From assembly GCF_900141855.1 (NCBI RefSeq), contig NZ_FQYU01000013.1:1-64000 (forward strand): a DNA stretch of 64,000 bases, written 5' to 3'. Below the pieces are notes generated by a model. The model saw only the letters and a program-made list of their open reading frames with translations, did not search any database and had not been told where the DNA came from. Both the position numbers and the translations under genes were made by a program. This DNA comes from Pseudozobellia thermophila. Lineage in GTDB: Bacteria; Bacteroidota; Bacteroidia; Flavobacteriales; Flavobacteriaceae. Below are positions 1-64,000 of this stretch, one piece after another; within the stretch, counting starts at the first letter, position 1; each line of letters starts with the position of its first letter.

Positions 1-366
1 GCGGAGGTGGTGGTTTCCGGGCTTCCGGATACGGGCGTTGCCGGTACCTACACGGTGACCTATAACGTGAGCGACGAGGCGGGAAACCCGGCCGATCAGA
101 AGAGCAGGGAGGTAATCGTAAGCGAGGCCGCTGACACCACTCCGCCAGAGATTCTCTTGGTGGGGGGTACGGTGAACCTATTGGTGGGGGAGGCCTACGT
201 CGAGCCGGGATATACGGCGACTGACGATGTTGACGGGGACCTAACCGCGGAGGTGGTGGTTTCCGGACTTCCGGATACGGGCGTTGCCGGTACCTACACG
301 GTGACCTATAACGTGAGTGACGAGGCTGGAAACCCGGCCGACCAGAAGAGCAGGGAGGTAATCGTC
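1..366 (+). repeat. 246-bp in-frame tandem repeat (DUF5011-like units)
   Basis: Positions 1-120 and 247-366 match with only about five substitutions, mostly at third codon positions. The period is 246 bp, or 82 codons, one immunoglobulin-like domain. The window starts inside a copy, so more copies may lie upstream. Confidence 0.85.
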
Positions 367-1239
367 AATACACCGGGCAATGAGCCTCCGACTGCTGATG
401 TATCTGCCATTCCGACTTCCGGGGCAGCACCCTTAACGGTCCAGTTTATTAATAATTCCTCGGATTCGGAAGGGGCTATCAGCCATTTTTGGGATTTTGG
501 CGATGGTGCTACTTCGAACCAAGTAAGCCCTTCGCATATATTCCCTGCCGCAGGGGTTTATGATGTTGTTTATACAGTCACTGATGATGGTACGCCCCCA
601 CTTAGCGATTCTCAAACGATAACGGTTACGGTGGAGAATACGGCTCCTATCGCCGTAGCTTCGGCCCCCAGTACTTCTGCTCCTGGTTCCGTTGTGTCCT
701 TCATAGGGGATGGTTCATACGATCCAAATGGGGATGATTTAACGTATTCGTGGGATTTTGGGGATGGAAGTGGCCTGTCCAATTTGGTCAATCCAACGCA
801 TCAATATGTAAATGAGGGAGACTATGAAGTTGTATTGACCGTTGATGACGGGCACGGGGGAACGGACTCCATGACACTGAATATATTGGTAAGGATCCCC
901 ACTACCTTCGATCGGTCAACGGGCCGTCTTAACGCCTCTGCCGGATCTACGGTTACAATAAAAATTGTTTCTGCAGGTTCAGGAAAGGGGTCGGCTGAAA
1001 TAAGCGTGAGTACTGAGCCCAATGGAGCTGGGACCGTATTGTCTGGTCTATCTACTTCTTGGAATGGTTTAAAGGATGAGTATTTTAATGAACAGGATAC
1101 GGCCAGTTTTACCATGCCGGACAATGGGGAGGTTTATTTTGTAGGAAGGCATTTGGGCCTATTGGGAACATCTGATACCTACCTTACAATTAACGGTCTG
1201 GTTTTTTTACTGGATAATGGGAATCCTATTCCGGAATAA
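1..1239 (+). CDS. Secreted DUF5011/PKD repeat protein, 3' part only
   Basis: The reading frame is open from the first base, so the N-terminus lies outside the window. The visible 412 residues start with two DUF5011-like immunoglobulin-fold repeats (motif GYTATDDVDGDLT, ending in SREVIV). Two PKD domains follow, each with the hallmark WDFGDG at about residues 164-169 and 251-256. A C-terminal region of roughly 110 residues is not recognised. Such repeats usually form the stalk of large extracellular adhesins or polysaccharide-binding proteins. No catalytic domain and no clear type IX sorting domain is visible at the C-terminus, which ends DNGNPIPE. The two DUF5011-like copies are almost identical in DNA, which points to recent internal duplication. 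An extracellular location is inferred from the domain types. The specific function is unknown. Confidence 0.85.
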   Translation, partial: AEVVVSGLPDTGVAGTYTVTYNVSDEAGNPADQKSREVIVSEAADTTPPEILLVGGTVNLLVGEAYVEPGYTATDDVDGDLTAEVVVSGLPDTGVAGTYTVTYNVSDEAGNPADQKSREVIVNTPGNEPPTADVSAIPTSGAAPLTVQFINNSSDSEGAISHFWDFGDGATSNQVSPSHIFPAAGVYDVVYTVTDDGTPPLSDSQTITVTVENTAPIAVASAPSTSAPGSVVSFIGDGSYDPNGDDLTYSWDFGDGSGLSNLVNPTHQYVNEGDYEVVLTVDDGHGGTDSMTLNILVRIPTTFDRSTGRLNASAGSTVTIKIVSAGSGKGSAEISVSTEPNGAGTVLSGLSTSWNGLKDEYFNEQDTASFTMPDNGEVYFVGRHLGLLGTSDTYLTINGLVFLLDNGNPIPE

Positions 1240-1340
1240 GGGATAATTGTTCAGGTATATGCTTTTTTTGGGTATCCACATTCCGAAGCCTTCGAAACTC
1301 GGGCTTTGCCCTTGTACGGGCCAGGCCAACTTGCCCCAAA

Positions 1341-1370
1341 AGAAAAAGCCACCAACTTTCGTTGATGGCT
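1341..1370 (-). terminator. Intrinsic terminator of the initiator tRNA
   Basis: Read on the minus strand, a 10-bp stem (AGCCATCAAC pairing GTTGGTGGCT, with one G-U wobble) closes a GAAA tetraloop and is followed by a T-rich tract. It lies 7 nt downstream of the tRNA 3' end. Confidence 0.8.
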
Positions 1371-1377
1371 TGCCTTG

Positions 1378-1450
<73 letters not shown>

Positions 1451-1640
1451 ATATGGGTTTCTTCCCACTTGTCTTACGACCGCAACCCATGACGTTGCCG
1501 AGAAGGCCGCTACTATTTGTAACGGGCGACAAATATACAACGGTTTTATGGTATTATCAAAACTTGTGGGCAGAATCTTTTTGTTGCCACTTTAAATTAA
1601 AATCGTTAAAATGCATACCTTCGAAACTTGCTAAGTATTT

Positions 1641-3005
1641 ATGGAGCGAATTAACGATTTTATTGCCAGTGCCTTGCCGTATACCGAGTGGCCTATGTTT
1701 CTTTTGCTTATTGGGGGTGGACTTTTTCTAGTGTTCTATTCCAAATTTTTGCCCTATCGGTTTTTTGGCCATGCCATTGCCATTACGGCGGGCAAGTACG
1801 ACGATAAAAACGCCAAGGGCGATGTCAGCTCGTTTCAGGCCCTATCGGCGGCGGTTGCTGCCACCGTGGGCTTGGGCAATATTTCGGGGGTCGCCATCGC
1901 CATACACGATGGTGGGCCGGGCGTTGTTTTTTGGATCTGGGCCACCGCCCTGATCGGTATGTGCATAAAATTCTATTCCTGTAGTCTGGCCGTTATGTTC
2001 CGTACTACCGATGCCGACGGAAAACTACAGGGAGGCCCCATGTATTACATTACGCAGGGGCTAGGGCCCAAAGCAAGGCCCTTGGCCACCTTCTTTGCGA
2101 TTTGCGGCCTTTTTGGCTTCTTGGGCGTGTTTACGGCCAACCAATTCACCGAAACCTTCATGAGCGTGGTCGAACCCGAGGAAACCTTGTTCGCGGCAAG
2201 CGAACAGAATTGGAAGTTGGGCATAGGACTTGCATTGGCGGTAATTACCTCCCTGGTTATTTTTGGCGGACTGACCAAGATCGCCAAGGTGGCCTCGGCG
2301 ATCGTTCCCTTTATGGTATTGGTATACCTTATTGCGGTGATCGTGGTAATGGTATTGAACTCTTCGCAGATCCTTCCCGCCCTTAAAATGATCTTTACCG
2401 AGGCCTGGAACTTTAAGACCGTGGTTACCGGAGGCTTTTGGGGCTTGGTGATCATCGGTATACGAAGGGCCATGTTCTCCAACGAAGCGGGCTTGGGTAG
2501 TGCGCCTATGTATCACGGACAGTCGAAAACCGATAGTCCCGTCAAAGAGGGACTCGTGGCCATGTTGGGGCCGTTTATAGATACCATATTGGTTTGTACC
2601 TTTACGGCAGTGGTTATTATTTTGAGCGGGGCGTATTTAGAAGACTCCAGCGGTATCGTAATGACGCTTTCCGCCTTTGAGACCACCCTGTTCGGTTTGG
2701 GCGACGATCTCTTGATGGTCATCGTAACGGCTTTCGCCTTATCGACCCTTTTTACCTATTCGTACTATGGCGTAAAGTGTTTGTCGTTTTTAACGAATGC
2801 CAAAATCGGTAAGTTTTACAATTGGTATTTTGTAATTATGATCGTTTTTGCCGCGGTGGCCTCCCTTGAGCTGGTGAAGAACCTGATCGATCTTTCGTAC
2901 GCATTGATGGTGATACCCAATATGATTGCCGTACTTTTGTTGGCGCCAAAGGTAAACAAGGCTTCGGCCGAATATTTTAAAAAGTTAAAGGATGCAAAAG
3001 CATAA
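1641..3005 (+). CDS. Alanine/glycine:cation symporter (AGCS family)
   Basis: This 454-residue inner-membrane protein has about ten hydrophobic segments. It is expected to import alanine or glycine with sodium. The AGCS hallmark is visible around residues 86-100 (HDGGPGVVFWIWATAL). A second conserved stretch near residue 270-290 reads GIRRAMFSNEAGLGSAPM, matching the family motif RGxFSNEAGxGSAP. The length is normal for the family (440-480). The start ATG at 1641 gives a standard N-terminus. The 3' end overlaps the era start by 14 nt, which suggests co-transcription and translational coupling although the functions are unrelated. Substrate choice between alanine and glycine cannot be read from sequence. 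Confidence 0.93.
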   Translation: MERINDFIASALPYTEWPMFLLLIGGGLFLVFYSKFLPYRFFGHAIAITAGKYDDKNAKGDVSSFQALSAAVAATVGLGNISGVAIAIHDGGPGVVFWIWATALIGMCIKFYSCSLAVMFRTTDADGKLQGGPMYYITQGLGPKARPLATFFAICGLFGFLGVFTANQFTETFMSVVEPEETLFAASEQNWKLGIGLALAVITSLVIFGGLTKIAKVASAIVPFMVLVYLIAVIVVMVLNSSQILPALKMIFTEAWNFKTVVTGGFWGLVIIGIRRAMFSNEAGLGSAPMYHGQSKTDSPVKEGLVAMLGPFIDTILVCTFTAVVIILSGAYLEDSSGIVMTLSAFETTLFGLGDDLLMVIVTAFALSTLFTYSYYGVKCLSFLTNAKIGKFYNWYFVIMIVFAAVASLELVKNLIDLSYALMVIPNMIAVLLLAPKVNKASAEYFKKLKDAKA

Positions 3006-3879
3006 AGCAGGTTTTGTAAATATTATAGGTAACCCCAATGTGGGCAAGTCTACCCTTATGAATGCTTTTGTGGGAGAGAAGTTGTCCATTATCACCTCAA
3101 AGGCGCAGACCACAAGGCACCGCATCCTGGGCATTGTCAATGGCGACGATTTTCAGGTCGTTCTTTCCGATACCCCGGGCATTATCAAGCCGGCCTATGA
3201 GCTGCAGTCGTCGATGATGAACTTTGTAAAATCGGCCTTTGAAGATGCCGACGTACTGCTGTATATGGTAGAGATCGGTGAAAAGGCCCTGAAGGACGAG
3301 GCTTTTTTCGAAAAGATAAAGAACAGCAAAATTCCCGTGCTCTTGCTGTTGAACAAGGTCGACACGGCTACGCAGGAATTGCTCGAAGAGCAGGTACAGT
3401 ACTGGCAGGAAATGCTTCCTACCGTTGAGCTGCATCCTATTTCTGCCCTGTCGAACTTCAACGTCAAGAATGTTTTCGAACGGATTATCGAATTGCTTCC
3501 CGAGGCAGCGCCCTATTACCCCAAAGACCAGTTGACCGATAAGCCGGAAAGGTTTTTCGTCAATGAGACCATCCGCGAGAAAATACTGGTACACTACAAA
3601 AAGGAAATTCCCTATTCGGTAGAAATAGAGACCGAAGAATTTCATGAAGACGAAGATATCATCCGGATGCGGGCGGTGATCATGGTGGAGCGCGATTCGC
3701 AAAAAGGCATTATCATCGGCCATAAGGGAAGTGCCCTAAAAAGGGTAGGGGTAGAGGCCCGTAAAGACCTGGAGAAGTTTTTTGGAAAGCAGGTGTACTT
3801 GGAACTTTATGTGAAAGTTAATAAAAACTGGCGAAGCGATGCCCGGCAACTCAAACGCTTTGGGTATAACCAAAACTGA
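2992..3879 (+). CDS. era: GTPase Era
   Basis: Era is an essential GTPase that binds the 3' end of 16S rRNA and helps 30S ribosome assembly at the membrane. The 295-residue length is typical. The G1 motif GNPNVGKS is at residues 13-20, the switch region QTTRHR at 39-44, G3 DTPG at 60-63 and G4 NKVD at 121-124. A C-terminal KH domain carries the RNA-binding GxxG loop as GHKG at 243-246. The ATG at 2992 overlaps the end of the upstream symporter gene by 14 nt and gives the expected N-terminus before the P-loop. The second GTPase of this window (Der) is encoded 3 kb downstream on the same strand. Confidence 0.98.
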   Translation: MQKHKAGFVNIIGNPNVGKSTLMNAFVGEKLSIITSKAQTTRHRILGIVNGDDFQVVLSDTPGIIKPAYELQSSMMNFVKSAFEDADVLLYMVEIGEKALKDEAFFEKIKNSKIPVLLLLNKVDTATQELLEEQVQYWQEMLPTVELHPISALSNFNVKNVFERIIELLPEAAPYYPKDQLTDKPERFFVNETIREKILVHYKKEIPYSVEIETEEFHEDEDIIRMRAVIMVERDSQKGIIIGHKGSALKRVGVEARKDLEKFFGKQVYLELYVKVNKNWRSDARQLKRFGYNQN

Positions 3880-3964
3880 TTCATAACCTTAGCTTATTGA
3901 TTAGGTTACCTTGGGGTCAAGGTGGTTTTTCATTTTTGTTGGAAATAAATAACCATACCAAAAA

Positions 3965-5482
3965 ATGAAAAGATCCTTATTGATGGCACTCGTTGTGGGT
4001 GCCACCCTTTCTTCATGTATTAAAGATTATATAGGCACGCCTGGTGGAGGCCCCGATGCTTCCGAGCTTAGGTTTAACAAAATCGGCGGCTTTGCAAACG
4101 GCTCCGGTGACGAAGGCTTTGCAGAGATCAGTGCCTTCGATGCCAAGACGCAACGACTGTTCATTGTCAACCCCAACGAAAACGAGGTGTCCGTTTGGAA
4201 TATCGCCGACCCTTCAAATGCGGTGAAACTATCGGGTATACCCCTCAACGGAACGCCGAACAGTGTGGCCGTACATGGTGGACTCTTGGCCGTGGCCGTT
4301 GAGAATGCGAATAAGCAAACAAATGGTGCTATTGCGACCTACGATACCGAGAGTCTTCAGTTGGTCGATTCGTATACCGCCGGGGCCCTTCCCGATATGG
4401 TTACCTTTTCCCCCAACGGCAAATACATAGTTGCTGCCAACGAGGGCGAGCCCAATGATGGGTATACCGTAGATCCCGAGGGTTCCATTACCGTCATCGA
4501 TTTGAAAAAAAGGGAGGTCGGTACCCTGTATTTCTCCAATTTTGATGCCGGCCAGATCGGTAACGGTTTTAGGGTGTTCGGTCCAGGTGCTACTTTAAGC
4601 CAAGACGTGGAGCCCGAATACGTGGCCGTATCCGACGACAGCAAGTACGCCTACGTAACCTTGCAAGAGAACAATGGCATAGCGGTAGTAGACCTTAGGG
4701 CCATGGCCATATCCGCGGTTTATGGCCTAGGGACCAAGGACCATAGGTTGGGGAACAATACCATGGATGCCAGTAACAAGGATGGCCTTGTCGGCAATTT
4801 TCAAAATTGGCCGGTATATGGTTTCTATATGCCCGATGCCATTTCCTTTGCAAAAATCAAGGGAAGCGACTACCTGATTACCGCCAATGAGGGAGATTCC
4901 AGGGATTACGACGGCTATTCGGAGGAAGAAAGGGTAAAAGACCTCGATTTGGATCCGACGGCTTTTCCCGACGCCGAAGAATTGCAGCGTGATGAAAACC
5001 TGGGCCGCCTAAAAATAACCACCGCCAACGGCGATGTTGACGGGGATGGCGATTACGATAAGATCTATTCGTATGGAGGCCGGTCGTTTTCCATTTGGGA
5101 TACCCACGGTAGCTTGGTGTATGACAGTGGGGACGATATCGGGAGAAAGACCTTCGAAATGGCCCCCGATTATTTTAACGCCGACGAAGGGGAGCCCGAT
5201 GGGAGAAGCGATGACAAAGGGGCCGAGCCCGAAGCGGTAACCACGCTCAAAGTGGGGGGCACTACCTTGTTGTTCGTCGGCTTGGAACGAACGGGAGGCG
5301 TCTTGGTCTACGATATTACGAACCCGACGGCACCCGCCTTTTTAAATTGGATTTTCGATGTTCAAGACGTGGCGCCGGAAGGCCTGTTGGTAGTGCCGGC
5401 GAAGGATAGCCCCACTAAGGAAAACCTATTGGTCGTTACCAACGAGGTGAGCAATACGATTTCCATCTATGAAATAAAATAG
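3965..5482 (+). CDS. Choice-of-anchor I family lipoprotein (beta-propeller)
   Basis: This 505-residue protein has a lipoprotein signal peptide with lipobox LSSC (Cys18), so it is probably anchored to the outer or inner membrane facing the periplasm or surface. The body is a beta-propeller of the choice-of-anchor I family. Diagnostic motifs are ANEGEP at 158-163 and ANEGDSRDY at 307-315, and an acidic DVDGDGDYDK loop at 357-366 that looks calcium-binding. Members of this family are sometimes annotated as alkaline phosphatase-like, but no such activity is evident here. The family name refers to variable membrane or sorting anchors; here the anchor is lipid. The gene appears monocistronic, 85 nt after era. 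The molecular role is unknown. Confidence 0.85.
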   Translation: MKRSLLMALVVGATLSSCIKDYIGTPGGGPDASELRFNKIGGFANGSGDEGFAEISAFDAKTQRLFIVNPNENEVSVWNIADPSNAVKLSGIPLNGTPNSVAVHGGLLAVAVENANKQTNGAIATYDTESLQLVDSYTAGALPDMVTFSPNGKYIVAANEGEPNDGYTVDPEGSITVIDLKKREVGTLYFSNFDAGQIGNGFRVFGPGATLSQDVEPEYVAVSDDSKYAYVTLQENNGIAVVDLRAMAISAVYGLGTKDHRLGNNTMDASNKDGLVGNFQNWPVYGFYMPDAISFAKIKGSDYLITANEGDSRDYDGYSEEERVKDLDLDPTAFPDAEELQRDENLGRLKITTANGDVDGDGDYDKIYSYGGRSFSIWDTHGSLVYDSGDDIGRKTFEMAPDYFNADEGEPDGRSDDKGAEPEAVTTLKVGGTTLLFVGLERTGGVLVYDITNPTAPAFLNWIFDVQDVAPEGLLVVPAKDSPTKENLLVVTNEVSNTISIYEIK

Positions 5483-5524
5483 TGTACATATAAGCCTTGT
5501 CGATAAGGGGTCATTGGGGCAGGA

Positions 5525-6016
5525 TTAGGCCTCGATGACCCTTTTCATAAAATCGTAGAGCTCTTGCATTTGGGGCTTTCCCTTTTGCTTGCCCGCCCTT
5601 CCAAAAGCGTATAAAACGAACCAGAGCACGACCATAAAGACCATTAGGCCTAGATGGAGTCCATAGGGTTTGTCCAAAGATGCCCGCGAATAGGCCCAGA
5701 TACCCAGTATGGTGAATAAAGTGGCTATCCCAAAGTGAAGGAACATAAAAAAGGTCCATAAGGTAGGGTTGGGGCCAAAAAGTCCGTAAACCTTACTTTT
5801 GCCATCTTCCATATTCTCCACTTCCAACTGCAATTGGGGCGACCAAAAATGAATATGGCCGGCATTGAACTTTATGAATACATGGTCGTCCAGACGTTTT
5901 ATGACAAAGGGGGCTCGCCCTGATTTCTCGAAGGCCTGCAAAAGGGTTTCCTTCGCCGTCGCCAGTTCCAACTGAAATCGGGGGCGCAGAACGATGTCGT
6001 TGGGCAAGACTTTCAT
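5525..6016 (-). CDS. Two-TM membrane protein of unknown function
   Basis: I do not recognise this protein of about 163 residues. A soluble N-terminal domain of about 80 residues contains many beta-prone stretches (for example HVFIKFNAGHIHFW). Two hydrophobic helices follow at about 85-110 and 119-140, and then a short basic tail. The ATG at 6016 is preferred over an upstream in-frame TTG two codons earlier. The gene converges on the choice-of-anchor I gene and is divergent from der. The intergenic region of 80 nt to der holds a TAnnTTTG box for der. The topology suggests a cytoplasmic or periplasmic sensor-like domain tethered to the inner membrane, but this is only inference. Confidence 0.75.
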   Translation of the reverse strand: MKVLPNDIVLRPRFQLELATAKETLLQAFEKSGRAPFVIKRLDDHVFIKFNAGHIHFWSPQLQLEVENMEDGKSKVYGLFGPNPTLWTFFMFLHFGIATLFTILGIWAYSRASLDKPYGLHLGLMVFMVVLWFVLYAFGRAGKQKGKPQMQELYDFMKRVIEA

Positions 6017-6070
6017 GGTCAATGACTTTTGTTAGAGAATAAGATACGTATTTCGTTAAAATATTAGTGG

Positions 6071-6078
6071 TACTTTTG
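6071..6078 (+). promoter_or_regulatory. Putative -7 box (TACTTTTG) for der
   Basis: TACTTTTG matches the Bacteroidota -7 consensus TAnnTTTG. It lies 19 nt before the chosen der ATG, so the leader would be short. No clear -33 TTG was found at normal spacing. Confidence 0.45.
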
Positions 6079-6096
6079 TCGTAAAATTAAATGCAA

Positions 6097-7401
6097 ATGA
6101 GTGCTATTGTAGCCATTGTGGGAAGACCAAATGTGGGAAAGTCCACTTTTTTTAACCGTTTGATCCAACGTCGTGAAGCCATCGTCGATGCCGTTAGCGG
6201 GGTTACCCGCGACCGCCATTACGGAAAAAGTGATTGGAACGGTAAGGAATTCTCCTTGATCGATACGGGAGGTTACGTTTTGGGTAGCGACGATATTTTT
6301 GAGCAAGAAATCGATAAGCAGGTCCAACTGGCCATCGATGAGGCCGATGCCATTATTTTTATGGTGGATGTCGAGGCAGGGATTACCGGTATGGATGAGG
6401 ATGTGGCCAACTTGTTGCGCAGGGTCGACAAACCCGTTTTTTTGGCCGTAAACAAAGTAGACAATGCCAAAAGGGCCGAAGATGCCGTTGAGTTTTACGC
6501 CCTGGGGCTAGGGGAGTATTTTACCCTTTCGAGCATAAACGGCAGCGGTACGGGCGATCTATTGGATGCCTTGGTAAAAGTGCTTCCCGAAACCCATGGG
6601 GAAGAGACCGAATTGCCCCGTTTTGCCGTAGTGGGAAGGCCCAATGCCGGTAAATCGTCGTTTATCAATGCCCTTATAGGCGAAGAACGGTATATCGTAA
6701 CGGACATCGCGGGTACCACGCGCGATAGCATCGATACGCGGTACAATCGTTATGGTTTCGAGTTCAACCTCGTCGATACGGCTGGCATTAGGCGAAAGGC
6801 CAAGGTAAAGGAAGACCTGGAGTTTTATTCGGTGATGCGCTCGGTAAGGGCCATTGAACATAGCGATGTATGTTTGCTGCTCTTCGATGCCACACGAGGC
6901 TTCGACGGACAGGTGGAAAACATATTTTGGTTGGCCCAGCGCAACAACAAGGGGGTCGTTATACTGGTCAACAAATGGGATTTGGTGGAAGATAAGGAGA
7001 CCAATACCATGAAGCAGTACACCCAGCGCATTAAAAAAGCCATCGAGCCTTTTGTGGATGTGCCGATTATATTTATTTCCGCCTTGACCAAGCAACGTAT
7101 TTTTAAGGCGATAGAAACGGCGGTAGAGGTGTACAAGAACAGGTCGAAAAAAATAAAGACCCGCAAGCTGAACGACGTTATGCTGCCCATTATTGAGCGT
7201 ACCCCGCCACCAGCCTATAAAGATAAGTACGTTAAGATCAAGTTTATAACCCAATTGCCGACACCCTATCCGCAATTTGCCTTCTTCTGTAACCTGCCCC
7301 AATACGTGCGCGAACCCTACAAACGTTTTTTAGAGAACCAACTTAGGGAGAACTTCGATTTTACCGGGGTGCCCATTACCGTATTCATGCGAAAGAAATA
7401 A
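6097..7401 (+). CDS. der: Ribosome-assembly GTPase Der (EngA)
   Basis: Der is a double-GTPase needed for 50S ribosome subunit maturation. The protein has two tandem G domains, each with a P-loop: GRPNVGKS near residues 9-16 and GRPNAGKS near residue 180. The matching G4 motifs are NKVD in domain 1 and NKWD in domain 2. A C-terminal KH-like domain of about 90 residues ends [15 protein letters not shown], as in typical Der proteins. The start at 6097 ([14 protein letters not shown]) fits the family better than the in-frame ATG two codons upstream. At 434 residues it has the standard length. It is transcribed alone and is probably driven by the box at 6071. Confidence 0.98.
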
Positions 7402-7555
7402 ACGGGAAAGAGGGTGGAAGCTCCCCTTGTTGTGCATTGGTGAACGCTGAAGGCCTTACAGTTACATAAACTTTTGTTAATAGGTAACTAAGGTTTTAGT
7501 TGGAATGTTATTTTTGGTCCTTTCCTAGTGATCAAACCACCAAAACCAAAACCAA

Positions 7556-10309
7556 ATGCACAAGATCTTGCCAGTTTTCGTACTGTGCACCTGCTTTTAC
7601 TACAACGTTTGCGGACAAGAATTCAAAATCTCGGGCACGGTCATCGACGCCGCCTCCGAACAGCCCCTCGAAGCTACCACCATTTATGCCGAATCGCCCA
7701 AAGATAGTACCCTCGTGGCCTATACGATTTCCGATGAAAACGGGTATTTCGAGCTCGAAGATCGCTCCGCCTTAAAGAAAATGAACCTATTTTTTTCGTA
7801 CAACGGCTATAAGACCCTTACCATGCAGGTGGAGGTAAAGCCCGAGGTGAAATTCGGCACCGTACGTTTAGAACCCCAGACCCAAGAACTCGAAGGAGTG
7901 GATGTCGTGGGCGAAAGGGTGCCCATAACCATCAAGAAGGACACCATGGAGTTTAACGCCGACTCGTTCAAGACCCGGCCCGATGCCAACGTTGAGGATG
8001 TGTTGAAAAAATTACCGGGAGTGGACATCGATAGCGATGGCAAGATAACGGTAAACGGTAAGGAGGTCAGCCAGGTATTGGTCAACGGACAGGTGTTCTT
8101 TAGCAACGACCCCAAGGTGGCGACCAAAAGCCTTCCGAAAGAGGTAATCGATAAAATACAGATCACCGATACCAAAACAAAAACCCAGGAGTTTACGGGT
8201 GAAGAAGGCGACGGGGAAACCAAGACCATCAACCTCACCATCAAAAAAGACAAGAACAAGGGGGTGCTGGGCCGGGTATCGGCAGGTTACGGTAGCGATG
8301 AAAGGTACCAGCTGAACGGCATTCTCAATTACTTTAACGATAGCAAGAGGGCAAGTGCAATTGCTAGCTCGAACAACATCAACAACTCGGGTTTTTCCTT
8401 TGATGAAATCTATGATATGGTAGGTAGGTCGAGGGGTGGGTACAATGGCGCAAGGGATGCGGGCCTGTTGAACAATTTCGGAAACGGGATTACGACCTCT
8501 TCCAATCTAGGGGCGAGTTACGCCGATGCCCAAAAGGGCAAGTATGAAATCGATGGAAACTATTTCTACGGCTATAGCGATAGCTACAACGACCAAAAGA
8601 CCAGTCGGGAGAACATTTTGCCCGAGGGTCGGTTTTTTACCGATAGCGAGAACAAGTTTAGGGGCAGCACCAATTCCAACCGCGGGGCGGCCAATCTGGA
8701 GTTCGATATCGATAAGACCCTACGCGTAACCCTGGAGCCTTCGATGAGCGTCAACCGCACCGACTCCTACAATACAAACAGCTCGGTGTCTTACGATGGT
8801 GAGGGTGCCCAGATCAACCGGAACGAACGCACGACAACGGACGACGGGTTCCAGAGAAACTTCGGCAATCGCTTTAGCATTATTAAAAAGCTCGATACCA
8901 TCGGAAGGTTCATAAGCCTGTCTTTTAGGAATACCAACAACGAAGACCGCACGCAATCCAACCTGTATTCGGTAAGCGAGGTCTTTGATGCGGATGACGG
9001 GACACAGGTGCTCGATCAATTTTCGGAGGTTGTCAATAAAAGAAATTTCTATGAGGTAAGTGGGGAGTATAGGCATCCTATTGCCGAAAAGACCTTTTTG
9101 GATCTTGAATATGCCTATAGCTATGACGATAGGGATAACAGGAAGGAAGTGTTCGATAGTGATGAAGACGGGACCTACAGCCTTTTTAACCAAGAGCAGA
9201 GTTCCAACTTCAATTTCAAGAATGTACAGCAAACCCCATCCATAGGAATAAGGAGAAATGGCGAAAAGTTTCACTTTAGGGTGGCGGCGGAATACAAGTT
9301 TAGTGAATTGGGCAATCAAGACTTTTTACAGAATACCGGTTTTACCAAATCGTATGAAAACCTGTTGTTCAATGCCAGGGTGCGCTATTCCTTTGGTAAA
9401 AATAAGCGATTTCGTGCCCGGTACCGAAGTAGTTTGAATTTTCCTTCGGTCAACCAATTACGGCCGGTTCCCAATATCAGCAACCCCCTGCACATCGTTA
9501 TCGGTAATCCGGAACTATCTCCGGCGGTACGGCACAACATCAGTTTTAACTACAACGATTTTAATTGGAAAGAGCGTACCGGGATGTACGTTTATTTTAA
9601 TATGGACGTGTACAAAGACAGGGTGTCGGGTATTTCGACTACCGACGAAAACCTGTTGAGAACCACAAGGTATGCGAATGTCGATGGCAACTACAACGGT
9701 TGGGCCGGATTCGGCTATTCAAAGGGAATCAAAAAAGACAGTACCCTTACCGCCAAATTCAACTTGCGGCCCGGTATCAATTTTGGCAGGCAGGTGAGTT
9801 TTAGCAACGGGGTGCGCCTAGAGGCCCAAAGCCTTGATGTATCGCCCTATATATCGGCCAATATCAACTACAAGGAACTGGTCGAGATCGAACCGGGGTA
9901 TGGGGTTGCCTTCAACAATACCAACTACAACCTCGATAATTTTGAGGACGTCAGGTTTACCTCGCAGAACGCCAGCCTAAGAACCACCACCTATTGGCCC
10001 AAAAACGTAATCTGGGGCAACGATATCCGCTACACCTATAACGGCAACGTAGGAGAGGGGTATAAAAAGGATGCCGTTTTTTGGAACATGAGCTTGGGGC
10101 TCGAAATCTTAAAGAAAAAGGCAACGGTAAAGGTGTTGGCCTACGATTTGCTCGATCAGAACATCAATACCCGAAGAACGACCGGCGAAGATTTTATCCA
10201 AGATTTTCAGGGCACGGTGCTGACCCGCTATTTTATGGGCAGCTTTACCTATAAGTTTGATCAATTCGGGGGCAAAAAAGGCCCGAAAAACCGATTTAGA
10301 AGGTATTGA
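7556..10309 (+). CDS. Outer-membrane beta-barrel protein with TonB-receptor-like plug
   Basis: This 917-residue protein has a signal peptide ending near YYNVCGQ. A carboxypeptidase-regulatory-like beta-sandwich follows at about residues 22-105, then a plug-like region (DVLKKLPGVDIDSDGKITVNG at about 148-168). The rest is a long barrel rich in alternating aromatic and polar residues that ends in KFDQFGGKKGPKNRFRRY. This architecture belongs to the OMP_b-brl_3 group of Bacteroidota, which resembles TonB-dependent receptors but usually stands alone without a SusD partner. No SusD gene is adjacent here, so I would not call it a SusC. The substrate is unknown. A possible -7 box (TATTTTTG at 7509-7516) precedes the gene. 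Confidence 0.9.
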   Translation: MHKILPVFVLCTCFYYNVCGQEFKISGTVIDAASEQPLEATTIYAESPKDSTLVAYTISDENGYFELEDRSALKKMNLFFSYNGYKTLTMQVEVKPEVKFGTVRLEPQTQELEGVDVVGERVPITIKKDTMEFNADSFKTRPDANVEDVLKKLPGVDIDSDGKITVNGKEVSQVLVNGQVFFSNDPKVATKSLPKEVIDKIQITDTKTKTQEFTGEEGDGETKTINLTIKKDKNKGVLGRVSAGYGSDERYQLNGILNYFNDSKRASAIASSNNINNSGFSFDEIYDMVGRSRGGYNGARDAGLLNNFGNGITTSSNLGASYADAQKGKYEIDGNYFYGYSDSYNDQKTSRENILPEGRFFTDSENKFRGSTNSNRGAANLEFDIDKTLRVTLEPSMSVNRTDSYNTNSSVSYDGEGAQINRNERTTTDDGFQRNFGNRFSIIKKLDTIGRFISLSFRNTNNEDRTQSNLYSVSEVFDADDGTQVLDQFSEVVNKRNFYEVSGEYRHPIAEKTFLDLEYAYSYDDRDNRKEVFDSDEDGTYSLFNQEQSSNFNFKNVQQTPSIGIRRNGEKFHFRVAAEYKFSELGNQDFLQNTGFTKSYENLLFNARVRYSFGKNKRFRARYRSSLNFPSVNQLRPVPNISNPLHIVIGNPELSPAVRHNISFNYNDFNWKERTGMYVYFNMDVYKDRVSGISTTDENLLRTTRYANVDGNYNGWAGFGYSKGIKKDSTLTAKFNLRPGINFGRQVSFSNGVRLEAQSLDVSPYISANINYKELVEIEPGYGVAFNNTNYNLDNFEDVRFTSQNASLRTTTYWPKNVIWGNDIRYTYNGNVGEGYKKDAVFWNMSLGLEILKKKATVKVLAYDLLDQNINTRRTTGEDFIQDFQGTVLTRYFMGSFTYKFDQFGGKKGPKNRFRRY

Positions 10310-10386
10310 GCCTATTTTTTATTGACAAGCTTTTTGTGTTCAATTCTTATCTTTAGCCCAAGTTGAAAGCAATGTGGCATACCATT

Positions 10387-10863
10387 ATGGATAACAAACA
10401 CGAATTTTTTATGCACAGGGCCATTGAAATGGCGGCAAAGGGAATGAACTCGAATGCAGGCGGCCCCTTTGGCGCCGTAGTCGTAAAGAATGGCGAAATT
10501 ATAGCCGAGGGGCACAATCGTGTCACTTCTACCAACGACCCCACGGCCCATGCCGAAATGGTCGTAATCAGGGAAGCCTGTAAAAAACTAAATACCTTTC
10601 AGTTGACCGATTGTGTGATCTATACCTCTTGTGAACCCTGCCCTATGTGCCTGGGCGCCATCTATTGGGCAAGGCCCAAGGCGGTATTCTACGCCTGTAC
10701 AAAAGAAGATGCGAAGGCCATAGATTTCGACGACCAGTTTATTTATGATGAATTGGACAAGGAAATGGCCGATCGACAAATAAAATTTGTTCAATTGCTG
10801 CGAAACGATGCCCTTCCCGTTTTTAAAAGCTGGGAAGAAAAAAACGACAAAACGGAGTACTGA
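10387..10863 (+). CDS. guaD: Guanine deaminase (cytidine deaminase fold)
   Basis: The enzyme hydrolyses guanine to xanthine and ammonia in purine salvage. The zinc-binding motifs of the cytidine-deaminase superfamily are complete: HAE at residues 55-57, with the proton-donating Glu57, and PCPMC with Cys85 and Cys88. The run GAIYWARPKAVFYA and the FDDQFIYDE segment near 115, together with the C-terminal Tyr, closely resemble small bacterial GuaD and separate it from tRNA adenosine deaminase TadA. The start at 10387 (MDNKHEFFM) is chosen over an ATG eight codons upstream because it matches the family N-terminus. It is followed after 24 nt by the DUF7079-like gene. A TadA-like activity remains a less likely alternative. 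Confidence 0.9.
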   Translation: MDNKHEFFMHRAIEMAAKGMNSNAGGPFGAVVVKNGEIIAEGHNRVTSTNDPTAHAEMVVIREACKKLNTFQLTDCVIYTSCEPCPMCLGAIYWARPKAVFYACTKEDAKAIDFDDQFIYDELDKEMADRQIKFVQLLRNDALPVFKSWEEKNDKTEY

Positions 10864-10887
10864 GTACAGTATCACTTTGATCTTGGC

Positions 10888-11274
10888 ATGGACGGAACCT
10901 TGAACATAGAAGAAAGAAAACCGATTTGGACCGCGCTATCCGAATTCTATCGCGATACCGAACTTCAGGATGCCGACTTCAGGTATATGGCACGAAAAAT
11001 TTTGGAAAGTCCCTATTCTTTTGAAGAAGTTAGGGTGATTGATAAATACGAAGTTTTTCCTGTCTTACGGTCGAATTTAATGGACGTTGCCGGGGTATGG
11101 GCCGGATTTAAGGAGGAGTGGTTGGTTAACAAGATACGGCAATCGCTATCAAAACGAAGCGCGGTAAAAATAATAGAGATCGAAACTTCTTACCGGGCCT
11201 TAAAATGGATGAATAGGGATTACTGGGGAAAACTTGAAAAAGTCTACAATGAAATAAAATCAAATACCCTTTAA
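10888..11274 (+). CDS. DUF7079-like small protein
   Basis: This 128-residue soluble protein has no signal peptide and no membrane segment. It resembles the family I know as DUF7079 through the stretches WTALSEFYRDTELQ, KILESPYSFEEV and NLMDVAGVWAGF. Members occur in many Proteobacteria and Bacteroidota, and some lie near contact-dependent or antitoxin-like loci, but no toxin gene is adjacent here. It lies 24 nt after guanine deaminase and may share its transcript. The function is not known. The family assignment is from memory of its conserved motif and would need a profile search to confirm. Confidence 0.7.
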   Translation: MDGTLNIEERKPIWTALSEFYRDTELQDADFRYMARKILESPYSFEEVRVIDKYEVFPVLRSNLMDVAGVWAGFKEEWLVNKIRQSLSKRSAVKIIEIETSYRALKWMNRDYWGKLEKVYNEIKSNTL

Positions 11275-11464
11275 AAGGTATTTGACAGAAGAACAAAAAG
11301 CACCCTGTTCCGGGGTTGAAACCCAAAAACCATTGCTTCATACGCCCGTAGCCAGAACCCTGGGCAAGGTCAAGAACCAAACATAGGCCTATACAGGTAA
11401 CAACTCCACCAAAAAGTATACACCATTCGTAAATCTGTATAAGGGGGTATGGGCACCTTGCACC

Positions 11465-11472
11465 TACCTTTG
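11465..11472 (+). promoter_or_regulatory. Putative -7 box (TACCTTTG) for the SDR gene
   Basis: TACCTTTG fits TAnnTTTG and lies 26 nt before the SDR start ATG at 11499. It sits in a 224-nt gap after the DUF7079-like gene that otherwise holds nothing recognisable. No convincing -33 element is seen. Confidence 0.4.
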
Positions 11473-11498
11473 TCCTGTTATTTGAAAAACAGGAAAAG

Positions 11499-12452
11499 AT
11501 GAGTTCTAAAAATCAATTTGGCAAACAAGGGTGGACACCCGATAGAATTGGGTCACTCAAGGGAAAAACCTTTGTGATTACAGGTACAACCAGTGGTACG
11601 GGATTTGAGGCGGCCAAAATACTGCTATCGAAGCAAGCAAAAGTGGTGATGTTGAACCGAAACCCCAAGAAAGCGGCCGATACCCTGGCTACCTTGAAAC
11701 AAGAGCTTGGCAATGCCATTGATGTAACCAATATACAAATGGACCTGGCATCGCTGGCTTCCGTAAGAAAGGCTGCGGAAGGAATAAAGAACACCGTTGC
11801 CCGAATCGATGCCCTCATGTGCAATGCGGCCATTGCCCAAGTACCCAAACAGACCTTTACCGTTGATGGTTTTGAAAGTCAGTTGGGCGTAAACCATTAT
11901 GGTAACTTTTTACTTCAGGCACTGCTTTACCCCCAAATCGAAGCCTCTAACGGACGCATTGTTGTGGTAGGAAGCATGGGGTACAATTTAGGTATTAAAA
12001 CCATACAGTTCGACGATATGAACTGGGACAAAAATTATAGTCCGAATGGGGTATACAGTCAAAGTAAATTGGCGCAGATCATGTGTGTCTACGAATTGCA
12101 AGACCGATTGAAACAGGCAGGCAATACGAAGGTAAAGGCATATGCCTGCCACCCTGGGGCATCTTCAACCTCACTGATCAAGACCAGTGGCAGCCTTTTG
12201 ACAAGGTTCGTATGGCAAATCATGAAATTGACCCCCATGGTACAATCGGCCGAAAAAGGTGCCTACCCCGAATTGATGTGTGCCACGGAACCCGATTTGG
12301 ACCAAGAGGGATTCTATGGTCCCACGGGCAAAAATTATTGGACGGGACCCGTTGGGGAATGTAAGCTAGAGCCCCATGCAAAAGACAAACCGGTGTTGGA
12401 GAAACTTTGGGAATTATCGGAAAGGGAAACGGGTGTACAGTGGAATTTGTAA
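11499..12452 (+). CDS. Short-chain dehydrogenase/reductase (NAD(P)-dependent)
   Basis: This 317-residue cytoplasmic oxidoreductase has a Rossmann fold. The dinucleotide-binding motif reads TGTTSGTG at about residues 28-35, where most SDRs have TGxxxGIG. The NNAG-like motif appears as CNAAI near 108-112. The catalytic triad is Ser159, Tyr186 and Lys190 (YSQSK). The length and the C-terminal extension resemble the protochlorophyllide reductase or retinol dehydrogenase-like branch, but a photosynthetic role is not implied. It is followed at 93 nt by a membrane protein and an AraC regulator, a common arrangement for SDR genes controlled by a neighbouring regulator. The substrate is unknown. Confidence 0.9.
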   Translation: MSSKNQFGKQGWTPDRIGSLKGKTFVITGTTSGTGFEAAKILLSKQAKVVMLNRNPKKAADTLATLKQELGNAIDVTNIQMDLASLASVRKAAEGIKNTVARIDALMCNAAIAQVPKQTFTVDGFESQLGVNHYGNFLLQALLYPQIEASNGRIVVVGSMGYNLGIKTIQFDDMNWDKNYSPNGVYSQSKLAQIMCVYELQDRLKQAGNTKVKAYACHPGASSTSLIKTSGSLLTRFVWQIMKLTPMVQSAEKGAYPELMCATEPDLDQEGFYGPTGKNYWTGPVGECKLEPHAKDKPVLEKLWELSERETGVQWNL

Positions 12453-12545
12453 CTTAGTCAACAAGCTAAAAACTTTGGGGCAAGCCCTTCGGCGAAAACA
12501 CCCCCACTTAATGGATAAATCAAGAATTCATAAATAATATCAACT

Positions 12546-13058
12546 ATGGATATTTTAAAGGCAGCGACCGATTGGGCAAAGGCCGAACTTTTTTCAACGC
12601 CGTTTTTCATGCTCTTCGGAGTCGCGTTCTTGGTGGCTAGCTTGGGCTTTTGGCAACTGGGAAAAACAGAAATGGCCAGGGCCTACATTATTCCTACTTT
12701 GGTAGCAGGCACCTTGCTTTTGACCATAGGGCTGGGCTTGTTTTTTACCAACAAAACAAGAATCACCCAATTTGAAAAAGCTTATCAAACGGATGCAGCG
12801 GCATTTGTGGCTTCTGAGCTAGAGCGTGCCGACGGCACCTTAAAAGAATACAAGACCATTGTTTTTACGGCCATTCCGATACTTATCGCCACCTGTGCTT
12901 TGGTCTTGTTGTTCGTAAATACACCGATTTGGAGGGCAAGTATGATAACCACCATAGCCATGCTGGTCGTTATTCTATTGGTAGACGGTACGGCCTATGC
13001 GAGAATCGATGCCTACAACAAACAATTGTTATTAGTGGAAAAAGACTTAAAAAAGTAA
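12546..13058 (+). CDS. Four-TM inner-membrane protein of unknown function
   Basis: The 170-residue protein has four predicted helices at about residues 17-38, 44-68, 102-124 and 131-152. A charged segment containing many Lys and Glu lies between helices two and three. I do not recognise a named family. The stop codon lies 1 nt before the start of the AraC-type regulator, so the two are almost certainly co-transcribed and possibly translationally coupled. The SDR gene lies 93 nt upstream. The three-gene context suggests a small stress- or metabolite-responsive unit, but nothing in the protein shows its substrate. Confidence 0.8.
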   Translation: MDILKAATDWAKAELFSTPFFMLFGVAFLVASLGFWQLGKTEMARAYIIPTLVAGTLLLTIGLGLFFTNKTRITQFEKAYQTDAAAFVASELERADGTLKEYKTIVFTAIPILIATCALVLLFVNTPIWRASMITTIAMLVVILLVDGTAYARIDAYNKQLLLVEKDLKK

Positions 13059-13059
13059 C

Positions 13060-13971
13060 ATGCAGCATTTTAAAACCTTATCGGCCTATATGGATTATCT
13101 GGAACTTCCGCGTCCGGAACACCCGATGCTGAGCGTGTTTTCCGCTTCGGAAGGCGGTTTTTTGCCTTGTCCGAAAGAGAGCTCACCGCCCATCACCAAC
13201 GATTGCTATTCCATTAGTTTAAAAAAGATTGTAAAAGGTAGCCTAACCTACGGTAGAACCAAATACGATTTCACCAACGGTGCCATGATTTTTCTTGCGC
13301 CAAGGCAGGTATTGCAGTGGGACAATAGTGCGGTGTTCGAACAAAAAGGCTTTTCCATCAACTTTCACGAAGATTTTCTGAAAGGGACGGAGTTGGCGCA
13401 TCAAATCAAAAAATATGGCTTCTTTTCGTATTCGGCCAACGAGGCCCTGCATCTTTCCCCCAAGGAGGAAAAGCAGATAGAATCGATTGTAGGGAATATT
13501 GAGATCGAGTATCACAACAATCAGGACGAATTCAGTAAAGACATCATCATCTCGCAATTGAGCACTCTTCTAAAATATGCCAACCGTTTTTACGAAAGGC
13601 AATTTTTGCATAGAAAAGAACTTTCCAATAGCCTGTTGGAGCAGTTTAACCTGCAAGTATCCTCATATTTTGAATCGGGCCAATTGCAGGAAAATGGGAT
13701 TCCTAGTATAGAACATATCGCCAATCAGATGTCGGTTTCACAACGCTACCTTAGCGATACGCTCAAAAAGGAAACCGGTAAGACCACGACCGAACATTTG
13801 CAGTTACGTTTGATCGACGAGGCCAAGAATAGGTTATTACAGCCCAATAAAAGTATAGCTGAGGTGGCCTATGAACTGGGCTTTGAATATCCACCCTATT
13901 TCTCGCGCCTGTTCAAAAAGAAAGAAGGCATCAGCCCTACGGCCTACCGGGAAAAATATAGCATGAATTAA
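13060..13971 (+). CDS. AraC family transcriptional regulator
   Basis: The protein has 303 residues. The N-terminal half (about 30-160) resembles a cupin-like ligand-sensing domain, with the stretch KGSLTYGRTKYDFTNGAMIF. The C-terminal hundred residues form the double helix-turn-helix of AraC/XylS. The first motif is around HIANQMSVSQRYLSDTLKKE and the second around IAEVAYELGFEYPPYFSRLF, followed by the typical GISPTAYREKY ending. It starts 1 nt after the membrane-protein gene and probably controls its own operon and the SDR. Its ligand is unknown. Confidence 0.93.
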   Translation: MQHFKTLSAYMDYLELPRPEHPMLSVFSASEGGFLPCPKESSPPITNDCYSISLKKIVKGSLTYGRTKYDFTNGAMIFLAPRQVLQWDNSAVFEQKGFSINFHEDFLKGTELAHQIKKYGFFSYSANEALHLSPKEEKQIESIVGNIEIEYHNNQDEFSKDIIISQLSTLLKYANRFYERQFLHRKELSNSLLEQFNLQVSSYFESGQLQENGIPSIEHIANQMSVSQRYLSDTLKKETGKTTTEHLQLRLIDEAKNRLLQPNKSIAEVAYELGFEYPPYFSRLFKKKEGISPTAYREKYSMN

Positions 13972-14032
13972 ACCTATGGTGCCAACGCTCATGGTGGCGG
14001 TCCTGTTCCGATATTTGATGGGTGACCGGGCG

Positions 14033-15244
14033 TCAAGTGTCCGCATCGTTCTTCTTGCCCCCGGCCAACAAGCCCAAAAGGGACAATAAGATCAGTAGGC
14101 TCACCAGGGCCAGGCTGGGATAGTAGGCGGAAAACATCCCTAGGGAAAACCACGACGCTACCCCCTTGTAAAAAATCAATACTTCGGTAAGGGCAAAGCC
14201 TGCGACATAGCCGTAAAAAAAGTTCTTTTTTATGGGTAGAAGTCCGAAAAAATCAAGGAAGACCCATAAGGCTATGCTAACGACACCTAAAAAGGTCAGG
14301 TGTAGGTAGCCGATGGTAATGTCCAAATAGGTGACCGCCAACTGGGCAAAATAGGGGATGGCACTCAATAACTGCATGGCCATCTTTATGCCCCATAATA
14401 CGGCGACCAGTTTTAATAGCTTTTTGTGGAAGTTGGAAAATATAGGGGTGTCCGCGCCCAATAGGCTTCGGGTGGACTTTACTAAAATGTAAAAGGCCGC
14501 AAGCTGTAAGGCGGCACCCGATCCACCTAAAATATAGCAGGGGACGGGCGGTTTGGCGAACAAGGTGGATAGGAAGAAAGAAAGGACGATTCCTAAATTG
14601 AGCGTCCAGAAGAAGCGGTCGAAGGTCTTTGTGCCCATGTCAAGCCGGTGTTTTTCCAGAATGAAGAGAAAAACGGCCGCCAAGGCCATGATCATCCATC
14701 CGTTATACAAAAAATGAAGGTAGAAATAAATGGCCAGGCGGTACCAAACCGATTCGCTTCCAAGCGTAGTCATGATGCCCCCCAAGGCCCACGGGCCCAA
14801 GCTGGAGACCAACAAATAGCATAGGGCGGCCTTGGCGCATTTTACGGAGGGGGCCTTTTGAAACCTCGAAGGCAGGTGTTTGTAGAAAAACCAAGCGAAC
14901 CAATAGGATGCAAATAAAAAAAGCGTCGAGAAAATTATGGAAAAAAGGGCATAGCCCTGAAAGGGAAAAGTAAGCAACATGCCAACCAAGGTAAGTTGCG
15001 TAAACCAGAAGATCTTATTGTATTTTTTATCGACCCCGGCCCCACTTAAGTAAAGCTTGTACAGCAATGTGGTGAGTCCCAAATACACCCAGCCCAGCAG
15101 GGCTATGTGCGAATGGGCGTGAACCACATACTTATAGGTTATGGGAATGTCGAAGACCCTGAAAAACCGAAGTACACATCCCAAAAGGGCCGCTATGGCA
15201 AAATAGAGCAAGGCTGTGCGGGCGTGTTTTTTTAGAGCTAGCAT
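14033..15244 (-). CDS. Polytopic membrane protein with His cluster, haem-copper-oxidase-like
   Basis: This 403-residue protein has about eleven or twelve hydrophobic helices. The second helix begins VHAHSHIALLGW, with His42, His44 and His46. Further intramembrane histidines occur at His177 (FYLHFLYNGW) and His315 (GYLHLTFLG). Such spaced histidines at helix ends are like haem ligands in the subunit I family of haem-copper oxidases and NO reductases. Related proteins occur in many flavobacteria, usually as hypothetical proteins. The full set of CuB ligands is not visible, so I do not call it an oxidase. It is divergent from a Crp/Fnr regulator across a 205-nt region, which would fit control by oxygen, NO or redox state. 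A haem-binding role is inference. Confidence 0.75.
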   Translation of the reverse strand: MLALKKHARTALLYFAIAALLGCVLRFFRVFDIPITYKYVVHAHSHIALLGWVYLGLTTLLYKLYLSGAGVDKKYNKIFWFTQLTLVGMLLTFPFQGYALFSIIFSTLFLFASYWFAWFFYKHLPSRFQKAPSVKCAKAALCYLLVSSLGPWALGGIMTTLGSESVWYRLAIYFYLHFLYNGWMIMALAAVFLFILEKHRLDMGTKTFDRFFWTLNLGIVLSFFLSTLFAKPPVPCYILGGSGAALQLAAFYILVKSTRSLLGADTPIFSNFHKKLLKLVAVLWGIKMAMQLLSAIPYFAQLAVTYLDITIGYLHLTFLGVVSIALWVFLDFFGLLPIKKNFFYGYVAGFALTEVLIFYKGVASWFSLGMFSAYYPSLALVSLLILLSLLGLLAGGKKNDADT

Positions 15245-15449
15245 TTACCGGTCGTTTTACGGGTGCTAAGTTAGAAATCTTTCTCCTTGAAAATGCCTAT
15301 ACATGGCCAAATGACCAAATGTAAACCCTAGGTTTCCAACCATGGCCGTTCAGGCAAAAAGCACTAAATTTAACGACTTGGGACTTTTATGGCGAATGGC
15401 CCAAGCAAGGTTTACGCACAGGTAACAATCCGGTAGGGCAAACTTCACC

Positions 15450-16016
15450 ATGGATGAAATAAGGGAATACTTTCGACAAATGGTTGACTTGGACGATGCC
15501 GACTGGCAAGTGTTTTCCTCGAAACTCAAAAAAAGCGAATACCGAAAAAAAACCATTCTTCTAAAACAAGGGGAGGTAGAGAACCATCTTAGTTTTATTG
15601 AAGAAGGTTCCGTGCGATTGTACGTTCCCAAAACAGAAAACGACCTGACCTTTGGCTTTTGCTTTAAGGGCGAGTTTATAAGTGCCTATGACTCGTTTTT
15701 GACCCGATCGCCCAGTTCCTACCAGACCGAGACCCTAACAAAGACCATCTTGTGGAGGTTGGATTTTAACGACCTGCAGGATATTTACAAGCGGACTAAA
15801 ATCGGTAATGCCATTGGTAGAATAACGGCGGAAAGACTTTTTTTGATAAAATCGAGAAGAGAGCAGTCCTTGCTGGACGATACGGCCGAAGAAAGGTATT
15901 TGAAATTGTTCGCCGAAAGGCCCCAACTGATCAAGGAAGTGCCCCTAAAATACCTCGCTTCCTATATCGGCGTTACCCCACAGGCCCTGAGCCGCATCAG
16001 AAAGCGAATTTCTTAA
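15450..16016 (+). CDS. Crp/Fnr family transcriptional regulator
   Basis: The 188-residue protein has a cyclic-nucleotide-binding-like beta-barrel at about residues 10-110. It includes KTILLKQGEVENHLSFIEEGSVRLY, which aligns with the core of the fold. A winged helix follows at the C-terminus (LKYLASYIGVTPQALSRIRKR) that contacts DNA. The N-terminal cysteines of true Fnr are absent, so oxygen sensing through an iron-sulfur cluster is unlikely. It is divergent from the His-rich membrane protein gene and 52 nt upstream of a DoxX-like gene, both of which are plausible targets. The effector is unknown. Confidence 0.92.
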   Translation: MDEIREYFRQMVDLDDADWQVFSSKLKKSEYRKKTILLKQGEVENHLSFIEEGSVRLYVPKTENDLTFGFCFKGEFISAYDSFLTRSPSSYQTETLTKTILWRLDFNDLQDIYKRTKIGNAIGRITAERLFLIKSRREQSLLDDTAEERYLKLFAERPQLIKEVPLKYLASYIGVTPQALSRIRKRIS

Positions 16017-16068
16017 CTTGGGTTCATAGGAATGGCGGGCCGATATCCTGAAATTTGGCACAAAAAAG

Positions 16069-16530
16069 ATGAAACCTCTTATAGTACTGTTGGCAACTTT
16101 CGCAATTTCATTGGTCGTGTTGAAATTGAAACGGGGTACCTGCGATTACGCCCTCTCTGCCCGTACGGGCATGACCGTAATGTTACTGTTTACGGCCATG
16201 GGGCATTTTATGTTTACGAAGGGAATGGCCCTTATGGTTCCCGATTTCATTCCTTTCAAAACGGAAATGGTCTATTTTACCGGTTTGGTCGAAATACTGG
16301 CCGCCTTGGCACTTCAAGTTCCTAGACTTAGGGTGGTTACGGCGTGGTTGCTGATACTCTTCTTTGTACTGATGTTACCTGCCAATATCAAAGCCTCCTT
16401 GGAAACCATCGACTATCAAAAAGGCACTTATAACGGAAACGGTCCAATGTATCTATGGTTCAGGATTCCCCTACAGGTATTCTTTGTTTTGTGGGTTTAC
16501 CTAAGTGCCATAAAAGCTTCCTGGCAATAA
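16069..16530 (+). CDS. DoxX-like four-helix membrane protein
   Basis: The protein has 153 residues and four hydrophobic helices. Conserved features of the DoxX/DoxD-like superfamily are visible, notably GHFMFTKGMALMVPDFIPFK at about 46-65 and the VEILAALALQVPRLR stretch. These small proteins are linked to quinone-dependent redox or membrane stress systems, but most have no proven activity. The gene follows the Crp/Fnr regulator in the same direction with a 52-nt gap, so the two probably form an operon. The ATG at 16069 gives a normal first helix. A 150-nt gap to the next gene on the other strand shows nothing recognisable. Confidence 0.85.
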   Translation: MKPLIVLLATFAISLVVLKLKRGTCDYALSARTGMTVMLLFTAMGHFMFTKGMALMVPDFIPFKTEMVYFTGLVEILAALALQVPRLRVVTAWLLILFFVLMLPANIKASLETIDYQKGTYNGNGPMYLWFRIPLQVFFVLWVYLSAIKASWQ

Positions 16531-16681
16531 CGCGCTTTTCGGCCATACTTGGTGTAAAAAGGGAACCCCGGCCAATGATGGGCAAAAATCATCACTCCTC
16601 CACGGTTGCGTTTTTATTGGTTTTTTAGCTTGCTAAACAGAGATGTAATCCTTCGCTGAAAGGCGGCTCGATAATTTCTAT

Positions 16682-17014
16682 TTACCCTTTTCGCCTAGAA
16701 TTCAGTAGGAATATGTAATTTACCAATACCACCAAAAGCCCCAATAGCACTACCGCCGATGAGTGCAAGGCGTTCAATACGATAAGGTTGGTACTCGCCC
16801 CCGACAAAAGGGCATACCAGAAAAAGGGACAGAATACCCCTACGAGCGAAATATTCCGTCCTGTCTTCATTCCCTTCCTAAACCTTGTTGCCTTATCGTC
16901 GTACTTCAGATCCGTGGTTTTTTTGCCCTTGAATACAGCCCTACATTGTCTTCCCACGAAAGTGTAGGGGCAGGCCTTGATCAATGATTTGATAAAGTGG
17001 GTTAAGGTCTTCAT
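16682..17014 (-). CDS. Small two-TM protein downstream of the permease
   Basis: I do not recognise this 110-residue protein. A basic N-terminal stretch contains two cysteines in CPYTFVGRQC (residues 15-24). Two hydrophobic helices follow at about 52-73 and 81-103, and the tail is NSRRKG. The ATG at 17014 is chosen because it lies 1 nt downstream of the permease stop codon, a typical coupled arrangement; an earlier in-frame start would overlap the permease. Operon position after an ArsP-like permease and an ArsR-type regulator suggests an accessory role in metal or metalloid efflux. The cysteines could bind metal, but this is inference. Confidence 0.75.
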   Translation of the reverse strand: MKTLTHFIKSLIKACPYTFVGRQCRAVFKGKKTTDLKYDDKATRFRKGMKTGRNISLVGVFCPFFWYALLSGASTNLIVLNALHSSAVVLLGLLVVLVNYIFLLNSRRKG

Positions 17015-17015
17015 A

Positions 17016-18020
17016 CTAGAATAAAAAGTAAAATATAAATCCACCGACAATTGCCATGGCCATTACCGAAACAATGAAGGCTATGATCGCCCTGGTTTTT
17101 AACATCGACGAGATAATGGCTATTTCGGGTAAGCTTGCCCCGGTTCCGCCTATGATAAGGGCCATGGCCGCTCCCATGCTCATGCCCTTGGCGATAAGTG
17201 CGCTTAGAATGGGAATCGCCATTTCAATTCGCAAATACAGGGGTACCCCGATGAAGGCGGCCAGGGGAATGGCAAGGGGACTGTCGTTGCCCAAATATTC
17301 CTGTACCCATGCATCGGGTACGAAGATGGCCGAAATGGCACTGATAAGGGCCCCGAGCAGTACATAGGGGAAAATGCGCTTGAACAAGGCCCAGGCAAAT
17401 GACAGCGCCTCGTTCAGTTTGGTGTTCGAAGGATGGGTTTGGCTGCATGCGGAAGCCGGCGATCCCGAGGGCATGGAAGAGCAGGATGTTTGATTTGAAT
17501 CGGCCTTCGATAGCTCTGGGCACGCCGTTGTTGTGGCCCCACAGGTGGTTTCCGGTTGCGGGGTGCAGGGGGCGGAAATTGAGTATATTCGTTTTACTTC
17601 ATGCTTCAATGATGTTTTTCCCACAAGCGAACCTATCAATACGGAACCTATGAAGACAATAAGGAAATAGGTCAAGGCGATCTGCCAACCAAAAACACCG
17701 AAAATAAAGCCTACTACCACAAAATTGGCCAGTGGGGCCGAGAGCAAAAATGAAAAGACCATGGCAAACGGGGCGCCCATTTCGATCATGCCCATGGATA
17801 CCGGAACCATGGAAGCACTGCAAAATGGGGTTGGTATACCGAGCAAAGCCCCGGTCAAGCCACTGTATTTGCCGGTTTTTGACAGTCTTTTTTGAAGTTT
17901 TTCCTGGGGTATAAATGCCCTGACCAAGCCCGTTAGTATCGATACCAGGGCAATAATAAAAATCAATACTCCACCTACGTGTATAAACTCCTGTAGGGCC
18001 GAATTCAATTTTTCGTTCAT
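17016..18020 (-). CDS. ArsP/SO_0444-like permease with Cys-rich loop
   Basis: The 334-residue inner-membrane permease belongs to the COG0701/DUF318 family. The two halves of the fold are separated by a cytoplasmic loop. The first half carries the signature TPFCSASMVPVSMGMIEMGAP, with Cys67 in the position used for arsenite or organoarsenical binding. The loop between about residues 140 and 205 has five cysteines (152, 160, 167, 180, 192), a feature of the branch annotated as SO_0444 Cu/Zn efflux transporters. The gene is preceded by a 28-bp palindrome and lies downstream of an ArsR-type repressor. It exports a metal or metalloid, but whether Cu/Zn or organoarsenic cannot be decided from sequence. 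Confidence 0.85.
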   Translation of the reverse strand: MNEKLNSALQEFIHVGGVLIFIIALVSILTGLVRAFIPQEKLQKRLSKTGKYSGLTGALLGIPTPFCSASMVPVSMGMIEMGAPFAMVFSFLLSAPLANFVVVGFIFGVFGWQIALTYFLIVFIGSVLIGSLVGKTSLKHEVKRIYSISAPCTPQPETTCGATTTACPELSKADSNQTSCSSMPSGSPASACSQTHPSNTKLNEALSFAWALFKRIFPYVLLGALISAISAIFVPDAWVQEYLGNDSPLAIPLAAFIGVPLYLRIEMAIPILSALIAKGMSMGAAMALIIGGTGASLPEIAIISSMLKTRAIIAFIVSVMAMAIVGGFIFYFLF

Positions 18021-18052
18021 AATTGGAAACTTATTAAAGGTTGATGTTAATT

Positions 18053-18080
18053 ATATGTTTACATGCGCATGTGTGCATAT
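18053..18080. promoter_or_regulatory. Palindromic operator candidate upstream of the permease
   Basis: A perfect 12-bp palindrome ACATGCGCATGT (18061-18072) is flanked by outer arms ATATG and CATAT. It lies 33 nt upstream of the permease start and shares the GCGCAT and CATAT elements with the palindrome next to the regulator gene. It is the likely binding site of the adjacent ArsR-type protein. Confidence 0.6.
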
Positions 18081-18118
18081 ATTGTGATAAAAAAAAGGAT
18101 TTATGGCTTTCCCGAACC

Positions 18119-18481
18119 CTATGTGCCAGGGTACGGAATATCGTCGTCCTTCGTCCGCAGGGCCAGTTTCACTTTACACCTGGTCATTTCCTTGGTCATT
18201 TCCGTTTCAGGGATGGAGCAGATGGCTTTGTGGACAAACTGTCCAAATTCACCCTCGAGAGGGGAGAGGTGATAGAAAACCCATTTCCCTTCCTTTACTT
18301 CATTGATCAACTTGGCATCCTTCAATATCCTTAAATGCCGCGATACGTTGTACTGGTATACCTCCAAAACATCAACAATTTCCGAAACACAGACTTTTTC
18401 ATCAATATTGAGGAGTAACCACATGATCTTCAATCGGGTCATGTCCGATAGGGCCTTGAAGACTTTGATGTAATCATCCAT
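18119..18481 (-). CDS. ArsR/SmtB-type winged-helix repressor
   Basis: The 120-residue protein is a winged-helix DNA-binding regulator. The recognition region reads VSEIVDVLEVYQYNVSRHLRIL (residues 32-53) and the wing follows at KEGKWVFYHLSP. Possible metal-binding cysteines are Cys31, Cys88 and Cys102. The canonical ELCVC pair is reduced to a single Cys31 in KVCVSEI. The start at 18481 (MDDYIKVFKALSD) is favoured: it is preceded by AAAAGGAA and matches the family N-terminus. An earlier start at 18502 would put the start codon inside a palindrome. It probably represses the downstream permease and itself. Confidence 0.88.
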   Translation of the reverse strand: MDDYIKVFKALSDMTRLKIMWLLLNIDEKVCVSEIVDVLEVYQYNVSRHLRILKDAKLINEVKEGKWVFYHLSPLEGEFGQFVHKAICSIPETEMTKEMTRCKVKLALRTKDDDIPYPGT

Positions 18482-18498
18482 TTCCTTTTCTATATTAT

Positions 18499-18522
18499 AC
18501 ATATGTGTTTTTGCGCATATGT
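18499..18522. promoter_or_regulatory. Palindromic operator candidate upstream of the ArsR-type gene
   Basis: Arms ACATATG and CATATGT flank a 10-nt centre (TGTTTTTGCG). It lies 17 nt before the chosen regulator start, where a bound repressor would block transcription. It resembles the palindrome at 18053-18080. Confidence 0.6.
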
Positions 18523-18729
18523 AGAACGGGAGCGAATTTAAAAATACTTTTTTAAATCCCAAGGTGTTTTTTCGCTTTTTGCGAAAAACGGGGCAGGTAG
18601 GTCCAAGAAACTAGTCCTAAAATGTTTGGGGCTTGGTCAAAGGGTTGCGTTATGCGTACGGGTAGGCCCGTTTGATCGTGTCTTAGCGTCTTAAAGGGTC
18701 TGCAGTTCCCGATTTTGGAGAATGGGTTG

Positions 18730-19521
18730 TTACCACCCTCCCGAGGCACCGCCGCCGCCAAAGCCGCCACCTCCGAAGCCACCGCCAAAGCCACCTCCGA
18801 AGCCACCACCTGAACTTCCGCCAAAGCCGCCCGACCCGCTGCTGCGGCCCATGTTGCTGAGAATGATCATGTCCCAAATATCGAGACCTCCAGAGCGTTT
18901 GCCGCCGTTTCGCCCACCACCTCGCTTATTGCGGTTCGAAAGGATGATAAGGATGACGAAAAAGATGATAAAGGGGAGTAGGGAAGACAGGGGAAACCCT
19001 CCACCATCGTCAAAGGTGCGTTCTTCGTCGAACTCACCGTTCAATACTTGAAAAATGGCATCGGCCCCTTGGTCGAGTCCGCCATAGAAATCGCCATTTT
19101 TAAACCGGGGCAGGATAATATTTTCAATAATCCGACGCGACATGGCATCGGTTAGGCTGCCTTCTACCCCATACCCGGTGTTGATCGCTATTCGACGATC
19201 GTCCTTGGCCAATAAGATCAGCACCCCGTTGTCTTTTCCGGCTTGGCCAATACCCCATTTCTGGCCCCACTGGGCCCCGAGATAGGTAATGTTCTCACCT
19301 TTGGTGGAACTGATGATGGCCACTACGATCTGGGTCGAGGTGCTGTCGGAATAACGGACCAATTTTTGTTCCAGGGCCTTTTCCTGTCCGTCCGGCAAAA
19401 GGTCTATGTAGTCGTAGACACTGGTTTGTTTGGCAGGTTTTTCGGGTATCTCGAACTGTGCCTGTATAAAGCCGAAGCAAAGGAGAAAAAGGAAAAGTAT
19501 GCTAGCCTTTTGATATCTCAT
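18730..19521 (-). CDS. TPM-domain membrane protein (YgcG-like) with Gly-rich tail
   Basis: The 263-residue protein has a signal peptide ending at IQA, and then a TPM domain at about residues 35-165 (YIDLLPDG, IVVAIISSTKG, AINTGYGVEGSLTDA). One transmembrane helix follows at about 178-197, and a low-complexity tail is rich in Gly-Phe repeats (GGGFGGGFGG). TPM domains occur in proteins of the thylakoid photosystem-repair phosphatase type; in bacteria they are membrane proteins linked to LemA. It is the last gene of a lemA-TPM-TPM run and overlaps the preceding TPM gene by 20 nt. The biochemical function in bacteria is not established. Confidence 0.9.
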   Translation of the reverse strand: MRYQKASILFLFLLCFGFIQAQFEIPEKPAKQTSVYDYIDLLPDGQEKALEQKLVRYSDSTSTQIVVAIISSTKGENITYLGAQWGQKWGIGQAGKDNGVLILLAKDDRRIAINTGYGVEGSLTDAMSRRIIENIILPRFKNGDFYGGLDQGADAIFQVLNGEFDEERTFDDGGGFPLSSLLPFIIFFVILIILSNRNKRGGGRNGGKRSGGLDIWDMIILSNMGRSSGSGGFGGSSGGGFGGGFGGGFGGGGFGGGGASGGW

Positions 19522-19939
19522 TGCTCAGTTCGTTTTCATCGTCTTCTTGCCATGGGAAATGGGTGCGGAGTTCTTGTCCGGCCTTTAAAATACCGTCTAT
19601 TATCCCCTGTTTGAAATTGCCTTGTTTGAATTGTGCCTGAATGGCATCCTTGGTCGTGTTCCAAAAATCGGCAGGTACCACCTTGTCGATGCCACGGTCG
19701 CCATAAATGGCGAATTTCCGGTCGTTGACCGCCACGTATATGAGCACGCCGTTGTCGTCTTTGGTATTGTCCATCTTCAGCAAATGGAAAACCTGCTTGG
19801 CGCGCTCCATAATATCAAGGCGGGTGTGGGCCTCGATATGGACCCGGATCTCGCCCGAAGTATTTTTTTCGGCTTCAAGTATGGCCTGCACAATTTCTTG
19901 TTCCTCTTCGGCCGTTAAAAAATCCTCTACTCGCGACAT
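19502..19939 (-). CDS. TPM-domain protein, soluble
   Basis: The 145-residue protein is almost entirely a TPM domain. The diagnostic segments are EIVQAILEAEKNTSGEIRV at about 14-32, followed by DNGVLIYVAVNDRKFAIYGDRGID at about 61-84 and FKQGIIDGILKAG. There is no signal peptide or membrane helix, so it is probably cytoplasmic, unlike its downstream paralogue. It starts 3 nt after the lemA stop and its own end overlaps the next TPM gene by 20 nt, which shows a tight operon. LemA with two TPM proteins is a widespread bacterial arrangement whose role is unknown; membrane-envelope stress has been proposed. Confidence 0.9.
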   Translation of the reverse strand: MSRVEDFLTAEEEQEIVQAILEAEKNTSGEIRVHIEAHTRLDIMERAKQVFHLLKMDNTKDDNGVLIYVAVNDRKFAIYGDRGIDKVVPADFWNTTKDAIQAQFKQGNFKQGIIDGILKAGQELRTHFPWQEDDENELSNEISKG

Positions 19940-19942
19940 AGT

Positions 19943-20542
19943 TTAATTGAACTCGAAGTTGACATCGGGGGCATTCTCGGAACCGGGGTCGGCCTTGTAT
20001 CGGGCCATTTCCTCAAAACCGAAGAGTCCCGCCAATAACTTGCCCGGAAATTTAGTGGTGTGTATATCGTAAAGGTTCACTTTTTCGTTAAAGCGGTCCC
20101 GGGCCACGTTGATGCGGTTTTCGGTACCTTCCAACTGCGACTGTAGTTCGAGAAAGTTCTGGTTGGCCTTGAGGTCGGGATAGCGTTCAACCACGACCAT
20201 CAACTTGCTTAGGGCCCCGGTCAGTCCGTTCTGTGCTTCTTGGAAGGCCGCTATGTTTTCGGCACTTAGGTTGTTGGCATCAATATTGGTCGAGGTGGCC
20301 TTGGCCCTTGCATCGATGACATCCTTGAGGGTACCTCTTTCAAAATCGGCCGCACCCTGTACGGTCTTGACCAAGTTTCCGATAAGGTCGTTTCTCCTTT
20401 GGTAGGCGCTCTCTACGTTAGACCATGCGGTCTTGGCATCGGCCTGAAGCTCTACGGCCTTGTTGTTGAAACCAACGGCCCACTGGTAAATACCGATTGC
20501 AATAACACCGAGTACAATAAGTGCGATTAATCCTTTTTTCAT
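19943..20542 (-). CDS. lemA: LemA family protein
   Basis: The 199-residue protein has one N-terminal transmembrane helix (about 3-20) followed by a long helical bundle. The LemA signature is visible: YNKAV-like FNNKAVELQADAKTAWSNVESAYQRRNDLIGNLVKTVQG at about 25-63, and YPDLKANQNFLELQSQLEGTENRI at about 122-145. The C-terminal FPGKLLAGLFGFEEMARYKAD is also typical. It heads a run of three genes with two TPM-domain proteins and lies 93 nt after a MerR-type gene. The protein is membrane-anchored with a helical domain outside the cytoplasm. Its exact function is not known. Confidence 0.95.
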   Translation of the reverse strand: MKKGLIALIVLGVIAIGIYQWAVGFNNKAVELQADAKTAWSNVESAYQRRNDLIGNLVKTVQGAADFERGTLKDVIDARAKATSTNIDANNLSAENIAAFQEAQNGLTGALSKLMVVVERYPDLKANQNFLELQSQLEGTENRINVARDRFNEKVNLYDIHTTKFPGKLLAGLFGFEEMARYKADPGSENAPDVNFEFN

Positions 20543-20635
20543 TGTTGCGTGTTTTAGTGAATATGTGCTATGTAGTTATGGTTCTTGATCGATAAAGGCA
20601 ACTTTGTCCTATGGGACGGGAATAGAGCCGATTCG

Positions 20636-20965
20636 TTACAGCTGTTCCTTGATTTTTACGAGTTCTGCCTTGATTCGCTCCAGTTTGTCGATGATCTCGA
20701 ATTTATCGAGGGTCTTCTGGCGGTTTTCTTTCAGGTGGATCTTGGCCCCCTCCAGGGTAAAACCGCGTTCTTTGACCAAATGGTAGATCAATTTTAGGTT
20801 GTTGATGTCCTGTGGAGTGAACTTGCGATTGCCTTTGGCATTTTTCTTAGGTTTAAGGGCATCGAACTCCTTTTCCCAAAAACGGATGAGGGAGGTGTTT
20901 ACACCAAAGGCCTTGGCCACTTCGCCAATACCGTAATACCTTTTTTCTGGGAGCTCTATTTGCAT
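20636..20965 (-). CDS. MerR-type transcriptional regulator
   Basis: This 109-residue protein has an N-terminal MerR helix-turn-helix (YYGIGEVAKAFGVNTSLIRFWEKEF, about 9-33), a second helix pair (GNRKFTPQDINNLKLIYHLV) and a C-terminal coiled coil. There is no effector domain, so it may act as a small dimeric DNA-binding protein, as is common for flavobacterial MerR proteins next to M23 peptidases. The start codon overlaps the stop of the M23 peptidase gene by 1 nt (TAATG), which implies translational coupling. It may regulate cell-envelope genes, but no target is visible. Confidence 0.9.
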   Translation of the reverse strand: MQIELPEKRYYGIGEVAKAFGVNTSLIRFWEKEFDALKPKKNAKGNRKFTPQDINNLKLIYHLVKERGFTLEGAKIHLKENRQKTLDKFEIIDKLERIKAELVKIKEQL

Positions 20966-21942
20966 TAATCTAAAGATTGATTTTCCTGTGCGGCGTATTT
21001 GAGCATGTTCTCAAATTCCTTGGCCGTTAAACTACCGTAGTAGAAATTGATGGGATTGATCCTTTCGCCGTCCTTCCATACTTCGTAATGAAGGTGGGGT
21101 GCTTCGGAACGCCCTGTGTTGCCTACAAAGCCGATAAGGTCGCCCCTCTTCACGCTTTGTCCTTTTTTTACATTGTACTTGCTCAAATGGCCGTACAGGG
21201 TTTTATAGCCATAGCCATGGTCTATGCGGATGTGCTTTCCGTAGCCCGAAGATCCGTTGTCGGCACGGATTACCTTTCCGTTTCCCGTAGCGTAGACCGG
21301 TGTGCCCTTAGGGGCCGAAAAGTCCATGCCGCGATGCATTTTACGCGCTTTGGTAAATGGATCCGAACGCCAGCCGTAACCCGAGGCCATTCGTTTGAGG
21401 TCCTCGTTCTTTACCGGTTGGATGGCCGGGATGGCCATTAACAGTTTTTCCTTTTCCTCGGCCAGTTTGGTAATCTCGTCCAACGACTTTGACTGAATGG
21501 CCATCTGCTTTTTGATGATGTCGAGCCTTTTGGTGGTGGCCTTGATCATTTCCGAATTGTTGAAACCCTCCAAGGATTTGTATCGGTTGACCCCTCCGAA
21601 ACCGGCGCGCCTTTGCTCTTCCGGTATGGGATTGGCTTCAAAATAGAGACGGTAGATATTGTTGTCACGGTCTTCGATATTGGCCAAAACCTCTTCCATT
21701 TGCTGCATCTTGCGATTGAGAAGCTCAAACTGGAGTTCGTAGTTCTTTACCTCCCGCTGTAGGGAAAGCTCCCTAGGGGTGTTGATCAGGTTGGTGTTCA
21801 TCAAAAGCACCAAGGCCAGTAATCCAAAGAGAAAGGAACCTAAAAAGAAAAAGGCGATATTACGATAGCGCCTCGTTTTCTTGGGCTCAATTTTTCGATA
21901 CGACAGGGTATCGGGATCGTAATAGTACTTTACCTTAGACAT
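20965..21942 (-). CDS. M23 family peptidoglycan endopeptidase, membrane-anchored
   Basis: The 325-residue protein has a single N-terminal transmembrane helix at about 28-49 and a coiled coil at about 60-165. A C-terminal M23/LytM domain of about 120 residues follows. The zinc ligands are His203 and Asp207 (HRGMD) and His285 (HLHYEVW), with catalytic His252 (GHLSKY). All are present, so it is probably active. It should cleave peptide cross-links in peptidoglycan in the periplasm, and the coiled coil could regulate it in the manner of EnvC-like proteins. The gene is divergent from alaS and coupled to the MerR gene, a common flavobacterial order. Confidence 0.93.
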   Translation of the reverse strand: MSKVKYYYDPDTLSYRKIEPKKTRRYRNIAFFFLGSFLFGLLALVLLMNTNLINTPRELSLQREVKNYELQFELLNRKMQQMEEVLANIEDRDNNIYRLYFEANPIPEEQRRAGFGGVNRYKSLEGFNNSEMIKATTKRLDIIKKQMAIQSKSLDEITKLAEEKEKLLMAIPAIQPVKNEDLKRMASGYGWRSDPFTKARKMHRGMDFSAPKGTPVYATGNGKVIRADNGSSGYGKHIRIDHGYGYKTLYGHLSKYNVKKGQSVKRGDLIGFVGNTGRSEAPHLHYEVWKDGERINPINFYYGSLTAKEFENMLKYAAQENQSLD

Positions 21943-22043
21943 GAATCTATTTTATCCTATTTTTGTGGCGTTTTAACGTAACAAACAAATATAAAAATAG
22001 TTTTGTTTATAACGTTAAAATTTATAAAACCTTATAACTTTCT
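21943..22043. promoter_or_regulatory. Divergent promoter region between the M23 gene and alaS
   Basis: A TATTTTTG box on the plus strand (21958-21965) and a TATATTTG box on the minus strand (21986-21993) both fit TAnnTTTG and could drive alaS and the M23 gene. Two perfect 9-bp arms, TTTTAACGT at 21971-21979 and ACGTTAAAA at 22012-22020, form an inverted repeat that brackets the minus-strand box. Confidence 0.45.
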
Positions 22044-24659
22044 ATGACTTCCAAAGACATCCGAAAACAATTCTTGAGTTTTTTTGGGGACAAGGGACAT
22101 AAAATCGTTCCCTCGGCACCCATGGTTATCAAAGACGACCCGACCTTACTGTTTACCAATGCGGGAATGAACCAGTTCAAGGAGTTTTTCCTGGGCAACA
22201 GTACCATCAAGAACCCGAGGGTGGTCGATACCCAAAAATGCCTTCGGGTGAGCGGTAAGCACAACGATTTGGAAGAGGTGGGCAAAGATACCTACCACCA
22301 TACCATGTTCGAGATGTTGGGCAATTGGAGCTTTGGCGATTATTTTAAGGAAGAGGCCATCAAATGGGCATGGGAGCTGTTGACCGAGGTGTTCAAGATC
22401 GACAAGGACAGCCTATACGTCTCGGTTTTTGAGGGAAGCGACGACGCCGACCAATTGGGAATCGACCAAGAGGCCTATGATCTGTGGAAGGCCATCGTGC
22501 CCGAAGATCGGATCATAATGGGCAATAAAAAGGACAATTTTTGGGAAATGGGCGATCAGGGACCCTGTGGACCCTGTTCCGAAATTCATGTAGATCTCCG
22601 ATCTGCCGAGGAAAAAGCCCGGGTCTCCGGTGCTTCCCTCGTCAATGCCGACCATCCCTTGGTGGTCGAGATATGGAACCTCGTTTTTATGCAGTACAAC
22701 CGCAAGGCCGATGGAAAGCTCGAATCCCTTCCCGCCAAACACGTCGATACGGGTATGGGCTTTGAGCGCCTCTGTATGGTGCTGCAAGGGGTGAAATCGA
22801 ACTACGATACCGATGTCTTTAAACCCATTATTCGCGAGATAGAGGCAATTACCCACAAAAAATACGGGGCCGACGAAAAGACCGATATTGCCATACGGGT
22901 TATTGCCGACCACATTAGGGCGGTTTCGTTTTCCATTGCCGACGGACAATTGCCGAGCAATACGGGGGCGGGTTATGTAATTCGTAGAATTTTGCGCCGC
23001 GCCATTCGCTATGGCTTTACCTTTTTAGATACCAAAGGGCCCTTTATGTACCGCTTGGTGAACATCCTTACCAATACCATGGGCGAGGCCTTCCCCGAGC
23101 TGAAGGAGCAGAAACAGTTGATCGAAAACGTGATCAAGGAAGAGGAGCATTCCTTTTTGAACACCCTGGAACAGGGCTTGGTACTTTTAGATCAGGTAAT
23201 AGCCGGTACCAAGGGCACCGAAATCGACGGCAGAAAGGCCTTTGAGCTGTACGATACCTATGGTTTCCCTATCGACCTGACCGCCTTGATCCTCTCGGAA
23301 AAAGGCTATAGTTTGGATGAAGCGGGCTTTGAAAAGGCCATGCAGGAACAAAAGAACCGTTCGAAGTCGGCTTCCGAGGTTTCCAAGGAAGACTGGGTCG
23401 TGCTTGCCGATGATGTAGAGCAGGAGTTTGTGGGCTACGATATGCTCGAAGCCAACGTAAAATTGGTCAAGTATCGAAAGGTGACCTCAAAGAAGGCGGG
23501 CGAACAATACCAATTGGTGTTCAACCTTACCCCGTTCTATGCCGAAGGCGGAGGTCAAGTGGGCGACAAGGGCTATTTGGAGGCGCCCAATGGCGATGTG
23601 ATCTATATTCTCGATACCAAAAAGGAGAATAATGAAATCATCCATTTTGCCAAAAACCTGCCCAAAAACCTGAACGAGACCTTTAAGGCGGTCGTCGATA
23701 AAAAACAGCGCCGGCGAACCGAGGCCAACCATACGGCCACACACTTGCTGCACCAGGCCTTGCGACAGGTGTTGGGTACCCATGTAGAGCAAAAGGGCTC
23801 TGCCGTGCATTCGAAATACCTGCGTTTTGATTTTTCACATTTCGCCAAATTGACGGCCGAGCAATTAAATGAGGTAGAGAATTTTGTGAACGCCCGAATA
23901 GAGGGCAGGCTGCCCTTTGAGGAAAACCGCAAGGTGCCCATGAAGGAGGCGCTAGAGCAAGGGGCCATGGCCCTGTTCGGCGAAAAATACGGCGACACGG
24001 TGCGCACGGTGCGCTTCGGCCAATCGATCGAACTGTGCGGGGGTACACACGTTAAGAATACGGCCGATATCTGGCATTTTAAGATCAAATCGGAAAGTGC
24101 CGTGGCGGCCGGTATACGCAGGATCGAGGCCATTACCTCGGATGCCGTAAAAGATTTTTTTGAAGAGAACAACAAAACCCTACAGGGCATTAAAGAGGTA
24201 CTCCACAATGCCCAAGACCCGATAAAGGCGGTATCGTCGCTCCAAGAAGAGAATGCCCGGCTAAAAAAGGAAGTGGAGAACTTGCTGAAGGAAAAGGCCA
24301 AAAACCTGAAAGGGGAACTGAAGAACGAACTGGAAGAGGTGAACGGGGTGAAATTTTTGGCCAAGAAGGTCGATTTGGACGCCGGCGGCATCAAAGACCT
24401 TTCCTTTGAGATGGGCAATAACGAAGACAACCTCTTTTTGCTGTTCGGTACCGAACAGAACGGAAAGGCCCTGCTTTCGTGCTATATCTCCAAAAACCTG
24501 GTGGCCGAAAGGGAATTGAATGCGGGCGTTATAGTCCGTGAACTGGGTAAATACATCCAAGGCGGCGGGGGCGGCCAGCCCTTCTTTGCCACGGCCGGGG
24601 GTAAAAAACCCGAAGGAATCGATGAGGCCTTGGCCAAGGCTAAAGATTATATAAAGTAA
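22044..24659 (+). CDS. alaS: Alanine--tRNA ligase
   Basis: The class II synthetase charges tRNA-Ala. It has 871 residues, the normal length. The N-terminal catalytic domain begins [25 protein letters not shown] and carries motif 2 around [27 protein letters not shown]. The editing domain holds the zinc site NHTATHLLH near residue 570 and CGGTH near 670. The C-terminal C-Ala domain ends in [20 protein letters not shown]. All parts needed for charging and proofreading are present. It is monocistronic, divergent from the M23 gene, and ends at a strong hairpin terminator at 24669. Confidence 0.99.
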
Positions 24660-24668
24660 ATTATAACA

Positions 24669-24704
24669 ACGCTTCGCTCATTTAGGCGAGGCGTTTTTCT
24701 TTTT
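24669..24704 (+). terminator. Intrinsic terminator of alaS
   Basis: A 9-bp stem, ACGCTTCGC pairing GCGAGGCGT with one wobble, is closed by an 8-nt loop and followed by a T-rich run. It starts 10 nt after the alaS stop codon. Confidence 0.85.
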
Positions 24705-24829
24705 ATTTGGTGTTGGAACGGAAACCTAAGCGTATCGAATGGGTCGGGAGCATGTGGTAAAAATAAAGTAACTTACTATAAGCAATCATAATAGCAAACA
24801 TAATCAGCCGTCCGACTACCATACCTGAA

Positions 24830-25558
24830 GTGCTCCGTCAATTGGATGTTATAATTGATACCGCCATTGCGACCAACAGCCGCATGGGCTTGTTCGCCTA
24901 TGTGTACAGAAGGACAACGGCCCAAATACTAAAAGAGGTCGAGCTCGGAAATTTCGAGGATAATGACCGAATGGTAAAATTCGACGTCGAATTCGCCAAT
25001 TTCTATCTCGACGCCTACCACGCTTATTCAAATGGCCTCGAGGTAAGCAGGTCGTGGGATTTTGCCTTTAAAAACGCAAAAGAGCCCTTGACCATTCTAC
25101 AGCACGTTATGCTCGGAATCAATACGCATATCAATCTTGATCTGGCCATGGCGGTAAGTACCGTTATGAGGGAAAGGGAGTTGGCGGAAATAGAAAACGA
25201 CTATAACACGGTAAACCGTATCCTTTCCGATATTGTCAATGAAATGCAAGACAGGCTTGGCCGTGTGTCCCCTTTACTTTTTATGTTGGATTGGGCAGGG
25301 AAAAATTCAGACGAGAAGATTATCGATTTTAGTATGGCCAAGGCCCGGGAGGTATCGTGGGGCAATGCGAACTTACTTTGGGGCTTGGGAATTGAACATC
25401 AAGGGGAAGCGATTAAAAATATCGATGGGGTAGTGCTGAAATTGAGTGAATTCATTAAGGCGCCCCAATCTAAGATTATCGGTTTTTTGCTCAGCCTCAT
25501 AGGCCGGTTCGAGGAAAGGAATATCGGTAAGGTCATCGCAACCTTACGGGAAGACTGA
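24830..25558 (+). CDS. DUF5995 family protein
   Basis: The roughly 240-residue soluble protein resembles DUF5995. Conserved parts are SRMGLFAYVYRRTTAQILK near the N-terminus, the middle block FDVEFANFYLDAYHAY and the histidine-containing block QHVMLGINTHINLDLAMAV. The histidines could bind metal, but no catalytic role is established. The given start is the GTG at 24830. The frame is open up to 24782, and the residues just upstream (SRPTTIPE) look like the usual family N-terminus, so the true start may be an upstream ATA or ATC at 24800-24803 rather than ATG or GTG. It is followed by a DUF3995 gene after 46 nt. Confidence 0.8.
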   Translation: MLRQLDVIIDTAIATNSRMGLFAYVYRRTTAQILKEVELGNFEDNDRMVKFDVEFANFYLDAYHAYSNGLEVSRSWDFAFKNAKEPLTILQHVMLGINTHINLDLAMAVSTVMRERELAEIENDYNTVNRILSDIVNEMQDRLGRVSPLLFMLDWAGKNSDEKIIDFSMAKAREVSWGNANLLWGLGIEHQGEAIKNIDGVVLKLSEFIKAPQSKIIGFLLSLIGRFEERNIGKVIATLRED

Positions 25559-25604
25559 ATGGATTTGCCCTTGGTTTCGGGAGAAAAGAATAAGAATTAG
25601 GTAT

Positions 25605-26033
25605 ATGGTTTGCACGATTTTATCCTTGTTTTTGGCCTTTGTCTTCTTTGTGTTGGGAGGCTTTCATGTCTATTGGCTCTTTGGGGGTGTTTGGGCTGTG
25701 GAAAGAGTAATTCCGACAAAAGCGGGCGGGGAAGACTTGCCGGCGATTCCGAGAACGGCAACATTGATTGTGGGCCTTGTCCTAATTCTGTTTGCTTGGA
25801 TGTACCTCATGAAATCGGGACTTGTCCCTGTCCAAGTTCCCAAGGGGATCATGAATTATGGATATTGGTTTATTCCTTCTATTTTTATTTTACGGGCCGT
25901 AGGCGATTTTAATTATGTGGGCTTTTTTAAGAAAATAAAACATACCGCATTCGCTAAGGCGGACTCAAAGGTATTTATTCCGTTATGTTTGGCCATTGGT
26001 ATAATGGGAATACTGATTCAATTAATGGATTAA
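25605..26033 (+). CDS. DUF3995 four-helix membrane protein
   Basis: The 142-residue membrane protein has four hydrophobic helices. The family pattern is visible in FHVYWLFGGVWAVERVIPTK near residues 21-40 and in RAVGDFNYVGFFKKI near 97-111. The ATG at 25605 gives the typical N-terminal helix. It lies 46 nt after the DUF5995 gene and 68 nt before the GSCFA gene in the same direction, so the three may be transcribed together. The function of DUF3995 is unknown. Confidence 0.85.
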   Translation: MVCTILSLFLAFVFFVLGGFHVYWLFGGVWAVERVIPTKAGGEDLPAIPRTATLIVGLVLILFAWMYLMKSGLVPVQVPKGIMNYGYWFIPSIFILRAVGDFNYVGFFKKIKHTAFAKADSKVFIPLCLAIGIMGILIQLMD

Positions 26034-26101
26034 AAACAATAAGGAAGCGTAGAAATGAGGTAAGTCGCTATTTTTGAATGCGAGCCGGAAAATAAATGAT
26101 A

Positions 26102-27043
26102 ATGAAACTCCAAACACAAATACCTTTACAAAAGGCCGAAAAGCAAATCGATTATGAAAGTCGCTTGGTTTTTCTGGGGTCTTGTTTTTCGGAAAATATC
26201 GGGGAAAAGTTCACTTACTTCAAGTTTCGGTCGCTCCGGAACCCCTTCGGTATTTTGTTTCATCCCTTGGCCATTGAAAATTTGGTATCGCGGGCCCTTC
26301 GGAAGAAGCGGTATACCCAAGACGATATATTTTACCATAACGAACGCTGGCAGTGTTACGACGCCCATTCCGATTTAAGTGCCCTTTCCCAAGAAACCCT
26401 ATTGGGGGCGCTCAATAATGGACTGGAAAAGACGGCGGAACATTTGGCAACCGCTACCCATATCGGTATCACTCTGGGAACGGCATGGGTGTATCGCCAC
26501 TTGGAAACCGATACGGTGGTGGCCAACTGCCATAAAGTCCCGCAGAGGCAATTCTCAAAGGAGCTGTTGGGCATTGCGGAAATGATGGTGGCCCTGAATA
26601 CCATTATGGACTCCGTTCGTTCGATAAACCCGAAGGCGCAGTTTATTTTAACCGTATCGCCCGTACGGCATCTAAAGGACGGTTTTGTGGAGAACCAGAG
26701 AAGTAAGGCACGTTTGATTTCGGCGGTCCACGCGGTTTTGCAAGAGGGGGTGTCTTATTTTCCTTCGTACGAGATCCAAATGGATGAGCTTAGGGATTAC
26801 CGCTTCTACAAGGAGGATATGGTGCACCCCAATCGGTTGGCAGTTGAATACATCTGGGAAAAATTTAGTGCCGTCTGGATTGTCGAAAAGGCAAGGCCGG
26901 TCATGGATCGGGTGGATGCGGTTCAAAGGGGACTCTTGCACCGGCCGTTCTATCCGGATTCCGAACAACATCGGAAATTTTCAGAAAACCTGGAAAAAAA
27001 GATGGAAAACCTGCGGGAAGAGTTTCCGTTTATGGATTTTTAG
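26102..27043 (+). CDS. GSCFA domain protein
   Basis: The protein of about 313 residues belongs to the GSCFA family, a relative of SGNH/GDSL hydrolases. The name-giving motif appears as FLGSCFSENIGEKF at about 27-40. The putative nucleophile Ser lies in GSCFS, and the later blocks TLGTAWVYRH, FILTVSPVRH and DMVHPNRLAVEYIWEKF match the SGNH block V pattern with a terminal Asp-x-x-His. Expected activity is an esterase or acetyltransferase on carbohydrate. The start at 26102 (MKLQTQIPL) is preferred over an ATG two codons upstream. No substrate is proven for this family. Confidence 0.88.
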   Translation: MKLQTQIPLQKAEKQIDYESRLVFLGSCFSENIGEKFTYFKFRSLRNPFGILFHPLAIENLVSRALRKKRYTQDDIFYHNERWQCYDAHSDLSALSQETLLGALNNGLEKTAEHLATATHIGITLGTAWVYRHLETDTVVANCHKVPQRQFSKELLGIAEMMVALNTIMDSVRSINPKAQFILTVSPVRHLKDGFVENQRSKARLISAVHAVLQEGVSYFPSYEIQMDELRDYRFYKEDMVHPNRLAVEYIWEKFSAVWIVEKARPVMDRVDAVQRGLLHRPFYPDSEQHRKFSENLEKKMENLREEFPFMDF

Positions 27044-27110
27044 CGGATATGGGCCAACCTTGGACCCCAAGACGGTTTTCGAATCTGATTTTCTGTTGTA
27101 ACTTGTTCCT

Positions 27111-27725
27111 ATGAAAAGAGTTCTTTTGGGGGCGGTCATTACCTTGGCCGCGGTATTGGTCTTTCGGTCCTGTGCGAAGGAAAAGGAAGCGCAATCGATT
27201 TTGACAGAAAATTCAATGCTCATACAGCAGCAAATCGAAAATGTCTCCAAATTGGTGGTTACCGAAGGACATTTTGCCGAAGTCTACAATTACAAGGACT
27301 CCAAAATGCTTTTCGGACCCTTTATCTCTGCCGAAAAGAAGGCCCTGGTCGTGGTCAACGCGGATGTTACCGTGGCCTATGACCTCGGGCAAATTGAGTT
27401 CGAGGTCGATGCAGCAAGCAAAACCCTCCGCATAAAAAGCATTCCCGAGCCGGAGGTAAAGATCAGCCCCGATTTTGAATATTACGATGTAAGTTCGGAT
27501 TACTTGAACATGTTCGAAGCTTCCGACTACAACAAGATCAAGAAAAACGTGACCGCCTCGCTAATGAAGAAGGTAGAAGCGTCATCGTTGAAAAAGAACG
27601 CGCAAAACAGGTTGTTGAGCGAGTTGCAAAAGTTCTATATCCTTACCCGTTCGATGGGGTGGACCCTGGTCTATAGGGATGAGGTTGTGGAACAAGGCCT
27701 GCCCGAGGCCCTGTTCAACGACTGA
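27111..27725 (+). CDS. DUF4230 protein, membrane-anchored
   Basis: This 204-residue protein has an N-terminal hydrophobic segment (about 4-20) followed by Cys21, so it is a membrane anchor or a weak lipobox. The DUF4230 body shows VSKLVVTEGHFAEVYNYKD and KALVVVNADVTVAYDLGQIEFEV, then a helical C-terminus. It lies 67 nt after the GSCFA gene on the same strand. The domain is common in Bacteroidota envelope proteins and has no known activity. It converges on the CE15 esterase gene with a short gap of 24 nt. Confidence 0.88.
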   Translation: MKRVLLGAVITLAAVLVFRSCAKEKEAQSILTENSMLIQQQIENVSKLVVTEGHFAEVYNYKDSKMLFGPFISAEKKALVVVNADVTVAYDLGQIEFEVDAASKTLRIKSIPEPEVKISPDFEYYDVSSDYLNMFEASDYNKIKKNVTASLMKKVEASSLKKNAQNRLLSELQKFYILTRSMGWTLVYRDEVVEQGLPEALFND

Positions 27726-27749
27726 ACCTTTTTATGCCCCGGCCCCTTG

Positions 27750-29006
27750 CTATTTAACAAAGGTTTTCGCCCAGGTGATGTATTGCTCCCAATCGTAGTC
27801 GGTTACGTCGTGTTTGCCGCTGCGTATGTGGTAGGCCACCGTATTCTGCAAGGGTTGGTCAATGGCCGGCATTTCGGGGGAGTCGATTCCCTGCTTGCCG
27901 TAAAGGGCGTAAACCTTGGAAGCGTGATAGGCGGAAAGAAATTCGCCCTTGGGATCGGCCCATCGGTCTTCGGCCGCGCTGGCAACGTAAAGGGGCCTGG
28001 GGGCGACCAGGGCCAAGAGTTGGTGCTGGTCTACGGGCAGGGTACGCTCGTTGTTGCCGTATTTTTTGAAACTGCCCGCAAACCAATGCGGAAAGGAGTT
28101 GTTGATGCGGGCGACGGTCTCCCCGAATTTTCTCTTGGATAGGGCCGCACCCCCACATCCCGAGTTATTGCTAATGACCCCCGCGAATCGTTTATCGGTG
28201 GCTCCGGCCCACAGCGCGGCCTTGCCCAAACGCGAATGGCCGAATACGATGACGTCGCTAATATTGGTGTCGTTTTCGAGGTAATCCATGGCCTTGCTCA
28301 GGCCGAAGGCCCATGCCGCTATACTGCCCCATTCGTTCGTTTTTGGCTTTACTTGGCCGTCTTTGTAGAATAGTTGGTGTAACCCGTCGGAAAAATCATT
28401 TTTGTCGGGGTCGACCTCGCCATAATGGATGGTAGCCAATCCGTAGCCGTTGTCGAGCATTTTTTCAATGGCCCACCGGTGTTTTCTTACCCCTCTGGTA
28501 GCTTCGGTCGCCTTATGGTCGGTTATGCCGAAGCTTTCGTTGTTCGATACCCAAGCCTTGGTGATGGGCACCTTGGGGTCGTCGGTGACCGTATGGTTTC
28601 CGTAGAAATTATAGCCTAGAAAAACGGGGGCCTTAGGATTGCCTTTTGGAAGGTATATCAATAGGTTGTAGGTTATGGTACGTTTGTTCTTGGTCAGGCT
28701 TATGGCCACTTGTTTGCGGCGTGCCTTGCCGCCATAGGCATCATCGCTTTCTTCCCATAGTTTAAAGGAATACTCGTCGAGTCGGTCGGGAACCTTGCCG
28801 TAGACCTGCCGCTCAAAAAATTGGAAAATTTCGAACCTACGGTTTTCTTCCCATTGTGTTTTGTTCGCTATGGGATTTCCGCTAAAGGTGGTCAACGGAT
28901 CCGGAAGTGGGAACTTGGGAACCTTTGATTCGTCGTAATTGGCTTCGGGTTGGGCAAAGATCATAGGACTAAGAAGTAAAATGGCGATCGTAATGAGGTT
29001 TTTCAT
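27750..29006 (-). CDS. Glucuronoyl esterase-like alpha/beta hydrolase (CE15-like)
   Basis: The 418-residue secreted protein has a signal peptide ending FAQ. The family pattern of CE15 esterases, which cleave ester bonds between lignin and glucuronoxylan, is visible. The nucleophile is Ser258 in GHSRLG, and the block VISNNSGCGGAALSKRKFGETV is characteristic. The catalytic His399 is in SGKHDVTDYDW. The acid residue is not certain. The ATG at 29006 gives the signal peptide; an earlier in-frame ATG at 29060 would overlap the hydroxylase end. No polysaccharide-utilisation genes flank it. The substrate is unproven, and some bacterial members have other roles. Confidence 0.85.
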   Translation of the reverse strand: MKNLITIAILLLSPMIFAQPEANYDESKVPKFPLPDPLTTFSGNPIANKTQWEENRRFEIFQFFERQVYGKVPDRLDEYSFKLWEESDDAYGGKARRKQVAISLTKNKRTITYNLLIYLPKGNPKAPVFLGYNFYGNHTVTDDPKVPITKAWVSNNESFGITDHKATEATRGVRKHRWAIEKMLDNGYGLATIHYGEVDPDKNDFSDGLHQLFYKDGQVKPKTNEWGSIAAWAFGLSKAMDYLENDTNISDVIVFGHSRLGKAALWAGATDKRFAGVISNNSGCGGAALSKRKFGETVARINNSFPHWFAGSFKKYGNNERTLPVDQHQLLALVAPRPLYVASAAEDRWADPKGEFLSAYHASKVYALYGKQGIDSPEMPAIDQPLQNTVAYHIRSGKHDVTDYDWEQYITWAKTFVK

Positions 29007-29056
29007 GGTGTTCAATTTGGTTGTTGGGCGTAGGGTTAAAAGCGGTCGGTTGGGCG

Positions 29057-30823
29057 TCATTCCAATTGCTGGGATTGAAATGCCTTGTCGACGAGTTGAA
29101 GACCGTCATCGATCAAACGGCCGAATTTAGGGTTGTTTTGTTTTACGGTTTCCAAATGGTCGGCGATTTCTTGGGCGAAATCGCTGTCGCCGTTGGTCTG
29201 GGCCAATTCGTACAGTTCAACGGACAGAAGCCAGTCGTCGGGGAACTGGGCCCTTAGCGCCTCGAAGACCTTATGGCGCGAAATGGTTGTGTTGTTGCCT
29301 TCGCGAAAATTCCGGATCTGCCCATAGAATTGTTCGAGTTGTGCCTTTTCATCGGGCTTGTTCGTTTTTACGGGGGTAGGTGAGATCGAATGTGAAACCA
29401 GGTCAAAACTGTTGAGGTCGGCGACCCCATGATAGGCCGAAACCACTTTTTGGCCTACGGCCATACTATAAAGCCCATCGCCTTTCGAGGCGAATAGTAC
29501 ACTGTCTTTGTGTTTGACCACGCAGTTCTTAAAGGTTACCAAAAGTATTTGCCCTTGAAGGTTTCGGGTGCCCGTAATTATTTCGCCCGAAATTCTAATG
29601 TCTCCCTCAAATTCCAATGTTACCGTGCGGCCTTCATAGATATTGTAGGCCTTCAGGTCTCTCGGGCCCATATCCTCTATGGCGATATTGATGCCCTTAA
29701 GCTTCCCCAAGGGGGAACCGAAGCCGTTGGCATGGCGTTGCGTACCGTGGCCTACCAGTTCCTTTTCGCGAAAGGCCAAGGCCGTTTTTCCCTTGGTCTT
29801 TACGTATACGGGGCGGCCCTCGTGTTCGATTACACTTTCAAAGTTGCCCGAAATTTGCAATCCGGTACTCAGTTCTATGGTTCCGATTTCCTTTGACTCA
29901 ATTAGTTTTTTTATTCCTTGCAAACCACCGGTCCGTAGTGCCATGGTATTGGCAAAATCCTCCAAAACCTGACTTAAAAAGGCAAAATCGGGCGTGACGA
30001 AGAGTTGGGGTTGGGGTTGGGTAATATCGAAGGGTGTGTAGGCCGCCTCTATGCTGTAGGGGACCTTTTTTACCTGATCGGTCATGCACCACGCACTTTC
30101 CCCGATCGACGATAAAAGTCCGGCACCGTAGATCTTGGGGTTTTCCAGGCTACCTATTAGGCCGTATTCGACCGTCCACCAATGCAGGTTGCGGATCAAG
30201 GCCATCTCACTGGGCTCGCCCATGTTTTTTTGTAGCTCGTCGATGCGTTTTTCGGCCGTTTCGATTTCGGTTTTGGGTGTGTCGGCGGCTTCCTTTATGA
30301 TCGACAGGTGCCTTACCGCCTCGTAGAGTTCGAAATCTTTGGCATTGGAAATGGCCTTGCATCCTATTTCCCCGAACCTTCTTAAATACTCGGCGTACTC
30401 GGGGTTGGCGATGATAGGGGCATGGCCGGCACCTTCGTGTATGATATCGGGTGCGGGGGTATATTCGATATGTTCGAGCTGCCTGATATCGGAAGCTATG
30501 ACCAAGACATTGTAGGCCTGAAACTCCATAAAGGCCGAAGGGGGTATGAACCCGTCGACGGCGACGGCCGCCCAACCGATTTCCTTAAGAATGCGGTTCA
30601 TGCCGTACATGTCCGGGATATGGTCGACCGAAAGCCCCGTTTTTTTTAGCCCTTCAAGGTAGGATCCGTGGGCCACCTCGCTGAGGTAATCGACGTTTTT
30701 TCGCATCACATAGCGCCATACCGCCTGGTCTATTGCCGTGTAGTCGGCATAATTCTGCGGTTTGATGTACTGCCTTAAATGTTGGGGCAATTTGTCTAAA
30801 ACAGGATTGCTTTGGTACGACAT
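29057..30823 (-). CDS. Aromatic amino acid hydroxylase (phenylalanine 4-monooxygenase-like)
   Basis: The 588-residue enzyme should hydroxylate phenylalanine or a related aromatic amino acid using iron and tetrahydropterin. The iron ligands are His129 and His134 in IIHEGAGHAP and Glu219 in WWTVEY. Typical bacterial PhhA proteins have about 260-300 residues, so this one carries a long C-terminal extension of about 250 residues with beta-rich stretches (TVTLEFEGDIRISGEIITG). This long form is common in flavobacteria. The gene ends 50 nt upstream of the CE15-like esterase on the same strand. The exact substrate is not certain. Confidence 0.9.
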   Translation of the reverse strand: MSYQSNPVLDKLPQHLRQYIKPQNYADYTAIDQAVWRYVMRKNVDYLSEVAHGSYLEGLKKTGLSVDHIPDMYGMNRILKEIGWAAVAVDGFIPPSAFMEFQAYNVLVIASDIRQLEHIEYTPAPDIIHEGAGHAPIIANPEYAEYLRRFGEIGCKAISNAKDFELYEAVRHLSIIKEAADTPKTEIETAEKRIDELQKNMGEPSEMALIRNLHWWTVEYGLIGSLENPKIYGAGLLSSIGESAWCMTDQVKKVPYSIEAAYTPFDITQPQPQLFVTPDFAFLSQVLEDFANTMALRTGGLQGIKKLIESKEIGTIELSTGLQISGNFESVIEHEGRPVYVKTKGKTALAFREKELVGHGTQRHANGFGSPLGKLKGINIAIEDMGPRDLKAYNIYEGRTVTLEFEGDIRISGEIITGTRNLQGQILLVTFKNCVVKHKDSVLFASKGDGLYSMAVGQKVVSAYHGVADLNSFDLVSHSISPTPVKTNKPDEKAQLEQFYGQIRNFREGNNTTISRHKVFEALRAQFPDDWLLSVELYELAQTNGDSDFAQEIADHLETVKQNNPKFGRLIDDGLQLVDKAFQSQQLE

Positions 30824-30896
30824 GGCATAGGGTGTTTACACAAAGTTACAAAAAGCCTAAAATAAGATAAGTTGTTCGTATCAAGGTGCTTCCGTA

Positions 30897-30932
30897 TTTA
30901 AAAAAAGCCCTCCTTTGTCTTGAAAGAGGGCT
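30897..30932 (-). terminator. Intrinsic terminator of the DUF4136 gene
   Basis: The minus strand reads AGCCCTC, a 13-nt loop and GAGGGCT, followed by a run of seven T. It lies 30 nt after the DUF4136 stop codon. Confidence 0.8.
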
Positions 30933-30961
30933 TTATGTCGTTTTTTTGAATACATTGGCGA

Positions 30962-31519
30962 TTATCGGGCCGCAACCTTGTTGGGGGGGTATTGCATAAG
31001 AATTTCGGATACGAACTCTTGAATACGGGCCTCCTTCTTTTCGATGTTGTTGATGTTGCCCAAATTGCCTACACCTTTGCCCTGCCAGACGAGTTCCTTG
31101 CTTTTGGCGTCGATAAGGTCTATGTACAAGGATCCCTCGGTTCGGGTGCTTACATTGTTTCCGCCCCATCCCGGACCCCAGTAATAAGGGCTCCAGCCCC
31201 AGCCGTACGGGCCGCCCCAATAGTTGTTGTAAATGTCGACCTGTTGTTTTTCCTTGGTAAAGATGCTTACCAAAATATCGGGGTTTTCAGACTTTGTAAA
31301 ACCGCGTTTAGACATTTCCGACTCGATGGCACGGAGGATCCGTTTTTTGTCCAAATCCGAAATCTGGGCCTTATCGATACCGGTTTTGTAAAAGGCATAG
31401 GTGTTGTATGAATTAAAGTCGGCTTCCTTATCATAGTCGGAAAGTACTTGGACCGAGGAACATGAGCTCAAGAACAGCAGAATGAGCATCGGAACCACCA
31501 AAAATGTATTCTTTTTCAT
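30962..31519 (-). CDS. DUF4136 lipoprotein
   Basis: The 185-residue lipoprotein has lipobox LSSC (Cys20). The DUF4136 body shows YDKEADFNSYNTYAFYKTG and ILRAIESEMSKRGFTKSENPDILV. A glycine/tryptophan/tyrosine-rich linker (GGPYGWGWSPYYWGPGWG) occupies about residues 105-122. The end is EFVSEILMQYPP. Members are periplasmic or outer-membrane proteins of unknown function. The gene ends at a clear hairpin at 30897. Its 5' neighbour is a small Cys-rich gene 69 nt upstream on the same strand, so the two may be co-transcribed. Confidence 0.9.
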   Translation of the reverse strand: MKKNTFLVVPMLILLFLSSCSSVQVLSDYDKEADFNSYNTYAFYKTGIDKAQISDLDKKRILRAIESEMSKRGFTKSENPDILVSIFTKEKQQVDIYNNYWGGPYGWGWSPYYWGPGWGGNNVSTRTEGSLYIDLIDAKSKELVWQGKGVGNLGNINNIEKKEARIQEFVSEILMQYPPNKVAAR

Positions 31520-31588
31520 AATGTTTCAATATTTGCAGTTAACGAAATGTATAAACCAAGTCTCAAAAATCATGCCGAAGACCCTTGT

Positions 31589-31747
31589 TTATCGAGGTCC
31601 TTTCTTTATGTCAAATCCGTAAGGGCAGTGCCTACAGCCACTTTCGCAACAATACCCCCTTTTTTGTAAATACTGGGCCGTAAAAACCCTGTACCCTTCT
31701 TTCGAATAATAATAGTCGCCCGCTTCGAGGGGTATTATTTTCTTCAT
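31589..31747 (-). CDS. DUF5522-like small Cys-rich protein
   Basis: This 52-residue reading frame encodes a basic, cytoplasmic protein with no signal peptide. The pattern is DYYYSKEGYRVFTAQYLQKR followed by GYCCESGCRHCPYG. It places four cysteines at positions 33, 34, 38 and 41 and one histidine at position 40, consistent with a zinc or iron-sulfur site. This is the DUF5522 pattern I remember from many bacteria. The start is the ATG at 31747 and the stop is TAA at 31589. It is short and easily missed, but the pattern is distinctive. The function is unknown. Confidence 0.8.
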   Translation of the reverse strand: MKKIIPLEAGDYYYSKEGYRVFTAQYLQKRGYCCESGCRHCPYGFDIKKGPR

Positions 31748-32005
31748 TTAAAGCTCTTTTTTAATCACCTTCGTTCGAGCCTGGTGCAATGGGCGATATG
31801 AAATTGTCCCGAAAAGCAAGATCCAGATTCCTTAAGTTACAAATTAATGGCAACGAACAATCAAATTTAAATCCAAAATCGTATATTTTATGGGTATTTG
31901 GCGTTATTTTAACGCGTATAGGCAACCGACGGCGACCTTGTTCCGTTATCGAAAACCGGGGTCGACCTACAATTAACGCTGTTTTCGGCCGTTTAACCTT
32001 CGATT

Positions 32006-32341
32006 ATGATCTTAGTTTTTAAACATCTCTTTTACAAGAACTATGTCGGACTTTCACTTTGGCCGTTTATCATCCTTAAGGACGATACGCTTAAAAACGA
32101 TATTGTTTTGATCAATCACGAGCGTATTCACCTAAGGCAACAGCAAGAGTTGCTGATTGTTTTTTTCTACATTTTTTATATTTCCGAATGGCTTGTTCGA
32201 ACCATGTGCTATTTGGATAGTTACAAGGCCTACCAGAACATTAGTTTTGAACGTGAGGCCTATGCCAATGAGAAGAACCTCGAATATATTGCCGCCCGTA
32301 GGCCTTTGGCCTTTATTAAATATCTTTGGCGCACAGAATAG
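32006..32341 (+). CDS. Small HExxH-motif membrane protein
   Basis: The 111-residue protein contains HERIH at residues 38-42, which is the HExxH zinc-peptidase motif (NHERIHLRQQQE). A hydrophobic segment follows at about 49-67, and then SFEREAYANEKN at about 80-91, where Glu82 or Glu84 could be a third zinc ligand as in gluzincins. This layout resembles a minimal M56/BlaR-type or DUF45-like peptidase domain. The protein is far shorter than active families, so it may be an inactive or regulatory member. It lies 5 nt upstream of the ACC-deaminase-like gene. Activity is not established. Confidence 0.75.
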   Translation: MILVFKHLFYKNYVGLSLWPFIILKDDTLKNDIVLINHERIHLRQQQELLIVFFYIFYISEWLVRTMCYLDSYKAYQNISFEREAYANEKNLEYIAARRPLAFIKYLWRTE

Positions 32342-32346
32342 CCCTT

Positions 32347-33252
32347 GTGAACGCCCTTACCCAATACATACAGCTCCCCCTTTTGACCGAAAAGAAGGTC
32401 GATCTGGCCATTAAACGGGAAGATTTGCTGCATTTGCATATATCGGGCAATAAGTACCGTAAGCTCTTCTACAACCTGAAGGAGGCCCGGGAACAGGGGC
32501 ATCATACCTTGCTGACCTTCGGGGGCGCCTATTCGAACCATATTGCGGCCACCGCCTATGCGGGCAAAAAATATGGTTATAAGACCATTGGGGTCATTCG
32601 GGGAGAGGAACTGGCCGATAAATGGCGGCATAACCCGACTTTGCAATTGGCCCATGACCATGGTATGCATTTCACGTTTGTGTCCAGGGACGAATACCGC
32701 AGCAAGGACGATCCGTCGTTCATCGCGCGCCTGGTGACGGAATGGGGCGCGTTCTACCTGCTTCCCGAAGGAGGAACCAATACCTTGGCCATTAAGGGAT
32801 GTGAGGCTATATTGAACGATGGGGATCGCGGTTTTGATCATATCGCTTGTGCGGTCGGAACAGGGGGGACCATTGCCGGAATAAGCAATTCGGCCCGCAA
32901 GGGACAACAGGTTTTGGGCTTTCCTGCCCTAAAGGGCGATTTTTTAAAGGAAGATATTCGTAAATTTGCCCTAAAGGAAAACTGGAGCTTGTTTTCGGAC
33001 TATCATTTTGGGGGCTATGCCAAGGTGAATGCCGACTTGGTCCACTTTATCAATTGGTTTAAGGAAAACACCGGAATTCCTTTAGATCCGATTTATACCG
33101 GCAAGATGATGTTCGGTATCTTTGATTTGATAAAACGGGATTATTTCCTTCCCGGCTCCAAGATTTTGGCCGTTCACACGGGGGGTCTACAGGGCATAAA
33201 AGGAATGAACGAGAACTTGAAAAAGAAAAACCTTCCATTGCTATGCGTGTAA
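32347..33252 (+). CDS. ACC deaminase/D-cysteine desulfhydrase family PLP enzyme
   Basis: The protein of about 301 residues is a fold-type II PLP enzyme. The lysine that binds PLP is Lys36 in the block SGNKYRKL, and TFGGAYSNHIAATAYAG marks the phosphate region. The block AVGTGGTIAGI near 180 is also typical. Close relatives are 1-aminocyclopropane-1-carboxylate deaminase and D-cysteine desulfhydrase, and sequence alone does not separate these. The start is the GTG at 32347, giving MNALTQYIQLPLL, because the earlier in-frame TTG lies inside the upstream gene. It overlaps the next gene by 10 nt, so the two are coupled. Confidence 0.85.
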   Translation: MNALTQYIQLPLLTEKKVDLAIKREDLLHLHISGNKYRKLFYNLKEAREQGHHTLLTFGGAYSNHIAATAYAGKKYGYKTIGVIRGEELADKWRHNPTLQLAHDHGMHFTFVSRDEYRSKDDPSFIARLVTEWGAFYLLPEGGTNTLAIKGCEAILNDGDRGFDHIACAVGTGGTIAGISNSARKGQQVLGFPALKGDFLKEDIRKFALKENWSLFSDYHFGGYAKVNADLVHFINWFKENTGIPLDPIYTGKMMFGIFDLIKRDYFLPGSKILAVHTGGLQGIKGMNENLKKKNLPLLCV

Positions 33253-34100
33253 TACGTAAACTTCTATTGCTGTCCGTTCTGGGTGTATTTTTTATAGGGT
33301 GCAAGGCCAAACGTACCGTTTCACAAACCCGACACCACGAGCGGGCCAAGACCGAAACCGTCAGGGTCGTGAAAGAGAAGAGGAAAGCCGATGACGGACT
33401 TTATCCCATGCCGGAAGATACGGGGAAATTTGTACGGTTCAATATCGACTCCCCCGAAGAGTATATCGAAACATTTTCGGAAATAGCACAGATGGAAATG
33501 AAGGCCTTTGGAATACCGGCCAGCATCACCTTGGCACAAGGCCTTTTGGAAAGCGGCTTCGGCAAGGGAGCCCTGGCCCTTAAGACGAACAACCATTTTG
33601 GTATCAAATGCCATACGGGTTGGGATGGGGACTACGATTTTCACGATGATGACGAAAAGGGGGAGTGCTTCAGAAAATACAACCACCCCATGTACTCCTA
33701 TCGAGACCACAGCCTTTTTTTAAAGAACAGGTCGCGCTACGCCTTTCTGTTCGATTATCCTTCCGACGATTACAAACGCTGGGCCAAGGGCTTAAGGCAG
33801 GCCGGCTATGCTACGGATAAGCGCTATCCCCAAAAGTTGATTTCACTTATCGAACGGCATCAATTGTACCGTTATGACAAAGCGGTGCTGGGCGATGCCT
33901 ATGGTAGGCGAAGCCAGCAGGCGGTGGCAGTGAATACGGCCCCTAGCTTTCATGTGGTACAGCCGGGCGATACCCTGTATTCGCTGTCAAAACGATACTC
34001 GGTTTCGGTAGACGAGCTGATGCGCTGGAACTACATGTACGATACCAACCTTTCCGTAGGGCAAAAACTTACCGTTAAGACCGAGAATTATAACAAGTAG
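33243..34100 (+). CDS. Lipoprotein glucosaminidase with C-terminal LysM
   Basis: The 285-residue lipoprotein has lipobox FIGC (Cys20). A glucosaminidase domain spans about 75-210, with the likely catalytic Glu103 in LAQGLLESGFGKG and conserved TNNHFGIKC and SYRDHSLFL. A LysM domain is at about 237-280 (HVVQPGDTLYSLSKRYSVSV). It should bind peptidoglycan and cleave N-acetylglucosaminyl linkages at the periplasmic face. It overlaps the upstream PLP-enzyme gene by 10 nt and is followed after 58 nt by hemL. The catalytic residue assignment follows family knowledge of the LLESGxG pattern. Confidence 0.92.
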   Translation: MRVIRKLLLLSVLGVFFIGCKAKRTVSQTRHHERAKTETVRVVKEKRKADDGLYPMPEDTGKFVRFNIDSPEEYIETFSEIAQMEMKAFGIPASITLAQGLLESGFGKGALALKTNNHFGIKCHTGWDGDYDFHDDDEKGECFRKYNHPMYSYRDHSLFLKNRSRYAFLFDYPSDDYKRWAKGLRQAGYATDKRYPQKLISLIERHQLYRYDKAVLGDAYGRRSQQAVAVNTAPSFHVVQPGDTLYSLSKRYSVSVDELMRWNYMYDTNLSVGQKLTVKTENYNK

Positions 34101-34158
34101 TCTTCGTAGGGGGGACCCCGGTCTATGAAAACCATAAGTCAAAACAAAAATTTCATTT

Positions 34159-35439
34159 ATGATCTATAAAAGAAGTAGTGCCCTTTTTGCCGAGGCCCAA
34201 AAGTATATACCCGGAGGTGTCAATTCCCCTGTAAGGGCCTTTAAGGCCGTTGGCGGGGATCCCATTTTTGTAAAAGAGGCCAAGGGGGCCTACCTCTACG
34301 ACGAAGATGGCAACCGTTTGATCGATTATATCGCTTCGTGGGGTCCGCTTATTTTGGGCCATGCCTACGGGCCGGTAATCGAGGCGGTCATCGATAAGGC
34401 GAAAAAAGGGACCTCGTTCGGAATGCCTACGCAAATAGAGACCGAATTGGCCCGATTGGCCGTTTCGATGGTGCCCAACATAGACAAGATACGCTTCGTA
34501 AATAGTGGCACCGAGGCCTGTATGAGCGCCATTCGCCTGGCGAGGGGCTATACCAAAAGGGATAAAATCATCAAGTTTGCGGGCTGTTACCACGGCCATT
34601 CCGATTCGTTTTTGATCCAGGCAGGAAGCGGGGCGGTTACCTTTGGTAGTCCGAACAGCCCAGGGGTAACCCAGGGTACGGCCAAGGATACCCTATTGGC
34701 CAAGTACAACGATTTGGAAAGTGTTCGCGAATTGATCAGGGCCAACCAAGGTGAAATAGCCGCAGTTATAATCGAGCCCATAGCGGGAAATATGGGGTGT
34801 ATCGTTCCTTCGGAAGATTTTATCAAGGGACTCAGAAAGCTTTGTACCGAAGAGGGCGTTCTATTGATTTTCGATGAGGTAATGACCGGTTTCCGATTGG
34901 GAAGGGGAGGTGCCCAGGAAGCCTTGGGCATCGATGCCGATATCCTTTGTTTTGGAAAGGTTATCGGGGGAGGCCTGCCCGTCGGGGCCTTTGCCGCCAG
35001 GGCTGAAATTATGTCCTATTTGGCTCCCGAAGGTCCCGTATACCAAGCAGGGACCTTGAGTGGGAACCCCTTGGCGATGGCCGCTGGCCTGGCCATGTTG
35101 ACCGAACTGAACAACAGGCCCGAAGTATTCAAAAGCTTGGAAGACAAGACGGCCTACCTACATGAGGGGTTTGACAAGGTGTTAAAGGACAAAGGGGTAC
35201 CTTACCGGATAAACCGATATGGCAGTATGATGTCCGTTCATTTTACCGAAGGACCCGTGGTCGATTTTGAAACCTCTGCCAAGGGCAATAACGAAACCTT
35301 TAAGAAATTCTTCCACGGTATGTTGGATCAAGGGGTCTATTTACCGCCCAGCGCATTTGAAAGCTACTTTTTGAACGATGCCCTAAGCTATTCGGATTTG
35401 GACGCCACCATTGAGGCCCTCGATAAGATCGACCTGTAA
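34159..35439 (+). CDS. hemL: Glutamate-1-semialdehyde 2,1-aminomutase
   Basis: The enzyme converts glutamate-1-semialdehyde to 5-aminolevulinate in haem biosynthesis. It has 426 residues, the normal length. The fold-type I PLP lysine is Lys267 in [14 protein letters not shown]. The block [11 protein letters not shown], with the PLP-pyridine Asp, and the [17 protein letters not shown] loop are typical for HemL and help separate it from other class III aminotransferases. It converges on the secreted esterase with a gap of 11 nt. No other haem genes are in the window. Confidence 0.96.
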
Positions 35440-35450
35440 CCCTAAGCCCT

Positions 35451-36617
35451 TTACGGGCGTATGTTCAAATAATCCATAACCGCTTCGTTGCCCATTAAGG
35501 CCGATTTGGGCATGGGGTTGTTCGGGGTAAAGACTTTGAGGTCGTCGGGAGGCAAAATCGTTACAAAATCTTCTTGATATCCCTCGTCGTAAGGCACGTT
35601 GCCCATGCTTAAATCTAAATGGTGGCCAAAGAAATTGTAGGCGGACGTTCGTTTTGAATAACCGTAATCGTGCTTTTCGGTCGGTAGGTGAACGTTTTCC
35701 ACTTTGTGTTCCGCATCGTACAGGGCATATACTTTTTGCACATAGGGATATTCGACCCTGGGCGTGTTTCTCGTCCAATCGGCGCCATCCGATACCATCA
35801 ACATGGGGCGCGGCGCGCATAGGGCCGCGATTTCGACATTGTTCGTCTGGTGGTCCTCGCTTTTGTGAATGGGCATTCCGCTTTCGCAAACACAACCTCC
35901 GAAGAAATGTGCCGAAACCTGTACCACGGGGGCCGATGCCTTGATCCGGTCATCGATGGCCGTCAGTACAAAGGTTTGGGTGCCTCCGCCCGAACCTCCC
36001 GTCATACCGATTCGCTCAGGGTCTACATCGGGTCTGGACAATAGATACTCCAGCACCCTCTTGCTGTTATAGGTTTGCAGTACGAGTGCAATGGGTATTT
36101 TGTGCTCGACCTGCTTGCTTTCCCCGTAGCCTACCATGTCGTAGGCGAAAACAATAGCCCCCATTCGCGCCAAAACGGCGGCTCTTTTTTGAATGTAGTG
36201 CGTAAAGCGTTTATCGGCAAGGTGACCGTGCGGGGAAAGAATACCGGCGTATTTTTCCCTTTTCAGGGTTGGGCGGTAGAGGTTTCCGGTTATGTAGAAG
36301 CCCGGAAAACTTTCAATGGCAATATTCTCTACAATGTAACCGTCCATCTCCCTTGTGTTGCGGATTATAGCATTGAAGTTGCCGTTTGATTTTGGCATTT
36401 TGTTCAATTGCATCCCCTCGATTATCCCTTGTTTTATTCGTTCGGATCGGGCCTCCCAGCTTGGCAGGTCGTTCCATTCGGAGGCAAATTTTTTAAGCAT
36501 AAGGTTGCCTTGGTCTTCCGACCAATAACGACCTACGCATAACATGTTGTCTTGGGCTTGAAAACTGCTGATAAAGAGTAAAAAAGCGGAAAGGGTCAAA
36601 AATGTCTTGCGTTTCAT
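35451..36617 (-). CDS. Secreted alpha/beta hydrolase, acetylxylan-esterase-like
   Basis: The 388-residue secreted protein has a signal peptide ending FQA. An alpha/beta-hydrolase fold is shown by the nucleophile block GMTGGSGGGTQT (Ser209), a likely acid in SDGADWTRN (Asp280) and His316 in EKHDYGYSKR. The block SPHGHLADKRF before it is typical of the Abhydrolase_7/acetylxylan-esterase group. It lies 7 nt downstream of a secreted propeller gene, and both are probably one operon. The likely substrate is an acylated carbohydrate, but this is inference. Confidence 0.85.
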   Translation of the reverse strand: MKRKTFLTLSAFLLFISSFQAQDNMLCVGRYWSEDQGNLMLKKFASEWNDLPSWEARSERIKQGIIEGMQLNKMPKSNGNFNAIIRNTREMDGYIVENIAIESFPGFYITGNLYRPTLKREKYAGILSPHGHLADKRFTHYIQKRAAVLARMGAIVFAYDMVGYGESKQVEHKIPIALVLQTYNSKRVLEYLLSRPDVDPERIGMTGGSGGGTQTFVLTAIDDRIKASAPVVQVSAHFFGGCVCESGMPIHKSEDHQTNNVEIAALCAPRPMLMVSDGADWTRNTPRVEYPYVQKVYALYDAEHKVENVHLPTEKHDYGYSKRTSAYNFFGHHLDLSMGNVPYDEGYQEDFVTILPPDDLKVFTPNNPMPKSALMGNEAVMDYLNIRP

Positions 36618-36624
36618 AATTTGG

Positions 36625-38127
36625 TTATTCTATTTTGGTGTTACTTATAAAGGCTATATGCTTGCTATCGGGCGACCAACTCGGTACGTTGATCGTTCCC
36701 TGCCCTCCGTATAGGTAGGCCACTACCTTTATTCGTCCCCCGTTTACGGGCATGGTTCTCAAGTATACTTGTTTGTAAAAAGGATGTGCACCGGGGTCGA
36801 CCTCGGGGGCGTACGATAGAAAAACCAGGGTTTGTCCATCAGGTGAAATATGCGGAAACCAATTCTGGAAGCGATCGTTGGTAAGCTGTTCTTGTTGGCT
36901 CCCGTCAGGTTTCATACGCCAAAGTTCCATTGAGCCCGTTCTGGCGGAGTTAAAATAAATATATTTTCCGTCGGGACTGTACTCCGATCCATCGTCCAAG
37001 GTGGGTTGGTTCGTCAATTGTATTTCCTTGCCGCTACCGTCGGAAGCGATCTTGTAAATATCGTAGATGTTGTTGCGGCCGCCGGTATAGGTCAGCCACT
37101 TGCCATCGGGAGACCACCCGTGCAGGTAACTCGGGCCGGTTGAGGTAATCCTCTTCGGTTTTCCTCCGCTGACCGGAAGGGTGTATATCAGGGATCCGTA
37201 TTCCTCTTCCCCGCTGGCACTGCTAATGCCCAACATCTGGCCATCGAATGAAAGTACGTGGTCGTTGTTATTGTTCTGAACGAAATCGGTGTCGAGTTGG
37301 GCTATCTTTCCCGTGGCCAAATCGTAATGGTAGATAAGGCCCTCGCTGTTGTAGATAAGGCTTTTGTTGTTCGGTGTCCAGTTCGGAGCCTGAATCGAAT
37401 TGGTCGAGGTATGGAGAATTTTCCGTTTACCGGTGGCTACCTCCATTCGCTCCAAGTGGCTGCCGATGTATTCTTTGTAGGGCACTAAATTTTTGGGCGC
37501 GGGCAATACAATTCGCACGTTTTCAAAATCGGCGCTCTCTATCACATCGGCGTTGTGCGAGCATACAAAAAGCCCCGTAAAAAGTTCTTCCGGGAATTCG
37601 AAATGCGGAAGTTCAACGGTCCAGAATGGATCGCCATATTTGGCAACGCTTAACAGAAAGCTTCCGTTGCGTCTTTCGAGCTGAATTATATCGGGCCCTG
37701 TAACGGGCGATTTAATTTCTTCTGCATCGGCCCCGTGCTTTTTTCGGTATTGGAAGGAGGTGAGTCCGTCGCCATGAACCGTTGCACAGACCATTGGCGA
37801 TCCGGTGTCCAGACCGGTACGCACCATCCAACCCAATTTGCGGTGCGGGTCTATTCCTTCGCCAATAAATTTAGCGCGGGTACGAACGATAAAATCACCG
37901 GTGAGTTTTTTGTACGCAAAATGAAATTCATCTTTGTCGAACCAGATGTTTCCTCCTGCCCCCGAAAGCCTGTAGGTTTGCGACCCACTGTCGTATACCG
38001 TTTTTCCTTTGTGTATTACGGCCCCTACATCATCGGCGTTCTCGAATAGGCCCACTGGGTTTTGTGCATGAGCTAAGAGGGTCATGCAACAGACGAGTAG
38101 CACGGGCATAATTTTTTTAGTATCCAT
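36625..38127 (-). CDS. Secreted DUF1349-like plus TolB-type propeller protein
   Basis: The 500-residue secreted protein has a signal peptide ending LAHA. The N-terminal 190 residues after it look like a concanavalin-like DUF1349 domain (GNIWFDKDEFHFAYKKLTGDFIVRTR, KLGWMVRTG, FTGLFVCSHN). The C-terminal half has several WD40-like PD40 repeats of the TolB type (SPDGKWLTYTGG, SPDGKYIYFNSART, SPDGQTLVFLSY, SPDSKHIAFIS). It begins a two-gene unit with the secreted alpha/beta hydrolase. A carbohydrate-recognition role is plausible but unproven. Confidence 0.87.
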   Translation of the reverse strand: MDTKKIMPVLLVCCMTLLAHAQNPVGLFENADDVGAVIHKGKTVYDSGSQTYRLSGAGGNIWFDKDEFHFAYKKLTGDFIVRTRAKFIGEGIDPHRKLGWMVRTGLDTGSPMVCATVHGDGLTSFQYRKKHGADAEEIKSPVTGPDIIQLERRNGSFLLSVAKYGDPFWTVELPHFEFPEELFTGLFVCSHNADVIESADFENVRIVLPAPKNLVPYKEYIGSHLERMEVATGKRKILHTSTNSIQAPNWTPNNKSLIYNSEGLIYHYDLATGKIAQLDTDFVQNNNNDHVLSFDGQMLGISSASGEEEYGSLIYTLPVSGGKPKRITSTGPSYLHGWSPDGKWLTYTGGRNNIYDIYKIASDGSGKEIQLTNQPTLDDGSEYSPDGKYIYFNSARTGSMELWRMKPDGSQQEQLTNDRFQNWFPHISPDGQTLVFLSYAPEVDPGAHPFYKQVYLRTMPVNGGRIKVVAYLYGGQGTINVPSWSPDSKHIAFISNTKIE

Positions 38128-38292
38128 TTTTCAATAGTTAAGCCGGTGGGCCCTAAAATGCCTTAGGGCAAAGTGCTGTTTTTGAGGGAATAACTAAAGA
38201 TAAGGGATTGTATTTAAAGTTCGGATAAAAAAATGGGGGCGATTTTGATTTCGCCCGAGGGAGTAAGGAAAACTTGGGTTTTTTGGATAAAG

Positions 38293-38327
38293 CAAGGCAG
38301 GGCATGTTTTAAACATGCCCTGCCTTG
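38293..38327. other. 17-bp-arm inverted repeat after acr3
   Basis: Arms of 17 bp (38293-38309 and 38311-38327) are perfectly complementary around a single central T. This sits 28 nt after the end of the arsenic operon, so it may end the transcript, but there is no strong T-tract on the minus strand. The rest of the 227-nt gap between 38128 and 38354 holds nothing recognisable. Confidence 0.6.
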
Positions 38328-38354
38328 TCAAATGGTTAGTGCAAGTACACAAGC

Positions 38355-39404
38355 CTATTGAGCCACGGTTTTTTTATAGTATTTCTTTCTTGCCCATAGG
38401 GCTACTTTTACGAGTAGGATCAAGGCCGGCACCTCGATCAGGGGGCCTATGACGCCCGTAAAGGCCTGCCCTGAGTTCAACCCGAAAACGGCAATGGCAA
38501 CGGCAATGGCCAGTTCAAAATTGTTTCCGGCAGCCGTAAAGGCTACCGCCGTCGTCTTGTCGTATTCGGCACCCGTTGCCTTGGTGACAAAGAAGCCGAT
38601 AAGGAACATAAGGGCGAAATAAATCAACAAGGGTACGGCAATGATGAGTACATCCATAGGGATCTGAACGATCAGTTCGCCCTTTAACGAGAACATGATC
38701 ACTATGGTGAACAAGAGGGCGATCAGGGTAAGGGGCGAGATGGTAGGAATGAATTTTTTGCTATACCATTCCTCTCCCTTTAACCGTACCAATACGGATC
38801 GGCTTAGAATACCCAATAGAAAGGGAATACCCAGATAGATGGCTACGCTCTCGGCTATGGTCCCGATGCTGATATCGACGATGGCCCCCTCGAAACCGAA
38901 ATAGGGGGGCAGTACGGTAATGAAAATCCACGCGTAGAAACTATAGGCGAAAACCTGAAAGATACTGTTCAGGGCCACGAGTCCGGCACCGTATTCACTG
39001 CTTCCCTCGGCCAGGTCGTTCCACACCAATACCATGGCAATGCAGCGGGCCAGGCCGATCAAGATCAGTCCGACCATGTACTCCGGGTAGTCGCGAAGAA
39101 AGATGATGGCCAAAAAAAACATGAGTACGGGCCCTACGATCCAATTCAAGAGCAATGAAATGGAGAGTATTTTGACATTCTTGAAGACCTTGGGCAGAAG
39201 GGCGTAGTTTACTTTGGCCAAGGGCGGGTACATCATCAGGATCAGCCCAATGGCAATGGGTATGTTGGTGGCCCCACTGCTCATTGAATTGACAAGGTTC
39301 GGAAACGTAGGGAAAAAATAACCTATGCCTACTCCTAGGAGCATGGCGACAAAAATCCATAAGGTCAGGTTTCTATCGAGAAAACCCAGTTTTTTTCCAG
39401 CCAT
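38355..39404 (-). CDS. Arsenite efflux transporter, ACR3 family
   Basis: The protein of about 349 residues has ten hydrophobic helices, and the hallmark ACR3 block in helix 4 is [20 protein letters not shown] with the essential Cys121. The block [19 protein letters not shown] near 295 is also diagnostic. It exports arsenite in exchange for protons. The start is the ATG at 39404 just beyond the end of arsC; a longer reading frame would run into that gene. It is the last gene of an arsR-DUF6428-arsC-acr3 operon. It should not be confused with the unrelated ArsB family. Confidence 0.95.
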
Positions 39405-39406
39405 AA

Positions 39407-40021
39407 TCAGGGTTTGATTTGAGAGAAAACGTAAAACAATTCCGTAGCGATCTGCATACTCCTTTCCTGGTACTTTTCGGCCTGTTGCGGGGTGTTGTCG
39501 AATGCTTTCGGGTCTTCGAAAGTGATCGGGATACGCTTTTCCGCCCCTGCGATAAACGGACAACCATTATCGGCCTGCGAGCAGGTCATTACAGCCGCAA
39601 AATGGGATTTTGGGTTAAATTCACTATCCAGCTTTTTGGAAAATCCGATAATGGGATGCTCGTTTTCGTCGTATTTGATGCTATAGACCGGGTTGTCGTC
39701 GGTTTCGGAGATTTTAAAGACCTTGAAACCAGCCTGCTTCAGGGTTTCGGCCACCATGGGAAAGAGCGCCGTACTTTCGGTGCCCCCCGAATAGCAGGAT
39801 ACATTGCCTATGTTGAAATAGGAGGCAAGGGCCTGGGCCCAAACTTGGGACAAATGGCTTCTACGCGAGTTGTGGGTACAGATAAAATTAATACGTACGG
39901 TCTCTTTGCGGTCTACTTTTCCCTGTATGAATTCAACCAGGGGTCTTAAGGTATTTTTACGGGCCTCCGCGATACTTTCAACGTTGAGACGCGATAGGGT
40001 CTCCTCTATTTTCTTGTACAA
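39407..40021 (-). CDS. arsC: Arsenate reductase, low-molecular-weight phosphatase type
   Basis: The 204-residue protein reduces arsenate to arsenite with thiol electrons. The active-site loop is CTHNSRRS, with Cys48 and Arg54 fitting the CX5R P-loop of the LMW-phosphatase family. Additional cysteines in [12 protein letters not shown] (Cys147 and Cys154) fit the disulphide cascade of thioredoxin-linked ArsC. A 45-residue N-terminal helical extension precedes the loop, as in flavobacterial homologues. Its stop is 2 nt before the acr3 start, so the two are coupled. A tyrosine-phosphatase role is possible but context favours arsenate. Confidence 0.93.
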
Positions 40022-40050
40022 GGGTATGGGTTTTTCAAGTGAAACTTAGG

Positions 40051-40521
40051 TTAGCAGCATCCGCTTTGGGGAGAGCAACATCCGCCGCTCGATTGTAGTT
40101 CCGATAATTTGACCTTGGGTTTTTCCTCTGGGATACCACACTTGTCCTTGGCCAGGCAATCGGTCTGCTTGGTGGTAAGCAGGAAGTGGGTACCGTCGAA
40201 GTCCAAACCGAATTTTTCGATTGTGCGGCCTTGGTATTCCACCTCGATTTCCAAGTCGTCCAAATCCAAGGTCTTTTGTGAAAGTTCGATGATGTGGGTC
40301 AGTTTTTCGGGGTGTAGTCGATGGTCGTAGTCATTGGCGTCCCACAGTTGAAAGTTGGCCACTTCCTCTTTTCGCACCGTACCGCCACAGTCGATAAAAT
40401 GCTTGGTTACCCTACCTACCTCGGTTACGTGAAAATGCCTGGGCACCAGTTCGCCGTTGGGCAATTGGAAGGCAATTTGATCTAGTTTTGACAAATGTTC
40501 CTTGATTTCTGAAAGTTTCAT
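40051..40521 (-). CDS. DUF6428 family protein in ars operon
   Basis: The 156-residue soluble protein is, as I remember it, DUF6428. It has the pattern QLPNGELVPRHFHVTEVG and FIDCGGTVRKEEVANFQLWD, followed by FGLDFDGTHFLLTTKQTDCL. The C-terminus is rich in cysteine (GGCCSPQSGCC), which is like a metal- or arsenic-binding tail. It is the second gene of the ars operon, after arsR, with an operator-like element just before it. No activity is known; an arsenic chaperone role is inference from position and cysteines. Confidence 0.85.
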   Translation of the reverse strand: MKLSEIKEHLSKLDQIAFQLPNGELVPRHFHVTEVGRVTKHFIDCGGTVRKEEVANFQLWDANDYDHRLHPEKLTHIIELSQKTLDLDDLEIEVEYQGRTIEKFGLDFDGTHFLLTTKQTDCLAKDKCGIPEEKPKVKLSELQSSGGCCSPQSGCC

Positions 40522-40536
40522 AACTATCCTTCTTTT

Positions 40537-40555
40537 ATTGTAATGTTACGATTAA
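40537..40555. promoter_or_regulatory. Internal ars operator/promoter copy before the DUF6428 gene
   Basis: The minus strand reads TTAATCGTAACATTACAAT, matching the element before arsR at 17 of 19 positions. It begins 16 nt upstream of the DUF6428 start, exactly the spacing found at arsR. A quasi-palindromic ATCGTAAC/ATTACAAT core suits a dimeric ArsR. Confidence 0.6.
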
Positions 40556-40571
40556 ATAGGTTAAAATTTTT

Positions 40572-40904
40572 TTAACAGCAATCTTCTTTTTTTGAGATGT
40601 CTTGGTTGAGGAACTCGAGCATGGTTTCCTTCATACCTGTCCAGCTTTCATTATCGATGCAATAACAAACACTGGTTCCCTCGACGTTGCCTTTTATCAG
40701 CCCGAGCTGCTTGAGTTCTTTAAGATGTTGTGAAATTGTGGGTTGGGCCAAACCGATTTCATCGACCAAGTCTCCGCAGATACAGGCATTGATCTTAAAA
40801 AGATGCTGTAATATGGCTACCCGTGCCGGATGGCCGAAGGCCTTGGCGAACAGTGCAATCTGGTTTTGACGATCGGTAAATATCTCAGTTTTTGCTAAGC
40901 CCAT
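40572..40904 (-). CDS. arsR: ArsR-family arsenic-responsive repressor
   Basis: The 110-residue winged-helix protein fits ArsR. The DNA-recognition block is LAQPTISQHLKELKQLGLI, and Cys41 and Cys43 in NACICGDLVDEIG are positioned like the arsenic-binding ELCVC pair. Further cysteines are at 80 and 82 and in the last two residues (EDCC). It is the first gene of the ars operon, and its start lies 16 nt downstream of an operator-like element at 40920. It should release DNA when arsenite binds. Gene order and cysteines make this assignment strong. Confidence 0.93.
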   Translation of the reverse strand: MGLAKTEIFTDRQNQIALFAKAFGHPARVAILQHLFKINACICGDLVDEIGLAQPTISQHLKELKQLGLIKGNVEGTSVCYCIDNESWTGMKETMLEFLNQDISKKEDCC

Positions 40905-40919
40905 ATTCCATATTGTTAT

Positions 40920-40938
40920 ATTGCAATATTACGATTAA
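40920..40938. promoter_or_regulatory. ars operator/promoter element before arsR
   Basis: The minus strand reads TTAATCGTAATATTGCAAT, containing the quasi-palindrome ATCGTAAT/ATTGCAAT. It is 16 nt upstream of the arsR start and is repeated, almost unchanged, before the DUF6428 gene. Confidence 0.65.
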
Positions 40939-41048
40939 TAATCGAAGTACCCAAAAATATCGACTTTATTTGAGTGCTCTGCGGGGGCATCGGGGCTTCC
41001 ATGAAGCATGGAGGTATGTTCAAATGCCCGACCTGGGTCATGGGGCGC

Positions 41049-41912
41049 TTATTTGAGCGCCTTATTGATGTCGCCCCAGGTAATCAGTTGTATTTGGTTT
41101 TTGTCGATTAGGCCCTTGTTCCGGTCATTGGTAAAAAAATCAAGGTCTATCTGCCTCCATTCCGACCCAAAGTTAGGGTGGTCGACCGTAATGCCCTTCA
41201 TTTCCTTATCGTCAAATGCCGGGTGAATCAATAAGAGGTTAAGGCCACAGGGCAGGTTTTCCATTATATCCCTGTAGTGTTCTGAGAGCCGGCCGTTTTC
41301 AAAATGCTCGAAATTGCCAAAGTGGGCGTTGTCGATGGTAAAATCATGTAGTTCCAAATTCGATTTTGGGTCGAGTTGGACCATTTTCATCAGTTGCCCG
41401 TTCATCAGAACCGGAAGGCCGAACTTCTGGCCCATGCTCCGGTAGACCTTGAAAAAGTCGGGGTGGGCGCCCACGCTGTACATATGGGAATCGAGATGGG
41501 TGGGATGGAGCCCGAAGGCAAGGGCCTTTTCGATTTGGGCCTGTAGCTCCTTGGCCACATCGTCGGGTGAGGCCTTTCTTCGAAGCTCTTCGCGTGTTTT
41601 GTAAAAATAGCCGTTTTCGTCGACCAGGCTGGGCACTTCGGAAACGGGCAGTACGGGGCCGAATTTGTATTTCGCCCATTCGCAGGTCAGGGTCAGGTGG
41701 ATTCCGTAATCGTATTGCGGGTTTTGTTTGGCATATAAGGCTATTTCATAAAACCACGGGCAAGGTACCATAATGCTGTACGAATTGACAAAGCCCTTTT
41801 CGAGGGCCTGGATCGTTGCCCGGTTTTCGGAATGGGAAAGTCCGGCATCGTCGGCATGTATGATCAATAACTTCGCATTCTGGGCAAACCCCAGTTTTTG
41901 TATGATATCCAT
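41049..41912 (-). CDS. ChbG/YdjC-type carbohydrate deacetylase
   Basis: The 287-residue protein is a YdjC-type deacetylase, expected to remove N-acetyl groups from sugars. The metal site is [12 protein letters not shown] (Asp21, Asp22) and [14 protein letters not shown] (His139, Asp141, His143), with His72 in [11 protein letters not shown]. There is no signal peptide, so it acts in the cytoplasm. It stands alone on the minus strand, with a gap of about 140 nt to the ars operon. The substrate, perhaps diacetylchitobiose or another oligosaccharide, is not known. Confidence 0.9.
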
Positions 41913-42008
41913 AAGAAAGATAAGATTTGTGTTCGTATGGGATTTAAGGGCGAAGTTAACAAATTGTATGGGCTATGGCCTCCTTGTTTCCGTTGAGGTA
42001 GGGGGCAA

Positions 42009-42036
42009 TAAAAAGGCCGCCCGATCGGGCGGCCTT
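42009..42036 (-). terminator. Terminator of the DUF4890 gene
   Basis: A perfect 24-nt self-complementary stretch at 42013-42036 (AAGGCCGCCCGA and its complement) ends on the minus strand in a T-run. It lies 22 nt past the DUF4890 stop codon and could also work in the other direction. Confidence 0.85.
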
Positions 42037-42058
42037 AAAAATGCTTTTAAGAAAGGAA

Positions 42059-42499
42059 TTACCTTCTCGAATGACGTTCCTTCCCTCTTCGGTCTCCATC
42101 CTTTTTCTTTCTGTTATGGGCCATTTTCTGCCATTTTTGATATTGCTCCTCGGATAGGATCTTCTTCATTTCGGCCTTGTGGGCGATCATTTTGTCCAAA
42201 CGCTCGTTTTGCATGGCGTATCGCTCTTCCGCAGTGGGTTTCTTGGCCTCTCCTTTTTCCCTGGCGGCTTTGCGTTCTTCCATCTTGGCTTTTCTTTCCT
42301 TGGCCTGTTCTAGGTTAATGGCCTGTATTTTTGCTTGCTGCTCTTGGGTGAGGTCGAGGGCCAAGGTCATTTTTTTGGTCTGTAGCGTGGCTACTTGTTC
42401 CGGACTCAGGTCTTTCATGCCCCTGTTTCCTCTTTCTCCTTTCTGGGCCATCGCTGTCAGGCCCACCATGCACAATACTATAACAAATACTTTCTTCAT
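42059..42499 (-). CDS. DUF4890 periplasmic Lys/Glu-rich protein
   Basis: The 146-residue protein has a signal peptide (MKKVFVIVLCMVGLTAMA) and a highly charged helical body rich in Lys, Glu, Ala and Gln. The motif LSPEQVATLQTKKMTLALDL and ILSEEQYQKWQKM resemble the DUF4890 family and, more loosely, the Spy/CpxP pattern LTxxQ. Members are probably periplasmic helical proteins that bind other proteins, but the role is not proven. It has its own terminator at 42009-42036. Codon use and composition are as expected for such a helical protein. Confidence 0.8.
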   Translation of the reverse strand: MKKVFVIVLCMVGLTAMAQKGERGNRGMKDLSPEQVATLQTKKMTLALDLTQEQQAKIQAINLEQAKERKAKMEERKAAREKGEAKKPTAEERYAMQNERLDKMIAHKAEMKKILSEEQYQKWQKMAHNRKKKDGDRRGKERHSRR

Positions 42500-42611
42500 T
42501 TTTTTATGTTTTAGAAATTACACCTATATGACGGCCCCAATGGGTTTTGGTTTAATGCATCCTCTAAAATTATAAATTGTTTAACAGGTGGTACCGAGAC
42601 TTTTGGGCATA

Positions 42612-42634
42612 AAAAAAGAGTGTGAAATCACACC
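42612..42634 (-). terminator. Terminator of the small membrane peptide gene
   Basis: The minus strand folds GGGTGTGA against TCACACTC and ends in a T-run. It is 31 nt past the stop codon of the small gene at 42666. Confidence 0.7.
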
Positions 42635-42665
42635 CTTGCCTAGTAGGTTTTGGTAATATATGTCT

Positions 42666-42821
42666 TTAGTCCCCTGCCTTATCGGTGGCAACGTGTTCGA
42701 TATCGGCCGATGCCATTTCCGGACCTTGGGAAGCCTCTTCGGTGTTCGTTTCGCTATAGTAGAGTATGGATGCTAAAATGAATGCGGCTAAGTAAAGGGA
42801 ACTTTTGAATCTTTCTGACAT
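42666..42821 (-). CDS. 51-residue single-TM peptide
   Basis: The reading frame from the ATG at 42821 encodes 51 residues: a basic start (MSERFKSS), one hydrophobic helix (LYLAAFILASILYY) and an acidic tail (SETNTEEASQGPEMASADIEHVA). A longer in-frame reading to 43010 is less likely because its extra N-terminus has no family-like pattern. I do not recognise it, but it has a terminator at its end, and the charge layout fits a small membrane peptide. It lies between the DUF4890 protein gene and a large metalloprotease gene. Confidence is moderate because of size. Confidence 0.55.
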   Translation of the reverse strand: MSERFKSSLYLAAFILASILYYSETNTEEASQGPEMASADIEHVATDKAGD

Positions 42822-43055
42822 GGGACGTGTTTTTTTGATTTCTGATACTAAAGTAGACAAAAGTGGTGCACGAAATTGTAAGTTGTTGTGTAGGCCGCTT
42901 GGTATGTGGTCAAAAAGCCTAAAAATGTGGTATGCATGGTTCGTACATCGATGAATTATGTATTTCGTCGGCAAATCCGACATTTGATAGGGAGCAAAGA
43001 TCGACTGCAAAGTACGGTAGTTGAACCTTGTGGTTTATCGGTTATGCAAAACCCG

Positions 43056-45545
43056 TTATTTGGGGTTTAGAATCAAGTCTATTCGGTGTTCGATATCCTG
43101 AAGGTGGTATTTGCTCATGCTGTCGGAAGTCCTGCCGATGGCATTCTTTACCATACGCTCCAAGGCGACGAGTTCGGCCCGGGCCACCGAACGGATGTCC
43201 GATTGGCTGGTATTGACTACGGTAGATTTTTGATAGCCATCGTATTTGGGCTGCTTCGTCTGGTTTTCGGCCGTCATCAAGTAGGCCAGGCGGTCTACGT
43301 GGGCCTTTTGCAGGTTGCGTCGGTAAGTGTCGATGGACTTCCCGGTCTTCAATTCGGCCCATATCCCGTTGCGCAAATCTTCCATCAAACGGGTAAAGCG
43401 ATAGGCCTGGTCACCGTTGGCGGTCTCGTTCTCTATGATCCGTTGCAGTTTGCCCAGGCTTAAGATGTTGTTCAAGACGCGGACCTGCATGGTGCGTACC
43501 TGTTCCAGGAAACCGGAGTATTGGATCTTGTTGAAAATATTTTGGTCCAACAACCATTCGGGGGTTTCAAAAAGTTGTTCCTGTATAAACTGCACACAGT
43601 TTTCTTGATGTTCCTTGGCGACAGGTGTATATACGGCCCCTTCTTGGTCGTAGGTTTTGTACCGTTCGTATACGCCCCCGATATTGTTTGACACGTGGCC
43701 CATATACCGGTTGAACTGGCTGATAACCTGTTCGTACAACTTGCCCAGGTCTTCATAGTTCTTTCCCTTTTCCTGTGTCCATGTAATCAGGTTGGGCACG
43801 ATGCGCTTGAGGTTTTCGATGCCGTAGTAACTGGCCTTGATGGCGTCGTCGCCCAGGTCTTCGGTTTGTGAGCTGGGATCGACGACATCGCCCACTTGTT
43901 GATGTCCAAAACGGTACAATGGGTCATCGGCATGCTCGAGGATCCATTGGTCCAATACCGGTTTTTCTTCTTCGGCGGTCTTGTCGGGAATCGGTCGGTA
44001 GCCCCACCTTATGGCATACTTATCGTAAATACCTATGTTGGGCATTAGGGCGACGTCCCCATCTTCGGGTTGTGCGATGTAGTTGAACCGGGCATAGTCC
44101 ATAATCGAAGGGGCCGTGCCGTACTTTTTGGTAAACGATGCCGAGCGTAGCGAGTCTACCGGATAGGCGGCACTACTGCCCATATTGTGCGGGAGGCCCA
44201 AGGTATGGCCCACTTCATGGGAAGAAACAAAGCGGATCAGGCGGCCCATGATTTCATCCTTGAATTCGGTTCCGCGGGCTTCGGGGTTTATGGCCGCTGT
44301 TTGTACAAAGAACCAGTTGCGGAGCAGGGTCATTACGTTGTGATACCAGTTGATGTCCGATTCCAAGATTTCGCCACTTCGCGGGTCGCTCACATGCGGT
44401 CCGTTGGCATTGGGTATGGGGGAGGCCAGATAGCGCACCACGGAATAGCGTACATCTTCGGGCGACCAATCGGGGTCTTCCTCGGGGCTCGGCGGGTCTT
44501 TGGCGATAATGGCGTTTTTAAAACCGGCTGCCTCAAAGGCTACCTGCCAATCTTCTATTCCTTGCTTTATATAGGGAATCCATTTTTTTGGCGTGGCCCT
44601 ATCTATGTAGTAAACGATGGGCTTTTTGGGCTCGACCAGTTCGCCGCGTTTAAATTTCTCCATATCCTCTTCCTTTACCTCCAGACGCCAACGATCTAAA
44701 TATTTCACGGTCTTACTTTCCTGTACATCGAGTCCGTAATCGGTCTGTCCACTGGTAAACCAGCCGACGCGCTCGTCAAAGTACCTTCGTTTCATCGGCG
44801 TTTCGGGAAGCAGTACCATAGAATTGTTGATTTCTACCGATATAGACCCCAGGCTTCCGTTGCTGGGCGGTTCTTTGGCCAAATACGTTTTAACGTGTCT
44901 GTTTTCAACGTTCATCGGAAAGCTCTTAATACTTTCTATATAGCTGCGGGACTCGTCGAGGCGCGAAACTTTATGGCGTTCGCGGTACCGCTCGGGCAGG
45001 CCCATAGCCATTACGTCCTTTTCGAGAAAGTCGTTGACCTGTATCACCGTTGAGGGGTTCAGCGAATCTTTTTTGACCGCCTTGATATCGAAAGCCTGCA
45101 GTATGGGCTCAAAATTGGAATTGACCACGGCCTCATGTATCGGTAGGGAGTCGGCGGCGTAAATATTGTAGCTGACCACGCGCAGCAGCACCTTGGTCGG
45201 TTTTCTCTCCCAGCGCAATACCTGGGTGTTGATCTTGCCACCGCCAAAACCGATGCCCGTTGCGGTTTTCGAGATACGGCTGACCATCAACATTTCCTTG
45301 TTGAAAAGCGAATCGGGTATTTCGTAGAAATAGTCTTCGTCTACGATATGAACGTCAAAAAGGCCCTTGTCGGTCTTGGCATCCTTGGTAATGACCTTGC
45401 CGTAGGGCTTTATCTTGTCTTTTTTACCGTCTTTCTTGTTTTCGGAGGTTTCAGGCTTGTTCTTTTTGAAGATTTGTGCCTCGGCATGGGCCGTGTTCAG
45501 GACAAACAATAACAGGGCAAGTCTTAAAAAGGTCGTCTTCGGCAT
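43056..45545 (-). CDS. Zinc-dependent metalloprotease (DUF5117/DUF5118-like)
   Basis: This protein of about 829 residues is secreted with a signal peptide (MPKTTFLRLALLLFVLNTA). It has a zinc site HEVGHTLGLPH at about residues 443-453, which is HExxHxxGxxH of the metzincin type. The DUF5118-like N-terminus and the DUF5117-like middle domain are seen in RISKTATGIGFGGGKINTQ, and a C-terminal all-helical region follows. Such large proteases are common in Bacteroidota and act in the periplasm or outside the cell. The ATG at 45545 is chosen because it gives the signal peptide. The substrate is unknown. Confidence 0.9.
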   Translation of the reverse strand: MPKTTFLRLALLLFVLNTAHAEAQIFKKNKPETSENKKDGKKDKIKPYGKVITKDAKTDKGLFDVHIVDEDYFYEIPDSLFNKEMLMVSRISKTATGIGFGGGKINTQVLRWERKPTKVLLRVVSYNIYAADSLPIHEAVVNSNFEPILQAFDIKAVKKDSLNPSTVIQVNDFLEKDVMAMGLPERYRERHKVSRLDESRSYIESIKSFPMNVENRHVKTYLAKEPPSNGSLGSISVEINNSMVLLPETPMKRRYFDERVGWFTSGQTDYGLDVQESKTVKYLDRWRLEVKEEDMEKFKRGELVEPKKPIVYYIDRATPKKWIPYIKQGIEDWQVAFEAAGFKNAIIAKDPPSPEEDPDWSPEDVRYSVVRYLASPIPNANGPHVSDPRSGEILESDINWYHNVMTLLRNWFFVQTAAINPEARGTEFKDEIMGRLIRFVSSHEVGHTLGLPHNMGSSAAYPVDSLRSASFTKKYGTAPSIMDYARFNYIAQPEDGDVALMPNIGIYDKYAIRWGYRPIPDKTAEEEKPVLDQWILEHADDPLYRFGHQQVGDVVDPSSQTEDLGDDAIKASYYGIENLKRIVPNLITWTQEKGKNYEDLGKLYEQVISQFNRYMGHVSNNIGGVYERYKTYDQEGAVYTPVAKEHQENCVQFIQEQLFETPEWLLDQNIFNKIQYSGFLEQVRTMQVRVLNNILSLGKLQRIIENETANGDQAYRFTRLMEDLRNGIWAELKTGKSIDTYRRNLQKAHVDRLAYLMTAENQTKQPKYDGYQKSTVVNTSQSDIRSVARAELVALERMVKNAIGRTSDSMSKYHLQDIEHRIDLILNPK

Positions 45546-46068
45546 GTTTTGATGGTTGGGTCGATTCTTAAAAAGGATAAACGAAAGACCAAAGAACTGA
45601 AAAAAAAACATATGATTTTGTTAATCAAATCATAAGCTGTTCCCTGCCCAACAAGGCGGTTTTGTCTTCGCTTTTTAAAATACTGTGGCAAGAAGGGAGC
45701 CACTTTGGGTCTTTGGGTACTGCCGTCCGTTTATGAAATGATGGCACGGGATCAGGGGTAGGGAAAGACAACCGCAGTGCCGTGCTATGCGTTGAATGTC
45801 CTAAAAAAACCGGTAAACGGTTGAAGTGTAATTTGTTGTGTGCCACCGAATGAAAAAATATCAAAAAAAATGGGCTTAAAAATACAGTCCTTTTTCTGTT
45901 AAGATGCCATTTGCTGAAATGGGAAAGTGCGAAGTTGGCATATTTACGGGCCGCAGAATGCGAATTTGCTGTTTTTGCGAAGATTGCCCCATCGGGGGCG
46001 CAATGATAAAATGCAATATTGAAATAATACGGCGTTATATAGACTCATGTGACAAACCTACAAATGTT
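45546..46068. other. 523-nt intergenic region, divergent promoters
   Basis: This gap separates the metalloprotease from the repeat protein. It holds an inverted repeat with arms ATGATTT and AAATCAT at 45611-45632 and several A/T-rich stretches. Short reading frames on both strands lack family-like patterns. I see no RNA gene. It probably contains both promoters. Confidence 0.5.
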
Positions 46069-46476
46069 ATGAACAAAAAGAATATTAAGGTAAGTGTATT
46101 AATGGCGTTGGTCTTTGCCAACGGAGTATTTGCATCGGGCCCTAAAAGTGAGCGGGACGATTTGGTAATCAACTCCGTTTCCTATATCGAAGACGATACC
46201 GATTATGATTTGGGCTTCGATACGGCCGATTATCTTCCGGAAGATTTTGATCCCTATAAGTTATATGTCGATTTGGATGCGATCGATTTCATCGAAGATG
46301 AAGAGAACTTGGGCATCGATACGAAAAAATACCTTCCCAAAGGTTTTGACGCCTATGCCTTTCCGAAGCACGTGGCCGATTTCAACTATATAGATGAAAA
46401 TGACTACGAAGTCATAAATTTTGATACCAAAGAACATCTACCGGAGGGTTTTGATCCGTATATAAGGAAGAATTAG
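46069..46476 (+). CDS. Small secreted three-repeat acidic protein
   Basis: The 135-residue protein has a signal peptide (MNKKNIKVSVLMALVFANGVFA) and a body very rich in Asp and Glu. A 14-residue motif occurs three times: FDTADYLPEDFDPY at 50-63, IDTKKYLPKGFDAY at 83-96 and FDTKEHLPEGFDPY at 118-131, with spacing of 33 and 35 residues. Each copy is preceded by an I-D/E-rich run. The ATG at 46069 gives the signal peptide. The family has no name that I recall, though similar repeats appear in other flavobacteria. A calcium-binding role is possible but not shown. Confidence 0.8.
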   Translation: MNKKNIKVSVLMALVFANGVFASGPKSERDDLVINSVSYIEDDTDYDLGFDTADYLPEDFDPYKLYVDLDAIDFIEDEENLGIDTKKYLPKGFDAYAFPKHVADFNYIDENDYEVINFDTKEHLPEGFDPYIRKN

Positions 46477-46505
46477 TAAGTTCTTTATATTTGAGTAAGC
46501 TAGCC

Positions 46506-46534
46506 AAAACCCCTGTATTTAATGCAGGGGTTTT
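46506..46534. terminator. Bidirectional terminator between convergent genes
   Basis: Arms AAAACCCCTG and CAGGGGTTTT pair perfectly around a 9-nt loop. The A-run and T-run on each side make it work for both the repeat-protein gene and the SLC13 transporter gene. Confidence 0.85.
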
Positions 46535-46558
46535 GCTTTTTATACGGTTTTTGCAGGG

Positions 46559-47989
46559 TTAGAAAAGTAGGGGGATCACAAACTGGAACATCGCTATCAG
46601 TATAACAATGGCAATACAGTTCAGAACGATGCCCACCCGTGCCATTTCGCCTACCTTGACATAGCCGCTGGCAAAAACTATGGCGTTCGGCGGTGTGGCC
46701 ATGGGAAGCATAAAGGCACAGCTACTGGCTATGGTGACCGGAATAAGGAGGTACAGTATGGGCAGTTCAAGGCCGATGGCGATGCCCGCGACCACGGGTG
46801 CGAGTACAGCGATAAGGGCCACGTTGCTCATCAATTCCGTCATAAAGAGGATCAGGGTCGTCAAAAGTATGGCGGTGAACAGGATGCCTATGTCGCTTTC
46901 GGCAATGGCGCCCGAGACGACGTCTACGATACCGCTTACCGACATGCCCTTGGCGAGGGCCAGTCCGCCCCCAAAAAGAATTAGAATGCCCCAGGCCAGT
47001 TTTTGGGTATCCTTCCAGGTGAGTATAAAATCCCCTTTCCTTAAATTATAAGGGATGGCGAATATGGCTATGGCAGCCGTTATACTGATCATGGTGTCGT
47101 TGAGTTTCAAGGCCGGGAAAATACCGTTGATCACCGTCCTGAAAATCCAAAGAAAAACGGTAACCCCAAAAATGGCCAGCACCATTTTTTCCTTGCCGTC
47201 CATCGGGCCCAATTTTTCGAGCTCTTGGTCAATTACCTCTTTGGAGGCGTTGAATTTTAGCTGTTTGTTCGGATACATCCATTTGACGAGCACTAGGTAA
47301 CTGATTCCTATCATTAGGGCCGAAAAAGGTAGGCCCAGAACCATCCATTTTAAGAACGATATCTCGATGTTGTATTCGTTTTCCAAAAGGCCGATCATCA
47401 CCGAGTTGGGCGGCGTTCCGATGACAGTGGCAACACCCCCGGCATTGGCCGAAAAGGCAATGCCCAGCATTACGCTGAGCGCAAAGTTACGGTCGTTCTT
47501 CGTAAAGCCGTCGGCATCGTTGACCAAGAGGCCGATGACCGACATGGCGATGGGGAGCATCACTACGGTCGTGGCGGTATTGCTGATCCACATGCTCAGT
47601 GAGGCCGTGGCGATCATAAAGCCGAGGACCACCTTGTTGGGAGTGGTTCCCGTGATTTTTATGATGTTGAGGGCAATGCGTTTATGGAGGTTTACTTTTT
47701 CGAGGGCCAAGGCCAGTACGAATCCTCCGAAAAAGAGAAAGATGATGGGACTCCCGTAATTGGCGCCTACCTCGCCGATATCCATAATCTTTAAAATCGG
47801 GAGCAGGAGCAGGGGGAGAAGGGCCGTGACCGATATACTAACGGCTTCGGTAATCCACCAAGTCACCATCCAAACGGCGACGGCAATCACACTGTCGCCT
47901 TGTTCGGAGACGATTTCAAAGGGTAGGCCTAGAATGATGAAAAATAAAAGGGGGCCTAAAAAAAGGCCTGCTTTTTTGCTTGGTTCCAT
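46559..47989 (-). CDS. SLC13/DASS family sodium:carboxylate symporter
   Basis: The 476-residue inner-membrane transporter has about eleven helices. The family blocks are VIGTPPNSVMIGLL near 188-201 and LPMATPPNAIVFASG near 430-444, and both carry the S/TxPPN sodium and substrate sites expected for divalent-anion symporters. It imports a di- or tricarboxylate or sulfate with sodium. It is on the same strand as the planctomycete-type module upstream and lies 78 nt after its last gene, so it may be transcribed with it. The substrate is not deducible. Confidence 0.92.
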   Translation of the reverse strand: MEPSKKAGLFLGPLLFFIILGLPFEIVSEQGDSVIAVAVWMVTWWITEAVSISVTALLPLLLLPILKIMDIGEVGANYGSPIIFLFFGGFVLALALEKVNLHKRIALNIIKITGTTPNKVVLGFMIATASLSMWISNTATTVVMLPIAMSVIGLLVNDADGFTKNDRNFALSVMLGIAFSANAGGVATVIGTPPNSVMIGLLENEYNIEISFLKWMVLGLPFSALMIGISYLVLVKWMYPNKQLKFNASKEVIDQELEKLGPMDGKEKMVLAIFGVTVFLWIFRTVINGIFPALKLNDTMISITAAIAIFAIPYNLRKGDFILTWKDTQKLAWGILILFGGGLALAKGMSVSGIVDVVSGAIAESDIGILFTAILLTTLILFMTELMSNVALIAVLAPVVAGIAIGLELPILYLLIPVTIASSCAFMLPMATPPNAIVFASGYVKVGEMARVGIVLNCIAIVILIAMFQFVIPLLF

Positions 47990-48067
47990 GGGTAGTTATT
48001 GTTTGCCCTAAGCTATGTTATTTCTTTTGGTTTTAAAAGAGGAGTGTTCTTTTGAACCCGATTTTTG

Positions 48068-49447
48068 TCAATAAACGATTGAATCGGAAGGAATGGGGGG
48101 CAATTCATAATTGCCGAAATCAATACTTATTTCTCCCCCTTTTAGACTGCGAACCCCGTTGAAATTCGTTTTTGTCTTATATAAAAAGACCTTTTTCAAG
48201 TTTTTGAAGTCTGAAAACACCTGAATGTCAGCTTGAAAATCACTTCCTGTCAGATTGATTGTCCTTAAATGCCGTAGGTCTTTCAATGCCCCAATGTTCT
48301 TGCCTGTAATTTTAGTGTGGTCTAACTTTAAAACCGTAAGGTTGGGAAGGGATCTCAGTTGTTCAACAATGGCATCGGTAACCTGCGTGCCTCCCAGATC
48401 TAGTCGTGAAATTTGGTTCTTGATAGGTAGCAGTAGGCCAAGGTCGGTATCGACAAAATTGGGTTGGTTGATACAGGATACACTTAGAAAGTTGGTCGTT
48501 GCGCTTATGGGGTCTACATAGATCCCTGTTTCTTTTATGGCCTTGATGCTGTCTTGTGAAGCGGCCGTAATCTCGATATCGGGATGGTCGGTATCGTGTT
48601 TTTTCGGGAAAAACGGAATGAACAATTCTTTCTTCAGGCCTATTTCGCCTACGGTTCCCTCAAACGGATGTCCTGCCGCTATCCATGCCTCGATCAATTG
48701 TATTTCTTCCTTGGTGGGCTGGGTCTTTCCCTCGGGGGGCATATGGTCGTCGTCGTCCATGGGCAGGGTCATACGGGAAAAAATCTCGCTTTTGGAAGCA
48801 TCGTGGGCTATAACAACCTGCCCGCTCTCGCCACCTTTAAGAATGCCTTCCTGGGAATGGAGCAACAAATCGCCTTTGTTCTTTTTGGGGTTGTGGCAAC
48901 TGACACATTTGTTGTTCAGAATGGGCATTATTACATCTTCGTACAATAAGGCACTCTGCCAATTCCCTTCGGTGAGGCTTATTTGTTTTTCTTCGAAGGT
49001 ATCGTAGCCCAAGGCCGATTTGATCGAATTTGGCAAGGGCTCGACCAAGTAATCTTCGCCATGGGTTATGTTGCCCCCTTGGTGGCCCGTAAACGAAATG
49101 AGGGCTAAAACGAAAAATGAGGAAAGGGCCATAGGCACTTTGGAAAGAAAAGCGGCTTTTAGTTTTCCGTACATTAAAAAAGAAAATACGGCCGTGGCAA
49201 TACCCGACCACAAATGCCGTTCCACGGTTTCAAAGGAATAGCCCTCGCCCATATATTGAAGGTAGCCCGTAATACAGGCCAAAGTTGCCGTGATGCCGGC
49301 CCACAGGTATACGAAGGCAATTATTTGTGCATACTGGCCTTGTTTGCGATCGTACCATTGTAAAAGCAATCCCATCATTATAAATCCTATGGGAAGGTGT
49401 ACGACCAAGGGGTGAAGTCGCCCTAAAAGTTGTTGTAGAACATCCAT
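48068..49447 (-). CDS. DUF2231-like membrane protein with cytochrome c and LRR
   Basis: The 459-residue protein has four helices at about residues 12-122, resembling DUF2231. A planctomycete-type cytochrome c domain then follows, with CVSCH at Cys181, Cys184 and His185. The C-terminal 150 residues contain leucine-rich repeats (LPNLTVLKLDHTKITGKNIGALKDLRHL). A membrane-anchored cytochrome fused to an LRR domain is unusual outside Planctomycetes. It is the last of four genes that also encode PSD1 and DUF1501 proteins and a TIM-barrel protein, and starts 7 nt after the last of these. A role in periplasmic electron transfer is inferred. Confidence 0.85.
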   Translation of the reverse strand: MDVLQQLLGRLHPLVVHLPIGFIMMGLLLQWYDRKQGQYAQIIAFVYLWAGITATLACITGYLQYMGEGYSFETVERHLWSGIATAVFSFLMYGKLKAAFLSKVPMALSSFFVLALISFTGHQGGNITHGEDYLVEPLPNSIKSALGYDTFEEKQISLTEGNWQSALLYEDVIMPILNNKCVSCHNPKKNKGDLLLHSQEGILKGGESGQVVIAHDASKSEIFSRMTLPMDDDDHMPPEGKTQPTKEEIQLIEAWIAAGHPFEGTVGEIGLKKELFIPFFPKKHDTDHPDIEITAASQDSIKAIKETGIYVDPISATTNFLSVSCINQPNFVDTDLGLLLPIKNQISRLDLGGTQVTDAIVEQLRSLPNLTVLKLDHTKITGKNIGALKDLRHLRTINLTGSDFQADIQVFSDFKNLKKVFLYKTKTNFNGVRSLKGGEISIDFGNYELPPIPSDSIVY

Positions 49448-49453
49448 GGTTTG

Positions 49454-50335
49454 CTATTCAATATTCAAACGTTCCCTTAAAGCTTTCATCATATAGGTGT
49501 TGGCCTTCCATTGATCGGAAACCGGTACCCGGGTATAGGGCAGCGTGGGCATATAATCTGGCGGGCCAAATTCCGTAGTAACGGTAAAGAAATCTTGGGT
49601 CTCCCATTTTTTTCTAATGATTTTTTCCCAGATATCGAGGTGGCGTCCGACCGCTTTTTTCCATTCGGGAGCTTCCGGGTCGCTTACTTGAGGTCCTTCG
49701 GCATGACCGACCCTGGCATGTATGTGCGAAGATCTATCGATGATCTCATTTAATTCGGAATCTTGTGATTGCAGTAGGGATTCGTGGACCACCATCCAGT
49801 GACTGATATCTAAAGTGAGTTTTAGTTCGGGAATGGCGGACAAGTACTTTTGGGTGTCGGGAAGGTTAAAGCTGAATCGGCCCCTATGGGTCTCATGATA
49901 GATCCTGACCTTGTTTTTCCTTGCTATTTTGTTCGCGGCATCGATAAAGGCCTTGTTTTGTTCAAAGCTAAAGAAATCGCTTCCCGTATGACAATTGATA
50001 TAGGCCGGTTTCCAAGCAATGATGTTCTTGAAGTTCTCGGTATAGGCCCTTAGGCTTTCCTCGAACGGAACGGATTTGTCGGTTCCGTTCAAGAAACCCA
50101 CCTGTAAGTCGTATTTGTTCAATGCCTCCCGTAGTTCCTCAGCTTCCCTTTCATCTTTGGGAAACCAGGTTTCAAGTCCGTCATAACCGGCGGCTTTGGT
50201 TTTTTCGCAGAAGGCATCCCAAGAGGTCGAGCGTCCCCAATCCGTTTGAAAGAATAAGAGTTTTTTCTCTTGCGAATAAACATTAAAAGTGGTGAGCAAC
50301 ACCGCAAAAAAGGTGTGTAAATGGTATTTTTTCAT
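49454..50335 (-). CDS. Secreted sugar phosphate isomerase/epimerase-like TIM barrel
   Basis: The protein of about 293 residues has a signal peptide (MKKYHLHTFFAVLLTTFNVYS) followed by a TIM barrel of the AP-endonuclease-2/xylose-isomerase-like fold. Metal-binding residues are suggested by the Glu in YHETHRGRFSFN, the Asp in LTLDISHWMVVHE and the His pair in HIHARVGHAEGPQ. The enzyme would act on a sugar outside the cytoplasm. The ATG at 50335 gives the signal peptide, preferred to an upstream start. It is the third gene of the planctomycete-type module. Substrate is unknown. Confidence 0.85.
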   Translation of the reverse strand: MKKYHLHTFFAVLLTTFNVYSQEKKLLFFQTDWGRSTSWDAFCEKTKAAGYDGLETWFPKDEREAEELREALNKYDLQVGFLNGTDKSVPFEESLRAYTENFKNIIAWKPAYINCHTGSDFFSFEQNKAFIDAANKIARKNKVRIYHETHRGRFSFNLPDTQKYLSAIPELKLTLDISHWMVVHESLLQSQDSELNEIIDRSSHIHARVGHAEGPQVSDPEAPEWKKAVGRHLDIWEKIIRKKWETQDFFTVTTEFGPPDYMPTLPYTRVPVSDQWKANTYMMKALRERLNIE

Positions 50336-50359
50336 ATGGGTTGGTTTGGACAATCTATA

Positions 50360-51880
50360 CTAGGCCAAAATCTCTTTAATGATTTCGCCTTCTACATCGG
50401 TTAAACGAAACGGTCTTCCCTGAAATTCATAGGTGAATTTTTCGTGGTCGAAGCCCAATAGGTGCAAAATGGTGGCGTGTACATCGTGAACCGATACCCG
50501 ACCATCGACCCCAGAGAACCCGATGTCGTCTGTTTGGCCGTGCGAAGCGCCTTTTTTTATACCGCCTCCGGCCATCCACATGGTAAAGGCGTCCCCGTGG
50601 TGGTCGCGGCCCTTATAGGCCATTTCCTTATTGCCCCGGTTTTCTTGCATGGGGGTCCGGCCAAATTCGCCTCCCCAAACAATTAAGGTGTCTTCCAATA
50701 GCCCCCGTTGTTTTAAATCTAGGATCAAGGCGGTGATGGGCCGGTCTATTTCCCGGCATTTATTGCGGAGGCCCATATCTATTGAACCTTCCCGTACGTT
50801 TCCGTGGGTGTCCCAGCCCCAATCGAACAGTTGGACGAACCGTACCCCGTCCTCGACCAATTTTCGGGCAAGGAGGCAATTATTGGCGAACGACTCCTTC
50901 CCTGGTTCGACCCCGTACATTTGTTTTATATGTTCCGGTTCGTTGTTGATGTTCATGACCTCCGGTACGGCAATTTGCATTCGGTAGGCCATTTCGTACT
51001 GGTTGATCCGGGCCAGGATTTCGGGATCGGCGTATTTGGCGTATTCCTCTTTGTTGATTTTGTTGATGGCATCGATGGTACGCTTTTTCAGGTTGCGCGA
51101 CATGCCGTCGGGATCTTCGATATAAAGTACGGGATCTCCTTTTGAGCGGCATTGCACACCTTGGTAAACCGAGGGCAAAAAGCCGCTTCCCCAAACACTT
51201 TTTCCGGCATCGGGGGTATTGCCCCCTGAGGTAAGTACAACAAAACCGGGAAGGTTCTGGTTTTCGGACCCGAGACCATAGGTTGCCCAAGACCCTATGC
51301 TGGGCCTTCCTAGCCGCGGGCTACCGGTATGCATGAACAATTGGGCAGGCCCGTGATTGAATTGATCGGTGTGTACCGCTTTCAAAAAAGCCACTTCATC
51401 GACTACTTTTTTAAAGTGGGGCAGAAAATTGGAGACCCAATTTCCCGATTCACCTTCTTGCTTGAATTCCGCCTGCGGTCCCATCAGCTTTGGGGTTCCT
51501 TTGATGAAAGCGAATTTTTTGCCTTCGAGAAGCGATTGCGGGCAGTCTTGGCCGTCGTATTTATGGAGTTGCGGCTTGTAGTCGAACATCTCCAATTGCG
51601 AAGGCGCCCCGGCCATGTGCAAGTAAATGACCGATTTGACCTTTGGGCTGTAATGTGGGGGTAGGGTAGATAAGGGGTTGAGGTCTCTTTCGGTCAATCC
51701 GTTCGCCGTTCGAACCTTGGGTTTGCCCAAGGGGTCGCATCCCATAAAGATGGAACTAAGGGCAAGGCCTCCCATACCTTGGGCACAACTTTTAATAAAA
51801 TGACGGCGGGTTCTGGCCTGGGTCTCACGTTCGAGTTTTTCCCTGAGCAAGCGATTTACTATATCTGAATGGTGTTTCAC
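50360..51880 (-). CDS. DUF1501 family protein, Tat-exported
   Basis: The 506-residue protein has a twin-arginine signal with RRHFIKSC (Arg25, Arg26) followed by a hydrophobic run. The DUF1501 body shows the sulfatase-like fold, with VIYLHMAGAPSQLEMFDYKP, WGGEFGRTPMQENRGN and GRDHHGDAFTMWMAGGGIK. These residues include His and Asp that could coordinate metal as in sulfatases and phosphatases. It lies 11 nt after the PSD1 gene and is almost certainly co-transcribed. PSD1 and DUF1501 proteins are regularly paired in Planctomycetes. Function is unknown. Confidence 0.92.
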   Translation of the reverse strand: MKHHSDIVNRLLREKLERETQARTRRHFIKSCAQGMGGLALSSIFMGCDPLGKPKVRTANGLTERDLNPLSTLPPHYSPKVKSVIYLHMAGAPSQLEMFDYKPQLHKYDGQDCPQSLLEGKKFAFIKGTPKLMGPQAEFKQEGESGNWVSNFLPHFKKVVDEVAFLKAVHTDQFNHGPAQLFMHTGSPRLGRPSIGSWATYGLGSENQNLPGFVVLTSGGNTPDAGKSVWGSGFLPSVYQGVQCRSKGDPVLYIEDPDGMSRNLKKRTIDAINKINKEEYAKYADPEILARINQYEMAYRMQIAVPEVMNINNEPEHIKQMYGVEPGKESFANNCLLARKLVEDGVRFVQLFDWGWDTHGNVREGSIDMGLRNKCREIDRPITALILDLKQRGLLEDTLIVWGGEFGRTPMQENRGNKEMAYKGRDHHGDAFTMWMAGGGIKKGASHGQTDDIGFSGVDGRVSVHDVHATILHLLGFDHEKFTYEFQGRPFRLTDVEGEIIKEILA

Positions 51881-51890
51881 GTCTTTGTTT

Positions 51891-54626
51891 TTATGCTTTC
51901 GTTAGAAATTCATCCAAATTCATAATGGCATTCGCTACGACGGTCAATGCACTCAGTTCTGGTGAGGGCCTATTGTCGAAGTGGAGGAATAATTCCGAAG
52001 ATTCAGGATTGTCCGTGAATTCTTGTAACGAATTTTTATAAAGTTCCTTCAAGGTCTCAAGCGCTTTTGGCTGAATTTTTTTAAGGGTGGCCCTTGAATA
52101 GGCATTGGCAATGCTTTGGTCGATATCCGAAGCGACCCTGGTATTCTTGGCCAGCCAGTACGATGCCTCTAGGAAAACCGGGTCGTTGAGGGTGACCAAA
52201 GCCTGCAAAGGGGTATTGGTTACGGTTCTTCGAATGGTACAGACCTCACGGCTTCCTGCGTCGAAGGTCAGGAACGAAGGGTAGGGGCTTGTGCGTTTCA
52301 AATAGGTGTAAATACCTCTTCGATATCGGTCCTCTCCTTTGCTCTCAACCCATTTGGCACCGTTGTAGACAGTTTGCCAAACCCCTTCGGGTTGGGGAGG
52401 CATTACGCCAGGGCCGTACATTTTGTAGCTCAAGAGACCGGAAACGGCCAAGGCTTGGTCCCTGATCTGTTCTGCCCCTAGCCTGACCCTGGGCCCGCGG
52501 GCATAGAGTTTGTTCTCGGGGTCTAGGCGGTACATTTCGGGGGTGCTCTCGGAGCTTTGGCGATAGGTTCCTGAAAGCACGATTTCCTTGATCAGGGCTT
52601 TAATGCTCCAGTCCATCTCGTTCATAAAACGAAGGGAGAGCCAATCCAACAGGGCCGGATGTGAGGGAGGCTCCGACTGTGACCCAATGTCCTCTACGGT
52701 AGAAACGATTCCCCTGCCAAAAATTTGGTGCCATACCCGATTGACCAAGGTTCTGGCCGTTAATGGGTTTTTCTTGTCCACTATCCATTTGGAAAGTCCC
52801 AACCTGTTGTCGGGCCAATTTTCGTTCCAGTCATTCAGTATTTCCGGAATACCCGGCTCTACCGTATCGGTTTTCGTCAACCAACTTCCCCGGTCGAACA
52901 ATTGGGTAGTGCGTTTCATGTACACAGGATTCTCTGCCATGATCGGAACGGTAATGGGCCTCGTGTTAAGGGCTTCCATCAGGGCCGTGTTTACCGCGGT
53001 CCAACCGGGGAGGTCCTTTTTCGGTAAATCCGGGATAAAGCCTACCCAGTATAGGTTCAGTAGGTTTACCTCCCGCGCCACGGCGTTGTTTTGGGTTTCG
53101 ATATAGATATCGGTTTTTTCCGTAATTTTTTTGATGGGAAATTTAACAATGCTGTTTTCCTTGGATTTATTGATGGTAAACTGTCCTAGAATTTCACCAT
53201 CGGCATTTTTTTTGCGAATGGTCATTTGGGTGCCCCTGTAATGCGAACGATAGTTGAGGTATACATAGCTGGCCCCATCGGTATAGGCATTTTCAATGAT
53301 GCAGTTTCCATCGTCCCAAAACACTACCGAGGCATGGTCGTCGTAAACGCTGTTCTCAAAATTTTTAAAAAAGTGTGATTTGTATACCGGTTCCGTAAAT
53401 AAGAGAAAGTCCTTATACTTTTTGACCAACTTTTCATCCCCGTACTTGCTCGCCCATTCGATTACCCTATCGACATTCTTTTGTTGTGCGGGAGTGTATA
53501 ATTTAAGTATGGGCGATTCGTCGGGAGTATCTTCATCGCGCGTATTGTTAAAAAAGGCCATTAGATTGTAATATTCTTTATGCCTAAAAGGGTCGTAGGG
53601 GTGGCTGTGGCACTGTACACAACCGATTGTGGTACTCTGCCATACCTCAAAAGTGGTGTTCACCCGATCAATGACCGTGGCAACGCGGTATTCCTCGTCA
53701 TCGGTGCCCCCTTCGTCGTTGTTCATCGTGTTCCTATGAAAGGCCGTGGCAATCAATTGGTCGATGGAGGGTTGGGGCAATAGGTCTCCTGCCAGCTGTT
53801 CAATGGTAAATTGGTCGTATGGCATATCGGAGTTAAAGGCATCGATTACCCAGTCGCGGTATTTCCAAATTTCGCGTCCCATGTCCTTTTCATAGCCTTT
53901 TGAGTCGGCGTAGCGGGCCAGGTCAAGCCACCAGGTTGCCCATTTTTCACCGTAGGTGTTTTGCGACAAAAGGGAGTCTACCAGGTTCTCATAGGATATT
54001 TTACCGGCCTCGAAACGGTTGAGCAATTCGGGCGAAGGGGGCAGGCCGACAATATCCATGGCCAACCTTCGGGCAATTATGTTCTTTTTAGCAGGGGAAT
54101 TGGGCCTTACGTCCTCATCGATAAGCTTTGTGAGTATAAAATTATCGATGCCGTTCTTTAAAAAACCTGTTGTGTTGTCGGCGGCAAAGCCCGCTTCGGA
54201 ATTAATCGGGGGAACCCCTACCTTTTCGGGGAGGGAATAGGCCCAATGTTCGCCCCATTCGGCCCCTTGGTCTATCCATCGGGTCAGAAGGTCGATTTCC
54301 TCGTCGGACAGTTTGGGTGCCTCATAGGGCATGCGGAGTTCGGGGTCTTCTTCATGCAATCGTTTGATCATCTCACTGGCCGATGCGTCGCCCCTAATGA
54401 TGGCGGGTTTGCCCGATTTGGTGTTGGCAAAGGCTTCCTCTTCGAAGAGCAAACTAAAGTCTCCGCTTTTCTTTATGCCCCCATGGCACGAGATGCACCT
54501 TTTGTTTAGGATAGGTTTTATCTGTGTGCTGAAGTCAACAGGGGGAGTAGACTGGCACCCGCTTAACAATAAGACGGCTAAAATTAAAAGATGCCAAAAA
54601 CCACGATTCATTGTCCTCTTGTTCAT
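51891..54626 (-). CDS. PSD1/DUF1549/DUF1553 protein with planctomycete cytochrome c
   Basis: The protein of about 911 residues is a lipoprotein with lipobox LLSGC. A PSCyt1-type domain follows with the haem motif CISCHGG near its N-terminus, and then DUF1549 with the second motif GCVQCHSHPYDP. DUF1553 covers the C-terminal part, with the blocks RTLVNRVWHQIFGRGIV and TPLQALVTLNDPVFLEASYWLA. The whole layout is that of PSD1 proteins, abundant in Planctomycetes and Verrucomicrobia. It heads a four-gene operon. The ATG at 54626 is favoured; an earlier reading is less likely. An oxidoreductase role in sugar breakdown is suspected. Confidence 0.92.
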   Translation of the reverse strand: MNKRTMNRGFWHLLILAVLLLSGCQSTPPVDFSTQIKPILNKRCISCHGGIKKSGDFSLLFEEEAFANTKSGKPAIIRGDASASEMIKRLHEEDPELRMPYEAPKLSDEEIDLLTRWIDQGAEWGEHWAYSLPEKVGVPPINSEAGFAADNTTGFLKNGIDNFILTKLIDEDVRPNSPAKKNIIARRLAMDIVGLPPSPELLNRFEAGKISYENLVDSLLSQNTYGEKWATWWLDLARYADSKGYEKDMGREIWKYRDWVIDAFNSDMPYDQFTIEQLAGDLLPQPSIDQLIATAFHRNTMNNDEGGTDDEEYRVATVIDRVNTTFEVWQSTTIGCVQCHSHPYDPFRHKEYYNLMAFFNNTRDEDTPDESPILKLYTPAQQKNVDRVIEWASKYGDEKLVKKYKDFLLFTEPVYKSHFFKNFENSVYDDHASVVFWDDGNCIIENAYTDGASYVYLNYRSHYRGTQMTIRKKNADGEILGQFTINKSKENSIVKFPIKKITEKTDIYIETQNNAVAREVNLLNLYWVGFIPDLPKKDLPGWTAVNTALMEALNTRPITVPIMAENPVYMKRTTQLFDRGSWLTKTDTVEPGIPEILNDWNENWPDNRLGLSKWIVDKKNPLTARTLVNRVWHQIFGRGIVSTVEDIGSQSEPPSHPALLDWLSLRFMNEMDWSIKALIKEIVLSGTYRQSSESTPEMYRLDPENKLYARGPRVRLGAEQIRDQALAVSGLLSYKMYGPGVMPPQPEGVWQTVYNGAKWVESKGEDRYRRGIYTYLKRTSPYPSFLTFDAGSREVCTIRRTVTNTPLQALVTLNDPVFLEASYWLAKNTRVASDIDQSIANAYSRATLKKIQPKALETLKELYKNSLQEFTDNPESSELFLHFDNRPSPELSALTVVANAIMNLDEFLTKA

Positions 54627-55020
54627 ACTTAGGTCCTGTGTTTCCTTATAAATCAATCTTCAATATAGAAAATTCGAAAAGTTGAAAACCCAAAAATCTA
54701 TGCAACATGTGCAACAGCGTTTTTTGGGGATATTTAAAAAAAACAAAGGTGATATTGTCAAATTTGTTGCCACTTTCCTTTTAAAGGTAATGAATATCAT
54801 TGGAAAATAATTAGGCCACTTGATTATAGAAGGAAGGAATGGTAGGCCCAGGGGCAGTGGCTGGATAGCTTCCCCAAGAATACAACAGAGAAGGACGAAG
54901 ATCTGGGCTAGGGTATTTGCTCTCGGATGAAAGGAAAGGAGGTGCAATTTTCCCCAAAAAGAAAGAACCAATTCATTGTACTGTGAATTGGCTCTTTGTA
55001 TTGGCGTATGTACTGTTTTG
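54627..55020. other. 394-nt intergenic region before the PSD1 operon
   Basis: This gap separates lysS from the PSD1 operon. It contains a direct repeat TGCAAC-ATG-TGCAAC at 54701-54715, which could be a regulator site, and the lysS terminator at 54961-54997. No gene-like reading frame is supported; a short minus-strand frame at 54660-54971 lacks any family pattern. Confidence 0.5.
54961..54997 (-). terminator. Intrinsic terminator of lysS
   Basis: Arms AGAACCAATTCA and TGAATTGGCTCT pair with one wobble around an 8-nt loop, and the minus strand then has a T-rich run. It begins 24 nt after the lysS stop codon. Confidence 0.8.
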
Positions 55021-56709
55021 CTAATTTAGGGTAACGGTTTTGTTGTCACCCGCTACATTTACTTTTACCAGTCCGTGCTTCGACAAGGCCTTCATCGATT
55101 TGTCCCATTTTTTACCGCTGAGTCCGGCCTGGGATTTAAGCTCGCCCAACTCCATGCTTCCGGTAGGTTTGAGCAGGTCTACGATAACTTTCTCTTCCTG
55201 GGTGAGTTCTACCTGTTTTTTCTCGGGTCTCATTTGCGGAAAGAACAGTACTTCCTGAATGGAGGAGTTATTGGTCATTAGCATCACCAAGCGGTCGATA
55301 CCGATACCGATACCCGATGTCGGGGGCATACCGTATTCAAGGGCACGCAAGAAATCTTGGTCGATGAACATGGCTTCGTCATCGCCTTTTTCAGAGAGTT
55401 TCAATTGCTCTTCGAAACGCTCGCGCTGGTCGATGGGGTCGTTCAGCTCCGAATAGGCGTTGGCCAATTCCTTACCGTTTACCATCAACTCAAAACGCTC
55501 GGTAAGCCGCGGGTTGTCGCGGTGTTCCTTGGTCAAGGGACTCATTTCCTTGGGGTAGTCGGTAATAAAGGTGGGCTGTATGTAGTGGTGCTCGCACTTT
55601 TCGCCGAATATCTCATCGATCAATTTGCCGACGCCCATGGTCTCGTCGACCTCGATACCCAGGTCGAGGGCCGTTTTGCGAAGCTCCTCCTCGTCCATTC
55701 CCGAAACGTCGATCCCGGTATGGATTTTTATGGCTTCCAAAATGGGGACCCTGGGGTAGGGGGCCTTAAATTCTATTTCGTGGTCCCCTACGGTAACCTT
55801 TGTGCTTCCCGTGGCCTCGATCGCTATTTTTTCCAATAGCTGTTCGGTGGTATCCATCATCCAGTGGTAATCCTTATAGGCCACATAAAGCTCCATTACC
55901 GTAAACTCGGGGTTGTGGGTGCGGTCCATTCCCTCGTTGCGGAAGTCCTTGGCAAACTCATAGACACCGTCAAAACCGCCTACGATGAGCCGTTTTAGAT
56001 AGAGTTCGTTGGCAATGCGCAGGTACAGGGGTATGTTCAGCGCATTGTGGTGGGTTAAAAACGGACGAGCCGCAGCACCTCCGGGTATGGGCTGTAAAAT
56101 GGGCGTCTCTACCTCTAGATATCCTTTTTCGTTATAAAACTGGCGTATGGTATTGGTGATCTTGGTGCGCTTGATAAAGGTTTCCTTTACCTTTGGGTTG
56201 ACTACCAGGTCGACGTAGCGTTGGCGGTAACGCTGTTCGGGGTCGTTGAATTCGTCGTACACATTGCCTTCGGCATCTTTCTTGGGCAGGGGCAGGGGCC
56301 TTAGCGATTTGCTCAAGAGCGTAAAATTTTTCACCATAACGGTTATCTCGCCTACCTTGGTGGTAAACAGCTCGCCTTCTATACCGATGATGTCCCCGAT
56401 GTCGAGCAGCTTTTTATAAACCTCGTTGTACAGGGTTTTGTCGTCGCCCGGGCAGATCTCGTCCCGGTTAAAATAAACCTGAATGCGGCCTTCGCTATCC
56501 TGGAGTTCGGCGAAGGAGGCCTTGCCCTGTATCCTTCGCGACATCAACCTTCCGGAAAGAACTACCTTTCGCCCTTCGGCATAGTCTTGTTTGGCATTCT
56601 TTGAGGTAGTGTCTACAGGGTAGAGTGCAGCGGGATAGGGGTCGATGCCCAGGTCCCTTAATTTGTTCAATTTTTCCCTTCTAATTAATTCTTGTTCCGA
56701 AAGTTGCAT
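55021..56709 (-). CDS. lysS: Lysine--tRNA ligase, class II
   Basis: The 562-residue class II synthetase charges tRNA-Lys. The anticodon-binding OB fold is at about 50-150. Motif 2 is visible around [23 protein letters not shown] and motif 3 as [12 protein letters not shown] near 475. The C-terminal 60 residues ([20 protein letters not shown] and [18 protein letters not shown]) form an extension with a winged-helix look, which is common in Bacteroidota LysS and absent from the E. coli enzyme. It is monocistronic with a terminator just downstream. The upstream gap to 57035 shows nothing. Confidence 0.98.
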
Positions 56710-57035
56710 GTGCGTCTGAATTGAGCCTGCAAATATAGGTACAATACGCTAATTTTTCAATGGGGAAGCGATTATTGGCCACGTGGCTCTAACCCAGGTT
56801 TTGTGGGCCCTGTCAAAAGGGAGCAAACGGACGGCGGACATGGGCTTGTTTTCTCTTTTTGCCTAGGCCTGCCGATAATGGGAACCTAATAGTGGGACAT
56901 GTAGGTAGGCCTTAACGGGGGCGTATTCCGACCCTTTTGGTTATTTGGGGGGTATTTGTAACAAAACCGGAACGTTTACGTCTAATAGGTGGCCCGTAAT
57001 GGTATGGGACATCAATCAAAATCAATCGCATTGTT
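56710..57035. other. 326-nt intergenic region, nothing recognised
   Basis: I see no gene, RNA or strong hairpin in this stretch. It lies between the divergent lysS and the Pmp3-like gene and should hold both promoters, but no clear TAnnTTTG box with a matching -33 element was found. Confidence 0.5.
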
Positions 57036-57191
57036 ATGAGTTTTTTTAGAGTACTGTTGGCTATTTTGTTTCCACCCCTGTCGGTCATCGGAAAAGGTTG
57101 TGGTTCGTTTTTAATTGTTCTACTTTTGACCTTTTGCGGCTGGGTGCCCGGAGTCATTGCCGCATTGATCATATTGAACAACCCTAACTAG
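57036..57191 (+). CDS. YqaE/Pmp3-like small membrane protein
   Basis: The 51-residue reading frame encodes two hydrophobic helices: RVLLAILFPPLSVIGKGCG and FLIVLLLTFCGWVPGVIAALIIL. The pattern LAILFPPLxVxxxxGxGxxFxxxxLLTxxGWxPGxIHA is that of the YqaE/Pmp3 family. In yeast and plants Pmp3 proteins affect membrane potential and salt tolerance; bacterial roles are less clear. It is followed 12 nt later by a lipoprotein gene, so the two may be co-transcribed. The stop is TAG at 57189-57191. The gene is short but the pattern is very distinctive. Confidence 0.9.
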   Translation: MSFFRVLLAILFPPLSVIGKGCGSFLIVLLLTFCGWVPGVIAALIILNNPN

Positions 57192-57203
57192 ATATCGAGT
57201 TTT

Positions 57204-57941
57204 ATGAAATTTTTTAAAGTCTTGGCTGCAGTTGCTACTGTAGCCCTTTTTGTTGCCTGTAACTTTACCGAAGAAATCTATTTTAACGAGGATGGAACGG
57301 GAAGGATGAACATTGGTATGGATGGGAGCGAAATGCTTCAAATGCTTCCCCCTTCCGATTCTACCCAAATGGAGGAAGTTATAGATTCGACCCTTGTTTT
57401 TAAGGATCTGTTACGGGAGAAGAAAGACAGTATCGCCCAATTGTCGCCCGAGCAACAGGCAGAGCTGAAAAGGTTGGAGCCCTTTAGCCTGCATATGAAA
57501 ATGGATTCGGGGGAGGGGATCATGAATTTTAATATGTTCGCCGATTTTAAGGATGTGTCGGAAATCAACGACGCCTTTAACGCTTTTCAGAGCGCTACCA
57601 ACGTAGGCCCTTCGGCAGGATCAAAGCCCATGCCCAAAAATCCGGGTGACGAGGCGACCAAGGTCGACTATACCTTTAACGGAAATACGTTCAGGAGGGA
57701 GGCGGTCATACTTGACCAAGAACTATTCCAGCAAAGCGTGGACAGCCTTGAGAGCGCCGCGATGTTTCTTGGGTCTTCTACCTATACCTTTAAGTACCAC
57801 TTCCCCAAGCGTATAAAATCGACCAATATCGAAGAGGCTACTTTTTCGATGGACGGGAAGACCATGATCCACGAGGTGAACTTTTTGGATATGCTCAAGG
57901 ATCCGGAATCGATTTTGATCGAGGTGGAGCTCGAGAAATAG
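57204..57941 (+). CDS. Lipoprotein of unknown function
   Basis: The 245-residue protein has a lipoprotein signal with lipobox FVAC (Cys19), then the motif FTEEIYFNEDGTGRMNIGMDGSEML, which is typical of a flavobacterial lipoprotein family without a name that I recall. The body has acidic helices and ends with FSMDGKTMIHEVNFLDMLKDPESI. It is probably attached to the envelope. It lies 12 nt after the Pmp3-like gene and 25 nt before lipB. No enzymatic motif is visible. Confidence 0.85.
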   Translation: MKFFKVLAAVATVALFVACNFTEEIYFNEDGTGRMNIGMDGSEMLQMLPPSDSTQMEEVIDSTLVFKDLLREKKDSIAQLSPEQQAELKRLEPFSLHMKMDSGEGIMNFNMFADFKDVSEINDAFNAFQSATNVGPSAGSKPMPKNPGDEATKVDYTFNGNTFRREAVILDQELFQQSVDSLESAAMFLGSSTYTFKYHFPKRIKSTNIEEATFSMDGKTMIHEVNFLDMLKDPESILIEVELEK

Positions 57942-57954
57942 ACCAAGCCTTTCG

Positions 57955-57962
57955 TATCTTTG
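57955..57962 (+). promoter_or_regulatory. Putative -7 box (TATCTTTG) for lipB
   Basis: TATCTTTG fits TAnnTTTG and ends 4 nt before the lipB ATG. If it is used, transcription would begin at or next to the start codon, giving a leaderless mRNA. Confidence 0.45.
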
Positions 57963-57966
57963 CGCC

Positions 57967-58686
57967 ATGAACAAAGAGGTAGAACTACAAGATTTAGGGC
58001 TAAAGGACTATAAGGAAACTTGGGACTATCAGGAAGCCTTGTTCAAGGCCATTGTCGATACCAAAATTCGCAATAGAAGGGAAAACGCACAGCTGACGAC
58101 GGCCAACCACTTTTTGTTCGTCGAGCACCCCCATGTCTACACCTTGGGCAAGAGCGGAAACCGCGCCAATCTTTTGGTAGGCGAGGAAGAGCTTGCTACC
58201 AAGGGGGCCAAATTCTATAAGATAAATAGGGGAGGGGATATTACCTACCACGGTCCCGGGCAGATTGTGGGATACCCCATTCTAGATCTTGAAAATTTCT
58301 TTACCGACATACACAAATACCTCCGTTTGCTGGAAGAGATGGTCATTTTGACTTTGGCGGAATATGGATTGAAAGCGGAGCGTTCAAAGGGAGAGACCGG
58401 GGTTTGGTTGGATGTGGGCACCCCATTCGCCCGAAAAATATGTGCCATGGGCGTACGGGCCAGCCGTTGGGTGACCATGCACGGTTTTGCCTTGAACGTC
58501 AATGCAGACTTAGGGTATTTCGATTTGATGATTCCCTGTGGCATAAAGGATAAGGCCGTAACTTCTTTAAATGTAGAATTAGGAAAACAAGAAGTTGACC
58601 TGAACGAAGTAAAAGAAAAGTTGCTGAAACATTTCGAAGTTCTTTTCGAAGCGGAAATAATAGAACAAGAAAAAACCTCGGCGTGA
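57967..58686 (+). CDS. lipB: Octanoyltransferase LipB
   Basis: LipB moves an octanoyl group from acyl carrier protein to lipoyl domains in lipoate synthesis. The family pattern is complete: HVYTLGKSG near 56-64, RGGDITYHGPGQIVGYPI at 88-105, and the active-site Cys191 (IPCGIKDKAVTSL) with Lys157 (RKICAMGV). Length of 239 is normal. The last codons, ending KTSA and the TGA, lie inside a terminator hairpin, so the stop codon sits in the loop. It is divergent in function from its neighbours and has a possible own promoter at 57955. Confidence 0.96.
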   Translation: MNKEVELQDLGLKDYKETWDYQEALFKAIVDTKIRNRRENAQLTTANHFLFVEHPHVYTLGKSGNRANLLVGEEELATKGAKFYKINRGGDITYHGPGQIVGYPILDLENFFTDIHKYLRLLEEMVILTLAEYGLKAERSKGETGVWLDVGTPFARKICAMGVRASRWVTMHGFALNVNADLGYFDLMIPCGIKDKAVTSLNVELGKQEVDLNEVKEKLLKHFEVLFEAEIIEQEKTSA

Positions 58687-58698
58687 GCCGAGGTTTTT
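58671..58698. terminator. Terminator shared by lipB and the first collagen-like gene
   Basis: Arms AAAAACCTCGGC and GCCGAGGTTTTT pair perfectly over 12 bp around a GTGA tetraloop. The loop contains the lipB stop codon. A/T-runs on both sides make it bidirectional, so it also serves the collagen-like gene at 58719. It is nearly the same as the hairpins at 59353, 60121 and 62149. Confidence 0.9.
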
Positions 58699-58718
58699 GT
58701 TTTGCTTAAAAAGCACTA

Positions 58719-59288
58719 TTAGTGCTCAAGACCAAAATATTCCATAGCTTCCTCGTAAGTCATTTTTTTAATGTTTTCCCTTTCTGTTTTTCCGGATAGA
58801 TTGCCTTCAACAAGAATGAATCTAAAGTCTAATATTTGTGAAAAAGTGGATTCTACAACGAGGGACCCAACATTGATATAATTAATATCCATAAGAACTT
58901 CGCGGGAAATGATTATGGGCATGCTTTCCCATTTATTGCTTTCCGCAGGAATTTTGGCATATCCTAAAACGAATCCCGTATCAAATATTTTTTGTGTTAG
59001 TTCGGGTATGGCAAAGTTGTTGTCACCACCGGAAATAAGTATATCGTCAAATATGACCGAAACAACATTGGCATTGCCATCTTCTCCATCTTCTCCATCT
59101 TCTCCGTCGTCACCGGCCGGCCCTTGGGGACCTTCAGGCCCTTGTTCGCCTTGAATGCCCTGTTCGCCTTGAATACCTTGTTCCCCTTGCGGTCCTGCGG
59201 GTCCAACATCCCCGTCCTTTGAACAGGAAGTAATTAGTGCGGTAATACTCAAAAAAGTCATGAGTATCATTTTCAGTGTAGTTTTCAT
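58719..59288 (-). CDS. Collagen-like lipoprotein 1
   Basis: The 189-residue lipoprotein has lipobox ITSC (Cys22) followed by SKDGD and about 16 Gly-x-y triplets (GPAGPQGEQGIQGEQGIQGE and so on), ending with three GED repeats. The C-terminal domain of about 115 residues ends in KKMTYEEAMEYFGLEH, a motif shared with the next two genes. It is anchored to the membrane, probably at the cell surface, with a collagen-like stalk. A two-part promoter-like element lies 29 nt upstream. It is the member with the longest triplet run in the array. Function is unknown. Confidence 0.88.
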   Translation of the reverse strand: MKTTLKMILMTFLSITALITSCSKDGDVGPAGPQGEQGIQGEQGIQGEQGPEGPQGPAGDDGEDGEDGEDGNANVVSVIFDDILISGGDNNFAIPELTQKIFDTGFVLGYAKIPAESNKWESMPIIISREVLMDINYINVGSLVVESTFSQILDFRFILVEGNLSGKTERENIKKMTYEEAMEYFGLEH

Positions 59289-59310
59289 AATCTCTAGGTT
59301 TTTTGTTTTG

Positions 59311-59342
59311 ATTTTTATGTTGTGGCTATGCCAAGGTTAACA
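59311..59342 (-). promoter_or_regulatory. Shared promoter-like element, site A (collagen-like 1)
   Basis: The minus strand has TGTTAACC (59335-59342), exactly 15 nt, then CATAAAAAT (59311-59319). The same order and spacing occurs before five consecutive genes. The CAT begins 29 nt from the start codon. The pattern resembles an ECF-sigma promoter with an AAC-containing -35 element. Confidence 0.7.
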
Positions 59343-59352
59343 TAAGGCACAA

Positions 59353-59384
59353 AAAAAACCTCGGTGTAGGCCGAGGTTTTTTAT
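59353..59384 (-). terminator. Terminator of collagen-like gene 2
   Basis: Arms AACCTCGG and CCGAGGTT around TGTAGG, with A- and T-runs on both sides. It is nearly the same as the hairpins at 58671, 60121 and 62149. It begins 18 nt after the gene-2 stop. Confidence 0.85.
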
Positions 59385-59401
59385 TTTTGTTAAAAAGGAC
59401 C

Positions 59402-60049
59402 TTAGTATTCCAAACCAAAATACTGTATAACCTCTTCATAGGTCATCTTTTGAATGGTTTTTTTGGAAAGGTCTTTTGAGACAAGTTGCCCACCTGGAAT
59501 AAATATAATTCGAAAGAACCTATTGTCAACATGGTAAATATCCGTCAACCACGTTGCTCTTGTATAACCATAGACTGACGGATCATTTTGAACGTCTATG
59601 GTAATGTCAATACTTGTTGGTTCCATTCTGTAGGCCACTTCCCAAATATGCACTCCATTATTGTCATTTCTTGGTACGGACATAATATTGGTAGGTCTGA
59701 TAGGGGTGTTTCCCAAAGCGGTGGAGGGGACCCAGCCCTCATAGACAACAACGAACCCTCCATTATCTATAAATTCCCGATCGTAAAATCCATAAGATTT
59801 TTTGTTTAAGTAAAGAAAGTTACTTCTCGGGGTGGGATCTTCGAAATTGAACCAGTCGGTGTACATTAAATTTACCCCGCCATCTTCACCAGCTGGGCCT
59901 TGCTCTCCTTGGGGTCCCTGTTCTCCTTGGGGTCCTTGCGGCCCCATGGGGCCTACATCGCCTTCCTTTGAACAAGAAATGTTCAGGAAAACGATACCTA
60001 GCATTAAAAACAGTGTGCTCTTGATGGTAGTTTTCATAATTGTTTTCAT
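59402..60049 (-). CDS. Collagen-like lipoprotein 2
   Basis: The protein has 211-215 residues, a lipobox NISC and the run [20 protein letters not shown] with about ten triplets. The C-terminal domain ends in [16 protein letters not shown] and contains FRIIFIPGG, both shared with its neighbours. Two in-frame start codons, at 60049 and 60037, come from a 12-bp tandem duplication. The inner one places the lipid Cys at position 22 as in the paralogues; the outer one fits the usual distance from the promoter element. It is a surface lipoprotein by inference. Confidence 0.88.
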
Positions 60050-60053
60050 AATT
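60030..60053 (-). repeat. 12-bp tandem duplication over the start codon
   Basis: The minus strand has AATTATGAAAAC twice in tandem (60042-60053 and 60030-60041), which gives two in-frame ATG codons four codons apart. Confidence 0.85.
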
Positions 60054-60080
60054 ATGTTATTTATTTACTGATTTGTATCC

Positions 60081-60111
60081 GATTAATGTTCGGTAAAAAC
60101 AGAGGTTAACA
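60081..60111 (-). promoter_or_regulatory. Shared promoter-like element, site B (collagen-like 2)
   Basis: TGTTAACC on the minus strand (60104-60111), 15 nt, then CATTAATC (60081-60088). Spacing is identical to the other four sites. The CAT begins 37 nt from the outer start codon. Confidence 0.7.
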
Positions 60112-60120
60112 TTCGGGCAT

Positions 60121-60150
60121 AAAAAAACCTCGGTGTTGGCCGAGGTTTTT
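60121..60150 (-). terminator. Terminator of collagen-like gene 3
   Basis: AACCTCGG and CCGAGGTT arms flank TGTTGG with an A-run before and a T-run after. It starts 17 nt past the stop of the gene at 60167 and copies the hairpins at 58671 and 59353. Confidence 0.85.
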
Positions 60151-60166
60151 GTAGATAGGGCATGGC

Positions 60167-60778
60167 TCAATAGTCAAGACCAAGGTAGTCCATCACTTCT
60201 TGGTAGCTCATCTTATCAAAGTTGGGCCCCTGTGATTTTCCGGTAGTCGAACTGGAAGGTATTACCACGTAGCGAAACCTGTCGTAAGGGCTAACGCCGT
60301 CGTGTATATCATTGTTTTCGGTAATGTTGATTTGGATGTTTCCTTCGGAAATGTAGGCTTTGTAAACGGCGATTTGCGTATCGCCCAAGACATAGTGCAT
60401 AACCGTAATCGGGAATTGCGCTACTTTGTCCGTAGGCCATATGCTTTCGACATAACCGTTTAATTTGCCATAAACGATTACCGTTCCTTCTTCGACTATA
60501 TCGGAAGTAATCTCGGGGGCCGCCCTGTTTCCGTTAAAGTGGGGAATTCCGTTGACCAGGGTTTTTTCAAAGGATAACGAGAACCATTCAGAGGCGATTA
60601 CATTGGCGTTGCCGTCTTCACCGGCCGGTCCTTGGGGTCCTTGGGGTCCTTCTTCTCCTTGAATGCCCTGTTCCCCTTGCGGTCCTATGGGGCCGACATC
60701 CCCGTCTTTTGAACAGGAAGTGGTCAGTAGGCCGATGCTCATAAACATGCAGAATAAAAATCGTAATGTGGTTTTCAT
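60167..60778 (-). CDS. Collagen-like lipoprotein 3
   Basis: The 203-residue lipoprotein has lipobox TTSC (Cys22) and SKDGDVGPIGPQGEQGIQGE with about eleven triplets. The C-terminal domain carries SPYDRFRYVVIPSS and ends in DKMSYQEVMDYLGLDY, the shared ending of three paralogues. The central part (residues about 65-170) differs much more between paralogues than the ends do. It has its own promoter-like element and terminator. It is probably exposed at the cell surface, but ligand and function are unknown. Confidence 0.88.
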   Translation of the reverse strand: MKTTLRFLFCMFMSIGLLTTSCSKDGDVGPIGPQGEQGIQGEEGPQGPQGPAGEDGNANVIASEWFSLSFEKTLVNGIPHFNGNRAAPEITSDIVEEGTVIVYGKLNGYVESIWPTDKVAQFPITVMHYVLGDTQIAVYKAYISEGNIQINITENNDIHDGVSPYDRFRYVVIPSSSTTGKSQGPNFDKMSYQEVMDYLGLDY

Positions 60779-60806
60779 AATGTTTAATATTTAAAATTTG
60801 TTTGCC

Positions 60807-60837
60807 CTTTTATGGTATGCGTTTCAAAAGGTTAACA
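60807..60837 (-). promoter_or_regulatory. Shared promoter-like element, site C (collagen-like 3)
   Basis: TGTTAACC on the minus strand (60830-60837), 15 nt, then CATAAAAG (60807-60814). The downstream stretch CATAAAAGGGCAAACA is identical to site D. The CAT begins 34 nt from the start codon. Confidence 0.7.
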
Positions 60838-60891
60838 CTTGAATCTAAAATCAGGAATAACAGTAGGGCTGCCCATAGTAAGAGCAATGGG

Positions 60892-62085
60892 TTATTGATA
60901 GAAATGGGTTGGGGTAATGATCAAATGCGGATAGGCTGTTTGATCTAGTTCCAGTTCCCATACCAATGTCTTGGCCGAAATGTTTATCAAAGCGATATTG
61001 GCTTTGTTCTGGTCGCTTACGGTGTTGAAAAGCAACAGGTGCTTATCGAAGAAATAGTATTTTGTAGAACCGGAATCCCATTCTTCATTGATGGGGTAGG
61101 TAAAGGAATCCAGTTCTTCCCCGCTTAAAATATCGAGGGTTTTGGTGACAATGGCCGAGCTCTCTTCCTTATAGCTAAGATAAACCGTATCGTTCGATAG
61201 GCCGATGGCCGATGGAAATTTTCCCGTATAGGCGTGTTCCCAAATAAGGGATCCGTCGTTTTTGTCAATACTGTAAACGGTCTGGTCACGCGAGTAAAAA
61301 ATAAATTGGTCGCCGCTTTCGTAACCTCCCAAAACATTGGGACTTCCGGTTTCAAAGGTCCAATTCTCGTTCAAGTCGGCATCCAAGGAAACGACACTGT
61401 TGCTCCAGGTCATTACGATTATCGACGACGAGCCACCGATCAATTTTGATATCCTATCGGTAAAGGGTATTCTTTTATCAATATGGCCAGTACCGGGATC
61501 TATGCTCAAAATTTCCTGGGTGCTTGAACCGAGGCTCAATTCGACAACTATTTTGTTTTGGTAAGAGGTAATCTTCCTCACCTCATCGGTCAGCTCAATG
61601 GTCCAATAAACGTCGCCCGTTTCAAGATCTAGCGCATCGAGATAAAAGGAGGAATGATAGGTTGTGGTATTGATTGCCCTATAGCCGATAAAAACTGTAC
61701 TTTGATATACCCAAGTGGCGCCAATTTCATAATACTTGTCGTCGTCTTTTACATAGTCTTTAGACCACATGGACTCTCCGTTAAAAGTACCTTTTCTGAG
61801 TAGTGTTTTGGTTCCGTTATATTCGCCTTGCGTACAGATAAAGGCACCGTCAAATTCATTACAATGAAAAGAATCCAGAGTGGTAAGGGAGTTGATTTGC
61901 CGATAGTCCTTTAAATCCAATTCGGTATAAAGGTTGTCACTACGGATCCAAATGCTTCCTACGATATCGTTTACAGGGTCTTCTATTTCCTCTATTTCTT
62001 CAAAATTTGAATCGTCGTCCTTGTTGCAACTTGCAAAGACCGTAAGCAATAGAAGTATTCCCAAGAGGGATTTAAAGGTTTTCAT
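60892..62085 (-). CDS. PQQ-like beta-propeller lipoprotein
   Basis: The 397-residue lipoprotein has lipobox FASC (Cys20) and then an acidic linker (NKDDDSNFEEIEEIEDP). The rest is a PQQ-type propeller with repeated Asp-Leu-Glu-Thr-Gly-x-x-x-Trp patterns (LDLETGDVYWTIEL, IDKNDGSLIWEHAY, INISAKTLVWELEL). No collagen-like run is present, so it differs from its four neighbours. It shares their promoter-like element, lying between collagen-like genes 3 and 4, and so probably their regulation. Similar propellers (BamB type) serve as protein-binding scaffolds. Its function here is not known. Confidence 0.88.
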   Translation of the reverse strand: MKTFKSLLGILLLLTVFASCNKDDDSNFEEIEEIEDPVNDIVGSIWIRSDNLYTELDLKDYRQINSLTTLDSFHCNEFDGAFICTQGEYNGTKTLLRKGTFNGESMWSKDYVKDDDKYYEIGATWVYQSTVFIGYRAINTTTYHSSFYLDALDLETGDVYWTIELTDEVRKITSYQNKIVVELSLGSSTQEILSIDPGTGHIDKRIPFTDRISKLIGGSSSIIVMTWSNSVVSLDADLNENWTFETGSPNVLGGYESGDQFIFYSRDQTVYSIDKNDGSLIWEHAYTGKFPSAIGLSNDTVYLSYKEESSAIVTKTLDILSGEELDSFTYPINEEWDSGSTKYYFFDKHLLLFNTVSDQNKANIALINISAKTLVWELELDQTAYPHLIITPTHFYQ

Positions 62086-62108
62086 AATAATTGTAATTTG
62101 TGTTTGCC

Positions 62109-62139
62109 CTTTTATGTTGTGGCTTTGTCAAGGTTAACA
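62109..62139 (-). promoter_or_regulatory. Shared promoter-like element, site D (PQQ propeller)
   Basis: TGTTAACC on the minus strand (62132-62139), 15 nt, then CATAAAAG (62109-62116). The 15-nt spacer is nearly identical to that of site A. The CAT begins 29 nt from the start codon. Confidence 0.7.
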
Positions 62140-62148
62140 TCGAACCAT

Positions 62149-62178
62149 AAAAAAACCTCGGTGTAGGCCGAGGTTTTT
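62149..62178 (-). terminator. Terminator of collagen-like gene 4
   Basis: AACCTCGG and CCGAGGTT arms flank TGTAGG, with A- and T-runs. It begins 16 nt past the stop of the gene at 62194. It repeats the hairpins at 58671, 59353 and 60121. Confidence 0.85.
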
Positions 62179-62193
62179 GTCCATTTGAGTTTT

Positions 62194-62760
62194 TTAATAA
62201 GTTTCTTTGGCAATTAGTTTTCCGCCGTACCCACCTGGGTCTAGAAAAACTCCGTTTGAGGTGCCGGAAGGAGTGGTTTGGACATATACTTGTATTTCAT
62301 GGGTTCCGGCAGGTAAATCATCAAAAACATCAAAAACTGACAGAAAATCTATTGTATTGCTAGAAGTAATGGCAGCAAAACTTTGCAATGAACCAACCTC
62401 GCCATTTATTCTAGTAGATACTTTAATCCCATTAGCCCCGGAGAAAGTTCCGGAACCGACCCTCGAATTCAGTATGACCTCGATTCTAGTGTCGTCAAAT
62501 TCTTTTTCAATAGTTAAAATGGGGCCAATGGGGGCCGGTGTTGTCGTAGCGTCCACCGATGAGGAATTTAACCTGGAACGTTCGAAATAATTTGCGGTGG
62601 GCGCCGGGTCACCTTGTGGTCCTTCCGGTCCTTGCGGGCCCTGCTCTCCCTGTGGTCCTTCAGGGCCTATGGGGCCTACGTCACCTTCTTTGGTACAAGA
62701 AGTGTTCAATAAAATGATACCTAAAAGCAAAAACAATGTACTCTTGATTGTAGTTTTCAT
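62194..62760 (-). CDS. Collagen-like lipoprotein 4, divergent C-terminus
   Basis: The 188-residue lipoprotein has lipobox NTSC (Cys22) and [20 protein letters not shown] with nine triplets. The signal peptide is nearly identical to that of collagen-like 2 ([11 protein letters not shown]). The C-terminal domain has no YFGLEY-type ending and instead reads AGTHEIQVYVQTTPSGTSNG and then FLDPGGYGGKLIAKETY, a beta-sandwich look. It therefore joins the shared N-terminal module to a different end domain. It shares the promoter-like element and the terminator of the array. Function is unknown. Confidence 0.88.
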   Translation of the reverse strand: MKTTIKSTLFLLLGIILLNTSCTKEGDVGPIGPEGPQGEQGPQGPEGPQGDPAPTANYFERSRLNSSSVDATTTPAPIGPILTIEKEFDDTRIEVILNSRVGSGTFSGANGIKVSTRINGEVGSLQSFAAITSSNTIDFLSVFDVFDDLPAGTHEIQVYVQTTPSGTSNGVFLDPGGYGGKLIAKETY

Positions 62761-62789
62761 ATGTATTATACTATTTAATTAATTGCATT

Positions 62790-62820
62790 CATTAATGGCT
62801 GGGGAAAGAAAGGGTTAACA
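62790..62820 (-). promoter_or_regulatory. Shared promoter-like element, site E (collagen-like 4)
   Basis: TGTTAACC on the minus strand (62813-62820), 15 nt, then CATTAATG (62790-62797). The CAT begins 35 nt from the start codon. It is the fifth site of the set. Confidence 0.7.
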
Positions 62821-62852
62821 TAAGGGGGGTAAAAAATTTCGGGTTAAGCCCA

Positions 62853-64000
62853 TCAGGGCGTATAGCCCACTACGGCCGAGTTGGCGGGAAAGGGAACCCC
62901 TCCTGGGCCTTCATCGGAGAAGGTGACGATGGCCATGACCAGTTGTGGGCCGTTGCGCCGTAAGCTTCCGGCAATCCAGGATATGATGCCCGATTTATTG
63001 GTTATGGCACCTTCAAAAAGTCCGTTGTTGACCGAACTGATCTGTGCCTCGAGTTGGTTGTCAGTGTCAATGGCATTGGTCTCCAAATCGAGGTAGAGGG
63101 TGCCGAGGCCCCTACCTGTTTCGTCGAACACGATACTGGTGGCCCGTTGTTGGCCTGTTCTGGGCTGGTCGACAAAACCTATTAACTTTTTGCCCACGAC
63201 TTCCGATAGGCTTATGTTTTGTTGCTGTCCTCCGTAGATGCCTCCGTTTCCCGCGCCAAAATCGATCATGAACATGCCCGAGGGAGTGGTCTGCCCAAGA
63301 CCTATCCACGTGGGGCCGTCATTGATTTCGAGGGTGCCCGAGTCGCAGGTGGCACTTCCGGGAATGCTCATGGGGCCATCCGTTGTACAGGGGGCCAATG
63401 GATCAAGGCAGTCAAGGCTTTTTTGATTTCCGCCGAAGGTAAAGCCGCCCCCGGTTTCCGAAATGGTAAGCGACCCGTATGCGGGTCGGGTGCGTACGTC
63501 GTATACGCCTTGGGGCGGGATCCTTACATAGTTGTAGGTGCCTGCCAGAGTTCCGCAATCGCTGCGGTCGACACCGTTTATTATGGGCCCCGACAAGCTT
63601 CCGGCCGGTTGGGCGAAAAGTGACATTCCCGGTATTTCTGCGGCGTAGAAGAAGCCCGAACCATCCGAAGGGTAGGCTGCATCGGCGGGGGTGGTGGTTT
63701 CCAAAACCATTTTTAGAAAACCCGAAGGCAGTTGCGAGAAGGTTCCCCTGAAGGCCAGGTCGTCCGACGGGTCGGTTTCCGTGCCATGGTCCCAGGTGCC
63801 TGTCCAGGTCATTGCGGTGTGGTCGAGGTCAAACGTCCAGATGTCACCCGGACTTTGAGTAGCCGTATAGGCCCGTATTTCGGTAGGTTCCTCATTAAAT
63901 CCGTTTTTGTCTTCCGAAACCTGGTCTTTTTCACAGGCCGTCGTAAAGGACAAGAGGGCCATGGCCCAGATCCATTTTTTTTTCCAAAATTTTTGGTATC
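62853..64000 (-). CDS. Secreted lipoprotein of unknown function, 5' end cut
   Basis: The reading frame continues to the right edge of the window, so the start is missing. The last upstream codons, QKFWKKKWIWAMALLSFTTAC, look like a lipoprotein signal peptide with lipobox TTAC, so only a few residues should be lost. The rest, about 365 residues, is rich in Gly, Thr and Ser, with cysteines in DCGTLAGTYNYV, SLDCLDPLAPCTTD and SATCDSG. Such a composition is common for beta-rich extracellular proteins. I do not recognise a family. It is not a collagen-like protein. The ATG at 63962 is internal to the signal peptide. Confidence 0.8.
   Translation of the reverse strand, partial: YQKFWKKKWIWAMALLSFTTACEKDQVSEDKNGFNEEPTEIRAYTATQSPGDIWTFDLDHTAMTWTGTWDHGTETDPSDDLAFRGTFSQLPSGFLKMVLETTTPADAAYPSDGSGFFYAAEIPGMSLFAQPAGSLSGPIINGVDRSDCGTLAGTYNYVRIPPQGVYDVRTRPAYGSLTISETGGGFTFGGNQKSLDCLDPLAPCTTDGPMSIPGSATCDSGTLEINDGPTWIGLGQTTPSGMFMIDFGAGNGGIYGGQQQNISLSEVVGKKLIGFVDQPRTGQQRATSIVFDETGRGLGTLYLDLETNAIDTDNQLEAQISSVNNGLFEGAITNKSGIISWIAGSLRRNGPQLVMAIVTFSDEGPGGVPFPANSAVVGYTP

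Follow-up and report, generated by a model that had tools for sequence, protein, structure and literature searches.

Which regulator reads the two-part element TGTTAACC-N15-CATWAA that recurs in front of neighbouring lipoprotein genes in the genome (5.04 Mb) of Pseudozobellia thermophila? The window analysed here is a 64,000-nt stretch of one contig (C29:1-64000), towards the end of which a preliminary description had placed five minus-strand copies of the element before five consecutive genes. All five were found as exact matches, with low-end coordinates 2-3 nt away from those first reported and with 31-39 nt, rather than the reported 29-37 nt, between the C of CAT and the ATG. The elements and the genes of the cluster within the window are the following.

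59314 to 59342, minus strand: putative promoter element TGTTAACC-N15-CATAAA, exact, 25 nt from the ATG of the collagen-like lipoprotein gene 58719-59288
60083 to 60111, minus strand: putative promoter element TGTTAACC-N15-CATTAA, exact, 33 nt from the ATG of the collagen-like lipoprotein gene 59402-60049
60809 to 60837, minus strand: putative promoter element TGTTAACC-N15-CATAAA, exact, 30 nt from the ATG of the collagen-like lipoprotein gene 60167-60778
62111 to 62139, minus strand: putative promoter element TGTTAACC-N15-CATAAA, exact, 25 nt from the ATG of the propeller lipoprotein gene 60892-62085
62792 to 62820, minus strand: putative promoter element TGTTAACC-N15-CATTAA, exact, 31 nt from the ATG of the collagen-like lipoprotein gene 62194-62760
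58719 to 59288, minus strand: ORF for a collagen-like lipoprotein, 189 aa (Pfam Collagen, 2.7e-9, 37.1 bits, passing the cut-off)
59402 to 60049, minus strand: ORF for a collagen-like lipoprotein, 215 aa (Pfam Collagen, 4.7e-4, under the cut-off; Gly-x-y repeats visible in the sequence)
60167 to 60778, minus strand: ORF for a collagen-like lipoprotein, 203 aa (Pfam Collagen, 8.7e-6, under the cut-off; Gly-x-y repeats visible in the sequence)
60892 to 62085, minus strand: ORF for a PQQ-type beta-propeller lipoprotein, 397 aa (Pfam PQQ_2, 2.5e-8)
62194 to 62760, minus strand: ORF for a collagen-like lipoprotein, 188 aa (Pfam Collagen, 3.8e-4, under the cut-off; Gly-x-y repeats visible in the sequence)
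62853 to 63998, minus strand: ORF for an exported protein of the same cluster, open at the window end, with its exact site outside the window at contig 64091-64119

The products of the five genes behind these elements, four collagen-like proteins with Gly-x-y repeats and one propeller, all carry a lipoprotein-type signal peptide at the N-terminus. Beyond the five sites, the window contained no further matches at 0 or 1 mismatch; at up to two mismatches, 6 matches were found against a shuffle mean of 1.17 and a shuffle maximum of 4. The spacers had been described as differing in sequence, which is correct for the set, but those of the sites at 59314 and 62111 are identical at 13 of 15 positions. 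These two near-identical promoters (59314-59342 and 62111-62139) adjoin unrelated genes, one collagen-like and one propeller, and their similarity suggests promoter copying or recombination inside the cluster. Near-identical terminator hairpins (ACCTCGG...CCGAGGTTTTTT) end cluster genes at 58670-58694, 59353-59377, 60122-60146 and 62150-62174, and three of the four are immediately followed downstream by a promoter element. The cluster's first gene (62853-63998 plus L031:7932-8057) apparently changes frame within its signal-peptide region, at an A9 run; in a Maribacter relative (L101) the frame is continuous, and the split may reflect assembly error, decay or phase variation.

Genome-wide counts were obtained by pattern searches with reversed-pattern controls. 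The whole genome contains 8 exact matches to TGTTAACC-N15-CATWAA and none to the reversed control. In the scan proposed by the preliminary description, which set coding regions against upstream positions, every one of the 8 exact sites precedes an open frame, at a distance of 18-34 nt, and the pattern thereby withstands the refutation set there. The relaxed pattern TGTTAACC-N15/16-YAYWRA gave 14 matches (control, 2), 9 of which fall within the 13.3 kb of C29:59314-72574; among the five outside this cluster, at least one (C25:957548) lies inside a long ORF. Matches with two mismatches were discarded as noise, the genome holding 54 at up to two mismatches versus 130 for the reversed pattern. The cluster extends beyond the window, with sites at contig positions 64091, 64531, 64687 and 72545. 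Behind a one-mismatch site, we noticed a minus-strand frame for a 31-aa single-helix membrane peptide (METYKKLETTKRIL..., L031:8410-8505, corresponding to contig 64409-64504), and similar peptides of 30-33 aa trail the motif in several Zobellia, Euzebyella, Kriegella and Aurantibacter loci.

Inside the site cluster, 0.7 kb beyond the window end and 2 kb from the five genes, lies a gene for an extracytoplasmic function (ECF) sigma factor (contig 64717-65286; L031:8718-9287). Its 189-aa product matches TIGR02937 over residues 21-183 with 56 bits (cut-off 42.9) and Pfam Sigma70_r2 with 33.5 bits (cut-off 24), region 4 having no separate Pfam detection, and it passed no narrower NCBIfam cut-off among the models listed. 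SigW is the best solved relative of the family profile. After a 4-nt gap, the sigma gene is followed by a gene for a 245-aa tetratricopeptide repeat (TPR) protein with one membrane helix and then by a TPR-CHAT gene (923 aa) on the opposite strand. In 67-69 of 72 loci, these three genes are conserved as neighbours, the gap between the first two ranges from -8 to +8 nt where measured, and the membrane helix is present in 69 of 69 TPR proteins. The structural model of the TPR protein (pLDDT 85.5, pTM 0.58) consists of N-terminal helices, the membrane helix and the TPR domain. Neither fold nor Pfam searches detected an anti-sigma domain, Foldseek matching only the TPR part and Pfam giving only TPR and a weak DUF3379; the gene order, topology and conservation indicate that this protein is probably the anti-sigma factor. 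The third protein contains a CHAT domain (Pfam, 7.6e-53) and a signal peptide visible in the sequence; of 65 CHAT proteins, 62 have the catalytic motifs (His and Cys) and 57, by a crude test, a C-terminal membrane helix. PADLOC returned weak matches only, BovA for the CHAT protein and a subtilase model for the subtilase described below.

As to the elements themselves, ECF promoters are described as having AAC in the -35 element and, as a typical feature, a CGT-type -10 element (PMC8103513). The AAC of TGTTAACC is conserved across all aligned sites, whereas the -10 here is CATWAA rather than CGT; since the CGT -10 has been dropped from the stricter ECF definition, CATWAA does not exclude ECF membership.

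The motif follows the sigma factor across genomes. Among 118 relatives and the source genome, two or more exact sites were present only in G000, G001, G037 and G049, and the other 115 had 0 or 1. With a threshold of at least two exact sites, set after the data were seen, these are exactly the genomes with a close orthologue of the sigma factor, defined by at least 50% identity over the whole protein (4 of 4, versus 0 of 115 without it). We also retrieved 68 loci from GTDB genomes by the sigma factor alone, the motif being no part of the search; they come from Maribacter, Zobellia, Arenibacter, Bizionia, Lacinutrix, Xanthomarina, Aquimarina, Mesonia and others. These loci (1.28 Mb) contain 186 exact sites versus 0 for the reversed controls, and 79 versus 4 with one mismatch, although the loci share descent and the counts are not independent events. 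The spacer is 15 nt (186 sites) or 16 nt (43 sites) long, each other spacing from 8 to 25 nt giving 0-2 sites. Twenty whole genomes yielded 132 motif sites versus 14 control matches. Upstream of more distant ECF sigma genes (L183-L200), a pair GGTTACCTTT ... GTATTAA/GTATAAA was seen by eye in many cases, and is perhaps a general ECF promoter style in the class.

The sites outside the sigma gene itself are positioned as promoters would be: 205 of 262 (78%) precede an ORF of 100 aa or more, at 15-45 nt from its ATG, a placement shared by 5.3% of positions drawn at random from these loci. The median gap between the motif end and the target start codon is 28 nt, and G is enriched 4 nt past the -10 box. 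Collagen-like lipoproteins (57 sites, 42 loci) and an OmpA-family protein (32 loci) form the largest target groups, followed by several lipoprotein families and a subtilase. The source genome has an N16 site at C29:72545 that heads a minus-strand row of genes, for the OmpA-like protein, a 232-aa protein, the subtilase and a CHAT protein, which would form one transcript.

We conclude, with a probability of roughly 0.88, that the five elements are promoters of a single ECF sigma factor, the one encoded at contig 64717-65286, which is presumably held by the TPR protein and serves a largely local regulon of exported proteins. The promoter would consist of TGTTAACC as -35 element and CATWAA as -10 element, with a spacer of 15-16 nt between them. 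The membrane-anchored TPR protein, whose gene comes directly after that of the sigma factor, would hold the sigma factor, which, once freed, would turn on the collagen-like and propeller lipoproteins, the 31-aa membrane peptide and the OmpA-like/subtilase/TPR-CHAT row. Direct promoter binding by the neighbouring sigma factor and its control by the TPR protein are what we infer from this arrangement; it is more speculative that the TPR-CHAT protein cleaves the anti-sigma and that the sigma factor limits itself through an element at its own start codon. The preliminary description had envisaged a dedicated surface-lipoprotein regulon under a specific sigma factor or activator, and the ECF sigma gene within the cluster, together with the tracking of the motif with this gene across genomes, bears it out, with a sigma factor strongly favoured over an activator as the reader of the motif. 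The targets reach beyond the collagen-like and propeller proteins proposed at that stage, to the OmpA-like protein, the subtilase and the 31-aa membrane peptide.

The sigma gene carries a copy of the motif as well, and the geometry of this self-site is unlike that of an ordinary autoactivated promoter. In 57 of 68 loci, the distance between the end of this copy and the sigma start codon is -1 to +1 nt, both boxes being retained while the spacers have diverged. The copy is immediately preceded by an A-tract and by a TAAATTAG-like box resembling the flavobacterial housekeeping -7 box TAnnTTTG; this pattern, composed after inspection of the sigma sites, occurs in 46 of 57 sigma sites versus 5 of 261 targets. 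The flavobacterial -7 box is reported to span -12 to -5 (PMC9723704), so that the housekeeping start would fall a few nucleotides before TGTTAACC. When the position of the G enriched in targets is transferred to the sigma gene, it falls just past the ATG, and the next in-frame ATG lies past codon 40 in 54 of 57 cases, with TTG or GTG codons earlier in many. The predicted start inside the ORF would point to self-limitation rather than ordinary autoactivation: a transcript from the self-site, unless leaderless, would probably not encode the sigma factor but would carry the TPR-protein gene. The effect may be occlusion, an anti-sigma-only mRNA or leaderless autoactivation. More distant sigma factors of the class have similar elements at variable distances, several of which, by eye, abut the start codon.

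Extended to the whole circuit, self-limitation would mean that the active sigma factor makes its inhibitor and not itself. Transcripts from the self-site would be without the sigma start codon and with the downstream anti-sigma gene, polymerase bound there would block the housekeeping promoter just upstream, and the response would start when the anti-sigma is cleaved by the TPR-CHAT protein, acting as a caspase-like protease in the periplasm and in some species placed behind a promoter that the sigma factor controls. We offer this full scheme tentatively, as a possibility with the odds against it.

A different account of the self-site, compatible with the main explanation, takes it as a normal autoactivating promoter giving a leaderless sigma mRNA and hence positive feedback. 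Transcription would then have to start 0-1 nt past the -10 box, which to our knowledge is nearer than known promoters permit, and the G found 4 nt after the -10 box of targets would again land just past the sigma ATG. Both boxes are nonetheless conserved at the sigma gene, most ECF sigma factors are reported to be positively autoregulated (PMC8103513), and flavobacteria have leaderless mRNAs, put at 5.5% in F. psychrophilum (PMC9723704); we regard this account, too, as possible but doubtful.

The regulon as a whole could instead be read mainly by a second sigma factor, since a paralogous trio of ECF sigma, TPR membrane protein and CHAT protein is encoded at C25:707-711 kb (L033:7269-11537, corresponding to C25:707268-711536). 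The start codon of the paralogous sigma is overlapped by an element TGTTTACC-N15-CACTAATG, and a divergent TGTTGACC-N15-TATTAA lies close by. An exact motif site at C25:713300, 1.9 kb from this sigma gene, makes cross-recognition possible, and G001 is arranged alike. The element at the start codon of the paralogue is, however, of the TGTTTAC type, and G041, which has the paralogue without a close orthologue of the sigma factor, contains no exact site. The motif could also be the site of a conventional activator or repressor, but two boxes at a rigid spacing of 15 or 16 nt, 20-40 nt before start codons, resemble a promoter and not an operator, and we noticed no gene for another DNA-binding regulator in the shared gene neighbourhood. 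Either reader, the paralogue at C25:711 kb or a conventional regulator, is improbable. Still less credible is a mere recent tandem duplication of a terminator-promoter-gene unit without regulatory meaning, which would suit the four paralogous genes of the five, the near-identical terminators before several of them and the two spacers alike at 13 of 15 positions, but not the divergence of the remaining spacers around unchanged boxes, the unrelated genes behind the element (propeller, lipocalin-like, OMP barrel, OmpA-like, sigma) or its conservation over many genera. Chance and duplication are both ruled out by the cross-species site counts against controls, the spacing and the unrelated target genes.

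In general type, the system assigned here to the neighbouring sigma factor is recognisable as an ECF regulon; the promoter code and the set of targets are its own, and its self-site is unusual. ECF (group IV) sigma factors with a co-encoded membrane anti-sigma are exemplified by SigW-RsiW of B. subtilis. The present system shares with SigW-RsiW an ECF sigma, probably of two domains, the AAC-containing -35 element, the adjacent gene for a single-pass membrane protein and an envelope regulon, but differs in having CATWAA in place of a CGT-type -10, a C-terminal TPR domain on the putative anti-sigma, the self-site against the start codon and collagen-like targets. The SM6 motif of F. psychrophilum, described as comprising ECF-type promoters with a CGT -10 box at type IX secretion genes (PMC9723704), comes from a member of the same bacterial family, and one of its promoters is reported to stand before an ECF sigma/anti-sigma gene pair; unlike SM6 as described there, the motif here has CAT and precedes collagen-like lipoproteins.

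The CHAT gene invites a comparison with CRISPR-associated CASP/Craspase (Cas7-11, Csx29, Csx30 and CASP-sigma), where the TPR-CHAT protease Csx29 is reported to cleave Csx30, an inhibitor of an ECF-like sigma factor (PMC10028731). The likeness is one of layout only, a TPR-CHAT gene beside an ECF-type sigma and its proposed inhibitor; by this parallel, it suggests that the CHAT protein may cleave the anti-sigma. In contrast to CASP, no Cas7-11 or CRISPR array was noticed among the neighbour genes read, the CHAT protein bears a signal peptide and, in most cases, a C-terminal membrane helix, and the part of the inhibitor is putatively taken by a membrane TPR protein. A literature search, mainly at the level of titles and abstracts and not establishing absence, found no report of the motif or of the ECF-CHAT pair in Bacteroidota.

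For a system that occurs in dozens of related species, across many marine Flavobacteriaceae genera, these results provide a promoter code, a sigma factor with its probable inhibitor, and a list of targets. They also show an ECF sigma gene with a caspase-like CHAT neighbour outside any CRISPR setting noticed, and the copy of the element that abuts the sigma start codon represents a testable departure from the usual autoactivating design.
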